Assembly (NCBI GenBank): GCA_001777915.1
Contig: MFFN01000006.1
Location: forward strand, 338,935 to 402,934
Length of the DNA stretch: 64,000 nt
Reading direction: 5' to 3'
Origin: Candidatus Edwardsbacteria bacterium RifOxyA12_full_54_48
GTDB taxonomy: Bacteria > Edwardsbacteria > AC1 > EtOH8
A model generated the notes under the pieces. The model had not been told where the DNA came from and made no database searches. It worked only from the letters and a program-made list of their open reading frames with translations. Position 1 is the first letter of the stretch. Every line of letters starts with the position of its first letter. Below are positions 1-64,000 of this stretch, piece by piece. The position numbers and the translations under genes were made by a program.

Positions 1-140
1 TTCTCGCCGCGTTTCAGTTTTTTCCCGGAGATGGTGGATCTCAGTGTATCCGCCACCGGCAGGTCTGCCCAGGCGATATTTGACAATCCCAGGAACGTTA
101 TCAAGCAGAGTAAAGTACTAATGCCTTTTGATGATCTCAT
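1..140 (-). CDS. exported protein, N-terminal part only
   Basis: The reading frame opens at an ATG at 140 and runs off the left edge of the window. The visible 46 residues begin with a clear signal peptide: Arg and Lys in the first five residues, a hydrophobic run TLLCLITFLGL, and a probable cleavage after AWA near residue 25. The mature start is DLPVADTLRSTISGKK. The gene follows the GT9 gene stop by 20 bases on the same strand, so it is probably the last member of that operon. The visible part is too short to assign a family. Confidence 0.65.
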   Translation of the reverse strand, partial: MRSSKGISTLLCLITFLGLSNIAWADLPVADTLRSTISGKKLKRGE

Positions 141-160
141 AATGCAACGCTTATTCTCTA

Positions 161-1240
161 TTATCGTTTTCGGTCAATGACCGGGTTTATTTTCGAATAG
201 ACCTCGTCAACCGTTATCTTCTCCATGCAATCGTATTGGGGGCATTTCCGGCCGGTGCATTTTCGGCATAATCCCACCGGAGGAATAAGCGTTGAATGCC
301 CCGGACCATACGGCCCCCAGCGCTTGGGATGGCAGGGGATCATCGGGCAGTACAGGCCGATCACCCTGGTCTTCACCGCCGTGGCGATATGCAGCGGCCC
401 GGTGCTGTTGGATACCATCGATTCTGCCTGCGACAGAAAGGCCGCCAGCTGCGGCAGGGACAGGCCCGACACCCAGGCCGGTTGGGTTTTAAGATGAGTC
501 TGCAGTTTTTCTTTGAGGTGTTCTTCCCCCGGCCCCAGGGTAACGACTATATTTGAATTTTGAGATTTGAGATTTGAAATTTTAATTTTATCAATAAGCT
601 CGGCAAACTTTTGGAGCGGCCAATCCCTGGCCGATCCGCCGCTGCCGGGGTGTATGGCCATGAACGGCCGGTTGATGTCGATGGTCCCGGACAGTTTCCT
701 GGCCGCCCGTTCTTTAAGCTCCGGCGGGATGGATATCTCCGGCAGGTATTCTTTGCCCTCGCCGGAAGGCAAGCCCAGCCCGGTTCTCACCAGGTCCAGA
801 TTGTGCTCCAGTTCGTGCTTCAGGCTGAATTTGCGGTGCTGTTTCACCCGGCGGTTGAACAGCAGGCTGTACCATCGGTAGGCCGTCCCGATCCTGACCG
901 GGATCCCGGCCAGCCGCAGGGCCCAGGCCAGCCGTCCGGTGGGATGCAGCAGTATGGCCGCATCGAAAGCATGGGCCTTGAGGATCTTGGCCAACCCCCG
1001 GGCGCTTAAGGCTGGATCGTCATTGATCACCTCATCGACCGATCTTGAGAGCGCGATCAGCGGGGCGGTGTATTCCCGGGCCAGAAATGTTATCCGGCAG
1101 CCGGGATACAGATCCTTTAAAAGAGCGGCGGCGGGCAGCGACAGGACCACGTCCCCGATCCGGTCGGTCCTTACCAGCAGTATGTTTTTATATGTTCTAT
1201 CAGACAATTTATTGAAGAAATATTTTAATTTCAACCTCAC
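161..1240 (-). CDS. glycosyltransferase family 9 (heptosyltransferase-like)
   Basis: This protein resembles GT9 enzymes such as ADP-heptose:LPS heptosyltransferases, which add sugars to lipopolysaccharide core on the inner face of the inner membrane. The N-terminal nucleotide-fold motif LVRTDRIGDVVLSLPA lies near residue 20. The donor-site region IHPGSGGSARDWP lies near residue 195, and a Cys cluster CRKCTGRKCPQYDC sits near the C-terminus. I chose the GTG at 1240, which has AGGAG eight bases upstream. A TTG at 1279 would overlap the previous stop but would make the protein begin inside an intergenic repeat (1235-1270). The gene lies directly downstream of a second GT9 gene. An AT-rich heptad insertion within it encodes a KISNLKSQNS segment. 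The acceptor sugar is unknown. Confidence 0.85.
   Translation of the reverse strand: MRLKLKYFFNKLSDRTYKNILLVRTDRIGDVVLSLPAAALLKDLYPGCRITFLAREYTAPLIALSRSVDEVINDDPALSARGLAKILKAHAFDAAILLHPTGRLAWALRLAGIPVRIGTAYRWYSLLFNRRVKQHRKFSLKHELEHNLDLVRTGLGLPSGEGKEYLPEISIPPELKERAARKLSGTIDINRPFMAIHPGSGGSARDWPLQKFAELIDKIKISNLKSQNSNIVVTLGPGEEHLKEKLQTHLKTQPAWVSGLSLPQLAAFLSQAESMVSNSTGPLHIATAVKTRVIGLYCPMIPCHPKRWGPYGPGHSTLIPPVGLCRKCTGRKCPQYDCMEKITVDEVYSKINPVIDRKR
546..592. repeat. AT-rich heptanucleotide tandem repeat inside the GT9 gene
   Basis: The stretch is made of imperfect 7-base units such as atttgag and atttgaa, about six in a row. It is translated in frame as a Lys/Asn/Ser-rich segment (KIKISNLKSQNSN) between the two Rossmann-like halves of the GT9 protein. 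Related heptad tracts occur in asd (17105-17142) and upstream of dapL (33007-33063). Confidence 0.6.
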
Positions 1241-1270
1241 CCTTCCCTCTCCTAAAGCATTAGGAGAGGG
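1235..1270. repeat. 36-bp palindromic intergenic repeat, copy 1
   Basis: The core is an 11-base inverted repeat (ccctctcctaa and its complement) with a short loop, followed by a conserved flank. An identical 36-base copy lies at 46878-46913. Read on the minus strand, the second arm contains AGGAG and sits correctly spaced before the GTG start of the downstream GT9 gene. Confidence 0.85.
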
Positions 1271-1275
1271 GGTGG

Positions 1276-2397
1276 TCAACGATTTATCTTTAGATGATTA
1301 TACCCCTTCTTGGCCGCCTTGAAGATGGCCCCCAGGTCCAGATCTTTTACGCATTCCAGGCTGTCGCAGGATCTCTTCCAGCAGGGGCTGCAGTCCAGGT
1401 CGGGAACGATCTTCTCCCCCCGGCCGAACAGCTCTATCTCGCTGGCGCAGGACAGCCCGAACCACACCACCACCTGCTTTTTGAGGGCGATGGCCATGTG
1501 CATGGCCGAGGTGTCCCCGGTGATGACAAGATCGCAGGCGTCCACGTAGACCATGCCCCGGCGGATGCCCTGGTCGGTGGGGCTGTTGATGATGAAGGCC
1601 CCGGCCCGGTCCTTGATCTCCTTGTTGCGCTGGCTCTCGGCCTTGCCGCCCAGCAGCATTATCCGGGCATTGGGCAGCTCGTTCTGGATCCGGCCGATCA
1701 GCTCCAGATGCTGTTCGACGGTCATCTTCTTGTTGGGAAACAGGTCGGAGCAACCGGTGTTGAAGCCGATGACGATATCGTTCTTCCCGATCCCGTTGTC
1801 CAGCCGGTATTGCCGGGCCCAGTCCTTCTCCTCCGGGGTCAGCTCCAGCACGTAATCCTCGCCCTGGTAATCCAGCGCCAGGGCCTGGGCCAGAAATTGG
1901 ATGCCAGTCACCTGGTTCTTCTTGAACTTCAGGTCGTCGTCTATCCCCAGGCGGTAGGCGTATTCGGCCTCGGGGTTGAAATGGGTGATGGCCCCGTTCT
2001 GATCCAGGGCGAAGCCAAGTTTCTCTTCAGCCTGAATCAGCATGGCCAAAGCATCCGAGCGGTAGGCCTTGTCGATGGAGTAGATCTTGTGGTACTTGAT
2101 GGCCTGGAGAATGGTGACGGTCTCGAAATCGTAGGGCCAGATCCTGTCGATGTAGGGGTTGTTCTGCAATAATGGGATGGCCATCGGCAGGGTCACCCAG
2201 TGGAGGGTGCTCTGGGGATCCTGGCGCTTGATGGCCGGCAGCAGGGCGGTGGTCATCAGCACTGCGCCCAGGGCGTCCAGGTTGATGATCAATATCTTTT
2301 TGCCACGGGGCTTTTGCTCCTGGCAGGTCTCGCATAGCCAGCCCGGCCGGCAGGGCTTGTAGCCGTTAAAATCCTTGCAGTCGATGGTGGGATTCAA
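1276..2397 (-). CDS. glycosyltransferase family 9 protein with Cys-rich ends
   Basis: This is a second GT9-like protein of 373 residues, probably acting on surface polysaccharide or LPS. The N-terminal fold motif IINLDALGAVLMTTALLPAI is near residue 36, GFNTGCSDLFPNKK is near 212, and GDTSAMHMAIALKKQ is near 295. Four cysteines in the first 25 residues (C7, C16, C22, C25) and the C-terminal set CSPCWKRSCDSLEC could bind a metal or cluster. The only plausible start is a TTG at 2397 with a weak AGG upstream, so the N-terminus is uncertain. It is the first gene of the GT9 pair and ends in a TGA that overlaps the alternative TTG of the next gene. Confidence 0.8.
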   Translation of the reverse strand: MNPTIDCKDFNGYKPCRPGWLCETCQEQKPRGKKILIINLDALGAVLMTTALLPAIKRQDPQSTLHWVTLPMAIPLLQNNPYIDRIWPYDFETVTILQAIKYHKIYSIDKAYRSDALAMLIQAEEKLGFALDQNGAITHFNPEAEYAYRLGIDDDLKFKKNQVTGIQFLAQALALDYQGEDYVLELTPEEKDWARQYRLDNGIGKNDIVIGFNTGCSDLFPNKKMTVEQHLELIGRIQNELPNARIMLLGGKAESQRNKEIKDRAGAFIINSPTDQGIRRGMVYVDACDLVITGDTSAMHMAIALKKQVVVWFGLSCASEIELFGRGEKIVPDLDCSPCWKRSCDSLECVKDLDLGAIFKAAKKGYNHLKINR

Positions 2398-2441
2398 ATT
2401 TCGTAACCTATAAGTGGGTTAATATATTACAATTCGGGACG

Positions 2442-2672
2442 TTAGTGTTTTATTATAACAAAATAAAGGGAAATTGCAACAGAAATATGCATGGCTGTTA
2501 AATTTAACCCGTTATCATTCCATGCAATGGCTTTTATCATTTCTTTCGGTAATTGCGAGGTTAGCTTTTCACAATACCAAATGAAGCAATCCCCGAGCTG
2601 CTTTCTTTCTACAAGCCCGGGTGAGGACCGCTTGGTATGCAAAATAATGGCCGTCTCGCGATGACCATTCAT
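2442..2672 (-). other. doubtful short reading frame in repeat-like spacer
   Basis: A 76-codon frame opens here, but its translation (RSSPGLVERKQLGD and similar) looks like a dispersed intergenic repeat read in frame, not a protein. No ribosome-binding site or domain is visible. I see no other gene between 2398 and 2711. Confidence 0.3.
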
Positions 2673-2711
2673 TAGATTCTCAACGATACGGTTGAAATTC
2701 AGTTTGAAAGG

Positions 2712-2742
2712 TAAAATAAAAAGACGGTCTTAAAGGCCGTCT
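2712..2742 (-). terminator. intrinsic terminator ending the Rhs island transcript
   Basis: On the minus strand an 8-bp stem (AGACGGCC with GACCGTCT, one wobble pair) and a 5-base loop are followed by TTTTTATTTT. It lies downstream of all the leftward genes of the Rhs island. Confidence 0.75.
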
Positions 2743-2767
2743 AAAGTTATATTGATATTTTATATTT

Positions 2768-2952
2768 AAACAGGTCCGGGTCCGGCACTAAGAACCGCCC
2801 GATCCGGCAATCGTAATACCGCGCCCCGAAGTAATCCAACCCCGACCAATCCCGCTCCTTCCGCTTACGCTACTATTCATCTTCCTCGAGTGCCACAGCT
2901 TCTTTATCTCTTTACAGCTACAGCGGAGGCACTGGCCGTGAACTTGCGGTTA
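2768..2952 (-). pseudogene. Rhs core remnant lacking its tip
   Basis: The sequence matches the end of the Rhs core of the full-length gene at 6799-11130, covering the KERDWSGLDYFGARYYD region through DPDLF. Homology stops abruptly at 2768, just before the variable tip would begin. It is also interrupted by a 73-bp repeat element at 2861-2933 placed between the codons for FT and KERD. No open frame remains. It is the most downstream relic of the Rhs tip array. Confidence 0.8.
2861..2933 (-). repeat. short dispersed element (family B) inserted in the Rhs core remnant
   Basis: The termini and middle match the element nested at 13403-13513, which lies in the opposite orientation. Shared blocks are agtgcctccgct, tggcactcgaggaag and tagcgtaagcgg. 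Here it splits the Rhs core sequence after the complement of CCAAGGAG. Confidence 0.65.
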
Positions 2953-3004
2953 TTTTAAAAACACCCGTTTTGATGAATGAACTGTTTACTAGTAAATCAA
3001 ATAA

Positions 3005-4240
3005 TTAAGGATGTACCTTAAAATATGAAATATACTTATTATCACTCTCTTTTTCATGTGATAACCAAAATACACATAGAACACCATCAACCGCAACTGT
3101 TATCCTTGGTCCTACAAAACCAAATGATTTGGGGTTATTATTAATTTGTTGGATATTTTTAGAACCATCCTCATTTATAACAATATATTCTTTTTTATCA
3201 GAAAACACAAAACAATGAATTTTCCCAGTCTCATCAATTACCGCATCTCCGAACAGTGTTCGTCTATTGAGGGAATCTGTGCGATCTACTGTGTAGTCGT
3301 TCTTATTTATTTTTATAAATTGTACCATATTATTTGATGGCAAATTGATCGAACTTTCCCAAAATGCAACGAAGCACTTGTCGTTACTTATAAGTTTTAA
3401 CGGAGAAGCCATTGGGGAATGTGTTTGTTTATATTTTCTAGCAAATATTTTTTTTCTGATTTTCCACCCTTTTTCGTTTAAACAAGCAAACCATACATTG
3501 TCTCCCTTATTGTAACATCCGTAATCATCAACCCAGATTGTATATAATCCGTCGAGATCTTGATTATATTTTATTCCATTGACACCTTGCACATGATATT
3601 TGCCGCGCTTTTGTATATTGATTCTCCTTTCACTACACAAATTTGACAATGGCAACAGATAATGTTTCAAATATCCTTGAAACAAATCGTGGCCAATATT
3701 AAATACAAACTGCCTATCGCTAATATCTGCATAGGATAAATACCCTTCGTCTTTTCCCGAAGGCACAATCATGAGATCAAAGTATTTATTCGCGGGATAA
3801 GACAATAATTCTTCAATAGAACCATTCCCTGTGCATAGGTTTTGCAATAACAACACAGCCATATTCTTGTCTTTGGCTACTTCCCAATACAAATCGAGAC
3901 AGTTATTTTTGCCCTGTAATATTTGTACTGGTTTTTTATACGCAAATATCCACGGTGATTTTATACCAGCAATTTGTTTTAAAGAATCATCGGTAAACTC
4001 AAATACATTTATAATATTTTTATTAAAATTAGTGACGCAAATATATATTTTTTCTTCCGTTTCACACAAATCATATGCCAGAATATCATTAGTCTGAAGC
4101 GAGATCGAGGTAACGGCGGATATTTTACTATTTTGGCCATGTGCATTATCTAATATAATGAGACTTGCGAAAGGAATAATAAACAAAGGAAGTGCCCTGA
4201 TTCCTTTCACAAATCCTCCCATGAAGTTTTTCTTACTCAA
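3005..4240 (-). CDS. secreted protein of unknown function, partner of Rhs tip 2
   Basis: I do not recognise this 411-residue protein. It has an N-terminal signal peptide (basic residues, then LPLFIIPFASLIIL, with probable cleavage after AHG near residue 35). The rest alternates short hydrophobic strands and polar turns, which could be a beta-propeller, but I cannot count blades. A TTG at 4240 is supported by AGGAG seven bases upstream and overlaps the stop of the displaced Rhs tip by eight bases, implying translational coupling. A GTG at 4210 after GGAGG is the alternative. Its place directly behind an orphan tip suggests an immunity or accessory role; this is inferred from position only. The gene is AT-rich compared with core genes. 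Confidence 0.7.
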   Translation of the reverse strand: MSKKNFMGGFVKGIRALPLFIIPFASLIILDNAHGQNSKISAVTSISLQTNDILAYDLCETEEKIYICVTNFNKNIINVFEFTDDSLKQIAGIKSPWIFAYKKPVQILQGKNNCLDLYWEVAKDKNMAVLLLQNLCTGNGSIEELLSYPANKYFDLMIVPSGKDEGYLSYADISDRQFVFNIGHDLFQGYLKHYLLPLSNLCSERRINIQKRGKYHVQGVNGIKYNQDLDGLYTIWVDDYGCYNKGDNVWFACLNEKGWKIRKKIFARKYKQTHSPMASPLKLISNDKCFVAFWESSINLPSNNMVQFIKINKNDYTVDRTDSLNRRTLFGDAVIDETGKIHCFVFSDKKEYIVINEDGSKNIQQINNNPKSFGFVGPRITVAVDGVLCVFWLSHEKESDNKYISYFKVHP

Positions 4241-4865
4241 GGGGATACTCCTTTTTTAAGTTTTCGCTATTTACATTAATAAACTTATTTATGTAATGAC
4301 TTGTAATATCTTTTATTGCCACATCAGCTGGATCATTCTCATCGTACGGCCGATCCGGTGTCTTTTTATCAAATATCGATTCAACGCTATGGCCAAATCG
4401 CAGGCCAACAAACAGCCCTCTGTGGGGATGTCTATAGCTATCTTGCAATGAATGCAATGATTCACCAAAATCTGCGACATTTCCTGTTTCAATCGATTTT
4501 TCTACCAGTTGAATCGCATCATTTGTAGATATAAAATGTTTTTTATAAGGTGATGAGAAATTATTGATTAGATTTTTCACAGCTGAATTTAAATTACCCT
4601 GAAAGGGATTAACACCATATATATCATCCACGCTTTGGTTTGCATAACTAAGATCTCTGGAAAAATTTAGTGAATTTATCTTACCATAACTTGCATCTAT
4701 TGCGAGATTAAAGGTTAATACATAGTGAATATCTATCCCACACTTTCCGGTAGGATCTTTGTACTTATAGGGGTTATTCAAACAATACGAATACCGGTTC
4801 AGCCTTTGCGGGTTGGATAAGATCCCTTCCTTGGGAACGCCGAACAGGTCCGGGTCAGGCACCAA
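4233..4865 (-). pseudogene. displaced Rhs C-terminal tip 2, S1/P1 or phospholipase C-like domain
   Basis: The first 40 residues repeat the Rhs core end (DPDLFGVPKEG, NPQRLNRYSYCLNNPY, then DPTGK). Homology to the core extends upstream to about 4893 and stops at YYDC, so this is a tip cut from its core. The unique part contains ESLHSLQDSYRHPHRG and FGHSVES, followed by a later acidic stretch. These His/Asp positions resemble the zinc-dependent S1/P1 nuclease or phospholipase C fold often found as Rhs tips. The only start is a TTG at 4865, and no Shine-Dalgarno is evident. It is probably silent unless recombined onto the intact core. Confidence 0.7.
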
Positions 4866-4924
4866 GAACCGCCCTATCCGGCAATCGTAATATAATGTTA
4901 ATTAAATTTATTTTAGCATATATG

Positions 4925-5563
4925 CTATGGATAAATATTAGCAGTTTTTGAAAAAGTATATTTATAAAATATTTGGTCATTAATTAAATAACCTATCGCA
5001 AATTCAGCTGTCGGATAATCTTTTATCTCAAAATCGATAATAAATACTGCATTTTTATCATAATGACCCTTGATGAATACTTCCGATATTTTTTCAATAA
5101 CAGCATTACTTTGCTCTTGTTTAGGCATGATATTTTGCAACTCAGATAAAATTATATTTTTCGTCTTTTCATTTTCTTTAATGCTCAACGTGCCATATAA
5201 AATAATAGTGTTGGGCTTAATGCTTAAATATGTTTTATATAATAATGTATCTTCTATTGGCCCATATGATATAGTGACATTATCTATACTATTTGTTTTA
5301 TATTCTTTTTTTATAAGATCTTTTTTCGTATCTATAAAAATAATAGCAACTTCCGTATCCACTTGGGTTTTATGATTTATTTTTTTTTCAATCTCCCCAA
5401 AGCTTGAATTTAATATCGAAGAAAATTCATATCCAAAAGGTTTTATGGTTACACTGGGTTTAATTATTACTTTCCCAACCACTTTATCCTTCATGCCGTT
5501 GTTGTAACAAGATATATTAAGCAAGGCACAGAAAGCACAAGCAACAATATAATAATATTGCAT
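4925..5563 (-). CDS. lipoprotein, candidate partner of Rhs tip 1
   Basis: This 212-residue protein has a lipobox (LNIS before C19) after a hydrophobic N-terminus, so it should be lipid-anchored. AGGTG lies five bases before the ATG. The body is rich in Lys, Ile and Asn with no motif I recognise. It starts only eight bases after the stop of the broken tip 1 reading frame and is AT-rich like the other tip-associated genes. By position it is a candidate immunity protein; a periplasm-facing lipoprotein would suit a cell-wall-directed toxin. This is inference from context. Confidence 0.65.
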   Translation of the reverse strand: MQYYYIVACAFCALLNISCYNNGMKDKVVGKVIIKPSVTIKPFGYEFSSILNSSFGEIEKKINHKTQVDTEVAIIFIDTKKDLIKKEYKTNSIDNVTISYGPIEDTLLYKTYLSIKPNTIILYGTLSIKENEKTKNIILSELQNIMPKQEQSNAVIEKISEVFIKGHYDKNAVFIIDFEIKDYPTAEFAIGYLINDQIFYKYTFSKTANIYP

Positions 5564-5571
5564 ATTGACAC

Positions 5572-6303
5572 CTATTTTAATAGATTTTTAAGGTCATTAA
5601 TTAATTCTCCTGGTCTAATTATCATAGCTGTACCTGATGGGTGCTCCTTGAAATTAGAGATGAAATCATTATAATATGACCAGGTTTGAGGATCGTCCTT
5701 GCTATAACCCTTTGAAACTGGAGATTGAACCGTAGGCACCGTCCAGCACCCAGCCGTCCCTGATACCAAATTCTCATCCGAAGCCGGATTCCCTGCATGC
5801 GAATGAATATGGTCGGCTACACTTTACCCTTGTTGTTGTGGATTTGGTGCTTCTGTCGGCAATGCTTCATTGCTATTGATTATTAATGCATCATGCTTAG
5901 GGAAATACGTTCCCTTATGTTTATCAAGCTTATAATTATAGATGCCACTTTTTACGGCTGCATTTGTGTTTTTTATATCAGCCCTTGTTTTCATTCGGTA
6001 TACTCCGTCAGGTAGCCAACCATTCCACACCAGTGCCAGCGAACCATACTGTGCACTGCGATTATATTCTACGGCTAATATAAATCTACCGTCTGGATCA
6101 ATGTACTTATATGGATTATTTACACAATAAATATATTTGTTCAGCAGTTGTGGATTCAATAAAATACCTTCTTTTGGTTCGCCTATAAGCGCTGGGTCCG
6201 GTGTTAAGAACCGCCCGATCCGGCAATCGTAATACCGCGCCCCGAAGTAATCCAGCCCCGACCAGTCCCGCTCCTTGGCGGCCTGCCTTGAGCAAGACCG
6301 CAT
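5572..6303 (-). pseudogene. displaced Rhs tip 1, DUF5675 or L,D-transpeptidase-like, broken by a TAA
   Basis: The 5' part repeats the Rhs core (KERDWSGLDYFGARYYD to NNPYKYIDPDG). The tip then reads on as GVYRMKTRADI and NSNEALPTEAPNPQQQG, followed by TAA at 5824-5826. Translation continues in the same frame as SVADHIHSHAGNPASDENL and SGTAGCWTVP to a stop at 5572. The His-Ala-Gly-Asn and later Gly-Cys resemble the His-Gly-Asn...Gly-Cys signature of DUF5675/YkuD-like folds, so the TAA removes the putative catalytic residues. The first nine codons (MRSCSRQAA) come from a short foreign insertion at 6279-6321. Confidence 0.75.
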
Positions 6304-6339
6304 CGTGGTCGTGTCGAACGGGTGAACTTGTTATTATTA

Positions 6340-6370
6340 TTGTGCCCTGCGGCTTAACCGCAGGGCACAA
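6340..6370. promoter_or_regulatory. perfect 13-bp hairpin between immunity gene and displaced tips
   Basis: The arms ttgtgccctgcgg and ccgcagggcacaa flank a 5-base loop with no mismatch. It lies 28 bases downstream of the candidate immunity gene on the minus strand. No T-run follows, so it may stabilise the Rhs/immunity mRNA end or act as a weak terminator rather than be a standard intrinsic terminator. Confidence 0.6.
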
Positions 6371-6398
6371 TAGGATACGCCGTTGCCTACTCTATTAT

Positions 6399-6788
6399 TT
6401 ACTTCCCTAATTCATCAACGTAACTTTTAAATATTGCCAAAGCATCCGGTTCTCTTTCTAATAATGCATCATGGTGCTCATTGTCTTTAATCAACTCCTT
6501 ATAACCCCAAGACGCTTTTACAAGAATATCCGGTTCTGTAAAAAAGTCCCTGTAATACCACCAATCGGGAATTTTATCATCTAAAATATCAAAGCACGCA
6601 GTAGAATACCAATTGGGAAGGTTATAGTCATCACAAACCAATAAGCATACTATACCGTCCGCAAGGTCCATGCCAAAAACATCGTATTCTTTACCAATGC
6701 TTAAGTCATATACAGCTTCATCTTCTTCCCCTTCTGCTCTAATACCCTTGATTTGATATCCGCGATTATATTTGCACTTTACACGCAT
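6399..6788 (-). CDS. candidate Rhs immunity protein
   Basis: This small acidic protein of 129 residues is cytoplasmic by sequence, with no signal peptide. The pattern of YDLSIGKEYDVFGMDL, then a hydrophobic strand and YNLPNWYSTACFDILDD, resembles a family I have seen beside polymorphic toxins (a GKEY-x-V-x-G strand followed by W-Y and F-x-I-x-D). I cannot give it a Pfam name. It starts 10 bases after the stop of the full-length Rhs gene, the usual place for the cognate immunity gene. The role is inferred from position, size and acidity. Confidence 0.7.
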   Translation of the reverse strand: MRVKCKYNRGYQIKGIRAEGEEDEAVYDLSIGKEYDVFGMDLADGIVCLLVCDDYNLPNWYSTACFDILDDKIPDWWYYRDFFTEPDILVKASWGYKELIKDNEHHDALLEREPDALAIFKSYVDELGK

Positions 6789-6798
6789 TTTTTAACTC

Positions 6799-9700
6799 CT
6801 ATTTGAATTTAAAATCAGCTACCGTGTTTGTCCTTGTGTTTCTTAACCAGTGAATTTCTACTCCATCAATATTTCTTGCCATTTTTACCCACCCTTCAGA
6901 GGCATGCCATATGGGGTCCTTCATTTGAATACGCAATTTAGCGCCTTCCAATGGATTAGCCATTACTTTATCCATTGCAGCTTGCTCTACGGCATTTTTC
7001 GCCACGTTGCGCCCAGTGCTTAACTGCGGTATTTGCTTTGGCGAACTCGCAACTTCATTCCCAATGATCCCTGCACCCTTGGCGGCAATGGATACATAGG
7101 CAACAACCTGTGCGGCCCGCAACACATCCTGTCCCACATAGCCCACGGTCTCCCACAGGGTGTTATTGCCGTTTATCGCATTGTAGGTCCCCACCCCAAA
7201 GCGCAGGAAATCATAACTGCCACGGATCACGCTTTCGGTGACATAGGCCGTGGCCGGGGTCATGGTGATCGAGGCGGTGGCCTTGGAGGCTTCGCTGAAT
7301 ATCGTCCGGCTGAGGAATCCGTCTATGGCATCGGCCCAGTCGTAGGGAGCTTCGCCGTTGGGATCTATGAAGCGGTATGGGTTATTCAGACAATACGAAT
7401 ACCGGTTCAGCCTCTGCGGGTTGGATAAGCTCCCTTCCTTGGGCGCACCGAACAGGTCCGGGTCCGGCACTAAGAACCGTCCGATCCGGCAATCGTAATA
7501 CCGCGCCCCGAAGTAATCCAGCCCCGACCAGTCCCGCTCCTTGGAAGTGAACTTGCGGTTGTTGCTGTAGGTCCCGGTATAATTATACTGCTTGCCGAAC
7601 GGGTAGTAATTGTCGGTGCGCACCACCGTGCCACTGGAATTGGTTATGGCCTTGGGCGTCCCCAGGTAATCGCAGTGATAGTAATAAGCGCTGGTCCCCT
7701 CGACCTTTACCGCCAGCTTGCCGTTAAGATAAATATACTTGCACTTAAGGGCATTGTACTCGTCGTACTCCGCCAGGGTATTGTTCCCGTTGCAAACGTA
7801 ATATCTGACATAGGGCGGAGTTTGTGGCACCAATGCCGTGACAATGCCGGGTGAATAGTTTCTGGGCAAACCGTTCTTCTGATACTGCTTGACCCTGACG
7901 CCGTCTCCATCATACCAGTAATTGGCCGGATAGCCGAAATTGCCGTCCAAAAAGTACTTGAGCCGGCCGGCCGGATCGTAGGTCATGGTCAACCAGGCCC
8001 ATCCGCCGTCGCTGACCCCGGTCACTTCCCCGGCCCCATTATAAGTATAACCCCAACTATCCGCCGTAGTCAATCGGTTTGTGGAGTAATTATAGGCATA
8101 GGTTGAGCTGTATTCCACGGTCTTGGCGGTGATGTTTCCGTGAATATCATAGCTGTATGAATTGCCTGCCCATGGTCCGTTGGCGGTTATCATCCGGTTG
8201 ACGTCGTCATAGGCATAGCTCTGATTGTAAGCGCTGTTGATGTTGTCGGTCAGCGTGGTCATATTCCCCACCCCGTCATAAAGGTAAGAATAGCCTATGG
8301 CACCCGACACGCTGATGCCGCTTATCCGGTAGCGGTTATTGTAGGAGATGGTGGCTGTTTTACCGTTGGCATAGCTGATGGTGGCCTCCCCGCTGGAGGG
8401 GTGATAGGTGACCCCGGTTATGTAGCCCGATATTGCCGTTGTCCGGTTTCCGTTATCATAGGTATAGCTGACGGAAATGTTATCGGGATAGATGATGGAG
8501 GTCAGATTGTCCCTGGTATCGTAGCCGAATGTCAAATTATAGGTGCGGCTTTCGATGTTCATGACTTTTGATGTCATCCGGTCGGCATTATCGTAAACAA
8601 AAGAATATGACACTACCAGGGAACTCAGACTGGTTCGGTTGTTGGCATTGTCATATCCGATGGCCACATCGGCCGAATCGCTGGGATAATCGATGCTGGT
8701 CAGGCGGTTGATATCATCATAATCGTAATTGATGGTGCGTTCGGCATCCGCTCTTTGAGTGACTAAACCGATGGCATTGTAGGCATAATTCACCGTTCCC
8801 GCTTCGGGGGTCGTTTCCGAGACCAGGAAATTAGTGGTGGTATTATAATTATACGTCCTGATCAGGCTGCCCTTGGTGATCTGAGTCACGCTGCCCAGGG
8901 TATTTCGGGTATAGCTGGTGGTCGCGATTGCATCAGCCACTTGCATCAGCCAGCGCTCGTCGGGGTCGCCAAAGGCCTGGTAGGTATAGGTTACGTTCTT
9001 GCTCCTCTCGTCATTGACCGTGGTGTTGGCGCCGGAAAAAGTATAGTTTATGGTCGTAGCATCGGGATTGGTTATTTTGTTTATCCTGCCCAGGTTGTCA
9101 TATTCAAAACTTCGTCCGATATTAGTGGATGTATGGGGGTAGGATTCGTAGGACTTCAATCCCATATTATTATAACTTATGGAGGTATTAACCCCCACCA
9201 CGTTGGTGGTGCCGGAGGATCTTCCCAACCCGTCGTAATTCTTTTGTGACCAGTAACTACCCCGGGCGCTCTTTTCCCAGGTGCAATTGCTGGCATAAGT
9301 GATGGCGGTGTAATCCCCTAAAGGTGGGGTGATTCTTGTTAAACGATTGGCATTGTCGTAAAGATATGACGTGGTCTTGCCACGGCCGTTGGTTTCCGTG
9401 GCAACCGTTCCCTCCCAATTTATCGTCCTGGTAATGGAATATATCGGATTTTGTATGGTCTGGGGCAAGCCATAGGCATAGCTGCTGTAGTCGATCCAAC
9501 TCCCGCTGGCATCGGTGACCCGGTCGATATCGCCGTTGGTGTAATAAGTAAAGGTGGTGGTTACGCCGTATTTATTTTCCGTCAACACGCTGCCCTGGGA
9601 ATTATAGGTATAACTGATGCCGAAGCTTTGCCCGTTTACGGTTACTGTTTTTGTGGCCGGTTTGTCAACCACATAATACGTGCCGCTGCTCCAGTAGGTT

Positions 9701-11130
9701 AGGGCGGTGGTTCTGGTGCTTTGGCCGGTCTCGTTGATGTTTTGAGGGTTGCCGTAATTGGTAAAATTGCTGTTGGTGGTGGTATAATTGACCCCGTCGC
9801 GCGATATAACCGTAGAACTCAATAAGGGCACAAATATTTGCGTATCGTAGGCGTCATATAGCCATTCCCGGTCATTTGAGATATAGGTGGATTTTATCCA
9901 GGTATAGGTTTTGGCTTGGCTTGTCCCAATCGATTCATACACCGGCAAGCCCATCTTCCATTTGTTCCCGCTGCTATAAGAATTATAAGCGCCGTTATAA
10001 CGATATTCATATACCAAGCCGTTGGGAGCAGTAACTTGGGTTTTATCTTCAGTGCTTTGGGCGGTTGGTTGAATATAAGAAAAGCTCCAAGTATTGTTAT
10101 CAAGCTTTCTGGTGCTGACCACGAAAAAGTAATTGGTAAAAGTACTAAAGGTATACGTTCTGGTTACGTATGCATATTCGATTGTCCCCCCCTGCGGCGT
10201 GGTGATCTTACTAAGTTCATAGGCAGGTCTGGTGGTGGTATATAGATAACCCCAGGAAAACCCGGCCGGAGAAGTCACGCTGGTCAATAAGGGGTGGGAA
10301 TAGGTAAGGTTATAGGCATAATTATAGGTCTTTCCATTGGCGGTTATCTGGGAAAGCCTTAATTTTGTTGTAGTGTCGTATATAAAATCCACTGTACGAC
10401 TATAACTATTATCATAAATATAATCTATTACCATTTGAGATAAAATAACAGCGTACGCTATAGTTATGGTATTTCCATAAGGATCCTGAATGGATTTTAC
10501 CGGGTAACATGTATTACCGTCTATATAATATGCATTCTCATCGCCAAAAATATATTTAATGCCATTGGTCATAGTCAAGGCGTAATCGCCATTGCCTATG
10601 TTTTCATAACGCCAGTATTCCTTGGTTATCCAGCGGGCAGTATTGTTTTTATCGCTATAAGCAATATGCTGGGAGCCATCTGCCAGTTCAATTAATGGTT
10701 GGTACTTGCTGTCACCCCCGGGCGTAGTGCCGGTCGGGCGGATGACCCGTCCCATGTGCATGGACCAACCCAACCCCACAACAGAAGTGGAGATATCAAC
10801 CAAAGCCTCATCTACGGTTCCAATATTCCGCCAAACACTGCTGTTGTAATAACGCATTATTTTTAAATCCAGCCCGGCCTTCCCCGGTAACATCAGATCG
10901 GTGTGTATTATCGTCAGATTTCCGGTAAAGGGATCCACTTTTTCATAGGGCATACCCTGAAATGCATTTCTGTTTGGGTTTTGGCCCCGATAATTATAAT
11001 ATACATCATCCGCGGCTGTTTTCGATCCGCTGCTGACCTGGGGGATAACTATTTTCTCTTTGTACACTTTTGCAACTAATTGGGTGGAAATAATTGCAGA
11101 AATGAACAATGTCACTAATATCTTTTTCAT
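6799..11130 (-). CDS. Rhs/YD-repeat protein with variable C-terminal toxin-like tip
   Basis: This 1443-residue protein has an N-terminal signal peptide (MKKILVTLFISAIIS, cleavage near residue 20) and dozens of YD-type repeats (such as YDNANRLTRI and YDDINRLTSI). The conserved Rhs core ends near residue 1258 (GLDYFGARYYD, DPDLF, NPYRFIDPNG). YD repeats form a shell that encloses the C-terminal domain. The tip of about 185 residues ends in a compact segment with MKDPIWHASEGWVKM and HWLRNTRTNTVADFKFK. This is reminiscent of small nuclease-type tips of CdiA/Rhs proteins, but its activity is unknown. It is the second gene of a leftward operon, five bases after a secreted protein gene and followed by a candidate immunity gene. 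The tip-proximal DNA differs from the displaced tips downstream. Confidence 0.92.
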   Translation of the reverse strand: MKKILVTLFISAIISTQLVAKVYKEKIVIPQVSSGSKTAADDVYYNYRGQNPNRNAFQGMPYEKVDPFTGNLTIIHTDLMLPGKAGLDLKIMRYYNSSVWRNIGTVDEALVDISTSVVGLGWSMHMGRVIRPTGTTPGGDSKYQPLIELADGSQHIAYSDKNNTARWITKEYWRYENIGNGDYALTMTNGIKYIFGDENAYYIDGNTCYPVKSIQDPYGNTITIAYAVILSQMVIDYIYDNSYSRTVDFIYDTTTKLRLSQITANGKTYNYAYNLTYSHPLLTSVTSPAGFSWGYLYTTTRPAYELSKITTPQGGTIEYAYVTRTYTFSTFTNYFFVVSTRKLDNNTWSFSYIQPTAQSTEDKTQVTAPNGLVYEYRYNGAYNSYSSGNKWKMGLPVYESIGTSQAKTYTWIKSTYISNDREWLYDAYDTQIFVPLLSSTVISRDGVNYTTTNSNFTNYGNPQNINETGQSTRTTALTYWSSGTYYVVDKPATKTVTVNGQSFGISYTYNSQGSVLTENKYGVTTTFTYYTNGDIDRVTDASGSWIDYSSYAYGLPQTIQNPIYSITRTINWEGTVATETNGRGKTTSYLYDNANRLTRITPPLGDYTAITYASNCTWEKSARGSYWSQKNYDGLGRSSGTTNVVGVNTSISYNNMGLKSYESYPHTSTNIGRSFEYDNLGRINKITNPDATTINYTFSGANTTVNDERSKNVTYTYQAFGDPDERWLMQVADAIATTSYTRNTLGSVTQITKGSLIRTYNYNTTTNFLVSETTPEAGTVNYAYNAIGLVTQRADAERTINYDYDDINRLTSIDYPSDSADVAIGYDNANNRTSLSSLVVSYSFVYDNADRMTSKVMNIESRTYNLTFGYDTRDNLTSIIYPDNISVSYTYDNGNRTTAISGYITGVTYHPSSGEATISYANGKTATISYNNRYRISGISVSGAIGYSYLYDGVGNMTTLTDNINSAYNQSYAYDDVNRMITANGPWAGNSYSYDIHGNITAKTVEYSSTYAYNYSTNRLTTADSWGYTYNGAGEVTGVSDGGWAWLTMTYDPAGRLKYFLDGNFGYPANYWYDGDGVRVKQYQKNGLPRNYSPGIVTALVPQTPPYVRYYVCNGNNTLAEYDEYNALKCKYIYLNGKLAVKVEGTSAYYYHCDYLGTPKAITNSSGTVVRTDNYYPFGKQYNYTGTYSNNRKFTSKERDWSGLDYFGARYYDCRIGRFLVPDPDLFGAPKEGSLSNPQRLNRYSYCLNNPYRFIDPNGEAPYDWADAIDGFLSRTIFSEASKATASITMTPATAYVTESVIRGSYDFLRFGVGTYNAINGNNTLWETVGYVGQDVLRAAQVVAYVSIAAKGAGIIGNEVASSPKQIPQLSTGRNVAKNAVEQAAMDKVMANPLEGAKLRIQMKDPIWHASEGWVKMARNIDGVEIHWLRNTRTNTVADFKFK

Positions 11131-11135
11131 TTTTC

Positions 11136-11825
11136 TTACCTCAATATTGTTATTTTGCCCTTGGCAAAACTGTTGTTGTTATCCGATAAGACATAGAAAT
11201 ATATTCCGGCGGAAACCTTTTCCCCGCCGTTGTTCATGCCGTTCCAGGTTATTTCGCCGGATGCTTGTGTTATATTTATTTGCTTAACCAACTGGCCCAA
11301 AAAATTATATATATTAATTTTTGAGTTATTGCTTAAGTTATTGAAATTAAATTTTATATTGCCTGTTGCCGGATTTGGGAAAGATGTGAATTTCAGGCCT
11401 TCAACTTTTGGCGCAACATCTTTTAAAGCCAAATTTATAGTCTTCGAAAGGACAACACCTGATTTATTGCTGATTTGAACAAAAACATTTGCTGTATCAG
11501 TTTGAAATTTTGATCCATCAATACTGAAAGGAAAAGATAATTCAATATCTTCACCATTGGGAATAATTACTTCTCTTTTGTTTTCTATGTCTGAAAAAAT
11601 AATATTTTCAGAACACTTTTCCAATTCAACAGTGAAAGTATTTTTATTATTGACCTCTTCTGCTGCAACCTCAGATACAATGTTCAAAATATCACCGTTT
11701 TTGATCTCTAAAATTAAAGTATTATTTTCTATAGTTAATTGATCACTGGTTGCATAAACAGAACTAACCGCTGTAATTAATAACAGCATTAGCAATGTAG
11801 CCAACAGGGATGAGGTTTTTTTCAT
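11136..11825 (-). CDS. secreted protein with type IX/FlgD-like C-terminal sorting tail
   Basis: I place the start at ATG 11825, after a purine-rich GGGAGAAAAG. The first 27 residues are a signal peptide (MKKTSSLLATLLMLLLITAV). The middle is beta-rich with no recognised domain. The last 85 residues follow the Por-secretion or FlgD-Ig pattern: FPNPATGNIKFNF, INIYNFLGQLVK, ITWNGMNNGGEKVSAGIYFY and a terminal KGKITIL. Such tails direct export or surface attachment in FCB-type bacteria. It precedes the Rhs gene by five bases, so the two are probably co-expressed and may function together at the cell surface. Confidence 0.8.
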   Translation of the reverse strand: MKKTSSLLATLLMLLLITAVSSVYATSDQLTIENNTLILEIKNGDILNIVSEVAAEEVNNKNTFTVELEKCSENIIFSDIENKREVIIPNGEDIELSFPFSIDGSKFQTDTANVFVQISNKSGVVLSKTINLALKDVAPKVEGLKFTSFPNPATGNIKFNFNNLSNNSKINIYNFLGQLVKQINITQASGEITWNGMNNGGEKVSAGIYFYVLSDNNNSFAKGKITILR

Positions 11826-11910
11826 GGCTTTTCTCCCTAAAATAAAAATTTTTATTAATAGACAACCCATTTTACCTCGTATATAAAAGCAAACAAACAA
11901 TAGGATTACA

Positions 11911-11927
11911 CTCAATATCCGTGCCAA
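11911..11927 (-). promoter_or_regulatory. possible sigma-54-like promoter upstream of the Rhs operon
   Basis: The minus strand reads TTGGCACGGATATTGAG. This matches the -24 element TTGGCACG and the TTG of the -12 element at normal spacing, but the conserved C after TTG is A. It lies about 85 bases before the ATG at 11825. No clear sigma-70 pair was found in the same AT-rich spacer. Low certainty. Confidence 0.3.
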
Positions 11928-12010
11928 TTAAATATTATATTTTTTGTTAATTGTAATGCCTTGCATTACAATTTGTTAGAATTTATCTAATGATGCTGCT
12001 CCCTAACAAT

Positions 12011-12045
12011 AAAAAAGGCCAATGAGACATTATGTCTCATTGGCC
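12011..12045 (-). terminator. intrinsic terminator downstream of recR
   Basis: A perfect 14-bp stem (ggccaatgagacat and its complement, one-base loop, 12017-12045) is followed on the minus strand by TTTTTT. It ends the ybaB/recR transcript about 160 bases after recR. Its centre gacattatgtc is the same 11-mer found at 22608-22618. The remainder of 11928-12204 holds no gene I can see. Confidence 0.85.
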
Positions 12046-12204
12046 AATGTAAAAATACGAAATATTTCGTTAAACCATTGTTAAACAACAATATATAAAT
12101 TATGTGACTTTTGGCACACTTTTTATAAATGTCTCACTTTTACTTACGCCCTTTTTTCAACTAACTAGTACAAGCCTTTAAGTAAACAAACCTTAATAAT
12201 TATC

Positions 12205-12804
12205 TCACATCTCCTGCCGGCCGGTCAGGGCCCGGCTCAAGGTCACCTCGTCGGAGAACTCCAGGTCGCTGCCCACCGGCAGCCCCCGGGCGATCCGGGT
12301 CACTTTGATCCCCAATGGTTTGACTAATTTCATCAAATACAGCGCGGTGGCCTCGCCCTCGGCGTTGGGGTTGGTGGCGATGATCATCTCCCTGACCTCG
12401 GTCCTCTCCAGCCGCTGCATCAGCTCCCTTATCCGCAGGTCGTCCGGGCCGATGCCGTCCAGCGGCGACAGGTGCCCCTGCAGAACGTGGTACAGCCCCC
12501 GGAACTCCGAGGTCCTCTCGATGGCCAGCAGATCGTTGGTCTCCTCCACCACGCAGATCAGGGCCGGCTCCCGCTTGACGTCCCGGCAGATGGTGCACAG
12601 GTCGTTCTCCGAGGCGTTGTAGCACTGGACGCAGAAGCGAACCTTCTCTTTCAGCTCCACAATGGCGTTGGCCAGGGCCACCGCGTCCTCCTGGCTGGAC
12701 TTGAGCAGATAGAACGCCAGGCGCTGGGCGGTCTTCCGCCCGATGCCGGGAAGCTTCATCAGCTCGTCTATGGTGCGCGACAGTATTTCCGACCCGTAAT
12801 GCAT
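12205..12804 (-). CDS. recR: recombination protein RecR
   Basis: RecR clamps DNA with RecO and RecF during recombinational repair. The 199-residue length is normal. The order is a helix-hairpin-helix (LPGIGRKTAQRLAFYLL, near residue 15), a C4 zinc motif CVQCYNASENDLCTIC (about 56-71), a Toprim domain starting at ICVVEETNDLLAIER and including GIGPDDLRI, and a C-terminal ALTGRQEM. A longer frame in another phase is spurious. It follows ybaB, the usual dnaX-ybaB-recR order, here with repeats inserted between the genes. Confidence 0.97.
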   Translation of the reverse strand: MHYGSEILSRTIDELMKLPGIGRKTAQRLAFYLLKSSQEDAVALANAIVELKEKVRFCVQCYNASENDLCTICRDVKREPALICVVEETNDLLAIERTSEFRGLYHVLQGHLSPLDGIGPDDLRIRELMQRLERTEVREMIIATNPNAEGEATALYLMKLVKPLGIKVTRIARGLPVGSDLEFSDEVTLSRALTGRQEM

Positions 12805-12825
12805 AAACCTTATTATATTTTAACC

Positions 12826-12900
12826 ACCAAGGCTCCAAGGCACAAAGGAGAAATCATTTTACCGGAAGAAATTGGTGACTTAGTGTCTTAGTGGTTGTTT
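12826..12900. repeat. dispersed palindromic repeat (family C) between ybaB and recR
   Basis: The left part (ccaccaaggctccaaggcac) and the right part (cttagtgtcttagtggttg) are imperfect inverted copies of a ccaccaagacactaagacac consensus. A single arm recurs at 39932-39960. It lies wholly in the spacer. Confidence 0.6.
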
Positions 12901-12906
12901 GTAGTT

Positions 12907-13221
12907 CTAAAACATTCCCGGGAGGCTCATGCCGCCGGTCAGGGCGGACATCTCTTTGGCCGCCAGGTCGCGGGACATTTTTATGGCCTCCTGCACCCCG
13001 CTCAAGACCAGGTCCTGCAGCATATCGGCTTCCTCGGGCTTGATGATCTCCGGGGAGATCTTTATGTCCAGGATGTTCTGCTGGCCGTCGGCCGTCACCC
13101 TGACCATGCCGCCGCCCACCGAGGCCTCCACCCTTTTGTTCGCCAGTTCTTTCTGGATGCTTTCCATCTTCGATTGCATCATCTGGGCCTGCTTGAGCAG
13201 GTCGCCCATTCCCTTGGCCAT
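12907..13221 (-). CDS. YbaB/EbfC family nucleoid-associated protein
   Basis: This small dimeric DNA-binding protein family is encoded between dnaX and recR in most bacteria. ATG 13221 has AGGAGAC upstream and gives 104 residues, beginning MAKGMGDLLKQAQMMQSKM. An upstream extension to 13254 lacks support. The mid-protein signature VEASVGGGMVRVTADGQQ and the ISPEII segment are typical. The last residues GMSLPGMF match the Gly/Met-rich tail of the family. Confidence 0.95.
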   Translation of the reverse strand: MAKGMGDLLKQAQMMQSKMESIQKELANKRVEASVGGGMVRVTADGQQNILDIKISPEIIKPEEADMLQDLVLSGVQEAIKMSRDLAAKEMSALTGGMSLPGMF

Positions 13222-13248
13222 CGTGTCTCCTTTGTGTTCTATACTTGA

Positions 13249-13343
13249 TGTCACCCTGAGGTCAGCTTCATATCTGTCAGGCCGAACGGGTGAACAGTGC
13301 CATCCTACAACCTGTGCAACCTCGAAGTGTACTCAGGATGACA
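13249..13343. repeat. MITE-like repeat, family A, copy 1
   Basis: The element runs from tgtcaccctgag to ctcaggatgaca, imperfect inverted termini 95 bp apart, with an internal block ccgaacgggtgaacagtgcc. Other copies lie at 13366-13571 and 40047-40140. The start only of a further copy is at 13596-13607. Confidence 0.75.
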
Positions 13344-13365
13344 GTTAATAAGCATATACTTAAAT

Positions 13366-13571
13366 TGTCACCCTGAGACTAGCACCTTGTTTGACAAGCC
13401 GAGTGCCTCCGCTAAGTGCCTCCGCTAAAGCTTTGGCACTCGAGGAAGTCATACATTAAAGCGTAGGCGGAAGCTACTGCACTTAAAGAAGACATTAGAG
13501 TAGCGTAAGCGGAACGGGTGAACAGTGCCATCCTGCAACCTGTGCAACCTCGAAGTGTACTCAGGATGACA
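13366..13571. repeat. MITE-like repeat, family A, copy 2, interrupted by family B
   Basis: It has the same termini and the same right half as copy 1, but is 111 bp longer because of an element inserted between ccga and acgggtg. A third family A start (13596-13607) precedes the dnaX stop. I see no gene in 13222-13667. Confidence 0.75.
13403..13513 (+). repeat. family B element nested in family A
   Basis: This 111-bp block is absent from copy 1 of the host repeat. It contains two agtgcctccgct motifs, tggcactcgaggaag and tagcgtaagcgg, shared with the element at 2861-2933. It has no coding capacity. Confidence 0.65.
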
Positions 13572-13667
13572 GGGTTTATTGCATATTTTGAAAATTGTCA
13601 CCCTGAGCCAGGTATTGCCGATCCGTTTGAATCCGAAAAAAATCCTGATGATCCGCGTCCAATGGTC

Positions 13668-15314
13668 CTACACCACTTCGCCGTCCACCGCGTCCATAAA
13701 GCTTTTCAGCTGGGGCGATTCCATGACCTCGGACTTGCGGCGGTCTATCTCATCCTGCCGGCTCAGGCGCTGGGGAGTCTCCTTGACCTGCGGCGTCTGG
13801 GAGGCCTGCCCTTTTTCGACCTGGCAGACCACCTTGAGCTTCTGGCCCCATAATTTAAAGGTCTCCTCCTGGATCAGCTCCTGGTAGGCCTTGTCCTCCA
13901 GCGATTTCTTGTGAAAGTTGGCCTGCGGGCCGAAGCTCAGGATAAGATTTCCGTCGCTGACCCCCACCGGGCGGGCCGAGGCCAGGCAGGTCCCGGCGGT
14001 CATGTGCCGCTCCTGGACCGCTGTTATCAGACTCTGCCACAGGGATTCGAAATCCCGGCTCAGCGGCTGCGGTGGAGCGGTGTACTCGGCCGGTTCTTCT
14101 TTAATCGGACTGACGTTCAACTTAGCTTGCTGGGGAGGTTTTAGGGCCGGGGCCGGCGGTTCCTCCTTTTCGGGATCGTCCCCGCCCTGGTCCAGCAGTT
14201 TTATCACTTCCTCCAGCCGGACGGTGGAGTCAAGGTTGCAGAGGCGCAGGCAGGCCATCTCCAGTATCAGCCGGGCCTGGGAACTGCGCTTCATGGTGGC
14301 CTCGGCGTCGATCAGAATGTTGGCCATCCGCAATATATCCCGGTCATCCAGGCCCTGGGCCTGCTGGGTGAATTTCTCCTGCTCATCGGGGGTCATCTCC
14401 CCGGCCGCGGTCCGGCCGGAGCCGGCGGCTATCAGCAGCAGCTTGCGCAGGTGGGCCAGCCATCCCAGGATGAATTCCTGCAGGTCGTAGCCGCCAACGG
14501 CCACCTGGTCGATCAGCGACAGGATGCCCGGCTTGTCATGGGCCCGCACCAGCTCCAGGGCCTTGAAATACATCTCCTCGTCCACCAGGCCCAGCACCTG
14601 CCGGGCGTCATCGGCCTTGATGCTGTTGCCGCTGAAGGCGATCAGCTGGTCCATCAGGCTGATGGAATCGCGCATGGAGCCCTCGGCCTTCTTGGCCACG
14701 ATATACAGGCATTCGTCCTCGGCCTTGACCTCCTCGCCGGACAGCATCTTTTTGAGATGGGACACGATCTGGTTCAGCTGGATGCGCCGGAAATCGAAGC
14801 GCTGGCAGCGGGACAGGATGGTGATGGGCACCTTGTGCACCTCGGTGGTGGCGAAGACGAAGACCACGTGGGCCGGCGGCTCCTCCAGGGTCTTCAGCAG
14901 GGCGTTGAAGGCCTCCTTGGTCAGCATGTGGACCTCGTCGATGATGTAGACCTTGTACTTGCCCTGGGTGGGGGTGTATTTGACGTTCTCCCTCAGGTCG
15001 CGGATCTGGTCGATGCCGCGGTTGGAGGCGCCGTCTATCTCCAGCACGTCCATGCTGCGCGAGCCGGTGATCTCCAGGCAGGAGGTGCACTGGTTGCAGG
15101 GGGTCTCGGTGGGCCCCTGGGCGCAGTTGAGGGCCTTGGCCAGGATGCGGGCGGTGGTGGTCTTGCCCACCCCCCGGGCCCCGGCGAAGATGTAGGCGTG
15201 GGCGGTGCGCTTGGTGCGGATGGCGTTGCGCAGGGTGGTGGTAACGTGCTCCTGGCCCACGATCTGCTCGAAGTTCTGGGGCCGCCATTTGCGGGCTAAT
15301 ACAAGATAGGACAT
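13668..15314 (-). CDS. dnaX: DNA polymerase III subunit gamma/tau
   Basis: This is the clamp-loader ATPase of the replicative polymerase, 548 residues. It has a Walker A GARGVGKTTTAR (about 45-56), a zinc-binding set CNQCTSC (about 73-79) plus C64, a Walker B DEVHML (about 125), and the LSRCQRFDF arginine-finger region. The N-terminus MSYLVLARKWRPQNFEQIVGQ is canonical. The C-terminal part is Pro/Lys-rich and then forms a tau-like domain. I looked only casually for a frameshift slip site for gamma and saw none. Confidence 0.97.
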   Translation of the reverse strand: MSYLVLARKWRPQNFEQIVGQEHVTTTLRNAIRTKRTAHAYIFAGARGVGKTTTARILAKALNCAQGPTETPCNQCTSCLEITGSRSMDVLEIDGASNRGIDQIRDLRENVKYTPTQGKYKVYIIDEVHMLTKEAFNALLKTLEEPPAHVVFVFATTEVHKVPITILSRCQRFDFRRIQLNQIVSHLKKMLSGEEVKAEDECLYIVAKKAEGSMRDSISLMDQLIAFSGNSIKADDARQVLGLVDEEMYFKALELVRAHDKPGILSLIDQVAVGGYDLQEFILGWLAHLRKLLLIAAGSGRTAAGEMTPDEQEKFTQQAQGLDDRDILRMANILIDAEATMKRSSQARLILEMACLRLCNLDSTVRLEEVIKLLDQGGDDPEKEEPPAPALKPPQQAKLNVSPIKEEPAEYTAPPQPLSRDFESLWQSLITAVQERHMTAGTCLASARPVGVSDGNLILSFGPQANFHKKSLEDKAYQELIQEETFKLWGQKLKVVCQVEKGQASQTPQVKETPQRLSRQDEIDRRKSEVMESPQLKSFMDAVDGEVV

Positions 15315-15371
15315 TTTTTAGACAATCTTTTTAATTATTTTATTTTTACTGTATCGAGCGAATTGCTCCAT

Positions 15372-15463
15372 TTGTCATTCCCGTCCCGCATCAAGTGTGG
15401 GATAAATTCCGACGGGAATCCACCAAAAACCTGGATTCCTGCTTCCGCAGGAATGACTGACAG
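15372..15463. repeat. dispersed palindromic repeat, family E, copy 1
   Basis: Inverted blocks tcattcccgtc and gacgggaatcca, then ggattcctgc and gcaggaatga, make a two-hairpin element between dnaX and the SRP RNA. Related copies lie at 16399-16485 and 16573-16631. Confidence 0.6.
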
Positions 15464-15532
15464 CCTTGTTAGGCATACCAAAAAAAATGATTTGCAACAA
15501 AATGAAGTTATTTAGTGATAAACTAAAAAAGA

Positions 15533-15631
<99 letters not shown>

Positions 15632-15677
15632 ATATTCAATTTTATCAGAGCGGCGGGGATTTGTCAACGATTGGCCG

Positions 15678-16361
15678 TTACTGCACCCCCACCTTGAACA
15701 ACCCGCCCACCGCCGACAGGATCAGAATGAAGGCCGCCCAACAGCCGAACACCGTCCAGTAGCTTTTTTTGCGGGGCGCCCCGGAGAAGACCGAAAAGCC
15801 GATGGCCATCACCACCAGCATCCAGAGGGTGAAGAAGTCGATATGGTTCAACAGTCTAACCAGGAAGCCTTCCTCCATCTCGGCCGGGAGCATCAAACCC
15901 AATGAGGTGCTGACCTTGGCGGTCTCCTTCAGGAACATCAGCGGGACCTTGAGGATGGCTCCGGGAATGCCGATCAGCGAACTGTATACTGCGGCGGTGA
16001 ACATCTGTTTAAAATCGGCCTTGTGGCCCAGCATGGAGAATATCCACCAGAAGATCAGCCCGATCAGCAGCAGCCCGGCCGGCATCAGGATCAGGTTGCT
16101 GGCCAGCCCGGCGATCAGGGGGATGGGCCCGCTCATCCTGGCCTGGATGGCCTCCACCTGCTCCGCCGGGATGTCGGGATTGCCGGCGATCTTGGCCGCC
16201 TGCTCCGGCATTATTATGGTGGGCAGGATGATGGCCGTCACCATCAGGGTGAAGACCACGCTGACGATCAGGGGTATCAGCCAGCGGGGCTGGTCCTTCA
16301 TTCCTTCAAAGACCTTGTCCGGCTGGTAATAGATGCCCAGAATGTCGTTCAACCATTTCAT
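15678..16361 (-). CDS. YIP1-family membrane protein
   Basis: This integral membrane protein of 227 residues has about five hydrophobic helices (for example WLIPLIVSVVFTLMVTAIIL and LILMPAGLLLIGLIFWWIF). The N-terminus WLNDILGIYYQPDKVFEGM and the central helix-GHKADFKQMFTAAVYSS pattern fit the Yip1 domain. The bacterial members have no established function. It stands alone, upstream of the SRP RNA on the same strand. Confidence 0.8.
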   Translation of the reverse strand: MKWLNDILGIYYQPDKVFEGMKDQPRWLIPLIVSVVFTLMVTAIILPTIIMPEQAAKIAGNPDIPAEQVEAIQARMSGPIPLIAGLASNLILMPAGLLLIGLIFWWIFSMLGHKADFKQMFTAAVYSSLIGIPGAILKVPLMFLKETAKVSTSLGLMLPAEMEEGFLVRLLNHIDFFTLWMLVVMAIGFSVFSGAPRKKSYWTVFGCWAAFILILSAVGGLFKVGVQ

Positions 16362-16398
16362 GCTATTCTCCTTCCTTAGGTTAAATAACCCTAGGTTT

Positions 16399-16485
16399 TG
16401 TCATTCCTGCGAAACCTGTCCTCGCGGAGGCGGGGAGCAGGAATCCATATTCTTAGTTGGATTCCCAGAAATCAGTAATCCAGGG
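16399..16485. repeat. dispersed palindromic repeat, family E, copy 2
   Basis: It begins tgtcattcctgcgaaa and contains gcaggaatcca and a further ggattccc block. It lies between asd and the YIP1 gene, and the spacer 16362-16651 otherwise holds only repeat copies. Confidence 0.55.
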
Positions 16486-16572
16486 CTTCATCCCTCACAC
16501 AAAGGCACAGAGACACAGAGTTTTGTTTAATATTTTAGCGCCATTATGTATGTCTATCAGATAAAAATGATC

Positions 16573-16631
16573 GTGTCATTCCCGCGAAGACGGGAATCCA
16601 AGCCTGGATGCCCATTTCCACGAGCATGACA
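16573..16631. repeat. dispersed palindromic repeat, family E, copy 3
   Basis: It starts gtgtcattcccgcgaagacgggaatcca and ends with cgagcatgaca as imperfect inverted terminus. Confidence 0.55.
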
Positions 16632-16651
16632 ACTGCGGTAGTTGCTGTTTT

Positions 16652-17671
16652 CTATATTTTATCTTTGATTTTTAATTTCAATAACAATTCCGCTATCTGC
16701 ACGGCATTGGTAGCCGCGCCTTTGCGCAGGTTGTCCGCCACCACCCACATCACAAAGGCATTCTTTTTAAAAGGATCGGGCCGCAATCGGCCGACATAGG
16801 TCAGGTCCGAATCCTTCAATTCCGCCGGGGTGATGTAATCCTTGTTGTTGAAAACCACGCCCGGCGCCTTGGCCAGCAATTGTTCGATCTGCTTTAAAGT
16901 GCAGTTCTTCCCGGTCTCGAAATAGACCGACTCCGAATGCCCGGTCAGCACCGGGACCCTGACCGTGGTGGCGTTGACGGCGATATTTTTATCGTGCAGT
17001 ATCTTCTGGGTCTCGCGCACCATCTTCCACTCCTCGCCGCTGTAGCCCAGCTGGGAGAAGTCGGATATCTGAGGTATCACATTGAAGGCAATCTGCCTGG
17101 CAAAGATTTGATTTTTGATTTTTGATTTTTGATTTTTGATTTCATCTTCAAGAGTCTTCGCCCCCCCCCTCCCCGCTCCCGACACCGCCTGATAGGTGGA
17201 CACCACGATCCGCCTGACCCGGTATTTTTTATATATGGGCGCCAGGGCCACCACCATCTGGATGGTGGAGCAGTTGGGATTGGCTATCAGCCCTTGGTGT
17301 TTTTTGACGTCCTGAGGGTTGACCTCGGGAACGATCAGCGGGATTTTTGGATCCATCCTGAAGTCGGAGCCGTTGTCGATCACCACCGCCCCGGCCGCGA
17401 TGGCCTTTTGGGCATACCGCCGACTGGCGCCCTTCTCACCTTCGGTGCCGGCAAAGAACACGACGCCGCAGCCGGAGAAGTCGGCCCGCTCCACCGAGGC
17501 CACCGGATAATTTTTCCCCTTGAATTTGATCCGCCGTCCGTCCGACCGGCTGGAGGCCCACAATCTGAGCCCGGCCAGGGGAAAGCTTCTTTCCGCCAGA
17601 ACCTGGAGTATGGTCTGCCCCACCAGCCCGGTGGCGCCCACCAAACCTATTGTCATCGGTCCCTGGGTCAT
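16652..17671 (-). CDS. asd: aspartate-semialdehyde dehydrogenase
   Basis: It reduces aspartyl phosphate to aspartate semialdehyde for lysine/diaminopimelate, threonine and methionine. It is 339 residues long, with the NADP-binding GLVGATGLVGQ at 8-18, the catalytic Cys in NPNCSTIQM near 134, and the substrate-binding region VRVPVLTGHSESV near 243. The coding region carries two slippage-prone tracts: a run of nine G on the coding strand (17161-17169) and a 7-base tandem repeat encoding KNQKSKIKNQ (17105-17142). Its ATG overlaps the upstream small gene by four bases, and lysC lies just beyond. Confidence 0.96.
   Translation of the reverse strand: MTQGPMTIGLVGATGLVGQTILQVLAERSFPLAGLRLWASSRSDGRRIKFKGKNYPVASVERADFSGCGVVFFAGTEGEKGASRRYAQKAIAAGAVVIDNGSDFRMDPKIPLIVPEVNPQDVKKHQGLIANPNCSTIQMVVALAPIYKKYRVRRIVVSTYQAVSGAGRGGAKTLEDEIKNQKSKIKNQIFARQIAFNVIPQISDFSQLGYSGEEWKMVRETQKILHDKNIAVNATTVRVPVLTGHSESVYFETGKNCTLKQIEQLLAKAPGVVFNNKDYITPAELKDSDLTYVGRLRPDPFKKNAFVMWVVADNLRKGAATNAVQIAELLLKLKIKDKI
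17105..17142. repeat. heptanucleotide tandem repeat within asd
   Basis: About five perfect copies of gattttt lie in frame in asd, in a variable surface region of the protein. Because the unit is not a multiple of three, gain or loss of a single unit would shift the frame. A C9 run lies 18 bases to the right. Confidence 0.8.
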
Positions 17672-17904
17672 TCCAGCGGTCTGGATTTAAGGGCCACCTC
17701 GGCCATCACCAGGATGGAGCACTTGCCCATGACCTCCTCTTCGGCCGGACCGTCATTGGCCTTATTCACCCCCAGCAGGGCGGTGAATCTCTTGGGCTCC
17801 TGGCTGCTTTCCGGCAGAAGTGAGCCGTCCACCCAGAAACTGCACTTCTCCTTGATGCACTCCGATTCCTCGGGCTTCCTGATGAACCTGATGGGACAGA
17901 TCAT
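17668..17904 (-). CDS. small cysteine-containing protein of unknown function
   Basis: This is a 78-residue frame. It begins MICPIRFIRKPEESECIKEKCSF and contains four Cys in total (C3, C16, C21 and GKC near 61), which could bind a metal. The end overlaps the asd start by four bases (ATGA), which supports it as a real, translationally coupled gene between lysC and asd. I do not recognise the family. Confidence 0.55.
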   Translation of the reverse strand: MICPIRFIRKPEESECIKEKCSFWVDGSLLPESSQEPKRFTALLGVNKANDGPAEEEVMGKCSILVMAEVALKSRPLE

Positions 17905-17988
17905 GGTGGTCCTCCAATTATTGGTTGGGAAAAGACTGCGTTACCTTTGCCACGCTTGCCCGCCTGCCGTTGGCCGAGTTGCCGTTGT

Positions 17989-18030
17989 CTCGATACGCTT
18001 TAATGCTACTCGACAACCGGCAGTATCGAG
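17989..18030. repeat. dispersed palindromic repeat, family D, copy 1
   Basis: tctcgatacg at the left and cagtatcgag at the right flank ctactcgacaaccgg. Relatives lie at 27430-27540 and 42758-42810. The spacer 17905-18148 holds nothing else recognisable. Confidence 0.6.
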
Positions 18031-18148
18031 GATCGGTAGGCACTGAAACACGGAATTTATGAATATATTTTTGGGGTTGTCAACTGAAACTTAGAAATAT
18101 TCCCTGTTTCCAAAATTTCCGTGATTCCGTGGTTAACCCCGGGAAGGG

Positions 18149-19354
18149 TTATCCGATAAAACTCTTGTGCAAAGCCAGCACCGCCTTCTCGATGTCCTGG
18201 CGGGACACGAAGCAGGTAAGCTTGGTCTGGCTGGTGGTCATGCCCTCGATGTGGATCTTCATTTTTCCCAGCTGGGCCAGCATCTTGGCCATCACCGCCG
18301 GCTCGCTGCCCACCCCGCTGCCGATCAGCGACACCGCGCCGATGTCGTCATTGAGGTACAGCCCGGCCCCCTTCATCTTCCTCAGATCCTTCTCCATGAT
18401 CTCTTTGGCCGCCTTGAGGTCCGTCTGGTTGACGATGAAATTGAGGTCGGTCTTATCCTTGTCTCCCCCGCCGTGGAAGTAGGACCGGATGTTTATCCCG
18501 GCCCCGGCCAGCTGGGTGACCACCTGGCTCAGCAGGACGCTCCTGCGGGGCACCGCCTTCATGGCCAGCATGGCCAAAAATTTATCGTGGGCAATGGCTT
18601 TGACGACCACCCTCTCCATCTTAGAACCTTTCCCTACTGTCGTTCCCGGTTTGTTATCAAAACTGCTGCGGCAGACCAGCGGCATTCTGTACTTGGCGGC
18701 CAGCTCCACCGCCCGCAAATGAAGAACCTGAGCCCCGCAGCTGGACAGCTCCAGCATCTCATCGAATGATATCCGTTTTATCGGCCGGGCGGTTTTGACC
18801 AGCCGGGGGTCGGCCGAAAAAATGCCGGAAAAGTCGCTGTAGATCTCGCAGGTGTCGGCCTCCAGGGCCACCGCCAGGGCCACCGCGGTGGTGTCCGAGC
18901 CGCCCCGCCCCAGGGTGGTGATCTCCCGCGCCAAACTGACCCCCTGGAACCCGGCCACGATCACTATGCTATCATTTTTAAGGGAATCTTTCAAGCGGTC
19001 CGGTTTTATTTCCAGGATCTTGGCCCGGGTGTGGCTGGAGTCGGTGATGATGCCCACCTGCGACCCAGTGAAGGATACCGCCTTTTCGTTCAGCGAATGG
19101 ATGGCCATAGCCAGCAGGGCCATGGATATCCGCTCGCCGGTGGTCAGCAGCATATCCATCTCGCGGCGGGGCGGGTCGGAGGATATCTGGCGGGCCAGGG
19201 CGGTGAGGTCGTCGGTGGTGTCGGCCATGGCCGAGACGACCACCACCACTTTGTTGCCCCGGCGCTTGGCCCGGACGATCCGGGCGGCCACCGCCTTGAT
19301 GCGCCGGACGTTGGAGACCGAGCTGCCTCCGTATTTTTGGACGATTATCGGCAT
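18149..19354 (-). CDS. lysC: aspartate kinase
   Basis: It phosphorylates aspartate at the head of the lysine/threonine/methionine pathway. It is 401 residues with the N-terminal kinase signature [15 protein letters not shown] (4-18), [13 protein letters not shown] near 145, and tandem ACT domains from about residue 265, where allosteric amino-acid feedback would act. It stands in a cluster with asd. Its first 55 coding bases are duplicated, with damage, at 21400-21454 on the far side of an accessory insert. Confidence 0.97.
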
Positions 19355-19420
19355 ATATTTGATATTATCATAAATGAATATAAATGTTTTAAATTAACCG
19401 GTTTCCCTTTATTTTACTCT

Positions 19421-20536
19421 TTATTTTTTTCTATTATGGTAGTTGTCTTGTGCCTCTTTATCTAATTTATTTGCCAATGAAAGAACATCAATATTAGTTT
19501 CTTTAAAATTTGAACCCAGGAAAGCACCCCTAAAGAATCGCGAAATAGACATTTTCTGATTGTCAGTTTGAATCCATTCATTTCTATCTCTATACCAACA
19601 ATAACAAAGCAATAGATTGTAGGATTTTTCTTCAAGTATTTTACCATTATCTTCAATTGCCTTAACAGTATTGAGCATATCCGTTTGCTGTATCATATTG
19701 TATTCCCCATTTGAACGCGAATCATAATCATTCACTGTAAAACAGCCGTAAAAGACCTCGCGATATTTTTTTTGATTCTTTTTATAAAGAATAGCAGAGC
19801 AAAATGATCTTATAACTAATGAATTAGATTTTAGGCTATCTTGGAGAATTTTCTCATCTTCTCTGCTAATATTCGTGGATGAATATTTATTCAAGTTATT
19901 TAATGTAATGATATCGTTCTGTTCTGGATAATTAAATAACGTCGTATCAATTTGCCTTTCAAAAAATGCCTTCTCGGATTTTGTCAATTCCTTTTGCCAT
20001 TTCTTGCTATTCATCAAGGTCTTTAAGGCCGGTTTTAATTCTTCGTTTTTTATTAAGCTATAATTATTATTCGTCCACTGGCCATTGGCAATGCAGTATT
20101 CCAGATACTGCAGAGAGGACTCGGCCTTTCCTCCCAGCGAATAGCCCCGGGTTATCAAGAATGGTATGCCGTTAATGATTTCGATTGGTTCTGACGGCCA
20201 ATCCTTATAGCCGGTGTTGCCGATAAAACCGGCGGTGCCGATGAGCGGTCTTCTTAAAACCGTGTTTTTCTTTCCTTGGAATAACAGTCTGGTTAAAATT
20301 ATTATCTGGTCCTCATATTTATTGGTTCCGGCACATTCCTTAAGGATCTCTATCGCTTTGGTCCGGTCCAGAGACTGAATGTAGCCGGCCAATGAAAGGT
20401 ACGGGCTGCATTTGTAATTTTCGGAATTAATGGAAGAGCATTGGTCGATCAGGAATTGAAATCTATCACTTTCTTTTTGTCCGAATGATGTGCCGGTTAA
20501 GATCGTTACAAATAATAGCGTCAATAGCTTTTTCAT
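19421..20536 (-). CDS. secreted protein of unknown function
   Basis: This 371-residue protein has a signal peptide (MKKLLTLLFVTILTGTSFG, cleavage near 19). I recognise no domain. The N-terminal third is in GC-balanced DNA, whereas everything left of about 20080 is strongly AT-rich and Asn/Lys/Ile-rich, so the gene may be a chimera or under relaxed composition. It lies between lysC and the duplicated lysC 5' fragment, as part of accessory insert A, together with the phosphoesterase gene upstream. Confidence 0.65.
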   Translation of the reverse strand: MKKLLTLLFVTILTGTSFGQKESDRFQFLIDQCSSINSENYKCSPYLSLAGYIQSLDRTKAIEILKECAGTNKYEDQIIILTRLLFQGKKNTVLRRPLIGTAGFIGNTGYKDWPSEPIEIINGIPFLITRGYSLGGKAESSLQYLEYCIANGQWTNNNYSLIKNEELKPALKTLMNSKKWQKELTKSEKAFFERQIDTTLFNYPEQNDIITLNNLNKYSSTNISREDEKILQDSLKSNSLVIRSFCSAILYKKNQKKYREVFYGCFTVNDYDSRSNGEYNMIQQTDMLNTVKAIEDNGKILEEKSYNLLLCYCWYRDRNEWIQTDNQKMSISRFFRGAFLGSNFKETNIDVLSLANKLDKEAQDNYHNRKK

Positions 20537-20604
20537 GCTTGTTCCTTTTTTAAAATTACCAGCACCTGCCTCCGTACTTTAGTTGCCTGATTTCACATAT
20601 AATA

Positions 20605-21345
20605 TCATGACAAATAACCGGAACTCAAGGCCTTCTCCCAATCAGGCCTGTTTTGCTTTCCGGCCTGCCGGGCGGCTTTGTCCCAATCGTATTTTAATGC
20701 GATGAACTCCAGCGCCCACTTTCCTTCTTCAAGATCAATGACGGCATACCGGGCGTGGGGAGAGCCCGTTTCCACCATATGTCCATCGGCCCCTTCCTCG
20801 ACATAGGCCTGCAACCCCAGACTGCCCGGGTTGATTATGGTGGTCTCGTCGTCGAGCCTTACGCATCTTGGGGTATGCGAATGGCCGCAAAGCATCAGGG
20901 GGGTTCTTTGATCCCCGACCCTGGCCACTATCTCCTCCCGGCTTGACAAATGGATCCTGTTGTTCCCGATGGTCTCCAGCAGGTATTGTTTTTCATCCCC
21001 GGGGGAGCCGTGAAAGGCGGAGATTCCATCACCGATCCGGGTGAACGATTGTTGTTGTTCAAGCCATTTCAAATCATCGAAGGAAAGTCTTTCCCGGGCA
21101 AAGCGGTCGGATAGTCCCAGCTGTTCCGGGGTTTGGCTGACGATCCGCTGGTCGTGATCACCGTTCAGGTTCACCCAGCTGTTGCCCTTCAGCACCTCCA
21201 TGGTCTCCTTGGGCCATAACGGCCCGGAGACATTGTCCCCCAGGTTGACCACCTCGGTTATCTTCCTGCGTTTAATATCATCCAGAAAGGCTTCCAGGGC
21301 ACAAATATTGCCATGAATATCCGCCACAACGGCAAACCGGTTCAT
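20605..21345 (-). CDS. calcineurin-like metallophosphoesterase (YfcE/MJ0936-like)
   Basis: This 246-residue protein has the full metallophosphoesterase motif series: DIHGN (9-13), GDNVSG (about 37), NGDHD (about 61), HGSPGD (about 113), GHSHTPR (about 155) and the NPGSLG signature of the YfcE-like group. It probably hydrolyses a phosphodiester or a phosphorylated metabolite in the cytoplasm; the substrate is unknown. It is the upstream gene of insert A, with a normal ATG and AGGTGACG just before it. Confidence 0.88.
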   Translation of the reverse strand: MNRFAVVADIHGNICALEAFLDDIKRRKITEVVNLGDNVSGPLWPKETMEVLKGNSWVNLNGDHDQRIVSQTPEQLGLSDRFARERLSFDDLKWLEQQQSFTRIGDGISAFHGSPGDEKQYLLETIGNNRIHLSSREEIVARVGDQRTPLMLCGHSHTPRCVRLDDETTIINPGSLGLQAYVEEGADGHMVETGSPHARYAVIDLEEGKWALEFIALKYDWDKAARQAGKQNRPDWEKALSSGYLS

Positions 21346-21399
21346 GCGTCACCTGTAAAATAAAATCAGATCGGTGTATTTCCGAGGCAAGGTTTTCTG

Positions 21400-21454
21400 C
21401 CGCCTTGATGCGCCGGACGTTGGAGAGCTAACCGCCTCCGTATTTTTGGACTAT
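21400..21454 (-). pseudogene. duplicated 5' fragment of lysC
   Basis: Fifty of 55 bases match the start of lysC at 19291-19345. Translation gives IVQKYGG, then a Gly and a TAG stop, then LSNVRRIKA, so it is non-functional. Orientation is the same as lysC. It marks the right border of insert A (19355-21399). Confidence 0.85.
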
Positions 21455-21476
21455 GAAAAGTATTCCTTTCCAGGCA

Positions 21477-22043
21477 TCAGATCGTGCTGAATTGAATTTG
21501 GGCCGTGGCCATCCTTGAATAAAAATCCAGTTCCTTTCTTCGTTTTCCCGAATAATCGATCAAACGATCAAGTCCCGTCCAGAGGCAGAACCATCCGCCC
21601 GGCTCGAATAACACCAGGAGCAGCTGAAGGTAGTATCTTTCCGAATTTAAAAAAGTGATGTAACTGGCAAAGATCATCAAGGCAATGCCCGATAGGGTCA
21701 AAATGACGGCATTGCGGATTCCATTTTGCCTTTCTTTCTTAAATTGGTTGCATCTTTCCGTGAAATAAAGCTGCAGGCGGACGGCGATTATTTCTTCATC
21801 CTGTTCGTTTCTTGTTCCGGCCGGCAGCTGCAGCCGCAGGATCATTTCTTTCCCTTGCTGGTCGGCAACCACTTTCCTGACCTGGGCGATGAAATCGTCC
21901 GATACGGTGCGTTTAAGATACGATCTGGGATCGAAATCGGAAAACAATTCATCCAGGGAGTCCAGCCAAATGTTGACCACGTCCCGCTTGGAGGTGGTTT
22001 TATCCCGATCACTGTTTTCCGGGGATTTGTTCGGTTGATCCAT
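21477..22043 (-). CDS. small membrane protein of unknown function
   Basis: This 188-residue protein has a charged N-terminal half and two hydrophobic helices (NAVILTLSGIALMIFASYITFL near 112-133, and YLQLLLVLFEPGGWFCLW near 140-157), followed by a basic tail. No family is recognised. It lies between the duplicated lysC fragment and the duplicated atpK fragment. That makes it the segment that probably neighboured both core genes before the two inserts arose. Confidence 0.6.
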   Translation of the reverse strand: MDQPNKSPENSDRDKTTSKRDVVNIWLDSLDELFSDFDPRSYLKRTVSDDFIAQVRKVVADQQGKEMILRLQLPAGTRNEQDEEIIAVRLQLYFTERCNQFKKERQNGIRNAVILTLSGIALMIFASYITFLNSERYYLQLLLVLFEPGGWFCLWTGLDRLIDYSGKRRKELDFYSRMATAQIQFSTI

Positions 22044-22312
22044 GGTATAACCATCTTATCTGAAGTTATTAATGGGGTCAGTAAATAAGTAAGAATTTTA
22101 TTAGGAGTCCATGAAACCACTTGTAGTGAGTATGCCGAACTATGAACACTTAACTGTAAAAACCCTATCGATTCCTGCGTTCTACACCTGCGCTTTGCTT
22201 CGGCGCACAGGCTGGCTTCCTTATAGAATAAATCCATTTGTCTTCGGGCATTAGGCAATTAATTAAGTGCTCTGGTAAATAATGATGTTTTTTTATAGAA
22301 AACAGGCCTTAT

Positions 22313-22378
22313 CTATTTCAAAATAAACGTCATCACCAGTGCGAACACTGCATATGTCTCCGACATGGCTCCGGCCAC
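22313..22378 (-). pseudogene. duplicated 3' end of the V-ATPase K subunit gene
   Basis: The last 21 codons of atpK are present (AGAMSETYAVFALVMTFILK and TAG). Compared with 25078-25143 about ten codons differ, nine of them synonymously; the one amino-acid change is Pro to Ser. Upstream of it the gene is replaced by a triplet repeat. It is the left border of insert B (22379-25077). Confidence 0.88.
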
Positions 22379-22465
22379 CACCATCATCATCATCGCCATC
22401 GCCATCGTCGTCGTCGTCAACGTCATCGTCGTCGCCACCACCATCATCATGATGATGGTCACCTC
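22375..22465. repeat. imperfect CAT/CGT/CAC trinucleotide tract
   Basis: Runs of cat, cgt, cgc and cac triplets extend for about 90 bp directly from the atpK fragment. The minus-strand frame reads as Met/Thr/Val/Ala-rich low-complexity sequence in phase with the fragment. I see no gene in 22044-22312. Confidence 0.75.
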
Positions 22466-22481
22466 TATTTCTATTTTTAAC

Positions 22482-22618
22482 ATAGACACCATGTCTATCT
22501 CAATGTCTATGTTTATCATTAAAACCTATCGCGACACGATGTCGCGATTAATGTCTCGATGTAAATTGCCCCTATTCCCTCGTCATTTCAATATCATCTT
22601 CAACATGGACATTATGTC
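22482..22618. repeat. cluster of short GACA-nnn-TGTC palindromes
   Basis: Three hairpins share a GACA..ATGTC centre: 22482-22498 (atagaca, TGTCTAT arms), 22529-22547 (tcgcgaca, TGTCGCGA arms) and 22608-22618 (gacattatgtc). The last 11-mer also forms the core of the terminator at 12011-12045. They lie just downstream of the deaminase-fusion gene. Confidence 0.6.
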
Positions 22619-22629
22619 TATGTTAATGT

Positions 22630-24144
22630 CTATGTTACAGTGTACTTCAGTTTTGGCGACTTGGGTTTCTCTCCATTCGTTTTCACAAGTTTAAGCTTGA
22701 GCATTTTGCTTAGATGTCTGCTTGTCTGTCTTGAGGTGATTTTCATGTGTGTGGCATATTCTTTTGCTGACACTACTTCCTTACCTTTTATCCATTCATA
22801 GCCTTCAAATTCTTCACCGGTAAGTTTGCCCATTGCTTTACTGCCTGCCTTTTTCACTGCCTCAACCGTTCTTGGGAAAGTCACAACCACATTCAAACCA
22901 TCATACTCAATTATCGGCAATGGCAGATTATACTTAGCCCTGATGGATTTAAAAGTGTCCATCCCCAAACCAACTTCTTCCATGTAGTCCATTTCATTGA
23001 ATACAAAGGTAAGTTTCTTGTTGCGGCTGTATGAGGTGGCAGTAAAATTCTTCATTGCCTCAATGGTAATTGGCGGAAAAGGTTCGCCTGGGCTCTTAAC
23101 AACAATCCTATCCTCGTACACTTCAAGTTGAACTTTCGCACCATCCCTGGAATAGTCACGATGTGTAATGGCGTTTATAACTGCTTCCCTGATTACTGGA
23201 ATAGGAAAGGATGGAACATGCACGGCCTTGAATGTTGTACGATCAATACTTGCAGGCAAAACTTTTCTCAACCAGGCTTCCACCTGATCGGGTAAAAGCA
23301 CTAACGCGTCATCAAAAGTCTTTGTATCTGTTTTCCCATCAGCATAATTCACTTTGGCCTTAATGCCCGCCTGTGGAAATTTATTCCGCGGCGATTTGCC
23401 AAAGAGCAAAATGGCGTTGCCGGTTGGTAAATAAGTTTTTTTCTTTGAGTCATATTCCAGCAAGTCCATTTCCTTCAATTCTTGAATAAATGCGGCTGAC
23501 CTCGGTTTGTATTTTCTTTTTGATTCGTTCAGGAAATTTTGTAGTGCCTCATCCGACAAGCTGTCCATGTTTGTTGAAGCAGCCCGCTCATCCAAGTGGG
23601 CAGCAGGCTTATTCTTAGCCTGCTTCTCTTCCTCGTTCTTCATGTATGCCCATTTCATAAATTTCTTATTCACATCCTCTATCTCCTTATGAAACTGAGG
23701 AGAGAATTGGTGGACCTTTACCCCGTTTTCTACTAAGTAATCAATTCCCCCGTGGTCGACTTTTGGATTCTTGTCCTCAATGCCAAACCACAAGTCGGAA
23801 ATCCGGGCATTTACGATACGTTCTGCGCAACTTACTTTCGGAGCGTTGCGGGCACCGGGGGCGCATGGCTCAAGCGTAGCAAATAACCAACAACCGGATA
23901 CCTCACGGTGACGATTCTTTTTGTCAAGCACCGTATATTCCGCATGGTCCCCTTCTCGATATTCGCCTCGATATGCAGTCTCAACCGATCCGTCTGGAAA
24001 AACAAGCACCGCACCCACATACGGGCTCGGATCATTCTTCTTGCGTTCAGGTATGGATTTTTTCATTACCTCCACTGCAAGCTTCATGTATTCCTTTGGG
24101 TCCTTTCGGCCGCTAACTGCTTTTGACTTTGCCATATTTGTCAA
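22630..24144 (-). CDS. RibD-like deaminase fused to COG2865-type GHKL ATPase and winged helix
   Basis: The 504-residue protein has three parts. Residues 15-150 form a RibD-type zinc deaminase: PYVGAVLV, the HAE ligand/catalytic site in GDHAEYTVLD, LEPC and a second Cys in APKVSC, then IEDKNPKVDHGG. Residues about 200-430 match the C-terminal part of Schlafen/RecG-related COG2865 proteins: ILLFGKSPRNKFP, VIREAVINAITHRDYS and EVYEDRIVVKSPGEPFP (GHKL-type ATP site). The tail is a winged helix (ITSRQTSRHLSKMLKL). The AlbA_2 domain normally at the N-terminus of COG2865 proteins is absent, and the deaminase occupies its place. The substrate may be a nucleotide or nucleic-acid base; a defence or regulatory role is inference. 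The gene lies in insert B. Confidence 0.85.
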   Translation of the reverse strand: MTNMAKSKAVSGRKDPKEYMKLAVEVMKKSIPERKKNDPSPYVGAVLVFPDGSVETAYRGEYREGDHAEYTVLDKKNRHREVSGCWLFATLEPCAPGARNAPKVSCAERIVNARISDLWFGIEDKNPKVDHGGIDYLVENGVKVHQFSPQFHKEIEDVNKKFMKWAYMKNEEEKQAKNKPAAHLDERAASTNMDSLSDEALQNFLNESKRKYKPRSAAFIQELKEMDLLEYDSKKKTYLPTGNAILLFGKSPRNKFPQAGIKAKVNYADGKTDTKTFDDALVLLPDQVEAWLRKVLPASIDRTTFKAVHVPSFPIPVIREAVINAITHRDYSRDGAKVQLEVYEDRIVVKSPGEPFPPITIEAMKNFTATSYSRNKKLTFVFNEMDYMEEVGLGMDTFKSIRAKYNLPLPIIEYDGLNVVVTFPRTVEAVKKAGSKAMGKLTGEEFEGYEWIKGKEVVSAKEYATHMKITSRQTSRHLSKMLKLKLVKTNGEKPKSPKLKYTVT

Positions 24145-24225
24145 TCTCGTCGTTTATGAGCTTTATTGTAGCCAGAATATCGGACATTCAAATTAATCCT
24201 TCATTTGAATGAATATTAAAATACG

Positions 24226-25017
24226 TTATGTGCCGTTTTTATTATCAATTAACTCTTTTGCTAATTTTCTATAAACCTCATTCTCTGCGTTTTTAGAAAT
24301 ACCAGTGTATATCTTGATTAACTTTTTATCAGGCTCGTCAAATACTGAAATATATTGGGAGAAATCTTTCTTTTGATCAACTTTTCTTTGCTTATACATT
24401 TCAAGAAAACCATAGGGATTATTTTGAATTGCTTTAACAATAAAATCCGGCATTGCTTCCCCTAATTCAGCATTTGTCATTATATTACTGTTCAATTTGA
24501 TCAATGCTGAAATAAAACAGGTATCCTTTTTACTTTCATTTGACATTATTTGAAACGTCTTCCAAACCAAACCGTAATTTTCATCATCATTTGTAAGCAG
24601 CTGTGAAAAAAGTGCTTCACCGGTAAAATAATCATAGTCGGAATAAAGTTTTACCAATATATCAGCTTGTGATTTACTTAATGACTTTTTCGTTGTTATC
24701 TCAAGCAGTAATTGTTTTAACTTATTATTAACCTCAGTATATCTATCAATGGATTCTTGGGAAGTTAATATTTCCAGACGTTTAATTTGTTCATCAAGTT
24801 CTTTGCTGTCTTTTGCCGGGAACCAGTCATAATAAAATTGACAAATTGAGGCACTGTCATTTGGAAATACTTTTACGGCTTTCTCTATGATATTCTTGAA
24901 TCTCAAAGAAGCGTTGTTTGATGAATTTATATTTTTCCCCGCCTCATTACTGCTCGTTTTATTACTGCAGGAATACATCAAAGCTGTAATCAACATTAAA
25001 TATACTATTCTTTTCAT
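24226..25017 (-). CDS. lipoprotein of unknown function
   Basis: This 263-residue protein has a short hydrophobic leader and a lipobox ending in C17 (ALMYSC), then a Ser/Asn linker. The body is helical and charged with no motif I recognise. It is AT-rich, ends 81 bases before the deaminase-fusion start on the same strand, and begins 60 bases after atpK. It belongs to insert B and may be co-transcribed with the fusion gene. Confidence 0.65.
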   Translation of the reverse strand: MKRIVYLMLITALMYSCSNKTSSNEAGKNINSSNNASLRFKNIIEKAVKVFPNDSASICQFYYDWFPAKDSKELDEQIKRLEILTSQESIDRYTEVNNKLKQLLLEITTKKSLSKSQADILVKLYSDYDYFTGEALFSQLLTNDDENYGLVWKTFQIMSNESKKDTCFISALIKLNSNIMTNAELGEAMPDFIVKAIQNNPYGFLEMYKQRKVDQKKDFSQYISVFDEPDKKLIKIYTGISKNAENEVYRKLAKELIDNKNGT

Positions 25018-25077
25018 TTCACATTCCCCTTTTATAAGGCGTGCAATTCATCAATTTCCAATAAAAATACGAAACAT

Positions 25078-25581
25078 CTACTTTAGTATAAACGTCATTA
25101 CCAAAGCGAACACTGCGTAGGTCTCCGGCATGGCCCCGGCCACCAGCGCGTTCCCCAGCGTATTCTTCCCCTCCTGTATGCTCTTTATCCCCGCGGCGCA
25201 GACGATCCCCTGGTACCAGGCGCTGATCATCAATATCACGCTGGCGATGGCCGCCTTGCCGGCCACGGTGTAGGGGTCGGTGGCGAAGCCGCCCAAGTTG
25301 GTGAAGAATATCACCATCCCGTAGATCCCCTGGGTGGAGGGCATCAGGGCCACCGCGATGTTCTTGTAAAAATTCTCCTCGCCCCCGGCCAGCAGGGCCT
25401 GGAAGGATATCACCAGGCCGATGGCCGAGCCGCTCAGGGCCAGCGACAGACTTAAACCCAGGGCCATCTTGGCCAACAGGGGCGCCCAGACGAAGGCGGC
25501 CGGAGCCTCCTGACCTAGGGCCGGTGCGGCGGCCATCAGCGACAGCAGGAACAGGGCCGGGATGGTAAGTTTCTTTTTCAT
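25078..25581 (-). CDS. atpK: V/A-type ATPase subunit K (membrane ring)
   Basis: The 167-residue rotor-ring proteolipid has four membrane helices in two hairpins, preceded by an extra signal-like N-terminal segment. MPSTQGIYG (first hairpin), WYQGIVCAAGI (third helix) and MPETYAVFAL (fourth helix) carry Thr-Gln, Gln and Glu. These match the sodium-binding positions described for Enterococcus hirae NtpK (T64, Q65, Q110, E139). Sodium coupling is therefore likely but not proven. It is the last gene of the ATPase operon, two bases after subunit I. Its 3' end is duplicated at 22313-22378. Confidence 0.95.
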   Translation of the reverse strand: MKKKLTIPALFLLSLMAAAPALGQEAPAAFVWAPLLAKMALGLSLSLALSGSAIGLVISFQALLAGGEENFYKNIAVALMPSTQGIYGMVIFFTNLGGFATDPYTVAGKAAIASVILMISAWYQGIVCAAGIKSIQEGKNTLGNALVAGAMPETYAVFALVMTFILK

Positions 25582-25583
25582 GT

Positions 25584-27383
25584 CTATCCTCTTTCGGTTT
25601 TGAAGGGTTTGTATTCTATGCCCCCGCCCTGGAAGAAATTCTTAAAAGCCTCCACAAAATGGAGCCGGGCGGAATGGACCGTGCTTCCCAGTATGGACAG
25701 GGCCAGGTTGAAGCTGTGGCCGGCGATCAGGATCAGCACCGCCAGCGGGATGCCCAAAGCCGGACCGGCCGAGCCGTAGACCATCCCGGCCAGCTGGTTC
25801 ATCACCGAGGCGATGGCCGAGGTGGCGATGCCCAGCCCGAACAGCCGGGCGTACGACAGCAGGTCGCCGATCAGCCCGGTCAGCCCGTAGATGCTCCATA
25901 GCCCCAGCCCGATGCGGGCCAGCCAGTTCCTGTGGTCGGAGGAAAATAACAGCGTCAGCAACAGGCCCAGGATGATCAGCCCCGAACCGGCGTAATAGAG
26001 TATCGGGCTGTATGCCGCATTAGTGAACCATATGTTGCGGCTGACCAAGCTTACCCCGCCCCACAGCACCAGCAGAGTGGCCAATTTTTGCAGGACGCCC
26101 TGAAAGTTCTGGGCCTGGAGCATCCCCAGCAGATACGAAAAGGAAAGATGCAATACCCCCAGCCCCAGGGCCAGGTAGAAGAACAGCATGGGGTCCCCGG
26201 CGCCCACCGAGACGTCCAACAGTATCCACTGGCGGCTGGCGAATTCGTAGCCGAACACCGAACCGGTGATCAAGCCCACCACGATGGTGGAGACGGCGAA
26301 GGCCTGGCACAATCTCAGAGGCAGGATCAATGCGGGGTTCTTGGGCCCCAGTTTCTTTTCCATAATATGGGCCGCCAGCAGAAAGACCAGCCCGTAACCG
26401 GCGTCGCTCAAACAGATGCCGAAGAACAGTATCATGAACGGCGCGAAGAAATACGAGGGATCGATGTCCCGGTACCGGGGCAGGCCGTAGAGTTTGAGCA
26501 GGGGCTCGATCCGTTTAATGAACCAGTTGTTCTTCAACAGCAGGGGCGGCTGTTCGTCGGGCGAGGGTTTCCTCATCTCGATCTTCAGGGGGAGGCCGCT
26601 GTCGCTGACTGTTTTCTGTAAAAGGGATTCATTTTCGGCCGGCAGCCAGCCCTCCAGCCCGAAAAGATATTCCTGGGAATGCAGGGCCGCGATACCGTGC
26701 TCTAAGGTCGCCCGGTTGAGCGCCTCTCTATACTGCTTTTTGACCGCCTCCCTTCTGCCGGCCAGCCCGGCCAGGGTTTTTCTGACCATCTCCTGCTGCT
26801 GCGTCAAGCTTTGCTGTTCCCGGCGGGCCTGCTCCAGGCCCATCTCGGGCCAGCCCAGCAAGGCGGCGTGAAAGACTTCTAGCTCGGGACGATGGGAGAT
26901 GACGAAGAACAGCGGATATTTCTTCTGCGACACCACCTGGAGATAAGCGTCCTGGGGGATCTTTACCGCCTCCAGGTCCTTCTGGGCCGCCCGGTAGCGG
27001 TTGACATACAGCCCGTGCCGGCGGAGCTCTTCGGCATGGGCCGGGTCGAAGTCGCCCCAGGGCTCCAAGTCGGTGATCAAACCATCCAGATGGGCCAGCC
27101 GGGCGGTGGCCTCGCTGAGCCGGTGCAGCAGGGACTCGACCCGGAAGACAAGCTGATCGTCGGGTATCTGATCATCGGATATGCCGTCCCCGTCGGCGTA
27201 TCTGTCCAGCGCCTTCAGGACCGCATCTATCTTTTTCAGCTCCGGCAGGTCGGCGATCCTGGAAATTTTTTCCTTCGGCAGGTCGATATGCACCACCCCG
27301 GCGCTTTGCAACAGGGCCATGGCCCTCTCCCTGGCCTGGGAAGGGCCCACCATGTAGATCCGTGTCATGGGGGCGATGGACAA
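25584..27383 (-). CDS. atpI: V/A-type ATPase subunit I (stator membrane subunit)
   Basis: This 599-residue subunit carries the ion half-channels and anchors the peripheral stalk. The N-terminal 300 residues are a soluble coiled-coil domain (for example REAVKKQYREALNRATLEHG). From about residue 325 there are seven or so membrane helices, including FFGICLSDAGYGLVFLLA and LIGDLLSYARLFGLGIATSA, in which the conserved Arg faces the ring Glu. It is shorter than many homologues, as is usual for this operon type. Confidence 0.95.
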   Translation of the reverse strand: MSIAPMTRIYMVGPSQARERAMALLQSAGVVHIDLPKEKISRIADLPELKKIDAVLKALDRYADGDGISDDQIPDDQLVFRVESLLHRLSEATARLAHLDGLITDLEPWGDFDPAHAEELRRHGLYVNRYRAAQKDLEAVKIPQDAYLQVVSQKKYPLFFVISHRPELEVFHAALLGWPEMGLEQARREQQSLTQQQEMVRKTLAGLAGRREAVKKQYREALNRATLEHGIAALHSQEYLFGLEGWLPAENESLLQKTVSDSGLPLKIEMRKPSPDEQPPLLLKNNWFIKRIEPLLKLYGLPRYRDIDPSYFFAPFMILFFGICLSDAGYGLVFLLAAHIMEKKLGPKNPALILPLRLCQAFAVSTIVVGLITGSVFGYEFASRQWILLDVSVGAGDPMLFFYLALGLGVLHLSFSYLLGMLQAQNFQGVLQKLATLLVLWGGVSLVSRNIWFTNAAYSPILYYAGSGLIILGLLLTLLFSSDHRNWLARIGLGLWSIYGLTGLIGDLLSYARLFGLGIATSAIASVMNQLAGMVYGSAGPALGIPLAVLILIAGHSFNLALSILGSTVHSARLHFVEAFKNFFQGGGIEYKPFKTERG

Positions 27384-27429
27384 TTTTTGATTCTCCGAAT
27401 ATTATGATTTTCAGAATTTATGCGGTGGT

Positions 27430-27540
27430 TTCGATACGCCCCGCCGTTGACCGAGTGGCTGTTCAGTCAGGTTTGGCTTTATCGCCGGCTTGCTGAACAG
27501 ATGTATCGAGGCAGGCGGGGCACTCAACTACCGGCATTTA
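27430..27540. repeat. family D repeat in the atpD-atpI spacer
   Basis: It runs from ttcgatacgcc to atgtatcgagg, then ggcggggc...ctaccggc, with inner arms gttcagtcagg/ttgctgaac. It fills most of the 27384-27537 gap within the ATPase operon and touches the atpD stop. Confidence 0.55.
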
Positions 27541-28140
27541 AAACGACACGGCGCTCAAGCGCTTGGCCGCCTTGGCCACCCCCACCGCCACCGCCCGCTG
27601 GTCCTGCAGATAGACGTTGATGTGCCGGATGGCATCCCGGCAGTCCGGCATCAGCCGCTGTTCGTAGAGGTTGATCCGCTGGCTGGTCTTGCGCAGCCCC
27701 TCGGACAGCAGGGCCTCCTGGTCCCGCAGGAATCTCAATTCGGTCTTTAAGTAGATGATACTACGGGCGGTGTCCCGGACGGTCTCGAAGGAATAGGGCG
27801 TGTCGAAGAATCCGTAGGCCGGCTGGCGGAAGACAATGCCGTCCAACTGCGGCACTTTCAGGCCGGCGAAATTCTTGACCGAGCTTTTCAGCTGCTCGAT
27901 CTCCAGGAACGGCCCTAAAAGTCCCTCCATCTCCCGGAACAGCGACGAGAAGGCCCCGGCCTTTTCCAGCGAAGCCTCCAGCTGAAGCGACTTCTCCCGG
28001 ATGGCTCTTCTGACCTGTGCCTGCTGCAGCAGAAAGAGCTGCTTCCGGGCCTCCAGGGCCGGCAGGAACCGCTGGTACATTCCCAGCTTCTGCTTCTGCT
28101 CCCTTAAGGAGACCTTATTTAGTTTGATGTTCTCCGGCAT
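27538..28140 (-). CDS. atpD: V/A-type ATPase subunit D (central rotor)
   Basis: The 200-residue protein is two long helices that form the rotor shaft inside the A3B3 head. It starts MPENIKLNKVSLREQKQKL, and the C-terminal helix includes LRKTSQRINLYEQRLMPD, the family signature (N-x-x-E). It begins three bases after the atpB stop. A dispersed palindromic repeat (27430-27540) lies between it and subunit I. Confidence 0.93.
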   Translation of the reverse strand: MPENIKLNKVSLREQKQKLGMYQRFLPALEARKQLFLLQQAQVRRAIREKSLQLEASLEKAGAFSSLFREMEGLLGPFLEIEQLKSSVKNFAGLKVPQLDGIVFRQPAYGFFDTPYSFETVRDTARSIIYLKTELRFLRDQEALLSEGLRKTSQRINLYEQRLMPDCRDAIRHINVYLQDQRAVAVGVAKAAKRLSAVSF

Positions 28141-28143
28141 AGA

Positions 28144-29448
28144 TCAATTTTTCTTGGGCCAGTATTTGTCTATCATCTCCTGCTTGATCCCCACCTCGTC
28201 CGGGGTGAAGCACTCGGCCAGGGTCTGCCAGCCCAGGTCCAGGGCCTGTTCCAGCCCGATATCCACCTTCAGGTCCAGGAACCGCCGGTAGAACTTTTGG
28301 GAGTAGTCCAGATAGCGATCGTCCTCCGGGGTCTTATCGAAGCCCATGGCCAGCTTCTGCTCCACCTCCCGGCTCTTGGCGTAGAGCCGGATCATGCTGT
28401 TCATGATGTGGCCGTGGTCCTCCCGGGTCACCTTGCCGATCACCAGCTGCTTGAGGCGGGACAGCGAGCCGAAGGGCTCCACCACTCCCTTGCGCAGGTA
28501 GAACTGCCCCTCGGTGATGTAGCCGGTGTTGTCCGGCACCGGATGGGTGACGTCGTCGCCCGGCATGGTGGTCACCGCCAGGATGGTGATGGAGCCGGCC
28601 CCCTCGAAATCCACCGCCTTCTCGTAGCGGGCCGCCAGGTCGCTATACAGCGAGCCGGGATAGCCCAGGTTGGAGGGCACCTGGTCCATGGAGATGGCGA
28701 TCTCCTTGAGGGCGTCGGCGAAGGCGGTCATGTCGCTCAGCAGCACCAGCACCCTTTTCCCCTGCACCCCGAACTGCTCGGCCGCCGCCAGGGCCAGGTC
28801 CGGCACCAGCAGACGCTCCACCACCGGATCGGAGGCGGTGTGGATGAACATGATGGTCCGGGACAGCACCCCGGCCTGCTCGAAGGAATTCTTGAATTTC
28901 AGATACTCGTCGTATTTCAGGCCGATGCCTCCCAGGATCACCACGTCGGCGTTGGCCCGCATCCCTATCCGGGCCAGCAGTTCGTTGTAGGGCTCGCCGG
29001 CCGCAGCGAAGATGGGCAGCTTCTGGCTCTCCACCAGCGGATTGAAGACGTCCACCATCGGCACCCGGGTCTCGATGAATCCCCGGGGGATCACCCGCCT
29101 GATGGGGTTGACCGACGGTCCGCCGATCTCGATCTTGGGCAGTGCTTTCAACTCCGGCCCGCCGTCCATCGGCTGGCCCGATCCGTTGAAGATCCTTCCC
29201 AGCAGGGCCTCCCCGAAGGCCACCTGCATGGGGTGTTTGAGGAACCGCACCTGGTCGCCGGTGGAGATGCCCCGGGTCCCGGCGAACACCTGCAGGAAGA
29301 CCTGGTCGCCCTGCAGGCGGATCACCTGGGCCAGCGAAGAGCGGCCCTGTCCCTTGACTGTGGCCAGTTCGCCGTTGCGGATGCCGGCGGCCTGGACGGT
29401 GATGATGTCCCCCTGGATCCGGGAGATCAAATTATATTCCTGGATCAT
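28144..29448 (-). CDS. atpB: V/A-type ATPase subunit B
   Basis: This is the 434-residue regulatory, non-catalytic head subunit. The degenerate nucleotide site is seen as [17 protein letters not shown] near residue 143, in place of a Walker A. Other family hallmarks are [32 protein letters not shown] and [11 protein letters not shown]. The start overlaps the stop of subunit A by four bases (ATGA), indicating translational coupling. Confidence 0.96.
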
Positions 29449-31214
29449 CTGGCCTCCTCCTTGCCCAGCATGGCGCCTATCTCCCGGCGGTATCCCGTAT
29501 ATTTTTCGCCCTGGTAGGGGCTGTACTTCATCTGGAAGAACAGGTTCTGCAGGCGGGTCATCTGGTCCCGGGCCTGCTGCTTGTTCTCAAAATCGAATTG
29601 GTGGCGGACCATCTCGGTCAATAAAATAAAATCCTCTATCTGCCGGTCGCGCGAGGTGGCCCTGTCCACCGGGTCGAAGGAATCCTGCTGCAGGCAGGTG
29701 GCGTCCACGATCTCCGATTTCTGGTAGCTCACCAGGTCGGGCAGGGAGATGCCCTCCTCCCCCACCACCAGCATCATCTGCCGGACGGCGTTGCCGTCGG
29801 CCATCAGCTTATGGGTCTCCCCCACCATCTCCACCCATTCCGGATGGCGCCGGTTCAGGAAATCCTCCATCTGTTTGAGGTACAGACTCCAGGATATCAG
29901 CGGATCGATGGCCGGATACCTCCGCTGGTCGGAGCGGCTGCGCGACAGCCCGTGGAAGGCCCCCACCACTTTCAGGGTGTTCTGGGTCACCGGTTCCTCG
30001 AAGTTGCCCCCGGCCGGGGAGACGCTGCCGATCATGGTCAGCGAGCCGGTGCTCTCATTATGCAGTTTGACCACCCCGGCCCGTTCGTAGACCGCGGCGA
30101 TCCGGCTCTCCAGATAGGCCGGGAAGGCCTCCTCGCCTGGGATCTCCTCCAAGCGGGCTGAGGATTCTCTGAGGGCCTGGGCCCAGCGCGAGGTGCTGTC
30201 GGCCAGCAGCAAAACCTTCAGGCCCAGCTGTCGGTAGTACTCGCCCAGGGTCAGCCCGGTGTAGATGGATGCCTCCCGGGCCGCCACCGGCATGGAGGAG
30301 GTGTTGCAGATGATCACCGTCCGGTCCATCAGGGAGCGCCCGGTCTTGGGATCCTCCAGCTGGGGGAACTCCCGGATGGTCTCCACCACCTCGCCAGCCC
30401 GCTCCCCGCAGGCCACGATGATGACGATGTCGGCCTCGGCATAGCGGGAGATGATCTGCTGCAGCACGGTCTTGCCGGCCCCGAAGGGGCCGGGGATGCA
30501 GGCGGTGCCGCCCTCGGCCAGGGGGAAGAAGATGTCTATCAGCCGACACTGGGTCAGCAGCTGCTTGTCCGGCAGCAGCCGCTCCCGGTAGGCCCGCATC
30601 GGCTGTTTTACCGGCCACTCCTGTTTCATGGTAACATTGATCTCTCGACCATCCTGGTTTTTTATTTTGGCGATGGTGTGGGATATCTTGTATTTGCCGG
30701 CCGGGGATATTTCGGTGATCTCCCAATTGCCGGAAAGCGCCAGGGGGACCATTATGGGATGGCCGAACAGCCCCTCGGTGACCTCCCCCAGGTATTCCCC
30801 CGCCTTGACCCGGTCCCCCTTTTTGGCCAGGGGAACGAAGTCCCACAGCTTCTCCTCGTCCAAAGGCGGAAGGTATTGTCCCCGCTTCAGGAAGAAGCCC
30901 TGGTTGTTCTCCAGCAGGGCCAGCGGGTTCTGCAGGCCGTCGTAGATGTTGCCCAGCATGCCCGGCCCCAGCACGGCCGACAGCACCTGTCCGGAGAAAT
31001 CGACCCGGTCGCCGATCATCAGTCCGGCGGTGCTCTCGAATACCTGCATGTCCACCTGGCGGCCCCGGATCCTGATGACCTCCGACTTTAGCGATTGCCC
31101 CTGGCAGTGGACGTAGGCCACCTCGTTCTGCATCACCTCCCGGCCGGGATCGATCTCGGCCACCACCAGCGGCCCGTTGACCGATACCACTCTTCCTATG
31201 GTCTTATCCGTCAC
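29445..31214 (-). CDS. atpA: V/A-type ATPase catalytic subunit A
   Basis: This 589-residue catalytic subunit hydrolyses or synthesises ATP in the peripheral head. Walker [13 protein letters not shown] is near residue 232, with [15 protein letters not shown] and [15 protein letters not shown] (Walker B region) following. The long non-homologous insertion of V/A-type A subunits is present before the P-loop. It overlaps the DUF2764 gene stop by four bases. Confidence 0.97.
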
Positions 31215-31939
31215 TTAACTTCTCCGGCAAATGTTATTTTATCCAGGTCGAATGGCTTTCCCTGATCCTGCCACCGGGAAAATATATAGGCCTGCGATAG
31301 ATGTCCCAGCAGGGCGTCCAGCGAAAAGCCGTCATGGTCCAGGCAGCCCGAGATGAACTTCAGCCGCTCCCGGTCCAGGTACCTCTCCGCCTCCAGCGGG
31401 CCGGGGCATTCCCCGAGGCCGGAGAGCAATTTATCGAAACTGTAGCCCGCCTGGTTCGGGGCCACCAGATATCCGGCCGGATCCAGGCCCGCCGCAGAGG
31501 CCCGCCATGACGACAGCGCATTGCGCAACTGGATCTCCCAGGGCAGGTATTTTTTCAAAAAGGCATTGCCGGACCTCTCAGCTGTCCCCAGGGCCCGGGC
31601 GTGATACATCTCCCACAGACGATCGTAGACATAGGGCCGGGCCGGGGCGTCAGCCTGCCCTTTCAGAAAATCCAGGATCACCTCCGGCAGGCCCTCCTGG
31701 GTGTCGATACCCTCCAAAGTCAGTCTTCCCCCCGGCAGGAATTTTTCCCGGCCCGATTCCCGGCTGATGAAATTGGCCACGTCGGCGCAAAGCAGATGGA
31801 CCTCCAGCGTTTCCCGGTCGGCCGGAGCTATGTTCTGCCGGGCCTGGGCCGCCAGCCAGGTTACCTCCGCCCCCAGGGGCTGGCCCAGGGCCGCCGGCAG
31901 GGGCGGCAGCAGGGACATCAGGTAATAATAATTGCCCAC
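31211..31939 (-). CDS. DUF2764 family protein of the V-ATPase operon
   Basis: Bacteroidetes-type V-ATPase operons carry a DUF2764 gene between subunits E and A. It is thought to stand in for the C-type subunit, though this is not firmly shown. The family start (NYYYLMSLLPPLP) appears here after a GTG at 31939, six bases past the atpE stop, giving 242 residues. A longer frame upstream would read through atpE out of phase and is not credible. The protein is helical, with LPWEIQLRNALSSWRA resembling subunit C helices. Confidence 0.85.
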   Translation of the reverse strand: MGNYYYLMSLLPPLPAALGQPLGAEVTWLAAQARQNIAPADRETLEVHLLCADVANFISRESGREKFLPGGRLTLEGIDTQEGLPEVILDFLKGQADAPARPYVYDRLWEMYHARALGTAERSGNAFLKKYLPWEIQLRNALSSWRASAAGLDPAGYLVAPNQAGYSFDKLLSGLGECPGPLEAERYLDRERLKFISGCLDHDGFSLDALLGHLSQAYIFSRWQDQGKPFDLDKITFAGEVK

Positions 31940-31944
31940 GGAAT

Positions 31945-32565
31945 TTATTTCTCCCTGGGAGCAAAGAAATGCTTGCGGAAGCGGGGGGAGCAGAAATCGG
32001 CCAGGGCCTCGGCCAGTCCGTCGCTGAAGTTGAAATGGGTGCCGCTCCCCTGAAGTCCCAGCTTGAAGCCGAAGCTGATCTGGTCGGTGAAGCGGACGTC
32101 CACCTGGCCCAGCATCTTGTGGCTGCATTTGTCCAGAAACCAGGCCTCCAGTTCTTTTTTCTGCTTCTCCGGCAGCAGCAGTTCTATCCTGGTTTCCTTC
32201 CCGGCGCCCTTGGAAAAGGCGGCCAGCACCTGCTCCATCATCTGGGTCATGAATCCCGGGGCGGCTGCCAGCCGGCGGATCTCCTCATCCAGCACCGGCC
32301 GGACCACCGAGCCCTCCAGATCCTCCTGCACCTTCAAAAGGAAGTTCCGGGCGGCGGTGTCCAGGTCCGCCTCTATCTGCTTTTTTATCAGGCCGGCCGA
32401 GGCTTTGGCTTGGGACACCGTCTCATCGGCCTGCCTGCGGGCCCCGGCTTTGATGGCCTCGGCCTCAAGTCTGGCCTCGGCCAGTATCTTCTCGGCCTGG
32501 CCCTTGGCCGGCTCGATGATCCCGTCCTTGAGCTCCTTGGTGATATCGCCCAGGGTTCTGGTCAT
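31945..32565 (-). CDS. atpE: V/A-type ATPase subunit E (peripheral stalk)
   Basis: This 206-residue stator subunit is the first gene of the operon. Its N-terminal half is a long Ala/Glu/Lys helix (KGQAEKILAEARLEAEAIKA) and its C-terminal half a mixed domain that binds the head (VDVRFTDQISFGFKLGL). AGGAG lies upstream of the ATG. No strong promoter was picked out in the AT-rich spacer upstream. Confidence 0.9.
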   Translation of the reverse strand: MTRTLGDITKELKDGIIEPAKGQAEKILAEARLEAEAIKAGARRQADETVSQAKASAGLIKKQIEADLDTAARNFLLKVQEDLEGSVVRPVLDEEIRRLAAAPGFMTQMMEQVLAAFSKGAGKETRIELLLPEKQKKELEAWFLDKCSHKMLGQVDVRFTDQISFGFKLGLQGSGTHFNFSDGLAEALADFCSPRFRKHFFAPREK

Positions 32566-32644
32566 TTATATCTCCTTTTTCTTGGAAGCATGACTGGTCA
32601 ATTTAATATTTCAAAATGCAGATATTAAATTGTAAATTTCAAAT

Positions 32645-33007
32645 TTATTGTTTGCCGCGCTTGGCAGTTACCACTGACTTCGCAATTATTTTAACCAACT
32701 CGGTTGCTTCTTTGAATAAGTCGTCTGTTTGAACGTCGGGTACTAATTGAGCCTTGCGAATAAGCCTTAGCCAATACAACGATTCTTTTAATTCTTTCAG
32801 AACGATCTGCATCTTATGGATGAAATCATTCTTGCTTTCTGCCCCGCAGCATTCCTCATAATTTGCCCCGGCCGAGGTCGTAGCTCTCATCAGCTGTTTC
32901 GAAATGTGAAATCCGGCTGCGGTCTTTGCCAAGGTTCCCATTAATTTGATTATGGCGGCGGCAAAATTCAACAGGCGTTCTGATATTTCATTCTTCTGCA
33001 GGCTCAT
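32645..33007 (-). CDS. four-helix-bundle protein (23S rRNA IVS-type)
   Basis: This 120-residue protein belongs to the small four-helix family (TIGR02436) first seen in 23S rRNA intervening sequences. Signature segments are KQLMRATTSAGANYEECCGAES and LKELKESLYWLRLI. Members are widely scattered and often mobile; their function is unknown. Here it is inserted between the ATPase operon and dapL, with AT-rich palindromic sequence after it (32599-32640) and heptad repeats before it (33007-33063), consistent with a mobile cassette. Confidence 0.85.
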   Translation of the reverse strand: MSLQKNEISERLLNFAAAIIKLMGTLAKTAAGFHISKQLMRATTSAGANYEECCGAESKNDFIHKMQIVLKELKESLYWLRLIRKAQLVPDVQTDDLFKEATELVKIIAKSVVTAKRGKQ

Positions 33008-33063
33008 TTTTCAATTTGAATTTTTAATTTTACATTTTGCATTTTGCATTTTGCATTTTTAAT
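33007..33063. repeat. AT-rich heptanucleotide repeat between dapL and the four-helix gene
   Basis: Four copies of gcatttt and degenerate attttaa-type units are present, resembling the heptad tracts in asd and the first GT9 gene. Confidence 0.6.
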
Positions 33064-34217
33064 CAAAGTATCTTCCCGATCCTCTCCACCGCTTCCTTCA
33101 TCCGCTGGCTGGGTATGGTCAGGGCCATCCGCACGTATCCCTCGCCGTTGGCCCCGAAACCGACCCCCGGAACCGCCATCACCCCGGCCTTCTCCAGCAA
33201 CAGATCGGCGAAGTCTATCGACCCCGTTTTGCCCGGCGTCTTCAGCCACAGGTAGAAGGTGGCCTTTGGCAGATCGAATTCCAGCCCCATTTTCTTGAGC
33301 CCGGCGGCCAGGATGTCCCGGCGCTCCTGGTAGATCCGGCAGTTGTCCCTGACGCATTCCTGCGATCCCTCTAGGGCGGCGATCCCGGCGTACTGCACCG
33401 CCTGGAACACCCCGGAATCGGTGTTGGTCTTTATCTTGAGAAGGGCTGATAGGATATCGCTGTTTCCCACCGCCATCCCTATCCGCCATCCGGTCATGTT
33501 GTAGGTCTTGGAGAGCGAGTGGAATTCGATGGCGCATTCCTTGGCCCCCTCCACCTGCATTATGCTGGGCGGCTGGTATCCGTCGAAGGCGATCTCGGAA
33601 TATATCCCGTCGTTGAGGATGATGATCTGGTTCTTGACCGCCCATTCGACCAGCTCCCGATAGAAATCCAGGTCCGCCACCGCCGAGGTGGGATTGCTGG
33701 GGTAGCACAGGAATATGGCCTTGATGTTTTTGGTGGGAAGATCGGCGATGAGCGGCAGGTATTGGTTCTCCGGCCGGACCGGGTATTTGACTATCTCCGC
33801 CCCGGCGAACATGGTCTGGGCGGCATAGACCGGATAGCCCGGATCGGGGCACAGCACCCTGTCGCCCGGCCCGAACAGGGCCCAGCAGATGTGGGCCAGG
33901 CCGTCCTTGGCGCCCATCAGGGCCACCACCTCATTTTGGGGATCGAGCGCGGCCCAGAATCTTTTATGATACCAGGCTGCCACCGCCCGGCGGAAGGACA
34001 GCATCCCGTCGTAGGTGGGATAGCAATGGTTCTCGATGTTGCCGGCCTGGGCGCACAGGGCGTCCACGATATGCTTGGGCGTGGGCAGGTCGGGATCGCC
34101 CACCCCCAGGTCGATGATGTCGGCCCCCTTATCCTGCAGCTCCTTCTTCTTGGCGTTGAGCTGGGCGAACAGATAGGGCGGCAGCCTTTGCAGCCGGTCG
34201 GCGGATACTATCCTCAT
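33063..34217 (-). CDS. dapL: LL-diaminopimelate aminotransferase
   Basis: This fold-type I PLP enzyme of 384 residues most likely makes LL-diaminopimelate directly from tetrahydrodipicolinate. The N-terminal IIDLGVGDPDLPTP, the PSNPTSA loop, and the PLP Lys in HSLSKTYNMTGWRIG (near 235) support the family. dapB, dapF, asd and lysC nearby support DapL over a generic aminotransferase. Its ATG at 34217 shares a base with the stop side of the upstream TPR lipoprotein gene. An aspartate/alanine aminotransferase role cannot be excluded. Confidence 0.85.
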   Translation of the reverse strand: MRIVSADRLQRLPPYLFAQLNAKKKELQDKGADIIDLGVGDPDLPTPKHIVDALCAQAGNIENHCYPTYDGMLSFRRAVAAWYHKRFWAALDPQNEVVALMGAKDGLAHICWALFGPGDRVLCPDPGYPVYAAQTMFAGAEIVKYPVRPENQYLPLIADLPTKNIKAIFLCYPSNPTSAVADLDFYRELVEWAVKNQIIILNDGIYSEIAFDGYQPPSIMQVEGAKECAIEFHSLSKTYNMTGWRIGMAVGNSDILSALLKIKTNTDSGVFQAVQYAGIAALEGSQECVRDNCRIYQERRDILAAGLKKMGLEFDLPKATFYLWLKTPGKTGSIDFADLLLEKAGVMAVPGVGFGANGEGYVRMALTIPSQRMKEAVERIGKIL

Positions 34218-34963
34218 TATTTTCCCCTCAGCTCCTTGATCTTATTTTTGGCGAAATCATTCTGGACCATGCCGCCCTGTCCGCTCTCCAGATATCTCTC
34301 CAAAGACTTTATGGCCTCGGAGGTCTCCTTCGAAGTGCGATCTTTCTTGGCGGCCAGCCTGGAGCCCAGCAGGTAGTGGGCCTCCATCTTCTGGTCTTCG
34401 CACAGTACGGCCCGTCGCAGGTAGCGGATGGATTCGTCCAGGTATTTGGGGTCGGTCATGGCGTAGGCCAGGTTGTAGCTGATCTCGCTGCTGCAGGAAT
34501 CCAGCAGGTAGGCCTTTTTATAATAGACGATGGCCGAATCGTTGGCCGGCATATTGAGAAAACAGTAGGCCATATTGCTATAAAGGGAGGGCTGGTTGGG
34601 ATTCCCGGCCAGGCCTTTTTGGAGCGTTTCGACGGCCTGGTCGAATTTTTCCATCCTGGCATAGGCCTGGCTGAGGGCGATTATGGCATCGGTGTAATTG
34701 GGATTATACTTGACCGCCTGGGTAAAATTCTCTATGGCCGTCTCCCGGTTCTGGGGAGTGGAATAGCAGATCCCCAGGTTGAAATAGGCTGGGGCGAAAT
34801 CCGGCCTGAGCTTGACGGCCTTCTGGAACTCGCCGATGGCCATCAGGGTGTCGCCCCTCTGGAAGGCTTGCACCCCCTGGTCGAAATGCTCCTCGGGGGT
34901 CCCGCTGACGCAGCCGATGGTGAAGGCCGACAAAGCCAGTGCGATCAAAATATTTATTTTCAT
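34217..34963 (-). CDS. TPR-repeat lipoprotein
   Basis: The 248-residue protein has a lipobox (FTIGC, Cys18) and then about five tetratricopeptide repeats, such as AIGEFQKAVKLRPDFAPAYFNLG and AIENFTQAVKYNPNYTDAI. It is probably an envelope scaffold for protein contacts. It lies directly upstream of dapL in the same unit, though no functional link is evident. Confidence 0.85.
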   Translation of the reverse strand: MKINILIALALSAFTIGCVSGTPEEHFDQGVQAFQRGDTLMAIGEFQKAVKLRPDFAPAYFNLGICYSTPQNRETAIENFTQAVKYNPNYTDAIIALSQAYARMEKFDQAVETLQKGLAGNPNQPSLYSNMAYCFLNMPANDSAIVYYKKAYLLDSCSSEISYNLAYAMTDPKYLDESIRYLRRAVLCEDQKMEAHYLLGSRLAAKKDRTSKETSEAIKSLERYLESGQGGMVQNDFAKNKIKELRGK

Positions 34964-34990
34964 ATATCCGCTTTCTTGTTTTCTTTTGTC

Positions 34991-35013
34991 CCCCTTCCCG
35001 AAACGGGAAGGGG
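34991..35013. repeat. perfect 10-bp GC-rich hairpin
   Basis: ccccttcccg and cgggaagggg flank aaa, in the spacer between dapB and the TPR gene. There is no T-run on either side, so it is a dispersed palindrome or mRNA-end stabiliser rather than a typical terminator. Confidence 0.6.
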
Positions 35014-35064
35014 CAGTTTGCCCGCCTATATGTACTGCCTGCTAATGGCGGGGGGTTGAGTTGG

Positions 35065-35832
35065 TTAGGCCAGCACGTCCTTCATATCGTACATCCTGGG
35101 CTTGGCCTGGGCCAGGAATTTGGCGGCCGCCAGCGCCCCCTCGGCAAACACCCGCCGGCTGTGGGCCCGGTGGGTGAACTCCAGCCGCTCGCCCGGCCCG
35201 GCAAAGATCACCGTGTGCTCGCCCACAATGTCCCCGGCCCGGATGGACACCACTCCGATCTCGCCCTCGGCCCGGGGTTGGCTGGAGTTTTCCCGCTGAT
35301 AGACCGGCCGGCCGCCCCGCACCGCGGTTATCTCGGACAGCAGCTTCTTGGCGGTGCCGCTGGGGGCGTCCTTTTTGTTCTTATGGTGGGTTTCGATGAT
35401 CTCCACATCGAAGTTGCCGGGGATGGTCTTGGCCGCCCGGGAGATGATGTCGTAAAGCAGGTTGACCCCGATGGACAGGTTGGAGGAGACCAGCAGGGGG
35501 ACCTTTTGGGAGAGCTCCTGCAGTTCCTTCATCTGCCCGTCATTGATCCCGGTGGCGCCGATGACCATGGGCTTTTTATGCTGGGCCGCGATCCGGGCGT
35601 TGTTCAGCGAGGCCTCGGGCGAGGTGAAGTCTATCACCACATCGCCTTGGTCTATTATTTTGCCGAGATCCGCCGACAGCTCCGGCAGAGTGTCCCCGAA
35701 TTTCTGGCCGATCATCGAATGTCCCTGGCTTTCGATTAGGCCAGCGATGGTAAAATCAGAATTCTCCCGGCAGGCTTCGATCAGGGCCTGGCCCATCCGG
35801 CCGCCCGCCCCGCAGATGATTAAGTTGATCAT
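35065..35832 (-). CDS. dapB: 4-hydroxy-tetrahydrodipicolinate reductase
   Basis: It reduces the dapA product to tetrahydrodipicolinate, the substrate of DapL. At 255 residues it has the NAD(P)-binding ICGAGGRMGQAL (6-17), DFTSPEA (about 88), GATG (about 112) and the catalytic/substrate motif ETHHKNKKDAPSGTA (about 152-166). No dapA is in the window. Confidence 0.95.
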   Translation of the reverse strand: MINLIICGAGGRMGQALIEACRENSDFTIAGLIESQGHSMIGQKFGDTLPELSADLGKIIDQGDVVIDFTSPEASLNNARIAAQHKKPMVIGATGINDGQMKELQELSQKVPLLVSSNLSIGVNLLYDIISRAAKTIPGNFDVEIIETHHKNKKDAPSGTAKKLLSEITAVRGGRPVYQRENSSQPRAEGEIGVVSIRAGDIVGEHTVIFAGPGERLEFTHRAHSRRVFAEGALAAAKFLAQAKPRMYDMKDVLA

Positions 35833-35880
35833 GGTATTATTCCATCCTATTCATTCCAAAAAGAAAAACAGGGCAACCTT

Positions 35881-36630
35881 TTAATTATGCCCCAAGGTAT
35901 GCAACCATGTTATGAAATCATTATCTCCCGCTCTAAGAATCAAGGTGTCCAGTGGCGCTTTTTGTGCAAAATGCCTGAATATATAACCGTATTTCCGGTA
36001 ATCCCCCCGTTCCGGGTCCCCTATGGTTCTCCATATTTCCCCGGGGCTCATCCGGTAGTCCTTCAATTTCAACTGGTCGGCCGCATATATGGCAAACCCC
36101 TCGAAAAACCAGACCGGGCCCATGGCCTCCTCATTGCCGTTCAATATCCTGATATGGAGCCGGTGGGCCATTTCATGAGCCAGCAGTTTGGCGTAATAAT
36201 CATCCTCTTTGCCCTCGGGAAAATTCTCTATGAATATCTCCGGGGTCACCGCCATTAAGATCCTGTTCTCCAAAGCTGCCGAATAGGTTTTGGGCAGTTT
36301 GGCGCCGATATCCAAACCGGCGCTTTTCAATATTGCTTCATCGAACATTCCTTTGTCGGCAAAGACCACAAAGCTATCGGCAAAACTTTCTGTTGCCAAA
36401 GGTGCCCAGCCATTTTTCCCCGCAAAGTCACCGATCATTTTCCGGGCCGCCGTCAAAGCCTGCTCGAATTCGATTCTCCTTTTATCCAAAGAGGCTGGAA
36501 GGATTACCGAAATGCTCTTCATTTTGTTGCCATCACTGTCTTTGGTCTTGTTGAGAATTGGCGGTTCGCTTGAGGCCCGGCAGCCTGCCAGCAGAACCAG
36601 GCAAACCAGGGATTTTATCATTTGCGACAT
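35881..36630 (-). CDS. lipoprotein zinc metallopeptidase (peptidase MA-like)
   Basis: The 249-residue protein has a lipobox ending in LLAGC (Cys17). The gluzincin motif HEMAH lies near residue 151, and WFFEGFAIYAADQL about 25 residues later supplies the third ligand Glu. This layout is that of the peptidase MA superfamily, acting here on the outer side of a membrane. The substrate is unknown. Its start lies two bases from the stop of the Fe-S protein gene. Confidence 0.75.
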   Translation of the reverse strand: MSQMIKSLVCLVLLAGCRASSEPPILNKTKDSDGNKMKSISVILPASLDKRRIEFEQALTAARKMIGDFAGKNGWAPLATESFADSFVVFADKGMFDEAILKSAGLDIGAKLPKTYSAALENRILMAVTPEIFIENFPEGKEDDYYAKLLAHEMAHRLHIRILNGNEEAMGPVWFFEGFAIYAADQLKLKDYRMSPGEIWRTIGDPERGDYRKYGYIFRHFAQKAPLDTLILRAGDNDFITWLHTLGHN

Positions 36631-36632
36631 AT

Positions 36633-37289
36633 TCAGTGCCGGGCTATGTAATCGTCCAGCTCCCCGTGCCAGGCGCCGGGCTCATAGGTCTTAGGCACCG
36701 TCTCCTCGCTGAACAGCAGGTCTATCAGGTAACGCGGCCGTTTGCCGCCTATATGCATCGATTTTATGCAGGATATGCAATAGACCGCCACCTCCTGGGC
36801 CGGCATCTCCCAGGCCCGCTTGGTCATCTGCGCCTTGACCTGTTCCACCGGGATGACCCCGTAAAAGCTGTCCCCGCAGCAGGTGCTTTTGGTCCGGGTG
36901 TGGGCCGGCTCCGCCACTTCGATGTTCATCTTTTTCAGCAGGGTCCGGACGGCCTGGTGCACCCGCTCCTGGTCCCGGGTGGGGCAGGCGTCGAGGATGG
37001 ACATCCGGCGGCCCGCATGGTCCGGGAATTCGAAGAAATCGCTCTGGGCCAGGATCTCCCACAGGGAGATGGTGGAGGTATTCTGGTAATCGTTCCGGAA
37101 CCGCTTGTCGCAGCCGGGACAGATGTTGATCACCTCGGTCGCTTCGGTAAACTGCGGATCATGGTGACAGCAGATATCCAGCCGGTTCATCGGGCCCAAG
37201 TTTTCATTCAGCAGGGAATGCAGTTTGCCGGCCAGTTCCGGCTTGTACAGCATCAGGCCGCAGCCCGGGGCGAAGATCCTTTTCTTCAT
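36633..37289 (-). CDS. CCG-domain Fe-S protein (HdrB-like)
   Basis: The 218-residue protein carries cysteine motifs of the heterodisulfide reductase B/GlpC CCG family: FAPGCGLMLY, DICCHHD, ICPGCDKRF, KSTCCGDSFYG and YCISCIKSMH. These would bind a non-cubane or 4Fe-4S cluster and take part in thiol/electron-transfer chemistry. The partner reductase is not in the window. The gene lies between two envelope lipoprotein genes on the same strand, with no clear functional link. Confidence 0.82.
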   Translation of the reverse strand: MKKRIFAPGCGLMLYKPELAGKLHSLLNENLGPMNRLDICCHHDPQFTEATEVINICPGCDKRFRNDYQNTSTISLWEILAQSDFFEFPDHAGRRMSILDACPTRDQERVHQAVRTLLKKMNIEVAEPAHTRTKSTCCGDSFYGVIPVEQVKAQMTKRAWEMPAQEVAVYCISCIKSMHIGGKRPRYLIDLLFSEETVPKTYEPGAWHGELDDYIARH

Positions 37290-37322
37290 ATCTCTTCTTT
37301 AAAAGCGCTGGATATTTTCCCC

Positions 37323-38237
37323 TTAAATGGGCCGGGCGATCAGGATCCCCTCCAGGCGGTTGTAGTAATCGTAGCTTCCGGTCCACAGGCCGTACCACTG
37401 GCCCCCCAGCTTCCAGTGGTATTTATAGGGCCGGTTCCGGCCGTTGGTGGAAAGGCCGTATCGCATCCAGCCCACCCCTATCCCGCTGCCGTCCAGGCTG
37501 GCGGTGCCGGCGCTGTCCCGGGTATCGCCGTAATGGCCGCTGCTGGCGCAGTCCAGTATCCTGATGGTGGCTTCGCTGCCGATGATGATGGGCTGGCTCC
37601 AGGCGATCATGACATGGCCGGTGCTGGCGTCCTTGTTCTCCCGGTCCTGGTACTGCTTCCGCCAGTCCTGGTCGTATTTCACCACGATGATGTCGCCCTT
37701 CCTGATGGAATCCGCCGCCAGGAACACCTTCCAGTATTTGTTCTGGCCCACCGGGTTGGCTTCCCCGCCGGCGTCGTTGCCCAGGATGTCACGGAAATAA
37801 TCGTAGAACCCCCAGGCCCGGGGCCGGGGATCGAAGGTGTGGAAGGCATTGGCGAACAGCGCCAGGTCCTGGTAATGGTCGTACAGCGCCTGCCGGATGA
37901 CAAAATCTCCCACCAGGCCGGAGCAATCGTAGATGTAGGTGCCGGAGGCCTCGTCCATCACCCGGCCGGAGTAGTGTTCGTATTTGGTGGTGTCCAGATT
38001 GTCCAGGATGGCCTGGGCCCTGGCCTTGAAGATCCCGCCGGGCGCGGCGGCGCCGCTGGTGTCCTCGATCTGGACCGGCGGGGTGAAAACGGTGAGATCG
38101 AATTCCACCGGAAGGATCTCGTAGTCCGAATGGTAGGTCTCGGTGAAGGAGGGATCCTCGGCGCTGGTGGGGGTTTCCTTGCTGCAGCCGAAGACCAGCA
38201 GCACTAAGCTTGTTAATGAAAGAACAGCTCTCTTCAT
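37323..38237 (-). CDS. lipoprotein with NlpC/P60-like cysteine peptidase domain
   Basis: The 304-residue protein has a lipobox (LVFGC, Cys18). A catalytic-type motif YIYDCSGLVGDFV lies near residue 105, and a His is in STGHVMIAW near 210, followed by an ILDCASSGHYGD strand. The Cys then His order fits NlpC/P60 peptidases, which cut cell-wall peptides. The rest is Trp/Tyr-rich. The exact activity is unproven. Confidence 0.75.
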   Translation of the reverse strand: MKRAVLSLTSLVLLVFGCSKETPTSAEDPSFTETYHSDYEILPVEFDLTVFTPPVQIEDTSGAAAPGGIFKARAQAILDNLDTTKYEHYSGRVMDEASGTYIYDCSGLVGDFVIRQALYDHYQDLALFANAFHTFDPRPRAWGFYDYFRDILGNDAGGEANPVGQNKYWKVFLAADSIRKGDIIVVKYDQDWRKQYQDRENKDASTGHVMIAWSQPIIIGSEATIRILDCASSGHYGDTRDSAGTASLDGSGIGVGWMRYGLSTNGRNRPYKYHWKLGGQWYGLWTGSYDYYNRLEGILIARPI

Positions 38238-38424
38238 TATATTTCCTTTGATTAATTTCCCGATATGCGATAGTTCTCAAGACATAGAGATATTTCTTAA
38301 AAGCCAGTTTAAACGTTCAAACAATTCAAACACCGCCTGCCACTTATCATTGCAACTCATACTGTAAACCATCGCCCGACCTTTATCATTCCCCCTCAAA
38401 CAAACATCCCGGCAAGCATGGGGC

Positions 38425-39918
<1,494 letters not shown>

Positions 39919-39931
39919 TCAAAAAAGGCTT

Positions 39932-39960
39932 TGCCACCAAGACACTAAGACACAAAGTAA
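39932..39960. repeat. single arm of family C repeat upstream of guaB
   Basis: gccaccaagacactaagacacaaag matches the left arm of the element at 12826-12900. It lies just upstream of the guaB start. Confidence 0.5.
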
Positions 39961-40046
39961 TTTTGATTGTTTGAAAAGCGGTCAACCCCCGACCTCAATC
40001 CAGCAGGTCCTTACGAGCCGGCTTGATATTGAACTGACTTCACTCA

Positions 40047-40140
40047 TGTCACCCTGAGCCAAACACCATGCCCAACAAGCTGAATGGGTGACCCTGTCAT
40101 CCAACGCCCAGCGACGTTTGCCAGCCGTCTCAGGATGACA
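40047..40140. repeat. MITE-like repeat, family A, copy overlapping dapF
   Basis: Termini tgtcaccctgag and ctcaggatgaca are 94 bp apart. The right terminus overlaps the end of dapF: the dapF TGA stop at 40130-40132 and the preceding Ser codons lie inside the repeat. Confidence 0.75.
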
Positions 40141-40933
40141 GGATTTCCCCCTGGAAGACCAGCTTCACAGAACCCTCCAGGAAGACCTGGCTGACCGCCT
40201 CGCCGTCCAGCTGGAAATGGATGGTGAGCGTCTCCCCGCCCCGGGTCAGGCACTCCACCGGGGACTCGGCCATCCCCAGTCGGGCCGCCACCACCGCCGC
40301 CGCGGTGGCTCCGGTGCCGCAGGCCAGGGTCTCGTCCTCCACCCCCCGCTCGTAGGTCCGGATCTTAAGGTGGTGTCGGTCGGCGATCTCGATGAAATTG
40401 GCGTTGGTCCCGGCCGGCTGGAATCTGTCGTGGTGCCGGATCTTGCGGCCGGTCTCCACCACCGGAAAGTCATCCAGCTCGGCCACCGGGATCACCACGT
40501 GCGGCACCCCGGTATCGGCAAAGGAGGCCGAAAATCCCCGCTGGTCCAGCTCCAGCAGGAACCGCAGGTCGAAGTCGCGGGGCTCCCGCATCTGCAGTTT
40601 CACCCGGTCATCAACCACCTCGGCCCTATGCAGGCCGTCCCCGGCCTGGAATGACATCGCCTGGCCGGCCGCCCCGATGGAATGGGCGAACCAGGCGATG
40701 CAGCGCCCGCCGTTGCCGCAGAAGGCCGCCTCGCCGCCGTCGGCGTTGAGATAGCGCATCCGGAAATCGGCCTGGGCCGATCTTTCGATGACCAGCACCC
40801 CGTCGGCCCCCACCCCGTTGCGGCGGTGGCATAATCTTTGGACCAGCGGGGAGAGATCGGAGGGCAATTGCCCGTCGCGGTTATCCAGCAGGACGAAATC
40901 GTTGCCGCTGCCGGACATCTTGTAGAAATTCAT
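40130..40933 (-). CDS. dapF: diaminopimelate epimerase
   Basis: It interconverts LL- and meso-diaminopimelate for lysine and peptidoglycan. The two catalytic cysteines are in FCGNGGRCI (near 71) and ACGTGATA (near 212), with KMSGSGNDFVLLDN at the start. I prefer the ATG at 40933, preceded by AGGTGAT, over one five codons upstream. The last residues (ILSS and stop) derive from a family A repeat. Confidence 0.95.
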   Translation of the reverse strand: MNFYKMSGSGNDFVLLDNRDGQLPSDLSPLVQRLCHRRNGVGADGVLVIERSAQADFRMRYLNADGGEAAFCGNGGRCIAWFAHSIGAAGQAMSFQAGDGLHRAEVVDDRVKLQMREPRDFDLRFLLELDQRGFSASFADTGVPHVVIPVAELDDFPVVETGRKIRHHDRFQPAGTNANFIEIADRHHLKIRTYERGVEDETLACGTGATAAAVVAARLGMAESPVECLTRGGETLTIHFQLDGEAVSQVFLEGSVKLVFQGEILSS

Positions 40934-41009
40934 ATCACCTGTATGCAATGATAAAAGAAGTATACAGCACCCGGTATACAGTATACTGGATACTTAATAC
41001 CCAGACGGG

Positions 41010-41228
41010 CTACTTTACTTTGAGCACATCCACCAGCTGGTCGAACTTGGCCAGCAGTTCGCTCATCTGCTCCTGCTTTTTGGCTCGGTCATTAAGCTCC
41101 GCCTGGTAGTACTCGGTGGCCTGCTTGAAAAAGCGCAGGCTGAAGTAGAACCACACGACCCCCAACCCCAGCACCAGCAGCATGAAAAGGCCGTAGAATA
41201 TAATTCCTATTCCCCCTAAAACGCCCAT
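41010..41228 (-). CDS. small membrane protein with coiled-coil tail
   Basis: The 72-residue frame has one membrane helix (GGIGIIFYGLFMLLVLGLGVVWFYFSL, about 5-31) followed by a charged heptad helix (YYQAELNDRAKKQEQMSELLAKFDQL). AGGAGA lies before the ATG. It lies between argF and dapF. No family is recognised, but codon usage and the ribosome-binding site support a real gene. Confidence 0.6.
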   Translation of the reverse strand: MGVLGGIGIIFYGLFMLLVLGLGVVWFYFSLRFFKQATEYYQAELNDRAKKQEQMSELLAKFDQLVDVLKVK

Positions 41229-41295
41229 GATGGTCTCCTTTATGGGTAGTTGTTATTAGTGCCACCGCGAGCACTCGGGGTGGCACTAATTATTT

Positions 41296-42255
41296 TTATT
41301 TCTTCTTTTTGGCCTTGGGCCTCCGGGCATTGTTCTTGACCAGGGTCACCATTATCGCCTTCTGGATATGCAGCCGGTTCTCGGCCTGGTCCAGCACCTG
41401 GGAGTGCGGGCCGTCCAGCACCTCGCTGGTGACCTCCTCCTCCCGGTGGGCCGGCAGGCAGTGCAGGAAGATGGAATCCTTTTTGGCTACGTCGATGATA
41501 TTCCGGTTGATCTGGTAGGGGGCGAACACCCGGGCTTTGAGCTCCTTCTCCGACTCCTGGCCCATCGAGGCCCAGACGTCGGTGTAGATGACGTCGGCGT
41601 TGCGGGCGGCCTCTCGCGGATCACGCACGATCTGCAGGGTGGTCTTGGTCTTGGCGGCCAACCCCTGGGCCTTCTCCCAGATGCCCCGGTCCGGCTCGTA
41701 GCCCTGCGGGCAGCCCACCGTCATGTTGACGCCCAAAGTGGCGGCGGCCAGCAGCAGCGAATTGCAGACGTTGTTGCCGTCGCCGATGTAGGCCAGCTTA
41801 AGGCCCTTGAATTTCTTCTTGTGCTCCAGGATGGTCAGGAAATCGGCGAATATCTGGCAGGGATGCTCCAGGTCCGACAGGGCGTTGATCACCGGTATGT
41901 CGGTGTTCTCGGCTATCTCCACGATGCTCTTGTGGGCGAAGGTGCGGGCCATTATCAGGTCCACCCAGCGGTTGATGTTGCGGGCGATGTCCGGGGTCGA
42001 CTCCCGCTTGCCCAGGGACATTTCCAAAAATATTCCATGCCCGCCCAGCTGGGTCATGCCGGTCTCAAAGGTGACCCGAGTGCGCAGGGACGGTTTTTCG
42101 AAGATCATGGCCATGGTCTTGTCGGCCAAAAGTTTGGGTGATTTCCCGGCCTTGGTCGGCTTCTTGATTTTTATCGCCAGCGCAAAAAGATCATCCATCT
42201 CCTTTTTATTCAAGTCCGCTACCGAGAGAAGGTCCTTCTTCATTTGTTCCTCCAT
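41296..42255 (-). CDS. argF: ornithine carbamoyltransferase
   Basis: It makes citrulline from ornithine and carbamoyl phosphate in arginine synthesis. It is 319 residues, with the carbamoyl-phosphate loop KPSLRTRVTFE (about 53-63; Leu where Thr is commoner in S-T-R-T-R), the ornithine/catalytic HCLPAHREEE (about 268), and QAENRLHIQKA. AGGAGG precedes the ATG closely. A hairpin with T-run lies about 50 bases upstream and may attenuate expression. Confidence 0.93.
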   Translation of the reverse strand: MEEQMKKDLLSVADLNKKEMDDLFALAIKIKKPTKAGKSPKLLADKTMAMIFEKPSLRTRVTFETGMTQLGGHGIFLEMSLGKRESTPDIARNINRWVDLIMARTFAHKSIVEIAENTDIPVINALSDLEHPCQIFADFLTILEHKKKFKGLKLAYIGDGNNVCNSLLLAAATLGVNMTVGCPQGYEPDRGIWEKAQGLAAKTKTTLQIVRDPREAARNADVIYTDVWASMGQESEKELKARVFAPYQINRNIIDVAKKDSIFLHCLPAHREEEVTSEVLDGPHSQVLDQAENRLHIQKAIMVTLVKNNARRPKAKKKK

Positions 42256-42301
42256 TTAATGGTTTGTGAGCAAAGGTACTAGCCTTAAGTTATGAATTTC
42301 A

Positions 42302-42340
42302 TTTCAAAAATAGCCCGCAAGTTTTTAATCGCTTGCGAGC
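42302..42340 (-). terminator. intrinsic terminator or attenuator upstream of argF
   Basis: On the minus strand GCTCGCAAG pairs with CTTGCGGGC (one wobble) across a 10-base loop, then TATTTTT follows. It lies between tRNA-Arg and argF. It may end the tRNA transcript or attenuate argF. The rest of 42256-42476 holds no other feature I can support. Confidence 0.6.
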
Positions 42341-42476
42341 CAATATCTTCAACAATCTATATATCCATATGATACAATGTGTTATAAAATATGTTGATGC
42401 TGTTATTTACGGGCTAATTTTACCTTATTATAAGATTTTAGTCAAGAGAAAACGAAATGCCTGATATTGTGTCTTC

Positions 42477-42496
42477 TGGTGCGCCTGGCCCGATTC
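42477..42496 (-). repeat. 20-bp direct copy of the tRNA-Arg 3' end
   Basis: The copy is identical to 42554-42573, which encodes CCA, the acceptor 3' strand and part of the T arm. The remainder of a tRNA is missing, so it is a fragment or an attachment-site-like repeat. Confidence 0.8.
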
Positions 42497-42553
42497 TCCA
42501 CCGGAGGCGGACGGTTCACACCTAAAACTATTATAGGAAAAACCCAAACCTAA

Positions 42554-42630
42554 TGGTGCGCCTGGCCCGATTCGAACGGGCGGCCTGCGGATTCGAAGTC
42601 CGATGCTCTATCCAGCTGAGCTACAGGCGC
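42554..42630 (-). tRNA. tRNA-Arg (anticodon TCG)
   Basis: On the minus strand GCGCCTG pairs with CAGGCGC to form the acceptor stem. AGCTCAGCTGGATAGAGC forms the D arm, CTTCGAA is the anticodon loop (TCG, reading CGA), and CCCGTTCGAATCGGG is the T arm. CCA is encoded. Its 3' end is repeated at 42477-42496. Confidence 0.95.
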
Positions 42631-42730
42631 ATATTATGACTACCTTGATGCCTGGCTTCCTTGCCTCTTGTCCTGAGCTGCCAGGCTGAGTTTATCGAAG
42701 TCCGGTCGAAGGAAGCTACCGGCGCAGATT

Positions 42731-42827
42731 GGCAAATGGTCATCGAGTTGGCCGGGGTCTCGATACATCCTGCCTTCGGCGAGATACTCGACCACCGGCC
42801 AGTATCGAGATGACCATTTGCTATTCT
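42731..42827. repeat. large imperfect palindrome containing a family D repeat
   Basis: gcaaatggtcatcgag at the left is mirrored by ctcgagatgaccatttgc-like sequence (tatcgagatgaccatttgc) at the right. The inner part is tctcgatac...gtatcgaga (42758-42810). It abuts the stop of the next gene on the minus strand and could serve as its terminator, without a T-run. Confidence 0.6.
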
Positions 42828-44021
42828 TCAGATATTAGCCAGCGCCTGTTCCAGGTCGGCCATAATGTCCTCCGGGTCCTCGATGCCCACCGCTATCCTG
42901 ACGAAACCGGCCGTCATGCCCACCGAGGCCAGATCCTCCTCGGAATAGGCCAGATGGGTGGTGGAGGCCGGGTGGGTGACCAGGGTGTCCACGCTGCCCA
43001 GGCTGACCGCCAGCTTGCACAGCCTGAGGTTGTTCTGGAATTTGCGGCCGGCCTCGCGCCCGCCCTTCAGGTCGATGGCCAGCACCCCGCCGTAGCCGCC
43101 GCTCATCTGTTTTTTGGCGATCTTATGGGCCGGACAGGATTCCAGGCCCGGATAGCAGGTGCGCAATACCTGGGGGTGTTTCTCCAAAAATCGGGCGATG
43201 ATCATGGCATTCTGGGAATGGCGCTCCACCCGCAGGGGCAGGGTCTGCAGGCCGCGGGACATCAGCCAGGCGGTGAGGGGCGCGATGGATCCTCCCAGGT
43301 TCTTGAAGGCCATGGGCCGGATCTGGTCGATCTCGGCCTTGGGCCCAACCACCACCCCGCCCATGGTGTCGCCGTGTCCGCAGATGTACTTGGTGGCCGA
43401 GTGCAGGACGATATCCACCCCCATCTCGATCGGCCTCTGCAGGCAGGGCGTGGCGAAGGTGTTGTCTATGACCACTTTCAGATTGTGCTTTTGGGCGGCC
43501 TTGACGGTCTCGGCGATGTCCACCACATCCAACGTCGGGTTGGCCGGGGTCTCTATGTAGACCAGCTTGGTTTTATCGTTGGCCTTGGCCGCCAGCAGGT
43601 TGTGAATGTCATTGGCCGGCAGGTAGATGATCTCGATGTTCATCTTGGGCAGCAGGTCCTTGAACAGCCCGAAGGTCCCCCCGTAGATGGGGGCCGAGGA
43701 GATGATGTTGTCGCCGGGGCGGCAGTAGGTCAGTATCACCGCGGCGATGGCCGCCAGACCCGAGGCGAAGGATATGCCCTCATCGGTCCCTTCCAGCAGG
43801 GCCATCCGTTTTTCAAAATCCTGGCTGGTGGGATTGCCCAGCCGGGTGTAGACGAAGCCCGGCTCCTGCCCGGACATCACCGCCGCGCCCTGCTCGGCCG
43901 AATTAAAAACGAATTCTGATGACTGGTAGATGGGCATGGATACCGGACGGATCTTGGTAAGGTCCGGCATGCCGGCCCCGTGCACCGCCAGGGTGTTGAA
44001 TTTGACTTTTCCGTGAGACAT
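42828..44021 (-). CDS. Cys/Met metabolism PLP enzyme (cystathionine gamma-synthase or methionine gamma-lyase)
   Basis: The 397-residue enzyme belongs to the MetB/MGL fold. It has YTRLGNPT (about 59), SAPIYGGTFGLF (about 108), the DNTFATPCLQRP loop (about 185) and the PLP Lys in HSATKYICGHGDTMGG (about 205-220), ending in SLGSVDTLVTHPAST. The position equivalent to the diagnostic Cys of methionine gamma-lyases reads G in YGGT, so I cannot separate synthase from lyase. It lies downstream of the oadB/etf cluster on the same strand. Confidence 0.88.
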   Translation of the reverse strand: MSHGKVKFNTLAVHGAGMPDLTKIRPVSMPIYQSSEFVFNSAEQGAAVMSGQEPGFVYTRLGNPTSQDFEKRMALLEGTDEGISFASGLAAIAAVILTYCRPGDNIISSAPIYGGTFGLFKDLLPKMNIEIIYLPANDIHNLLAAKANDKTKLVYIETPANPTLDVVDIAETVKAAQKHNLKVVIDNTFATPCLQRPIEMGVDIVLHSATKYICGHGDTMGGVVVGPKAEIDQIRPMAFKNLGGSIAPLTAWLMSRGLQTLPLRVERHSQNAMIIARFLEKHPQVLRTCYPGLESCPAHKIAKKQMSGGYGGVLAIDLKGGREAGRKFQNNLRLCKLAVSLGSVDTLVTHPASTTHLAYSEEDLASVGMTAGFVRIAVGIEDPEDIMADLEQALANI

Positions 44022-44186
44022 TTTTTTGGCCCTTCTATAAATTTATTTTTTAAAGATTGCATCTATAAGGAAACCATGAATGCAGGAATTATTTCAGGTT
44101 GGACCAAACATTTACCAAATAAATCTGCGTGAATCAGCGTTCTATAAAGGTTTCTGTTTCAATCATATCAGCTGAAGACTATAATT

Positions 44187-45311
44187 TTACTTCAAAAGGG
44201 AGATCAGCACCCCGGCCGCCATGGCGGTGCCCAGCACCCCGGCCACATTGGGACCCATGGCGTGCATCAGCAGAAAGTTATTCTTGTTGGCCCTCTGCCC
44301 CTCCACCTGGGAGACCCGGGCCGCCATGGGAACCGCCGAGACCCCGGCCGAGCCGATCAGCGGATTGACCTTTCCCCCGCTCACGATGTAGAATAATTTT
44401 CCCAGCAGCATGCCCCCAAATGTGCTGAACCCAAAGGCCACCAGCCCCAGGGACACTATCTTCAGGGTGGACAGGCTCAGGAAATTGCCGGCCTCCATGG
44501 TGGCGCCCACCGAAGCAGCCAGCAAAATGGTGACGATGTTGCACATCTCGTTCTGCAGGGTCTGGGAAAGCCTTTCGGTGACCCCGCTCTCCCGGATGAT
44601 GTTCCCCAGCATCATGGTCCCGATCAGGGCGATGGCCTGGGGCAGCAGCAGGGCGGTGATGATGGAGATGGCAATGGGAAATATTATCCGCTCCCGATGG
44701 CTGACCGGCCGCAGCTGTTTCATCACGGTGGCCCGCTCCTTCTTGGTGGTCATCAGCCGCATGATGGGCGGCTGGATCAGCGGCACCAGCGACATGTAGG
44801 TGTAGGCCGCCACCGCGATCGGCCCCAGCAGGTGCGGGGCCAGCTTGCTGGCGGTGAAGATGGCGGTCGGCCCGTCGGCCCCGCCGATGATGCCGATGGC
44901 CCCGGCCTCGGCCAGGTTGAAGCCCAGGGCGGTGGCTATCAGCAGGGCGGCGAAGACCCCGAACTGGGCTGCCGCCCCCATCAGAAAGGTGGTGGGATTG
45001 GCCAGCAGCGGGCCGAAATCGGTCAGGGCCCCGATCACCATGAACATCATGGTGGGCAGAACCTCGGTGGAGACGCCCACGTTGTAGATCAATGTCAGCA
45101 GCCCATCAGGCCCCACCACGTTCGACAGCGGCAGGTTGGCCAGAAAGGCCCCGAACCCGATGGGCAGAAGAAGCAGCGGCTCAAATCCCTTGAAAACCGC
45201 CAGGTAGACCAGGGTCAGGGAGACCGCCATCATGATCACGTTGCCCAGGGAAAGATTGGCCATCCCGGACATTTGGATCAGCAGTGAGAGGTGGTGAATT
45301 ATGGTGTTCAT
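44187..45311 (-). CDS. oadB: sodium-translocating decarboxylase subunit beta
   Basis: This polytopic membrane subunit of oxaloacetate/methylmalonyl-CoA/glutaconyl-CoA decarboxylases couples decarboxylation to sodium export. Hallmarks in the 374 residues are LLLPIGFGAFLANLP, the discontinuous core GIIGGADGPTAIFTASKLAP (about 140-160) and LIGSAGVSAVPMAARVSQ with NFLLMHAMGPNVAGVLG at the C-terminus. Its start overlaps the oadG stop by four bases. No carboxyltransferase alpha subunit is adjacent. Confidence 0.95.
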   Translation of the reverse strand: MNTIIHHLSLLIQMSGMANLSLGNVIMMAVSLTLVYLAVFKGFEPLLLLPIGFGAFLANLPLSNVVGPDGLLTLIYNVGVSTEVLPTMMFMVIGALTDFGPLLANPTTFLMGAAAQFGVFAALLIATALGFNLAEAGAIGIIGGADGPTAIFTASKLAPHLLGPIAVAAYTYMSLVPLIQPPIMRLMTTKKERATVMKQLRPVSHRERIIFPIAISIITALLLPQAIALIGTMMLGNIIRESGVTERLSQTLQNEMCNIVTILLAASVGATMEAGNFLSLSTLKIVSLGLVAFGFSTFGGMLLGKLFYIVSGGKVNPLIGSAGVSAVPMAARVSQVEGQRANKNNFLLMHAMGPNVAGVLGTAMAAGVLISLLK

Positions 45312-45643
45312 CTTCTGCCCCCCCTGCTGGCCGCTTCCTGAAGGGAGACCAGCCGCCAGGAGCTGCCCTGTCCCGCCGCGGGTTTGACCTGTCCGCCGGC
45401 CAGATCAAGTTCCGCCGATAAGGCCCCCATCACCACCGCGGCGATCTCGGAGTCATCGGTTTCGGCCGGTACGGCCGATTGGACCGGCATCGGCTGGACC
45501 TCCGGGGTACCGTTCTTATCCCCGGCCAGCCGGCCCACCAGGGATATCACTCCGGCCATGATGGCCAGGGCGATAAAGACTATGGTCTGGGCGATCAGGC
45601 AGACGATCAGGGCCCCGCCCATCCCCACAAAATCGTTAGACAT
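45308..45643 (-). CDS. OadG-like gamma subunit
   Basis: The 111-residue protein has a single N-terminal membrane helix ([23 protein letters not shown]) and a Pro/Ala-rich linker. A short tail, [15 protein letters not shown], resembles the end of OadG proteins that tether the alpha subunit. It overlaps oadB by four bases and follows etfA by 13 bases. Confidence 0.8.
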
Positions 45644-45656
45644 CTTTTCCTTTCTA

Positions 45657-46856
45657 TTACTTTCCGCAGGTTTCCTGCAGTTTCTTGGTCAGGGCCGGAA
45701 GCACTTCGAAGACATCGCCCACTATCCCGAAACTGGCCACCTTGAAGATGGGGGCCTCGGGGTCCTTGTTGACGGCGATGATGCAGTCGGAGGACTGCAT
45801 GCCCACCAGATGCTGGATGGCCCCGCTGATGCCGCAGGCGATGTACAGCTTGGGAGCCACCGTCTTGCCGGTCTGGCCCACCTGGTGCGAGTAGGGTATC
45901 CAGCCGGCATCCACCGCCGCCCGGGAGGCCCCCACCGCGCCGCCCACCGCCCGGGCCAGGGCCTCCACCAGCTTGAAATTCTCCGGGGCCTTCAGCCCCC
46001 GGCCGCCGGAGACTATGATGTCGGCCTCGGTCAGCTTGATCATGTTGGTGGCTTCTTCGACGACCTGGGCCACCGAGGTGCGGGAGGCCAAAGCGGCTTT
46101 GTCGTATGATTTTTTGATGATCTGGCCTTGGCGGGTTTTATCACACTCGGCCTCCTTCATCACCTTGTGCCGCACCGTGGCCATCTGGGGCCGGTGGTTG
46201 GGGCAGATGATGGTGGCCATTATATTTCCCCCGAAGGCCGGACGGGTCTGGAGCAGGATCCTTCTCTCCTCGTCGATGGCCAAAGAGGTGCAGTCGGCGG
46301 TCAGTCCGGTGCGGGCTTTGATGGCCACTTTGGGGATCAGGGCCCGGCCGATGGTGGAGGCGCCGCCCAGCACTATCTCCGGCTTATACTCCTTGATCAG
46401 GGATGCCATGATCCTGGCATAAGGCTCGTCGCAAAAATGCTCCAGGGCCGGATCGTCGGCGGCATAGACCTTGTCGGCCCCGCGCTGGATCAGATCCTGG
46501 CAGGCCGGGCCGATGTCCTTGCCCATGATCACCGCGGCCAGCTCCACCCCCAGGGCATCGGCCAGCTTGCGGCCCTCGCCCATCAGCTCGTAGGAGATGC
46601 TCTGCACCTGGCCGTTCTTCTGCTCGGCGAACACCCACACCCCTTTGAAGCCCGAGATGTCGGCCTTCTCCACCGCATCCTTGCGCAGCAGGATGGCATC
46701 GAAGCCGCAGGAGGCCACGCAGGCCCCGCACAGGGTGCACTTGTCGTCGTCGATGACCGCCAGGTTGTCCTGCAGGCTGATGGCCCCGTAGGGGCAGGAG
46801 GCCAGGCAGGCCCCGCAGCCCACGCATTTGTCTGGGATTATCTCTATATCGCTCAT
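45657..46856 (-). CDS. etfA: electron transfer flavoprotein alpha with N-terminal ferredoxin domain
   Basis: I place the start at ATG 46856 after GGAG. The first 60 residues hold two 4Fe-4S motifs, [14 protein letters not shown] and [14 protein letters not shown]. The ETF domain follows ([25 protein letters not shown]) with the FAD-binding C-terminal half [32 protein letters not shown] and [11 protein letters not shown]. Ferredoxin-linked ETFs occur in anaerobes, where they pass electrons between ferredoxin-type donors, flavins and acyl-CoA dehydrogenases. Bifurcation cannot be deduced from sequence alone. Confidence 0.95.
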
Positions 46857-46877
46857 TTGGCTCCTTACTTTTCTTAG

Positions 46878-46913
46878 CCTCACCCTTCCCTCTCCTAAAG
46901 CATTAGGAGAGGG
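46878..46913. repeat. 36-bp palindromic intergenic repeat, copy 2
   Basis: It is identical to 1235-1270 and lies between etfB and etfA. It could act as an mRNA hairpin in the operon. Unlike copy 1 it is too far from the next start to serve as its Shine-Dalgarno. Confidence 0.85.
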
Positions 46914-46929
46914 GCAGGGGAGAGGTCTG

Positions 46930-47715
46930 TCAGATTATTTGCTGTTCTTTCAGTCCGTTGACCACCTTCTCCACCGCTTCATTGATATCGCCCTGCAGGA
47001 TCACCCCTCCCGAGCGCACCGGCGGCGTGAAGATCTTCACCACGTTGGTGGGCGAGCCGTTCAGCCCGATGTTCTTCTCGTCGGCCGCGATATCGGCGGC
47101 CTTCCAGACGGTGGGCTGGAACGATTTGGCCCTCATCTTGCCCTTCAGCGACGGCAGGCGCGGTTCGTTGATCTCCTTGACCACGGTGAACATGGCCGGC
47201 AGGGAGGTGTCCACCACCTCGTAGCCTTCCTCGGTCATCCGCCACACCCGGGCCTTTTTATCGTCGATCTGCTCGATCTTCTTGACGTAGGTCACCTGGG
47301 GAATGTCCAGGAATTCGGCCACGCCGGGTCCCACCTGGGCGGTATCGCCGTCGATGGCCTGCTTGCCGCACAGGATGACATCGGCCCCGCCCATTTTTCT
47401 GATACCCATGGACAGGGTGTACGAGGTGGCCCAGGTGTCGGCCCCGGCAAAGGCCCGGTCGGAGAGCAGGACGGCGTCATCCACCCCCATGGAGATGGCT
47501 TCTCTCAAAGCATCGATCACCTGGGGCGGCCCCATGGAGATTACGGTGACCTTGCCCCCCAGCTTCTCCCGAAGCCTCAGGGCCTCCTCGATGGCATACA
47601 TGTCGAAGGGATTGATGATGGAGGGCACCCCCTCCCGGATCAGGGTGTTGGTGGCCGGATCTATCCGGACATCGGTGGTGTCCGGCACCTGTTTGATACA
47701 GACGACGATGTTCAT
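46930..47715 (-). CDS. etfB: electron transfer flavoprotein beta
   Basis: The 261-residue small ETF subunit has a canonical N-terminus NIVVCIKQVPDTTDVRIDP, the nucleotide-binding DVILCGKQAIDGDTAQVGP (about 118-136) and the recognition loop LPAMFTVVKEINEPRLPSL. It is the first gene of the etfB-etfA-oadG-oadB unit. Confidence 0.96.
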   Translation of the reverse strand: MNIVVCIKQVPDTTDVRIDPATNTLIREGVPSIINPFDMYAIEEALRLREKLGGKVTVISMGPPQVIDALREAISMGVDDAVLLSDRAFAGADTWATSYTLSMGIRKMGGADVILCGKQAIDGDTAQVGPGVAEFLDIPQVTYVKKIEQIDDKKARVWRMTEEGYEVVDTSLPAMFTVVKEINEPRLPSLKGKMRAKSFQPTVWKAADIAADEKNIGLNGSPTNVVKIFTPPVRSGGVILQGDINEAVEKVVNGLKEQQII

Positions 47716-47802
47716 AATCTTTTATTATCTATTGAGTTATGGGTTTATAAATTTAATACAGGCATTGATTTTATCATAAAATTTAGAGGGTGTCAATTAT
47801 AA

Positions 47803-47828
47803 TAAAAAAAGCCCCCTCCCGGGGGCTT
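47803..47828 (-). terminator. intrinsic terminator of the XRE gene
   Basis: Perfect 8-bp arms (aagccccc, gggggctt) and a 4-base loop are followed on the minus strand by TTTTTTTATT. The stem overlaps the end of the XRE reading frame. Confidence 0.85.
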
Positions 47829-48178
47829 CACTTGCCATTGGCACATTTTATAAGTTCTTTTATACAAACGCTTGCGGAGCGGATTATGTGATATTTTTGT
47901 TTTTCCAAAATTATGGCTATTTTTTGAATTTCTTTTGTTTTAATAGTAGTTTCGTTCTTTTTGAACTGTTTGTCATCAAACAAATCTTTTAAAGATATGT
48001 TCAGCGCCTTGGCAATTGCTTGAGCGCTTTCTATTGACGGGTTCCTTTGACCCCGTTCTATGGCCCCTATATAGGTATTATCCAAGCCGGAAAGTTCGGC
48101 CAGTTTTTCCTGGGTAAACCCTTTGGCCTTTCGTAAATACCTTATTTTTTGGCCCAATATTTTGCTGATTTTGCTCAT
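47828..48178 (-). CDS. XRE-family transcriptional regulator
   Basis: The 116-residue protein has an N-terminal Cro/C1 helix-turn-helix (LGQKIRYLRKAKGFTQEKLAELSG, then TYIGAIERGQRNPSIESA, about 8-55). A Lys-rich helical tail has no known domain. It is divergent from the lipoprotein operon at 48321, with 142 bases between them. It therefore probably controls that promoter and its own. Confidence 0.9.
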   Translation of the reverse strand: MSKISKILGQKIRYLRKAKGFTQEKLAELSGLDNTYIGAIERGQRNPSIESAQAIAKALNISLKDLFDDKQFKKNETTIKTKEIQKIAIILEKQKYHIIRSASVCIKELIKCANGK

Positions 48179-48256
48179 GGCTACCCCTAATATAGACTGT
48201 CAGAGTTTACCAGAATAGCCGATAATTAAAAAGTGTCTATTGTCGTTATTTTGTTA

Positions 48257-48285
48257 TTGACAAATACGACTATTGGGCGTATTAT
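48257..48285 (+). promoter_or_regulatory. sigma-70-type promoter with internal inverted repeat
   Basis: TTGACA (48257-48262), a 17-base spacer and TATTAT (48280-48285) form a near-consensus promoter for the plus-strand lipoprotein gene. An inverted repeat aatacg...cgtatt (48263-48283) occupies the spacer and is a candidate XRE operator. Confidence 0.75.
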
Positions 48286-48320
48286 TATCAAAATACAAAT
48301 TTAAATATTGGGAGGGGGAA

Positions 48321-48980
48321 ATGAAAAAGCTGATTATTATCGCCATTCTGCCTATTTTAATTATAGGATGTTCAACAACGCGTGTTATGAAAATAACAAC
48401 TTCAGAACCGGATGCAAAGATATATGTGGATAATGAGCTTAAGGGTACTGGGGCAGCTTCTGTGCCTATAACAGAAAACGAAAAGGTTATTACACGCATC
48501 GAAAAACAAGGCTATGTTACATGGATTGGAACATTCTCAAATTTAAAAGGAAAACAATTTCAATATAAAAACAATATTATTCTAGATAAAGACCAAGCCT
48601 TTGACGCTTCTATTCAATCGGATATGGCTAACGTTGATTTTTCTCAAGTTGTTAATAAAAAATTAACCGAAGGACAAGCTTGGAAGTTAGTTAATAATAT
48701 TGTTACTAATTATTTTGATGAAGTTGAAATATCCGACAAAGCCACTGGCTATCTTAAGACCAACTGGGTTGTTACCCCTTTTAATAGCGGGAAAGTCCGG
48801 ACTAGGATCATAGTTAAGGGCGGTAGCGACGAACCTTTGACTTATAAAATTAAACTTGTAAGCGAACAAACAAATGATCCAAATGCCAGCGTAAAAGAAG
48901 ATGAAAAATTCAAAACATGGGATAGGGTTTTAAAAAAGTATCGTGATGTAATTCAAGAATTCCAAACACGGCTAAAATAA
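48321..48980 (+). CDS. PEGA-domain lipoprotein
   Basis: The ATG at 48321 follows GGAGGGGGAA, giving 219 residues with a lipobox (LIIGC, Cys16). Residues about 25-70 fit a PEGA surface domain (SEPDAKIYVDNELKGTG, TRIEKQGY). The remaining 130 residues have no recognised motif. A longer frame from 48273 lacks a ribosome-binding site. The gene is AT-rich, stands behind a strong promoter and is probably controlled by the divergent XRE regulator. Confidence 0.82.
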   Translation: MKKLIIIAILPILIIGCSTTRVMKITTSEPDAKIYVDNELKGTGAASVPITENEKVITRIEKQGYVTWIGTFSNLKGKQFQYKNNIILDKDQAFDASIQSDMANVDFSQVVNKKLTEGQAWKLVNNIVTNYFDEVEISDKATGYLKTNWVVTPFNSGKVRTRIIVKGGSDEPLTYKIKLVSEQTNDPNASVKEDEKFKTWDRVLKKYRDVIQEFQTRLK

Positions 48981-48989
48981 GGCAAACAA

Positions 48990-49418
48990 ATGAAAAATAT
49001 TATAACGAAGGATGAATACTGCAAAATAAGCTCAAAAAGGGGATTACCATTTAGGTGCCCCGTTTTGAATAACTGTATGCGAAGGGCAAATACAATATTG
49101 TTTTTTAGCTATTATGATAAAATTGGAATTAAAGACCCTATCGCTTATTTAATATCAGCGGGGGAACTGACCAACGATTTTAGAAACAATTATTTACCCG
49201 AAACATGCGAAGCATCATCTTGTTCAAAAAGTAAAGATGTTTTTTATTTTAATAATGTTTGCCCCGAAGTAAATTTGTTTGATGACACACATGCACCACC
49301 ATTCGCTCAAGGCATAGCCTGTATCTCTGGTTCACACATAGATAGAACAACCAAGCTTAATAAATTTAGGCATTACTCTGAATGTCCCGAATATTGTGCA
49401 AATCAAAATATTAGATAG
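48990..49418 (+). CDS. cysteine-rich cytoplasmic protein of unknown function
   Basis: The 142-residue protein has about ten cysteines, grouped as RCPVLNNCMRR (about 22-32), ETCEASSCSKSK (about 70-81), NNVCPEVNLFD and a terminal ECPEYC. The spacing suggests metal binding. It has no signal peptide. It begins nine bases after the PEGA lipoprotein stop and so is co-transcribed. I do not recognise the family. Confidence 0.65.
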   Translation: MKNIITKDEYCKISSKRGLPFRCPVLNNCMRRANTILFFSYYDKIGIKDPIAYLISAGELTNDFRNNYLPETCEASSCSKSKDVFYFNNVCPEVNLFDDTHAPPFAQGIACISGSHIDRTTKLNKFRHYSECPEYCANQNIR

Positions 49419-49432
49419 TTACCTATTATCAG

Positions 49433-49466
49433 TAAAAAAGGGCTGCTTTTCAGCAGCCCTTTTTAA
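49433..49466. terminator. bidirectional intrinsic terminator
   Basis: The perfect stem aaaaagggctgc/gcagccctttt with a 6-base loop carries A-run and T-run on both sides. It lies between the convergent plus-strand pair and the MATE gene, so it can serve both. Confidence 0.9.
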
Positions 49467-49477
49467 TTTTCAAGCGG

Positions 49478-50929
49478 TCACTCCACCGCCGGCGTTTCCG
49501 GATGCATCACCAGGGCCGGGGCCGCCGGCTCGATCACCCTCATGCCCTTCCACCTGCCGCCCAAAAAGCGGAAATAGAAGGCCAAACCCAGGGCCACCAC
49601 ATAGACCGAAGCGATGGTCCAGGAAACGTATATCCCGGCCTTCATCACCACGATGGCCAGATAGCTGGGGATCGACAGCAGCCCCAGGGACAGGGCCAGC
49701 ACCATGTACATCACGAACTTGGTGTCGCCGGCTCCTTTGATGGCCGAGGAGAAGATGATGTTGAACCCGTCGAACAGGGAATAGATCGCTACGAACCGCA
49801 ATAGGATAATTGTGGTCCGTCGGATGTTTTCAAACCGGGCCGGATCGGCCTTGGCGGCGAAGGGCATCAAAAAAAGATCGGGCCAGAAGAAATACAGCAG
49901 GGCCACCGCCGCCATGTAGATGAAGGTCAGGTGGAAGGCCGAGTAGACGCTGCGGCTGGCGGTTTTGGGGTCTTCCCCGCCCAGATACTGGCCCACCAGC
50001 ACCGAGGTGGCGATCCCGAACCCGATCATGGGCATGAAGGCCAGGGTGTTGACGTTGAAGGCGATGTTGGAGGCCGCCAGGTTGTCGCTGCCCAGCCGTC
50101 CCACCAGCAGGATGAAAAAGGTGAACCCGGCCATGTCCACGAAGAACTGGATGCCGTTGGGAAACCCGAATTTCAGCAGGGACCCGAACCGGGTCTTGTC
50201 GAACCTCCATCCGCCCAGGGTGTTGTAGATCCGGTTATACTTGGGCCGGAAGATCAGCGCTGCATAGGCCGCCACCGAGAACACCGCCGAAAATACCGTG
50301 GCCCAGGCCGCCCCGGCCATCCCCATCTCGGGGAATCCGCCGTGTCCGAAGATCATCAGGTAGTCGAAGACGATGTTGATGGCGGTGGCGGCGATGTTGA
50401 CCCACATCACCGGCACGGTCTTTCCCAGGCCGGAATAGAAGCCCGACAGGGCCGAGGCGGCCAGGGCCGGCAGGGCCCCGGCGCACAGGATGGCAAAATA
50501 TACCGCCTCGTTCTTCTGCACCAGCGGTTCGTGTCCCACCCACCGGAAGATGTCGCCGGCCCAGGGTATCAGCAGCAGGGTAAGCAGACCTCCGATGGCG
50601 GCGATGTAGATCCCCTGCCAGATCATGGGGCCGATCTGTTTTTCCTGCCTGGCCCCGTAATACTGGGCCACGAAGGTGCTGACATACCCGGCGGTGCCCA
50701 GGAAGATGCACATCAGGGCGAAGTTCAGCATGCCGGCCGGCATGGCCGCGGCGATGGCCTCTGGGGAATACCAGGTCAGGAACATCCGGTCCACAAAATG
50801 CTGGACCGACCACGAGGCGGTGCTCATGATCAGCGGCAGGGCCATCACCAGGACCTCGCGGTAGCCTCCGGGGGAACGCCAGCGGGATTTTACTCGAGTG
50901 AGGATAATTAATTTTCCTTTATGATGCAA
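49478..50929 (-). CDS. MATE-family efflux transporter
   Basis: This transporter of about 483 residues has twelve predicted membrane helices in two homologous halves (GYREVLVMALPLIMSTASWSV at the start; FGFPNGIQFFVDMAGFTFF opening the second half). MATE proteins export drugs or metabolites against sodium or proton gradients. The start is uncertain: the frame opens at a TTG at 50929 without a clear Shine-Dalgarno, but the first helix requires a start near there. It stands alone. Confidence 0.9.
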   Translation of the reverse strand: MHHKGKLIILTRVKSRWRSPGGYREVLVMALPLIMSTASWSVQHFVDRMFLTWYSPEAIAAAMPAGMLNFALMCIFLGTAGYVSTFVAQYYGARQEKQIGPMIWQGIYIAAIGGLLTLLLIPWAGDIFRWVGHEPLVQKNEAVYFAILCAGALPALAASALSGFYSGLGKTVPVMWVNIAATAINIVFDYLMIFGHGGFPEMGMAGAAWATVFSAVFSVAAYAALIFRPKYNRIYNTLGGWRFDKTRFGSLLKFGFPNGIQFFVDMAGFTFFILLVGRLGSDNLAASNIAFNVNTLAFMPMIGFGIATSVLVGQYLGGEDPKTASRSVYSAFHLTFIYMAAVALLYFFWPDLFLMPFAAKADPARFENIRRTTIILLRFVAIYSLFDGFNIIFSSAIKGAGDTKFVMYMVLALSLGLLSIPSYLAIVVMKAGIYVSWTIASVYVVALGLAFYFRFLGGRWKGMRVIEPAAPALVMHPETPAVE

Positions 50930-51120
50930 ATAATATATTTATGCTGACATCAAGTTATGGTCATTTATGACCATTGATGATTAACCAGCGATATCATTAA
51001 TGGTATCGCTGGGCATCCACCAAGGCCGGCTTAAGCTGGCCTACCATAAGTAAATCCCTAAAATCAAATCAGCAATTGCGTTTATATTGCTACTATCTTT
51101 ACGCTTTTAACCTCCCCTAT

Positions 51121-51142
51121 CCCCTCCTTGATCAAGGAGGGG
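51121..51142. repeat. perfect 22-bp palindrome
   Basis: cccctccttga and its complement join without a loop, near the 3' end of the methyltransferase gene. There is no T-run. The surrounding 50930-51158 has no gene. Confidence 0.6.
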
Positions 51143-51158
51143 ATTTAAGGGGTGGTGT

Positions 51159-52331
51159 TCACTCTATGGCCATAAAGGCGCACTTGAGATACTGGGTCTC
51201 CTTGCTGGCCAGCAGCACCGGATGGTCCTTGGCCTGGTGCCGGAACTCCAGCAGCTTGATGGTCCGTCCGGCGTCCCGGGCGGCGTCCACCAGCATCACC
51301 CGGAACTGCTCCTCTTCTATATGATAGGAACAGGAGCAGGACACCAGGATCCCGCCCCGCGGCAGGAGCTTCATGGCCCTTAAGTTTATCTCCTTGTAGC
51401 CCTTGAGGGCCGGCTCCACGGATTTCTTGTTTTTGGCGAAGGCCGGGGGGTCCAGTATCACCAGATCGTACTTGACATCGGATTCGGACATGATCTTCAG
51501 CTCCTGCATCACATCGGCCTTGCGGAACCGGCAGGTCTGCTGCAGGCCGTTGAGCCCGGCATTTTTTGAAGCCATCTCGATGGCCGGTTCCGATATGTCC
51601 ATCCCGGTGACCTCGGAGGCCCCGCCGGCCGCCGCGTTTATGGCAAAGGCCCCGGTGTGGCAGAAGCAGTCCAGCACCGTCCGGCCCTGGACATAGGGAT
51701 GCAGGGCCGCCCGGTTGTCCCGCTGGTCGAAGAACCAGCCGGTCTTCTGGCCGTGCATCAGGTCGGCCGAGAATTTCAGGCCGTTCTCCTCGATGATCAC
51801 CTCCGGCCTCAGCCGGCCCTGCAACTCTCCGATGGCCGGGGCCAGACCCTCCAGCTTGCGGGAATAGCTGTCGCTACGCTCGTAGATGCATTCCGGATCG
51901 AACTGCTCCTTGAGCGATTCCACCACGAACTCCCTGCGGCAGTCGGTCCCCAGCGACATGATCTCCAGCACCAGCTGCCGGTCGTAGCGGTCGATTATCA
52001 GCCCCGGCAGGCCGTCGGACTCGCCGTAGCACAGCCGGTAGAATTTGGATCCGGGATAGAACCTCTGCCGCAGGTCGTCGGCCTGCTTCAGCCGTTCCCT
52101 GATCAGCTCCCGGTCGAATTCCCGCCGCTCCCGGGAGTAGATCCGGACCGAGATCAGCGAATGGGGGTTGTAGAAACCGCTGCCGATCAGGTGGCCCCGG
52201 GAGTCGGACACCTGGACGTCCTCGCCGGGATACAGCCTCTCCGGCATTTTCCAGATCTCGTTGGAGAACACCCAGGGATGCCCGGCCTTGATCCGGCGCT
52301 CCTGGTTCTTGCGCAATAAAATTGTTTTCAT
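51159..52331 (-). CDS. RlmI-like class I SAM-dependent rRNA methyltransferase
   Basis: ATG 52331 gives 390 residues. An N-terminal PUA domain (RIKAGHPWVFSNEI, about 12-25) precedes an RlmI/RlmK-type Rossmann methyltransferase with VLDCFCHTGAFAINAA (about 215-230) and the catalytic LDPPAFAKNKKS motif (about 290). The family methylates cytosine C5 in 23S rRNA. An upstream extension to 52397 has no ribosome-binding site. Confidence 0.93.
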   Translation of the reverse strand: MKTILLRKNQERRIKAGHPWVFSNEIWKMPERLYPGEDVQVSDSRGHLIGSGFYNPHSLISVRIYSRERREFDRELIRERLKQADDLRQRFYPGSKFYRLCYGESDGLPGLIIDRYDRQLVLEIMSLGTDCRREFVVESLKEQFDPECIYERSDSYSRKLEGLAPAIGELQGRLRPEVIIEENGLKFSADLMHGQKTGWFFDQRDNRAALHPYVQGRTVLDCFCHTGAFAINAAAGGASEVTGMDISEPAIEMASKNAGLNGLQQTCRFRKADVMQELKIMSESDVKYDLVILDPPAFAKNKKSVEPALKGYKEINLRAMKLLPRGGILVSCSCSYHIEEEQFRVMLVDAARDAGRTIKLLEFRHQAKDHPVLLASKETQYLKCAFMAIE

Positions 52332-52476
52332 GATCTGATTATATCCTGTTTTAAAAATATTAGCAATTTGGTGTATTGTAAGGATAAACTCCGGCACAAA
52401 GTTCGCACAACCTTATTTTAAATATCCTCTTGGCGCACTTCGCGTCTTGGCGTTTTGTCGGTTATATGCAGAATGA

Positions 52477-52503
52477 AGAAGGCCGGCATGAAGCCGGCCT
52501 TCT
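52477..52503 (-). terminator. hairpin terminator after rpoC
   Basis: Perfect 11-bp arms agaaggccggc/gccggccttct and a 5-base loop lie 11 bases after rpoC on the minus strand. The following TTCATTCT is only moderately T-rich, so termination may be partial. Confidence 0.7.
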
Positions 52504-52513
52504 GTGCAGTATC

Positions 52514-56602
<4,089 letters not shown>

Positions 56603-56605
56603 GGC

Positions 56606-59600
56606 TTATTCCTCCTTCCTTAATTGGATATCCAGGCACAGTCCCTGCAGTTCCTTGACCAGCACGTCGAAGGATGCCGGGGTTCCGGGCTCCGGGAGGT
56701 TCTCTCCCTTGACGATGGCTTCGTATACCCGCTGCCTCCCCTGGACATCGTCGGATTTGACGGTCAATATCTCCTGGAGGGTGTAGGCCGCGCCGTAGGC
56801 CTCCAGAGCCCAGACCTCCATCTCCCCGAAGCGCTGGCCGCCGAAGTGGGCCTTGCCCCCCAACGGCTGCTGGGTGATCAGGGAGTACGGTCCTATCGAC
56901 CGGGCGTGGATCTTGTCGTCCACCAGATGGGACAGCTTGAGCATGTACATGACGCCCACCGTCACCGGCTCGTCGAAGGACTGGCCGCTCCGGCCGTCGA
57001 ACAGGGGAACCTTGCCGTTCTCGGGCAGTCCGGCCCGCTGCATCTCCTCTATCACCTCGGAGATGGAGGCTCCGTTGAACACCGAGGTGGCCACCTTGAA
57101 GCCCAAAATTTTGGCGGCCCATCCCAGATGGGTCTCCAGGATCTGGCCCAAGTTCATGCGGGAGGGAACCCCCAGCGGATTGAGTATCATATCCAGCGGC
57201 CGGCCGTCCGACAGATAGGGCATATCCTCCACCGGGACGATCTTGGCCAGCACCCCCTTGTTGCCGTGGCGCCCGGCCAGCTTATCGCCCACCATCAGCC
57301 GGCGCTTGCGGGCCACGAAAACCTTGACCAGTTTGATGACATCGGCCGGCAGCTCGTCGCCCCGCTCCACCTTCTCTTTCTCTATCTGGATGTCGGCCTG
57401 GACCGATTCGATGGCTTTCCGGGCGGACTCCACCAGCTTGACGGCCTTCTGATTGAGGGCCTTATCCTCGCAGATCTCGCCCAGTTCCTCCAGGTCCACG
57501 AACTTGATGTCGTGCAGCACCGACTCCGACAGCCGCTGTCCCTTGCGGGCGATCAGTTTTTCGCCGTGCTTGAGGGTGATGTTGCAGATCTGGTCCGACA
57601 ACAACTCCCGGATCCGGCGGTCGCGCTCCACTTTGATCCGGTCGATCTGCTTCTTGGCCTCCTTCTGGATCTCCTCTATCTTTCTCTTCTCCTCATGGGA
57701 GGAGCGGCGGTCCTGGCTCTTGCGGGAGAAGACCTTGACGTCGCACACCACGCCATCCATGCCGGGAGGGGCCTTAAGCGAGGTGTCCTTGATGTCTCCG
57801 GCCTTATCGCCGAATATGGCCCTTAACAGTTTTTCCTCGGGAGTGGGTTCGGTCTCGCCCTTGGGGGTGACCTTGCCCACCAGGATATCGCCGGCCTCCA
57901 CCCGGGCCCCTATCCGGATGATGCCGTTCTCATCCAGGTCCTTGAGGGTGTCCTCGCCCACGTTGGGTATCTCCCGGGTGATCTCCTCCGGACCCCGCTT
58001 GGTGTCCCGGACGAAACACTCGAAGCTCTCGATATGCACCGAGGTGAAGCGGTCCTCCTTGACCATCCTCTCGCTGATGATGATGGCGTCCTCGAAATTG
58101 AACCCGGCCCAGGGCATGAAGCCCACCAGGCAGTTGACCCCCAGGGCCAGCTCGCCCTGATCGGTGGATGAACCGTCGGCGATCACTTCGCCCTTCTTGA
58201 TGGTATCGCCTTCTTTGACAATGGGCCGCTGATTGATGCAGGTATCCTGGTTGGAGCGCCTGAATTTTGTAAGATGGTATATATCCAGCTGGCTGTCCTT
58301 TAAAAAATCCACCTCTGCCACATCCGGGCGGGAGGGCCGGATATAGATGGTATCGGCGGTCACCTTCTCCACCATTCCGTCCCGGCGGCACTGGACCATG
58401 GTTCCGGAGTCAACCGCGGCCTTGCCCTCCAATCCGGTGCCGATGATCGGGGATTCGGTCCGCAGCAGCGGCACCGCCTGGCACTGCATGTTGGAGCCCA
58501 TCAGGGCCCGGTTGGCGTCATCATGCTCCAGAAACGGGATCAGGGCGGCCGAAAGGCTCACCAGCTGCTGAGGGGAGACATCCATATAATCCACTTCCGG
58601 GGGCTTTACCCGGGGGAAAATCTCCCGGTGCCGGCAAAGAGCCAGATCCACCGCCAGCCGGTCCTTGTCATCGATGGCGGTGTTGGCCTGGGCTATGGTG
58701 TATTGGTCCTCGGTATTGGCCGATAAATATTCGATCTCCCCGGTCAGTTTCCCGCCCTTGACCTTGCGGTAGGGGGTCTCCAGAAAACCCAGGTCGTTGA
58801 CCTTGGCGTAGCAGGCCAGGCTGGCGATCAGTCCTATGTTGGGGCCTTCAGGAGTTTCGATGGGACACAGCCGGCCGTAATGGGTATAATGCACGTCGCG
58901 CACCTCGAAGCCGGCCCTCTCCCGGGTCAGGCCGCCCGGCCCCAGGGCCGAAAGCCTCCGCTTGTGCCGGAGTTCGGCCAGCGGGTTGGGCTGGTCCAGG
59001 AATTGTGACAGCTGGGAGGAGCCGAAGAAGGTATTGATGGTAGAGGAGATGATCCTGGAGTTGACCAGATCATGCGGCGTGATGGCATCGCTGCCGTCCC
59101 ACAATGACATCCTCTCCCGGGCCATCCGGGCCATCCGGGACAGGGCCACCGAGAACTGCGCGGTCACCAGCTCGCCCACCCGGAGCACCCGGCGGTTCCC
59201 CAGATGGTCGATATCGTCGATCATCCCCTGATTGGCCCGCAGGCCCAGCAGGTAGCGGATGACCTCCACGAAATCCTTGGGGCTCAGCACCGTGCTGCTG
59301 GAGAGATCCATCTCCAGACGGCGGTTCAGCTGGTAGCGCCCCACCCGCTTCAGATCGTAATGCTTGCGATCGAAGAACAGGCGGTCGATGACGCTTTTGG
59401 CCAGCTCCGGGCTGATGGCATCGCCGGGATGGAGGATGTTATATATCTTGGACAGGGCATCCTCCTTGACGCCCTTGTTGTTGTCGGCCAGCATGGTCCG
59501 GGGAATGATGGCTGAATCCTTGGTCGGATCTATGGCCACCACCTGGACGCTGTCGATCTTGGCCAGCCGCAAAGTGGCCAGTATCTCCGGGGTGACGATG

Positions 59601-60370
59601 TGGCCGGCCTCGGCCAGCACCTCGCCGCTCTTGGGCGCCACCACATCGCCGAAGAGATACCTCCCCAGTATCTGCTTGTCGGCGCTGATGGGCAGGCTCT
59701 CCCCCTTATGGAACAGGCCCAGGATATCCTTGTTCTGGGGGAAGCCCACCGCACGCAGCAGCAGGGTGGCGTGGAATTTGCGGTGTTTGTCTATGGAGAC
59801 CCACAGCAGGTCCTTGGGATCGATCATGAATTTGATCCAGGAGCCGCGGTAGGGAATGATCTCTGAGGTGTAGATGCGCTTGCCCGAGGGATGCGACTTC
59901 TCGGCAAAGAACGCTCCGGGGGAACGGTGCAGCTGGCTGACCACCACCCGCTCGGCTCCGTTGATGACAAAGGTGCCGATATCGGTCATCAGGGGAAGCT
60001 CGCCCAGAAAGACCTCCTTCTCCACCACTTCCTTGGGGGGGGCCTTGGGATCGGAGGTGTCTTTGACCACCAGGCGCAGCACCGCTTTCAGCGGGGCGGC
60101 GTAGGTCATATCGCGGTCATGGCACTCCGGAATGGCATAGCGCGGCTTGCCCAAGCTGTAGGAGACGAACTCCAGCGACAGCCGGTTCTGGGGATCCTCG
60201 ATGGGGAAGATCTCGTTGAATATGGCCTGCAGGCCCTCGTTTCTTCTCTTGGCGGGAGGGGCATCCTCCTGGAGGAAATCCTTGAACGAACTGACCTGCA
60301 TGTCCAGCATATTGGGCAGTTGAATGCCCGATTGGATCTTGGAATAGTCTTTTCTCTTTACCTGCTTCAA
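56606..60370 (-). CDS. rpoB: RNA polymerase subunit beta
   Basis: The 1254-residue beta subunit starts MKQVKRKDYSKIQSGIQLPN. The rifampicin cluster reads SSQLSQFLDQPNPLAELRHK and RRLSALGPGG (about 447-478) with the sensitive-type Asp, His and Ser. The C-terminal EMEVWALEAYGAAYTLQEIL is canonical. A run of eight G on the plus strand (60035-60042) lies near its start. The 228-base spacer before it is strongly structured. Confidence 0.98.
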   Translation of the reverse strand: MKQVKRKDYSKIQSGIQLPNMLDMQVSSFKDFLQEDAPPAKRRNEGLQAIFNEIFPIEDPQNRLSLEFVSYSLGKPRYAIPECHDRDMTYAAPLKAVLRLVVKDTSDPKAPPKEVVEKEVFLGELPLMTDIGTFVINGAERVVVSQLHRSPGAFFAEKSHPSGKRIYTSEIIPYRGSWIKFMIDPKDLLWVSIDKHRKFHATLLLRAVGFPQNKDILGLFHKGESLPISADKQILGRYLFGDVVAPKSGEVLAEAGHIVTPEILATLRLAKIDSVQVVAIDPTKDSAIIPRTMLADNNKGVKEDALSKIYNILHPGDAISPELAKSVIDRLFFDRKHYDLKRVGRYQLNRRLEMDLSSSTVLSPKDFVEVIRYLLGLRANQGMIDDIDHLGNRRVLRVGELVTAQFSVALSRMARMARERMSLWDGSDAITPHDLVNSRIISSTINTFFGSSQLSQFLDQPNPLAELRHKRRLSALGPGGLTRERAGFEVRDVHYTHYGRLCPIETPEGPNIGLIASLACYAKVNDLGFLETPYRKVKGGKLTGEIEYLSANTEDQYTIAQANTAIDDKDRLAVDLALCRHREIFPRVKPPEVDYMDVSPQQLVSLSAALIPFLEHDDANRALMGSNMQCQAVPLLRTESPIIGTGLEGKAAVDSGTMVQCRRDGMVEKVTADTIYIRPSRPDVAEVDFLKDSQLDIYHLTKFRRSNQDTCINQRPIVKEGDTIKKGEVIADGSSTDQGELALGVNCLVGFMPWAGFNFEDAIIISERMVKEDRFTSVHIESFECFVRDTKRGPEEITREIPNVGEDTLKDLDENGIIRIGARVEAGDILVGKVTPKGETEPTPEEKLLRAIFGDKAGDIKDTSLKAPPGMDGVVCDVKVFSRKSQDRRSSHEEKRKIEEIQKEAKKQIDRIKVERDRRIRELLSDQICNITLKHGEKLIARKGQRLSESVLHDIKFVDLEELGEICEDKALNQKAVKLVESARKAIESVQADIQIEKEKVERGDELPADVIKLVKVFVARKRRLMVGDKLAGRHGNKGVLAKIVPVEDMPYLSDGRPLDMILNPLGVPSRMNLGQILETHLGWAAKILGFKVATSVFNGASISEVIEEMQRAGLPENGKVPLFDGRSGQSFDEPVTVGVMYMLKLSHLVDDKIHARSIGPYSLITQQPLGGKAHFGGQRFGEMEVWALEAYGAAYTLQEILTVKSDDVQGRQRVYEAIVKGENLPEPGTPASFDVLVKELQGLCLDIQLRKEE

Positions 60371-60463
60371 GGTGGTGCTCCTTATTAGGCTTAACGGACC
60401 GACCGGCGGGAAACTCCCCCGGTGCTGAAAAATAATCGACCCGGCTAAAGGCCGCTAAAAACA

Positions 60464-60523
60464 GCGTTTGATGGAACCGCTTAATCTCCCGGCACCACAT
60501 CCGGGAACGGCCCCATCAAACGC
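60464..60523. promoter_or_regulatory. structured rplL-rpoB spacer
   Basis: Perfect 11-bp arms gcgtttgatgg/ccatcaaacgc enclose 38 bases that contain their own hairpin (tcccgg/ccggga). A separate GC-rich hairpin lies at about 60534-60567 (ggaggcaaccactgcctcc). By analogy with E. coli this may be a processing or attenuation site between rplL and rpoB; that role is inferred. Confidence 0.55.
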
Positions 60524-60598
60524 ACTGGGGACAGGAGGCCGGAGGCAACCACTGCCTCCGGTCCCCCGTTTATGTGTCGATTAAAAAATAATCTGGGA

Positions 60599-60976
60599 TT
60601 ACTTCAACTCTACGGTAGCCCCGGCGGCCTCTAAGATGTCCTTGATCTTCTTGGCCTCGTCCTTGGCGACGCTTTCCTTTACCGGCTTGGGGGCGCTCTC
60701 CACCAGGTCCTTGGCTTCCTTCAGGCCCAGGCTGGTGATGCCCCGGACTTCCTTGATCACCTGGATCTTCTTGTCCCCGCTGGAGACCAGGATCACGTCA
60801 AAGCTGGTCTTTTCCTCGGCCGGAGCGGCTGCGGCGCCCGGCATGGCGGCCATGGCGGCCATCGGGGCGGCGGCCTTGACGTCGAATTTTTCTTCCAAAG
60901 CTTTGACCAGTTCCGAAAGTTCCAGTACGGTCATGGATTCGATAGCTTCCATTATGGTTTGTTTCTTGTCCGACAT
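60599..60976 (-). CDS. rplL: ribosomal protein L7/L12
   Basis: The 125-residue stalk protein has an N-terminal dimerisation helix ([21 protein letters not shown]), an Ala/Met hinge with the variant [14 protein letters not shown], and the C-terminal factor-binding domain ([35 protein letters not shown]). It follows rplJ by 62 bases. Confidence 0.97.
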
Positions 60977-61038
60977 TTTACAATGCTCCTTTTTATTCCT
61001 GATTGTTTTTTATTTTCTTTTGGCTTTTTTAAAAACGG

Positions 61039-61560
61039 TTACTTGGCTTCCTTCTGCTTGGCTATGGCATCCACCGTGCCCACGAACTTCTGGATGATCC
61101 CGCCCAGGGCCCCCACCAGGCCGGTGATCGGGGACTGCATGGCGGATAATATCTGGGATATCAGCACTTCGCGGCTGGGCAGCAGGGCCAGCTGCTTGAC
61201 CTGTTTGACATCAACCACCTTGCCCTCAACAACGCCCATCTTGACCGAGGGTTTGTCGTCGTCCTTGGCGAACTCCACCAGGATCTTGGCCGGAATGATG
61301 GGGTCCTTGACGCCGAAGGCCAGTCCGGTGGGGCCGGTCAGGTAATCCAGCAGCATCTCCATCCCGGCGTTCTTGGCCGCCAGCTGGGCCAGGGTGTTCT
61401 TGACCACCTGGTATTCCACCGAGGCATCCCTCAGTTTTTTCCGCAGTTCGGTGGCCCGGACCACATCCAACCCCGTGAAATCCGTCAGGTAGATGGCCTT
61501 GGCTGTTTTCATCTTCTCGGTCAGTTCCTGGACTATCTTTTCTTTTTCTTGTTTTATCAT
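61039..61560 (-). CDS. rplJ: ribosomal protein L10
   Basis: The 173-residue stalk base has the N-terminal rRNA-binding domain (AIYLTDFTGLDVVRATELRKKL, KNTLAQLAA) and a C-terminal helix for L12 dimers. It starts only 10 bases after rplA, so the usual long L10 autoregulatory leader is absent here. Confidence 0.97.
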   Translation of the reverse strand: MIKQEKEKIVQELTEKMKTAKAIYLTDFTGLDVVRATELRKKLRDASVEYQVVKNTLAQLAAKNAGMEMLLDYLTGPTGLAFGVKDPIIPAKILVEFAKDDDKPSVKMGVVEGKVVDVKQVKQLALLPSREVLISQILSAMQSPITGLVGALGGIIQKFVGTVDAIAKQKEAK

Positions 61561-61570
61561 CGTTTAGTCC

Positions 61571-62272
61571 TCACTTTCCTGTATTGGCCAGCTCGGTCAG
61601 AGCGATTTTGACCCCGGGGCTCATGGTGGCCGATATCGACAGGCTCTTGATGTAGGTCCCCTTGGCCGATGACGGCCTGGCCCGGATCACTTCATTGACC
61701 ACCGCCCTGGCGTTGCCCACCAGCTTGTCGGTCTCGAAGGATTTCTTGCCCACCGGAAGGTGCAGATTGCCCTGCTTGTCCAGCCGGTATTCGATCTTGC
61801 CGCCCTTGGACTCCTTGACCGCCTTGGCCACGTCGAAGGTGACGGTTCCGGTCTTGGGGTTGGGCATCAGCCCCCGGACGCCCAGGATCTTGCCCAGCTT
61901 GCCCACCTGGCTCATCATATCGGGAGTGGCGATAGCCACATCGAAGTCGGTCCAGCCCTCGGTGATTTTTTTGATCAATTCTTCGGAGCCGAAATAATCC
62001 GCCCCGGCATCCCGGGCCTCGATCTCCTTTTCGCCCTTGGCGAAGACCAGCACCCGGACCTTTTTGCCGGTGCCGTGGGGCAGCAGGACCGTGCCCCTTA
62101 GGTTCTGATCGGATTTCTTGGGATCAAGCCCGGTCTTCATCGACAGTTCCATGGTCTCGTCGAACTTGGCATAGGCCGCCTGCTTGACCATCTCCATTGC
62201 CTCGGCCAGGGTGTATTCCTTGACCGCTTCAATTTTTTTGAGCGAGTTGTTGTACTTTTTCCCTCTTTTCAT
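61571..62272 (-). CDS. rplA: ribosomal protein L1
   Basis: The 233-residue protein has the standard start [20 protein letters not shown] and signature motifs [34 protein letters not shown] and the C-terminal [20 protein letters not shown] precedes the ATG. The 106-base spacer before it carries a hairpin that might be an L1 regulatory site. Confidence 0.98.
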
Positions 62273-62319
62273 CTTCCTCCTTTCTGGTTACTAACGAAGA
62301 CAGCGCGGGTGACCCCTGA

Positions 62320-62349
62320 AATCCCACCCTGGCTCCTCCCAGCGGGATT
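62320..62349 (-). promoter_or_regulatory. hairpin in the rplK-rplA spacer
   Basis: aatccc/gggatt and the inner ctgg/ccag form a two-part stem with a GAGGAG loop on the minus strand. It is a candidate L1-binding or attenuation structure; no consensus match was verified. Confidence 0.4.
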
Positions 62350-62378
62350 GGTGTTTTAACTTATATCTAGTCGGTTGA

Positions 62379-62804
62379 TTAATTGCCTATCTCTATGCCC
62401 ATGCTGCGGGCGGTGCCCTTGACCATCATCATGGCGGCCTCCACATTGGCGGCGTTCAGGTCGGCCATTTTCTTGGTGGCGATCTCCTTGACCTGGGCCT
62501 CGGTCACCGTGCCCACCTTATTGCGGTTGGGAACACCGGAGCCCTTGGCCAGCCCGGCAGCTTTTTTAAGCAATACCGCGGCCGGCGGGGTCTTGGTGAT
62601 AAAGGAAAATGACCGGTCCTTGTATACCGTGATCACGCAGGGGATGATCAACCCTTCCTGGCCGGAGGTCTTGGCGTTGAACTGCTTGCAAAATTCCGGG
62701 ATATTGACGCCATGCTGTCCCAAAGCCGGGCCCACCGGGGGCGCCGGATTGGCCTGTCCGGCCGGAACCTGTAGTTTTACCATTGCGGTTACAATCTTTG
62801 CCAT
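62379..62804 (-). CDS. rplK: ribosomal protein L11
   Basis: The 141-residue protein has a normal N-terminal domain ([20 protein letters not shown]) and C-terminal rRNA-binding domain ([29 protein letters not shown]). These form the GTPase-associated centre with 23S rRNA and the thiostrepton site. The gene follows nusG in the usual nusG-rplK-rplA order. Confidence 0.98.
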
Positions 62805-62835
62805 ATCTTCTCTCTTGGTTTATTGTATTTTTCTG

Positions 62836-63366
62836 TCACAGACTGTTTATCTGCATGGAATCGAGCTCCACCGGGGTGGTCCGCCCGAAGATGGTCACCA
62901 TCACCCTGACCTTTCCGTGTTCGCTGTCTATCTCTTCGATGAGGCCGGTAAAACTGGCGAACGGCCCGTCGATGATCTTGATGGTCTCGCCCTTCTGGTA
63001 GGGTATCACCACCGGCCCCTGACGCTTCTCCCCATCCATCCGGGATATCAGGCGCTGGGCCTCGGAATCCCTCATGGGTTGTGGTTTGCGCCTGGTGCCC
63101 AGGAAGCTGGTTACTCCGGGGGTGGTGGAGACAACGTTCCAGACCTCGTCGGTCATGTCCATCTCCACCATCAGATAGCTGGGAAAGAGCTGTTTGGCTG
63201 TGGTCTTCCGACGCCCCTTCTTGATCTCGGTGACATCCTCGGTGGGTATCAGCACCCGTCCGATCTTGTCCTGAAAACCATAGCGCAGGGCCGCCGACTC
63301 CAGAGCCGCTTTTACCCGGTTCTCGTGTCCGGCGTAGGTATGTATGACGTACCAGTGCATTGCCAT
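62836..63366 (-). CDS. nusG: transcription termination/antitermination factor NusG
   Basis: The 176-residue protein starts AMHWYVIHTYAGHENRVK, with the NGN domain to about 115 and the KOW domain (KGETIKIIDGPFASFTGLIEEI) at the C-terminus. Its first codon follows the secE stop directly (TAAATG), so the two are coupled. Confidence 0.98.
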   Translation of the reverse strand: MAMHWYVIHTYAGHENRVKAALESAALRYGFQDKIGRVLIPTEDVTEIKKGRRKTTAKQLFPSYLMVEMDMTDEVWNVVSTTPGVTSFLGTRRKPQPMRDSEAQRLISRMDGEKRQGPVVIPYQKGETIKIIDGPFASFTGLIEEIDSEHGKVRVMVTIFGRTTPVELDSMQINSL

Positions 63367-63558
63367 TTAAAATCGGCCCAGAAAGAATGTTAATCCTACC
63401 GACAGCAGCCGGTCGATGACCCCGATAAAAGCGGTCACCACCAGAGACACCACGCCCACCACGATGGTGGACTGGACCAGTTCGTCGCGGCTGGGCCAGC
63501 TGACCTTGGTAAACTCGACCCTGACGTCCTTTACGAACTGTACTATTTTATTGAACAT
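63367..63558 (-). CDS. secE: preprotein translocase subunit SecE
   Basis: The 63-residue single-span form has VQFVKDVRVEFTKVSWPSRDELVQST (amphipathic helix and the conserved WPSR) followed by a membrane helix VVGVVSLVVTAFIGVIDRLL. It lies between tRNA-Trp and nusG as is typical. Confidence 0.97.
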   Translation of the reverse strand: MFNKIVQFVKDVRVEFTKVSWPSRDELVQSTIVVGVVSLVVTAFIGVIDRLLSVGLTFFLGRF

Positions 63559-63610
63559 AATCTGGTCTTCCCTTCGTTTGTTCCGATCCCTTTTTTACTA
63601 AAAACCGGAA

Positions 63611-63686
63611 TGGCAGGCCAGGAGGGACTTGAACCCCCAGCATCCGGTTTTGGAGACCGGCGCTCTACCATTGGAGCTACTGGCCT
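63611..63686 (-). tRNA. tRNA-Trp (anticodon CCA)
   Basis: On the minus strand AGGCCAG pairs with CTGGCCT. AGCTCCAATGGTAGAGC forms the D arm, CTCCAAA is the anticodon loop (CCA), and GGGGGTTCAAGTCCCTC is the T arm. CCA is encoded. The rpmG-tRNA-Trp-secE order is the conserved one. Confidence 0.95.
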
Positions 63687-63697
63687 TCGCCTTTGGA

Positions 63698-63847
63698 TTA
63701 TCTGGTTTCCTTATGAGCGGTATGCTTTTTGCAGAACCGGCAGTATTTCTTATACTCCACCCGGTCGGGGTGTTTGCGCTTGTTCTTGGTGTTGTTATAA
63801 TTCCGGCGTTTGCAGTCCACGCAAGCCAAGGTGATTATCTCTCGCAT
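63698..63847 (-). CDS. rpmG: ribosomal protein L33
   Basis: The 49-codon gene begins [19 protein letters not shown] and ends [14 protein letters not shown]. The two CxxC pairs mark it as the zinc-ribbon (C+) form of L33. It lies 11 bases before tRNA-Trp and after tuf, the normal order. Confidence 0.95.
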
Positions 63848-63908
63848 TTCATTATCCGATTCTTTAATTTCCGATTAACTACTTGCCTGTTTGCGGTTTT
63901 TCAAACAG

Positions 63909-64000
63909 TTATTCCATTATCTCGGTGACGGTTCCGGCGCCCACGGTGCGGCCGCCCTCGCGGATGGCGAACTTCAGGCCCTTCTCCATGGCGATGGGGG
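63909..64000 (-). CDS. tuf: elongation factor Tu, C-terminal end
   Basis: Only the last 29 codons are in the window: [20 protein letters not shown] and EIME before TAA. This is the invariant C-terminus of EF-Tu domain III. The rest lies beyond the right edge. Confidence 0.95.

Follow-up and report, generated by a model that had tools for sequence, protein, structure and literature searches.

For the T6SS effector-immunity arrays of Vibrio cholerae, a combination of one-sided homology and illegitimate joining has been proposed (Kirchberger 2017, PMC5361080): a new module replaces the 3' part of a gene, the old part shifts downstream and the resulting arrays are co-directional (PMC5361080). Rhs loci, as they are presented in that source (via PMC5361080), carry strings of orphaned gene ends that stem from successive 3' replacement, and the minimal mobile elements of Neisseria, as outlined in the work on them (Saunders and Snyder 2002; PMC3082526), are differing whole-gene cassettes between two conserved genes, without mobility genes. 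Laboratory precedents exist for homology-facilitated illegitimate recombination, with one homologous end and one illegitimate end bearing 3-10 bp of microhomology, and for the single crossover of end-eroded circles; the partial gene-end duplications described in E. coli span 109-950 bp (PMC3240628; PMC2884548). Type II restriction systems and other defence genes pass between genomes with no obvious mobility genes, and the route by which they insert is poorly documented. SCC-type cassettes sit at the 3' end of rlmH, and the gene end is restored.

The locus described here, the interval between the V-ATPase gene atpK and lysC, resembles the T6SS arrays in its 3' replacements and co-directional order, but their displaced gene is the variable effector itself; at this locus a housekeeping gene provides the anchor with its end, and restriction or defence genes make up most of the cargo. 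Its orphaned ends recall Rhs loci, in which the toxin tips are the selected cargo, whereas the atpK end encodes a nearly unchanged protein and the cargo lies after the stop codon. Differing whole-gene cassettes between conserved genes are shared with the minimal mobile elements but, set against those elements as they are outlined, the cassettes here are layered with gene-end scars, and one both-ended unit lies elsewhere in the genome. The laboratory events, with which the locus would share its one homologous and one illegitimate end, are mostly deletions or longer duplications, whereas the scars here are 20-110 nt long and recur at the same gene ends. As with SCC cassettes, the inserts lie behind a conserved gene with a restored end, but they have no ccr-like recombinase, the lysC joints are not fixed and several unrelated gene ends have been used. 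Quite probably, we consider, the interval is a hot spot where one-sided homologous insertions have accumulated in series, a process that would be a variant of the known one-sided insertion.

The window analysed is a 64,000-nt stretch on contig C6 of the genome under study (G000), that of an uncultured bacterium in the Candidatus Edwardsbacteria family. Four species of the genus were compared (G000, G001, G002 and G003, the locus of the last being cut by a contig end), together with a member of another genus (G004), and 34 other atpK loci (546 kb, nearly all deltaproteobacterial) served as the comparison set for atpK ends outside the genus. Gene-end scars in G000 were counted on contig C6 and parts of contig C2. 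The V-ATPase operon ends with atpK, lysC follows about 6 kb further on by ORF order, and in all species read the genes of the interval are co-directional with both. The features of the interval in the window are as follows.

25078..25581, minus strand: atpK (V-type ATP synthase subunit K, proteolipid), last gene of the V-ATPase operon (Pfam ATP-synt_C; ORF order)
25078..25143, minus strand: probable incoming (foreign) atpK 3' end, now the gene's end (86% to congeners against 95-97% just upstream; groups with another genus)
22379..25077, minus strand: inserted segment of 2.7 kb, 39% G+C against about 61% in the operon, its genes co-directional with atpK
24226..25017, minus strand: 263-aa lipoprotein-like ORF without family match
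22630..24144, minus strand: 504-aa fusion of a cytidine/RibD-like deaminase domain and a HATPase_c_4 (RecG-C-terminal-like ATPase) region (Pfam PF00383, PF13749)
22379..22629, minus strand: 251-nt structured tract adjoining the putative illegitimate joint
22313..22378, minus strand: probable displaced resident atpK 3' end, 21 codons and stop
22280..22312, minus strand: native atpK 3' flank (TAG-ATAAGGCCTGTTTTCTA...), common to G000 and G001
21477..22043, minus strand: 188-aa membrane-protein-like gene, a neighbour kept in G000, G001 and G002
21400..21454, minus strand: displaced lysC 5' end (lysC nt about 10-64; 91% to 19291-19345)
20605..21345, minus strand: metallophosphoesterase gene, lying between lysC and its displaced head
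19421..20536, minus strand: 371-aa gene of low G+C (36%), with a 376-aa homologue in the G001 array
18149..19354, minus strand: lysC (aspartate kinase), conserved gene at which the interval ends (ORF and homologous loci)

The initial annotation had noticed that the last 21 codons and stop of atpK are present twice in direct orientation, and this was confirmed: the 66 nt of the gene's end recur at 22313-22378, within a direct repeat of 70 nt (22311-22380 against 25076-25145, 84% identical). A degenerate pattern for the atpK end occurs in the window at exactly these two places, and in none of 100 shuffles. The repeat extends from GTGGCCGG, 66-68 nt ahead of the stop codon, to the stop codon itself. 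The annotation's estimate of about ten differing codons, nine of them synonymous, is exact (10 of 22, counting the 21 codons and the stop), and its reading that the copies diverged as coding sequence before the arrangement formed agrees with the low probability of so synonymous a pattern under random substitution (P about 2e-5). An assembly error is unlikely, given that the copies are not the same in sequence or surroundings and were found in separate assemblies.

Several observations indicate which copy is the older one. The body of the G000 atpK (nt 301-438) is 95-97% identical to its congeners and the last 66 nt only 86%, with 7 private differences in the 66 nt of the end against 2 in 138 nt of the body (Fisher p = 0.006). 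A tree built from the 66-nt ends places the orphan with the G001 and G002 genes (support 81) and the present end of the G000 gene with that of G004 (support 72), both values being moderate because so short a sequence was compared. The orphan differs at 6 sites from the G001 and G002 gene ends and at 11 from the end of its own gene, and the bases 3' of its stop codon (ATAAGGCCTGTTTTCTA) are common with those 3' of the decayed displaced end in G001, the 188-aa gene following in both. From the drop in identity, the tree and the shared flank we conclude with moderate confidence that the orphan is the former resident end and that the gene now carries a foreign one, the foreign patch having its 5' limit between about -76 and -37. 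The annotation's proposal, in which arriving DNA carried a gene end of its own that took the place of the resident end, is thus supported. Nothing points to a discrete, integrase-carried element, and no integrase was found in the inserts of the atpK-lysC interval or of contig C2. The end of an essential ATPase gene would appear to be exchangeable for a foreign copy as the price of cargo. At the other border of the interval, the idea of a foreign lysC end was rejected, there being no excess of differences at the lysC 5' end.

The segment between the two atpK ends holds the deaminase fusion and the lipoprotein that had been annotated there, and also a 251-nt tract that had gone unmentioned. The tract contains three GACAYNATGTC...AATGTCT units and a run of GAY/GTG triplets, folds far better than its shuffles (z = -6.3) and has no Rfam match, with only short triplet matches elsewhere in the family. 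The 263-aa ORF has a lipoprotein-like start. The 504-aa fusion has a partial NCBIfam ribD match below the cut-off and weak PADLOC matches, and is possibly a defence or regulatory protein. No relatives of the fusion were found in viral contigs, and in plasmids only its ATPase domain had matches, all distant and short of 60% identity and 80% coverage. As neither source gave a close relative, it is only the company of other genes that makes a defence role plausible. A viral or plasmid carrier of the insert was rejected on these results and because the viral contigs contain no match to the atpK end.

Different cargo lies directly behind atpK in all four species of the genus. In G000 it is the deaminase-ATPase; in G001 atpK is followed by a cytosine methyltransferase, an unassigned ORF, Vsr, a lysC head fused to a 38-nt atpK tail and the 188-aa gene; in G002 by an HNH nuclease and then more cassettes; and in G003 by an unassigned ORF, an N6/N4 methyltransferase, an atpK tail and another gene up to the contig end. 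Restriction-modification cargo is therefore found behind atpK in two of the four species, an HNH nuclease in one and the deaminase-ATPase in one, and displaced atpK tails are kept in three (G000, G003 and, decayed, G001). The whole-gene cassettes flanked by atpK and lysC differ among G000, G001 and G002, G003 differing behind atpK. The cargo starts 16 to about 90 nt after the atpK stop codon and runs in the same direction, and so could plausibly profit from transcripts that read through from the ATPase operon. Scars are present in the loci of all four members of the genus, whereas a scan with fixed criteria found no gene-end scars in the 546 kb around the 34 other atpK loci. Nor did these loci contain an orphan of the same protein end, the one further copy, in L075, looking like a tandem atpK gene, and scars as a general property of atpK were rejected.

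The lysC gene has been affected in a corresponding way at its 5' end. This end is repeated between cassettes, often with about 20 nt of leader, the repeats matching 18 to about 111 nt of lysC; displaced heads number one in G000, at least three in G001 and three in G002. A dispersed leader repeat as the source of homology was dismissed, since the sequence preceding the lysC heads (AATCATGTTAATCCTGTCAAA) is absent elsewhere in the window and in contig C6. In G001 a lysC head is joined directly to an atpK tail (...GGCGGCGGCCGC|TCTGGTGATG...), and the two overlap by 3 nt, CGC. This is the only joint with both parents known, and a junction of this kind would be expected from a circle closed by end joining or from illegitimate joining. 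An older joint, between a lysC head and the start of an acyltransferase gene, is common to G001 and G002; in G001 it has been reduced to a stub, behind which come another lysC head and then the atpK tail. With the stub of the shared joint lying under newer ones, the layers can be read in order. Such scars, short pieces of essential genes that show the foreign end, the older layer and the position of the joint, make one-sided insertion testable in nature.

That the interval holds different cassettes in every species is also what would be expected of a minimal mobile element, its cassettes exchanged by double homologous recombination in the conserved flanks and its scars inherited from the donors. 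The joints shared by G001 and G002 do show that some layers were exchanged or inherited, but double exchange replaces cargo and by itself makes neither gene-end scars nor arrays, so that another step would be needed; as an account of the locus we regard it as very improbable.

A third atpK tail of G000 lies on contig C2, far from atpK and lysC. At L004:7326-10583 a PDC-S06-type AAA_13 gene and a DUF2971 gene stand between this tail and a lysC head, the order of the unit being atpK tail, PDC-S06/DUF2971 defence pair, lysC head; upstream of the tail are an EcoRI-type methylase and a type II restriction gene. The unit is part of an island that follows an Omp85/BamA-like gene. A second copy of this gene's 52-nt tail, the old one, lies 14.1 kb away at the far end of the 14.1-kb island, before the native terminator, and is joined in frame to an ORF reaching up to the joint. 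In G001 and G003 the native terminator lies directly behind the Omp85-like gene, and the site is therefore empty in these species. As the lysC 5' end and the Omp85-like gene are affected as well as atpK, the process is recurrent and not the work of one element.

We envisage that incoming DNA from a relative would carry a conserved gene end (atpK 3' or lysC 5') joined to cargo and would undergo homologous recombination with the resident gene at that end; because the exchange would fall at the gene end, the essential gene would stay whole and take over the foreign end. At its opposite side the cargo would be sealed within the resident gene end by illegitimate joining at short homologies. This could happen directly, through homology-facilitated illegitimate recombination, or through a single crossover after the incoming DNA had first been circularised by end joining. 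Each event would push the old gene end outward and leave a scar of 20-110 nt. One homologous and one illegitimate side would explain the foreign gene ends, the displaced resident ends, the varied scar lengths and the absence of integrases. Entry may have been by DNA uptake, which DprA and ComEC, both widespread genes and both present in all ten family genomes, might permit. Some points count against one-sided insertion: random joining does not predict that three atpK scars start within 2 nt of each other; the foreign atpK patch is short, whereas homologous exchange often copies longer tracts; and the tree of the 66-nt ends gives moderate support.

The varied lengths of the lysC scars would also suit an origin in which the operon or gene was duplicated, or integrated by a long-homology single crossover, and the redundant copy was later trimmed to a short end. 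Partial gene duplications by single-crossover integration are documented (PMC3240628), and the lysC-head|atpK-tail junction of G001 fits a circle. However, three atpK scars are equal in length, and no complete or half-length second copy was seen in the four species; the two complete tandem ATPase operons that would have marked the fragment as a deletion relic were likewise seen in none of them. The copies, moreover, diverged as coding sequence before the event, so that the source was foreign in any case. We think duplication followed by deletion unlikely.

The three atpK scars that start alike (66-68 nt before the stop; window 25120-25147, L004 and L018) do so at the edge of a 12-nt palindrome, TGGCCGGGGCCA, at -67 to -56. 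The crossover position agrees in these three and differs in the fourth atpK scar, that of G001, and in the lysC heads. This common start, the exact restoration of the gene end to its stop codon and the presence of two large serine recombinases in G000 could point to site-specific integration, with the atpK 3' end (TGGCCGGGGCCA) as the attachment site of a recombinase encoded elsewhere and a cassette attP that restores the gene end, in the manner of SCC elements at rlmH. Against this, the inserts contain no integrase; the insert carriers G001 and G003 are without large serine recombinases; the three tyrosine recombinases of G000 are all on contig C5 and none within the loci, where an integron cassette array would need its IntI integrase; the fourth atpK scar, the one fused to a lysC head, begins at -38; the lysC heads end at varied positions; and an Omp85-like gene of different sequence has been used too. 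Site-specific integration is thus less likely than one-sided insertion and on the whole doubtful, kept alive by the common start of the three scars. That shared start, with the both-ended unit at the foreign C2 site, also leaves room for an unrecognised, integrase-free mobilisation system in Edwardsbacteria that would move defence cassettes bounded by atpK 3' and lysC 5' ends as discrete units, with a preferred cut near TGGCCGGGGCCA, a reading to which we give little weight beside serial one-sided insertion. A Chi-like role for the octamer GCTGGTGG, which occurs at the atpK joint in the genus, was dropped because the octamer is not over-represented (105 seen against 104 expected in 403 kb).

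Some further repeats and genes were seen in passing. The lysC gene bears GGTGGCCG, similar to the atpK palindrome, about 63-70 nt downstream of the gene's start. Two ORFs close to a large serine recombinase have a 37-nt 5' end in common at 95% (L114:11793-11829 and 19708-19744). The window also contains a gene for a 23S rRNA-intervening-sequence protein of the four-helix-bundle family (32645-33007), between the V-ATPase operon and an aminotransferase gene, and an exact 37-nt repeat, apparently intergenic, around CCTCTCCTAATGCTTTAGGAGAGGGAAGGGTGAGG (1235-1271 and 46878-46914). At 2769-7542 lies an Rhs/YD-repeat gene with several displaced C-terminal tips in repeats of 50-190 nt (74-97% identical), a usual Rhs displacement array.
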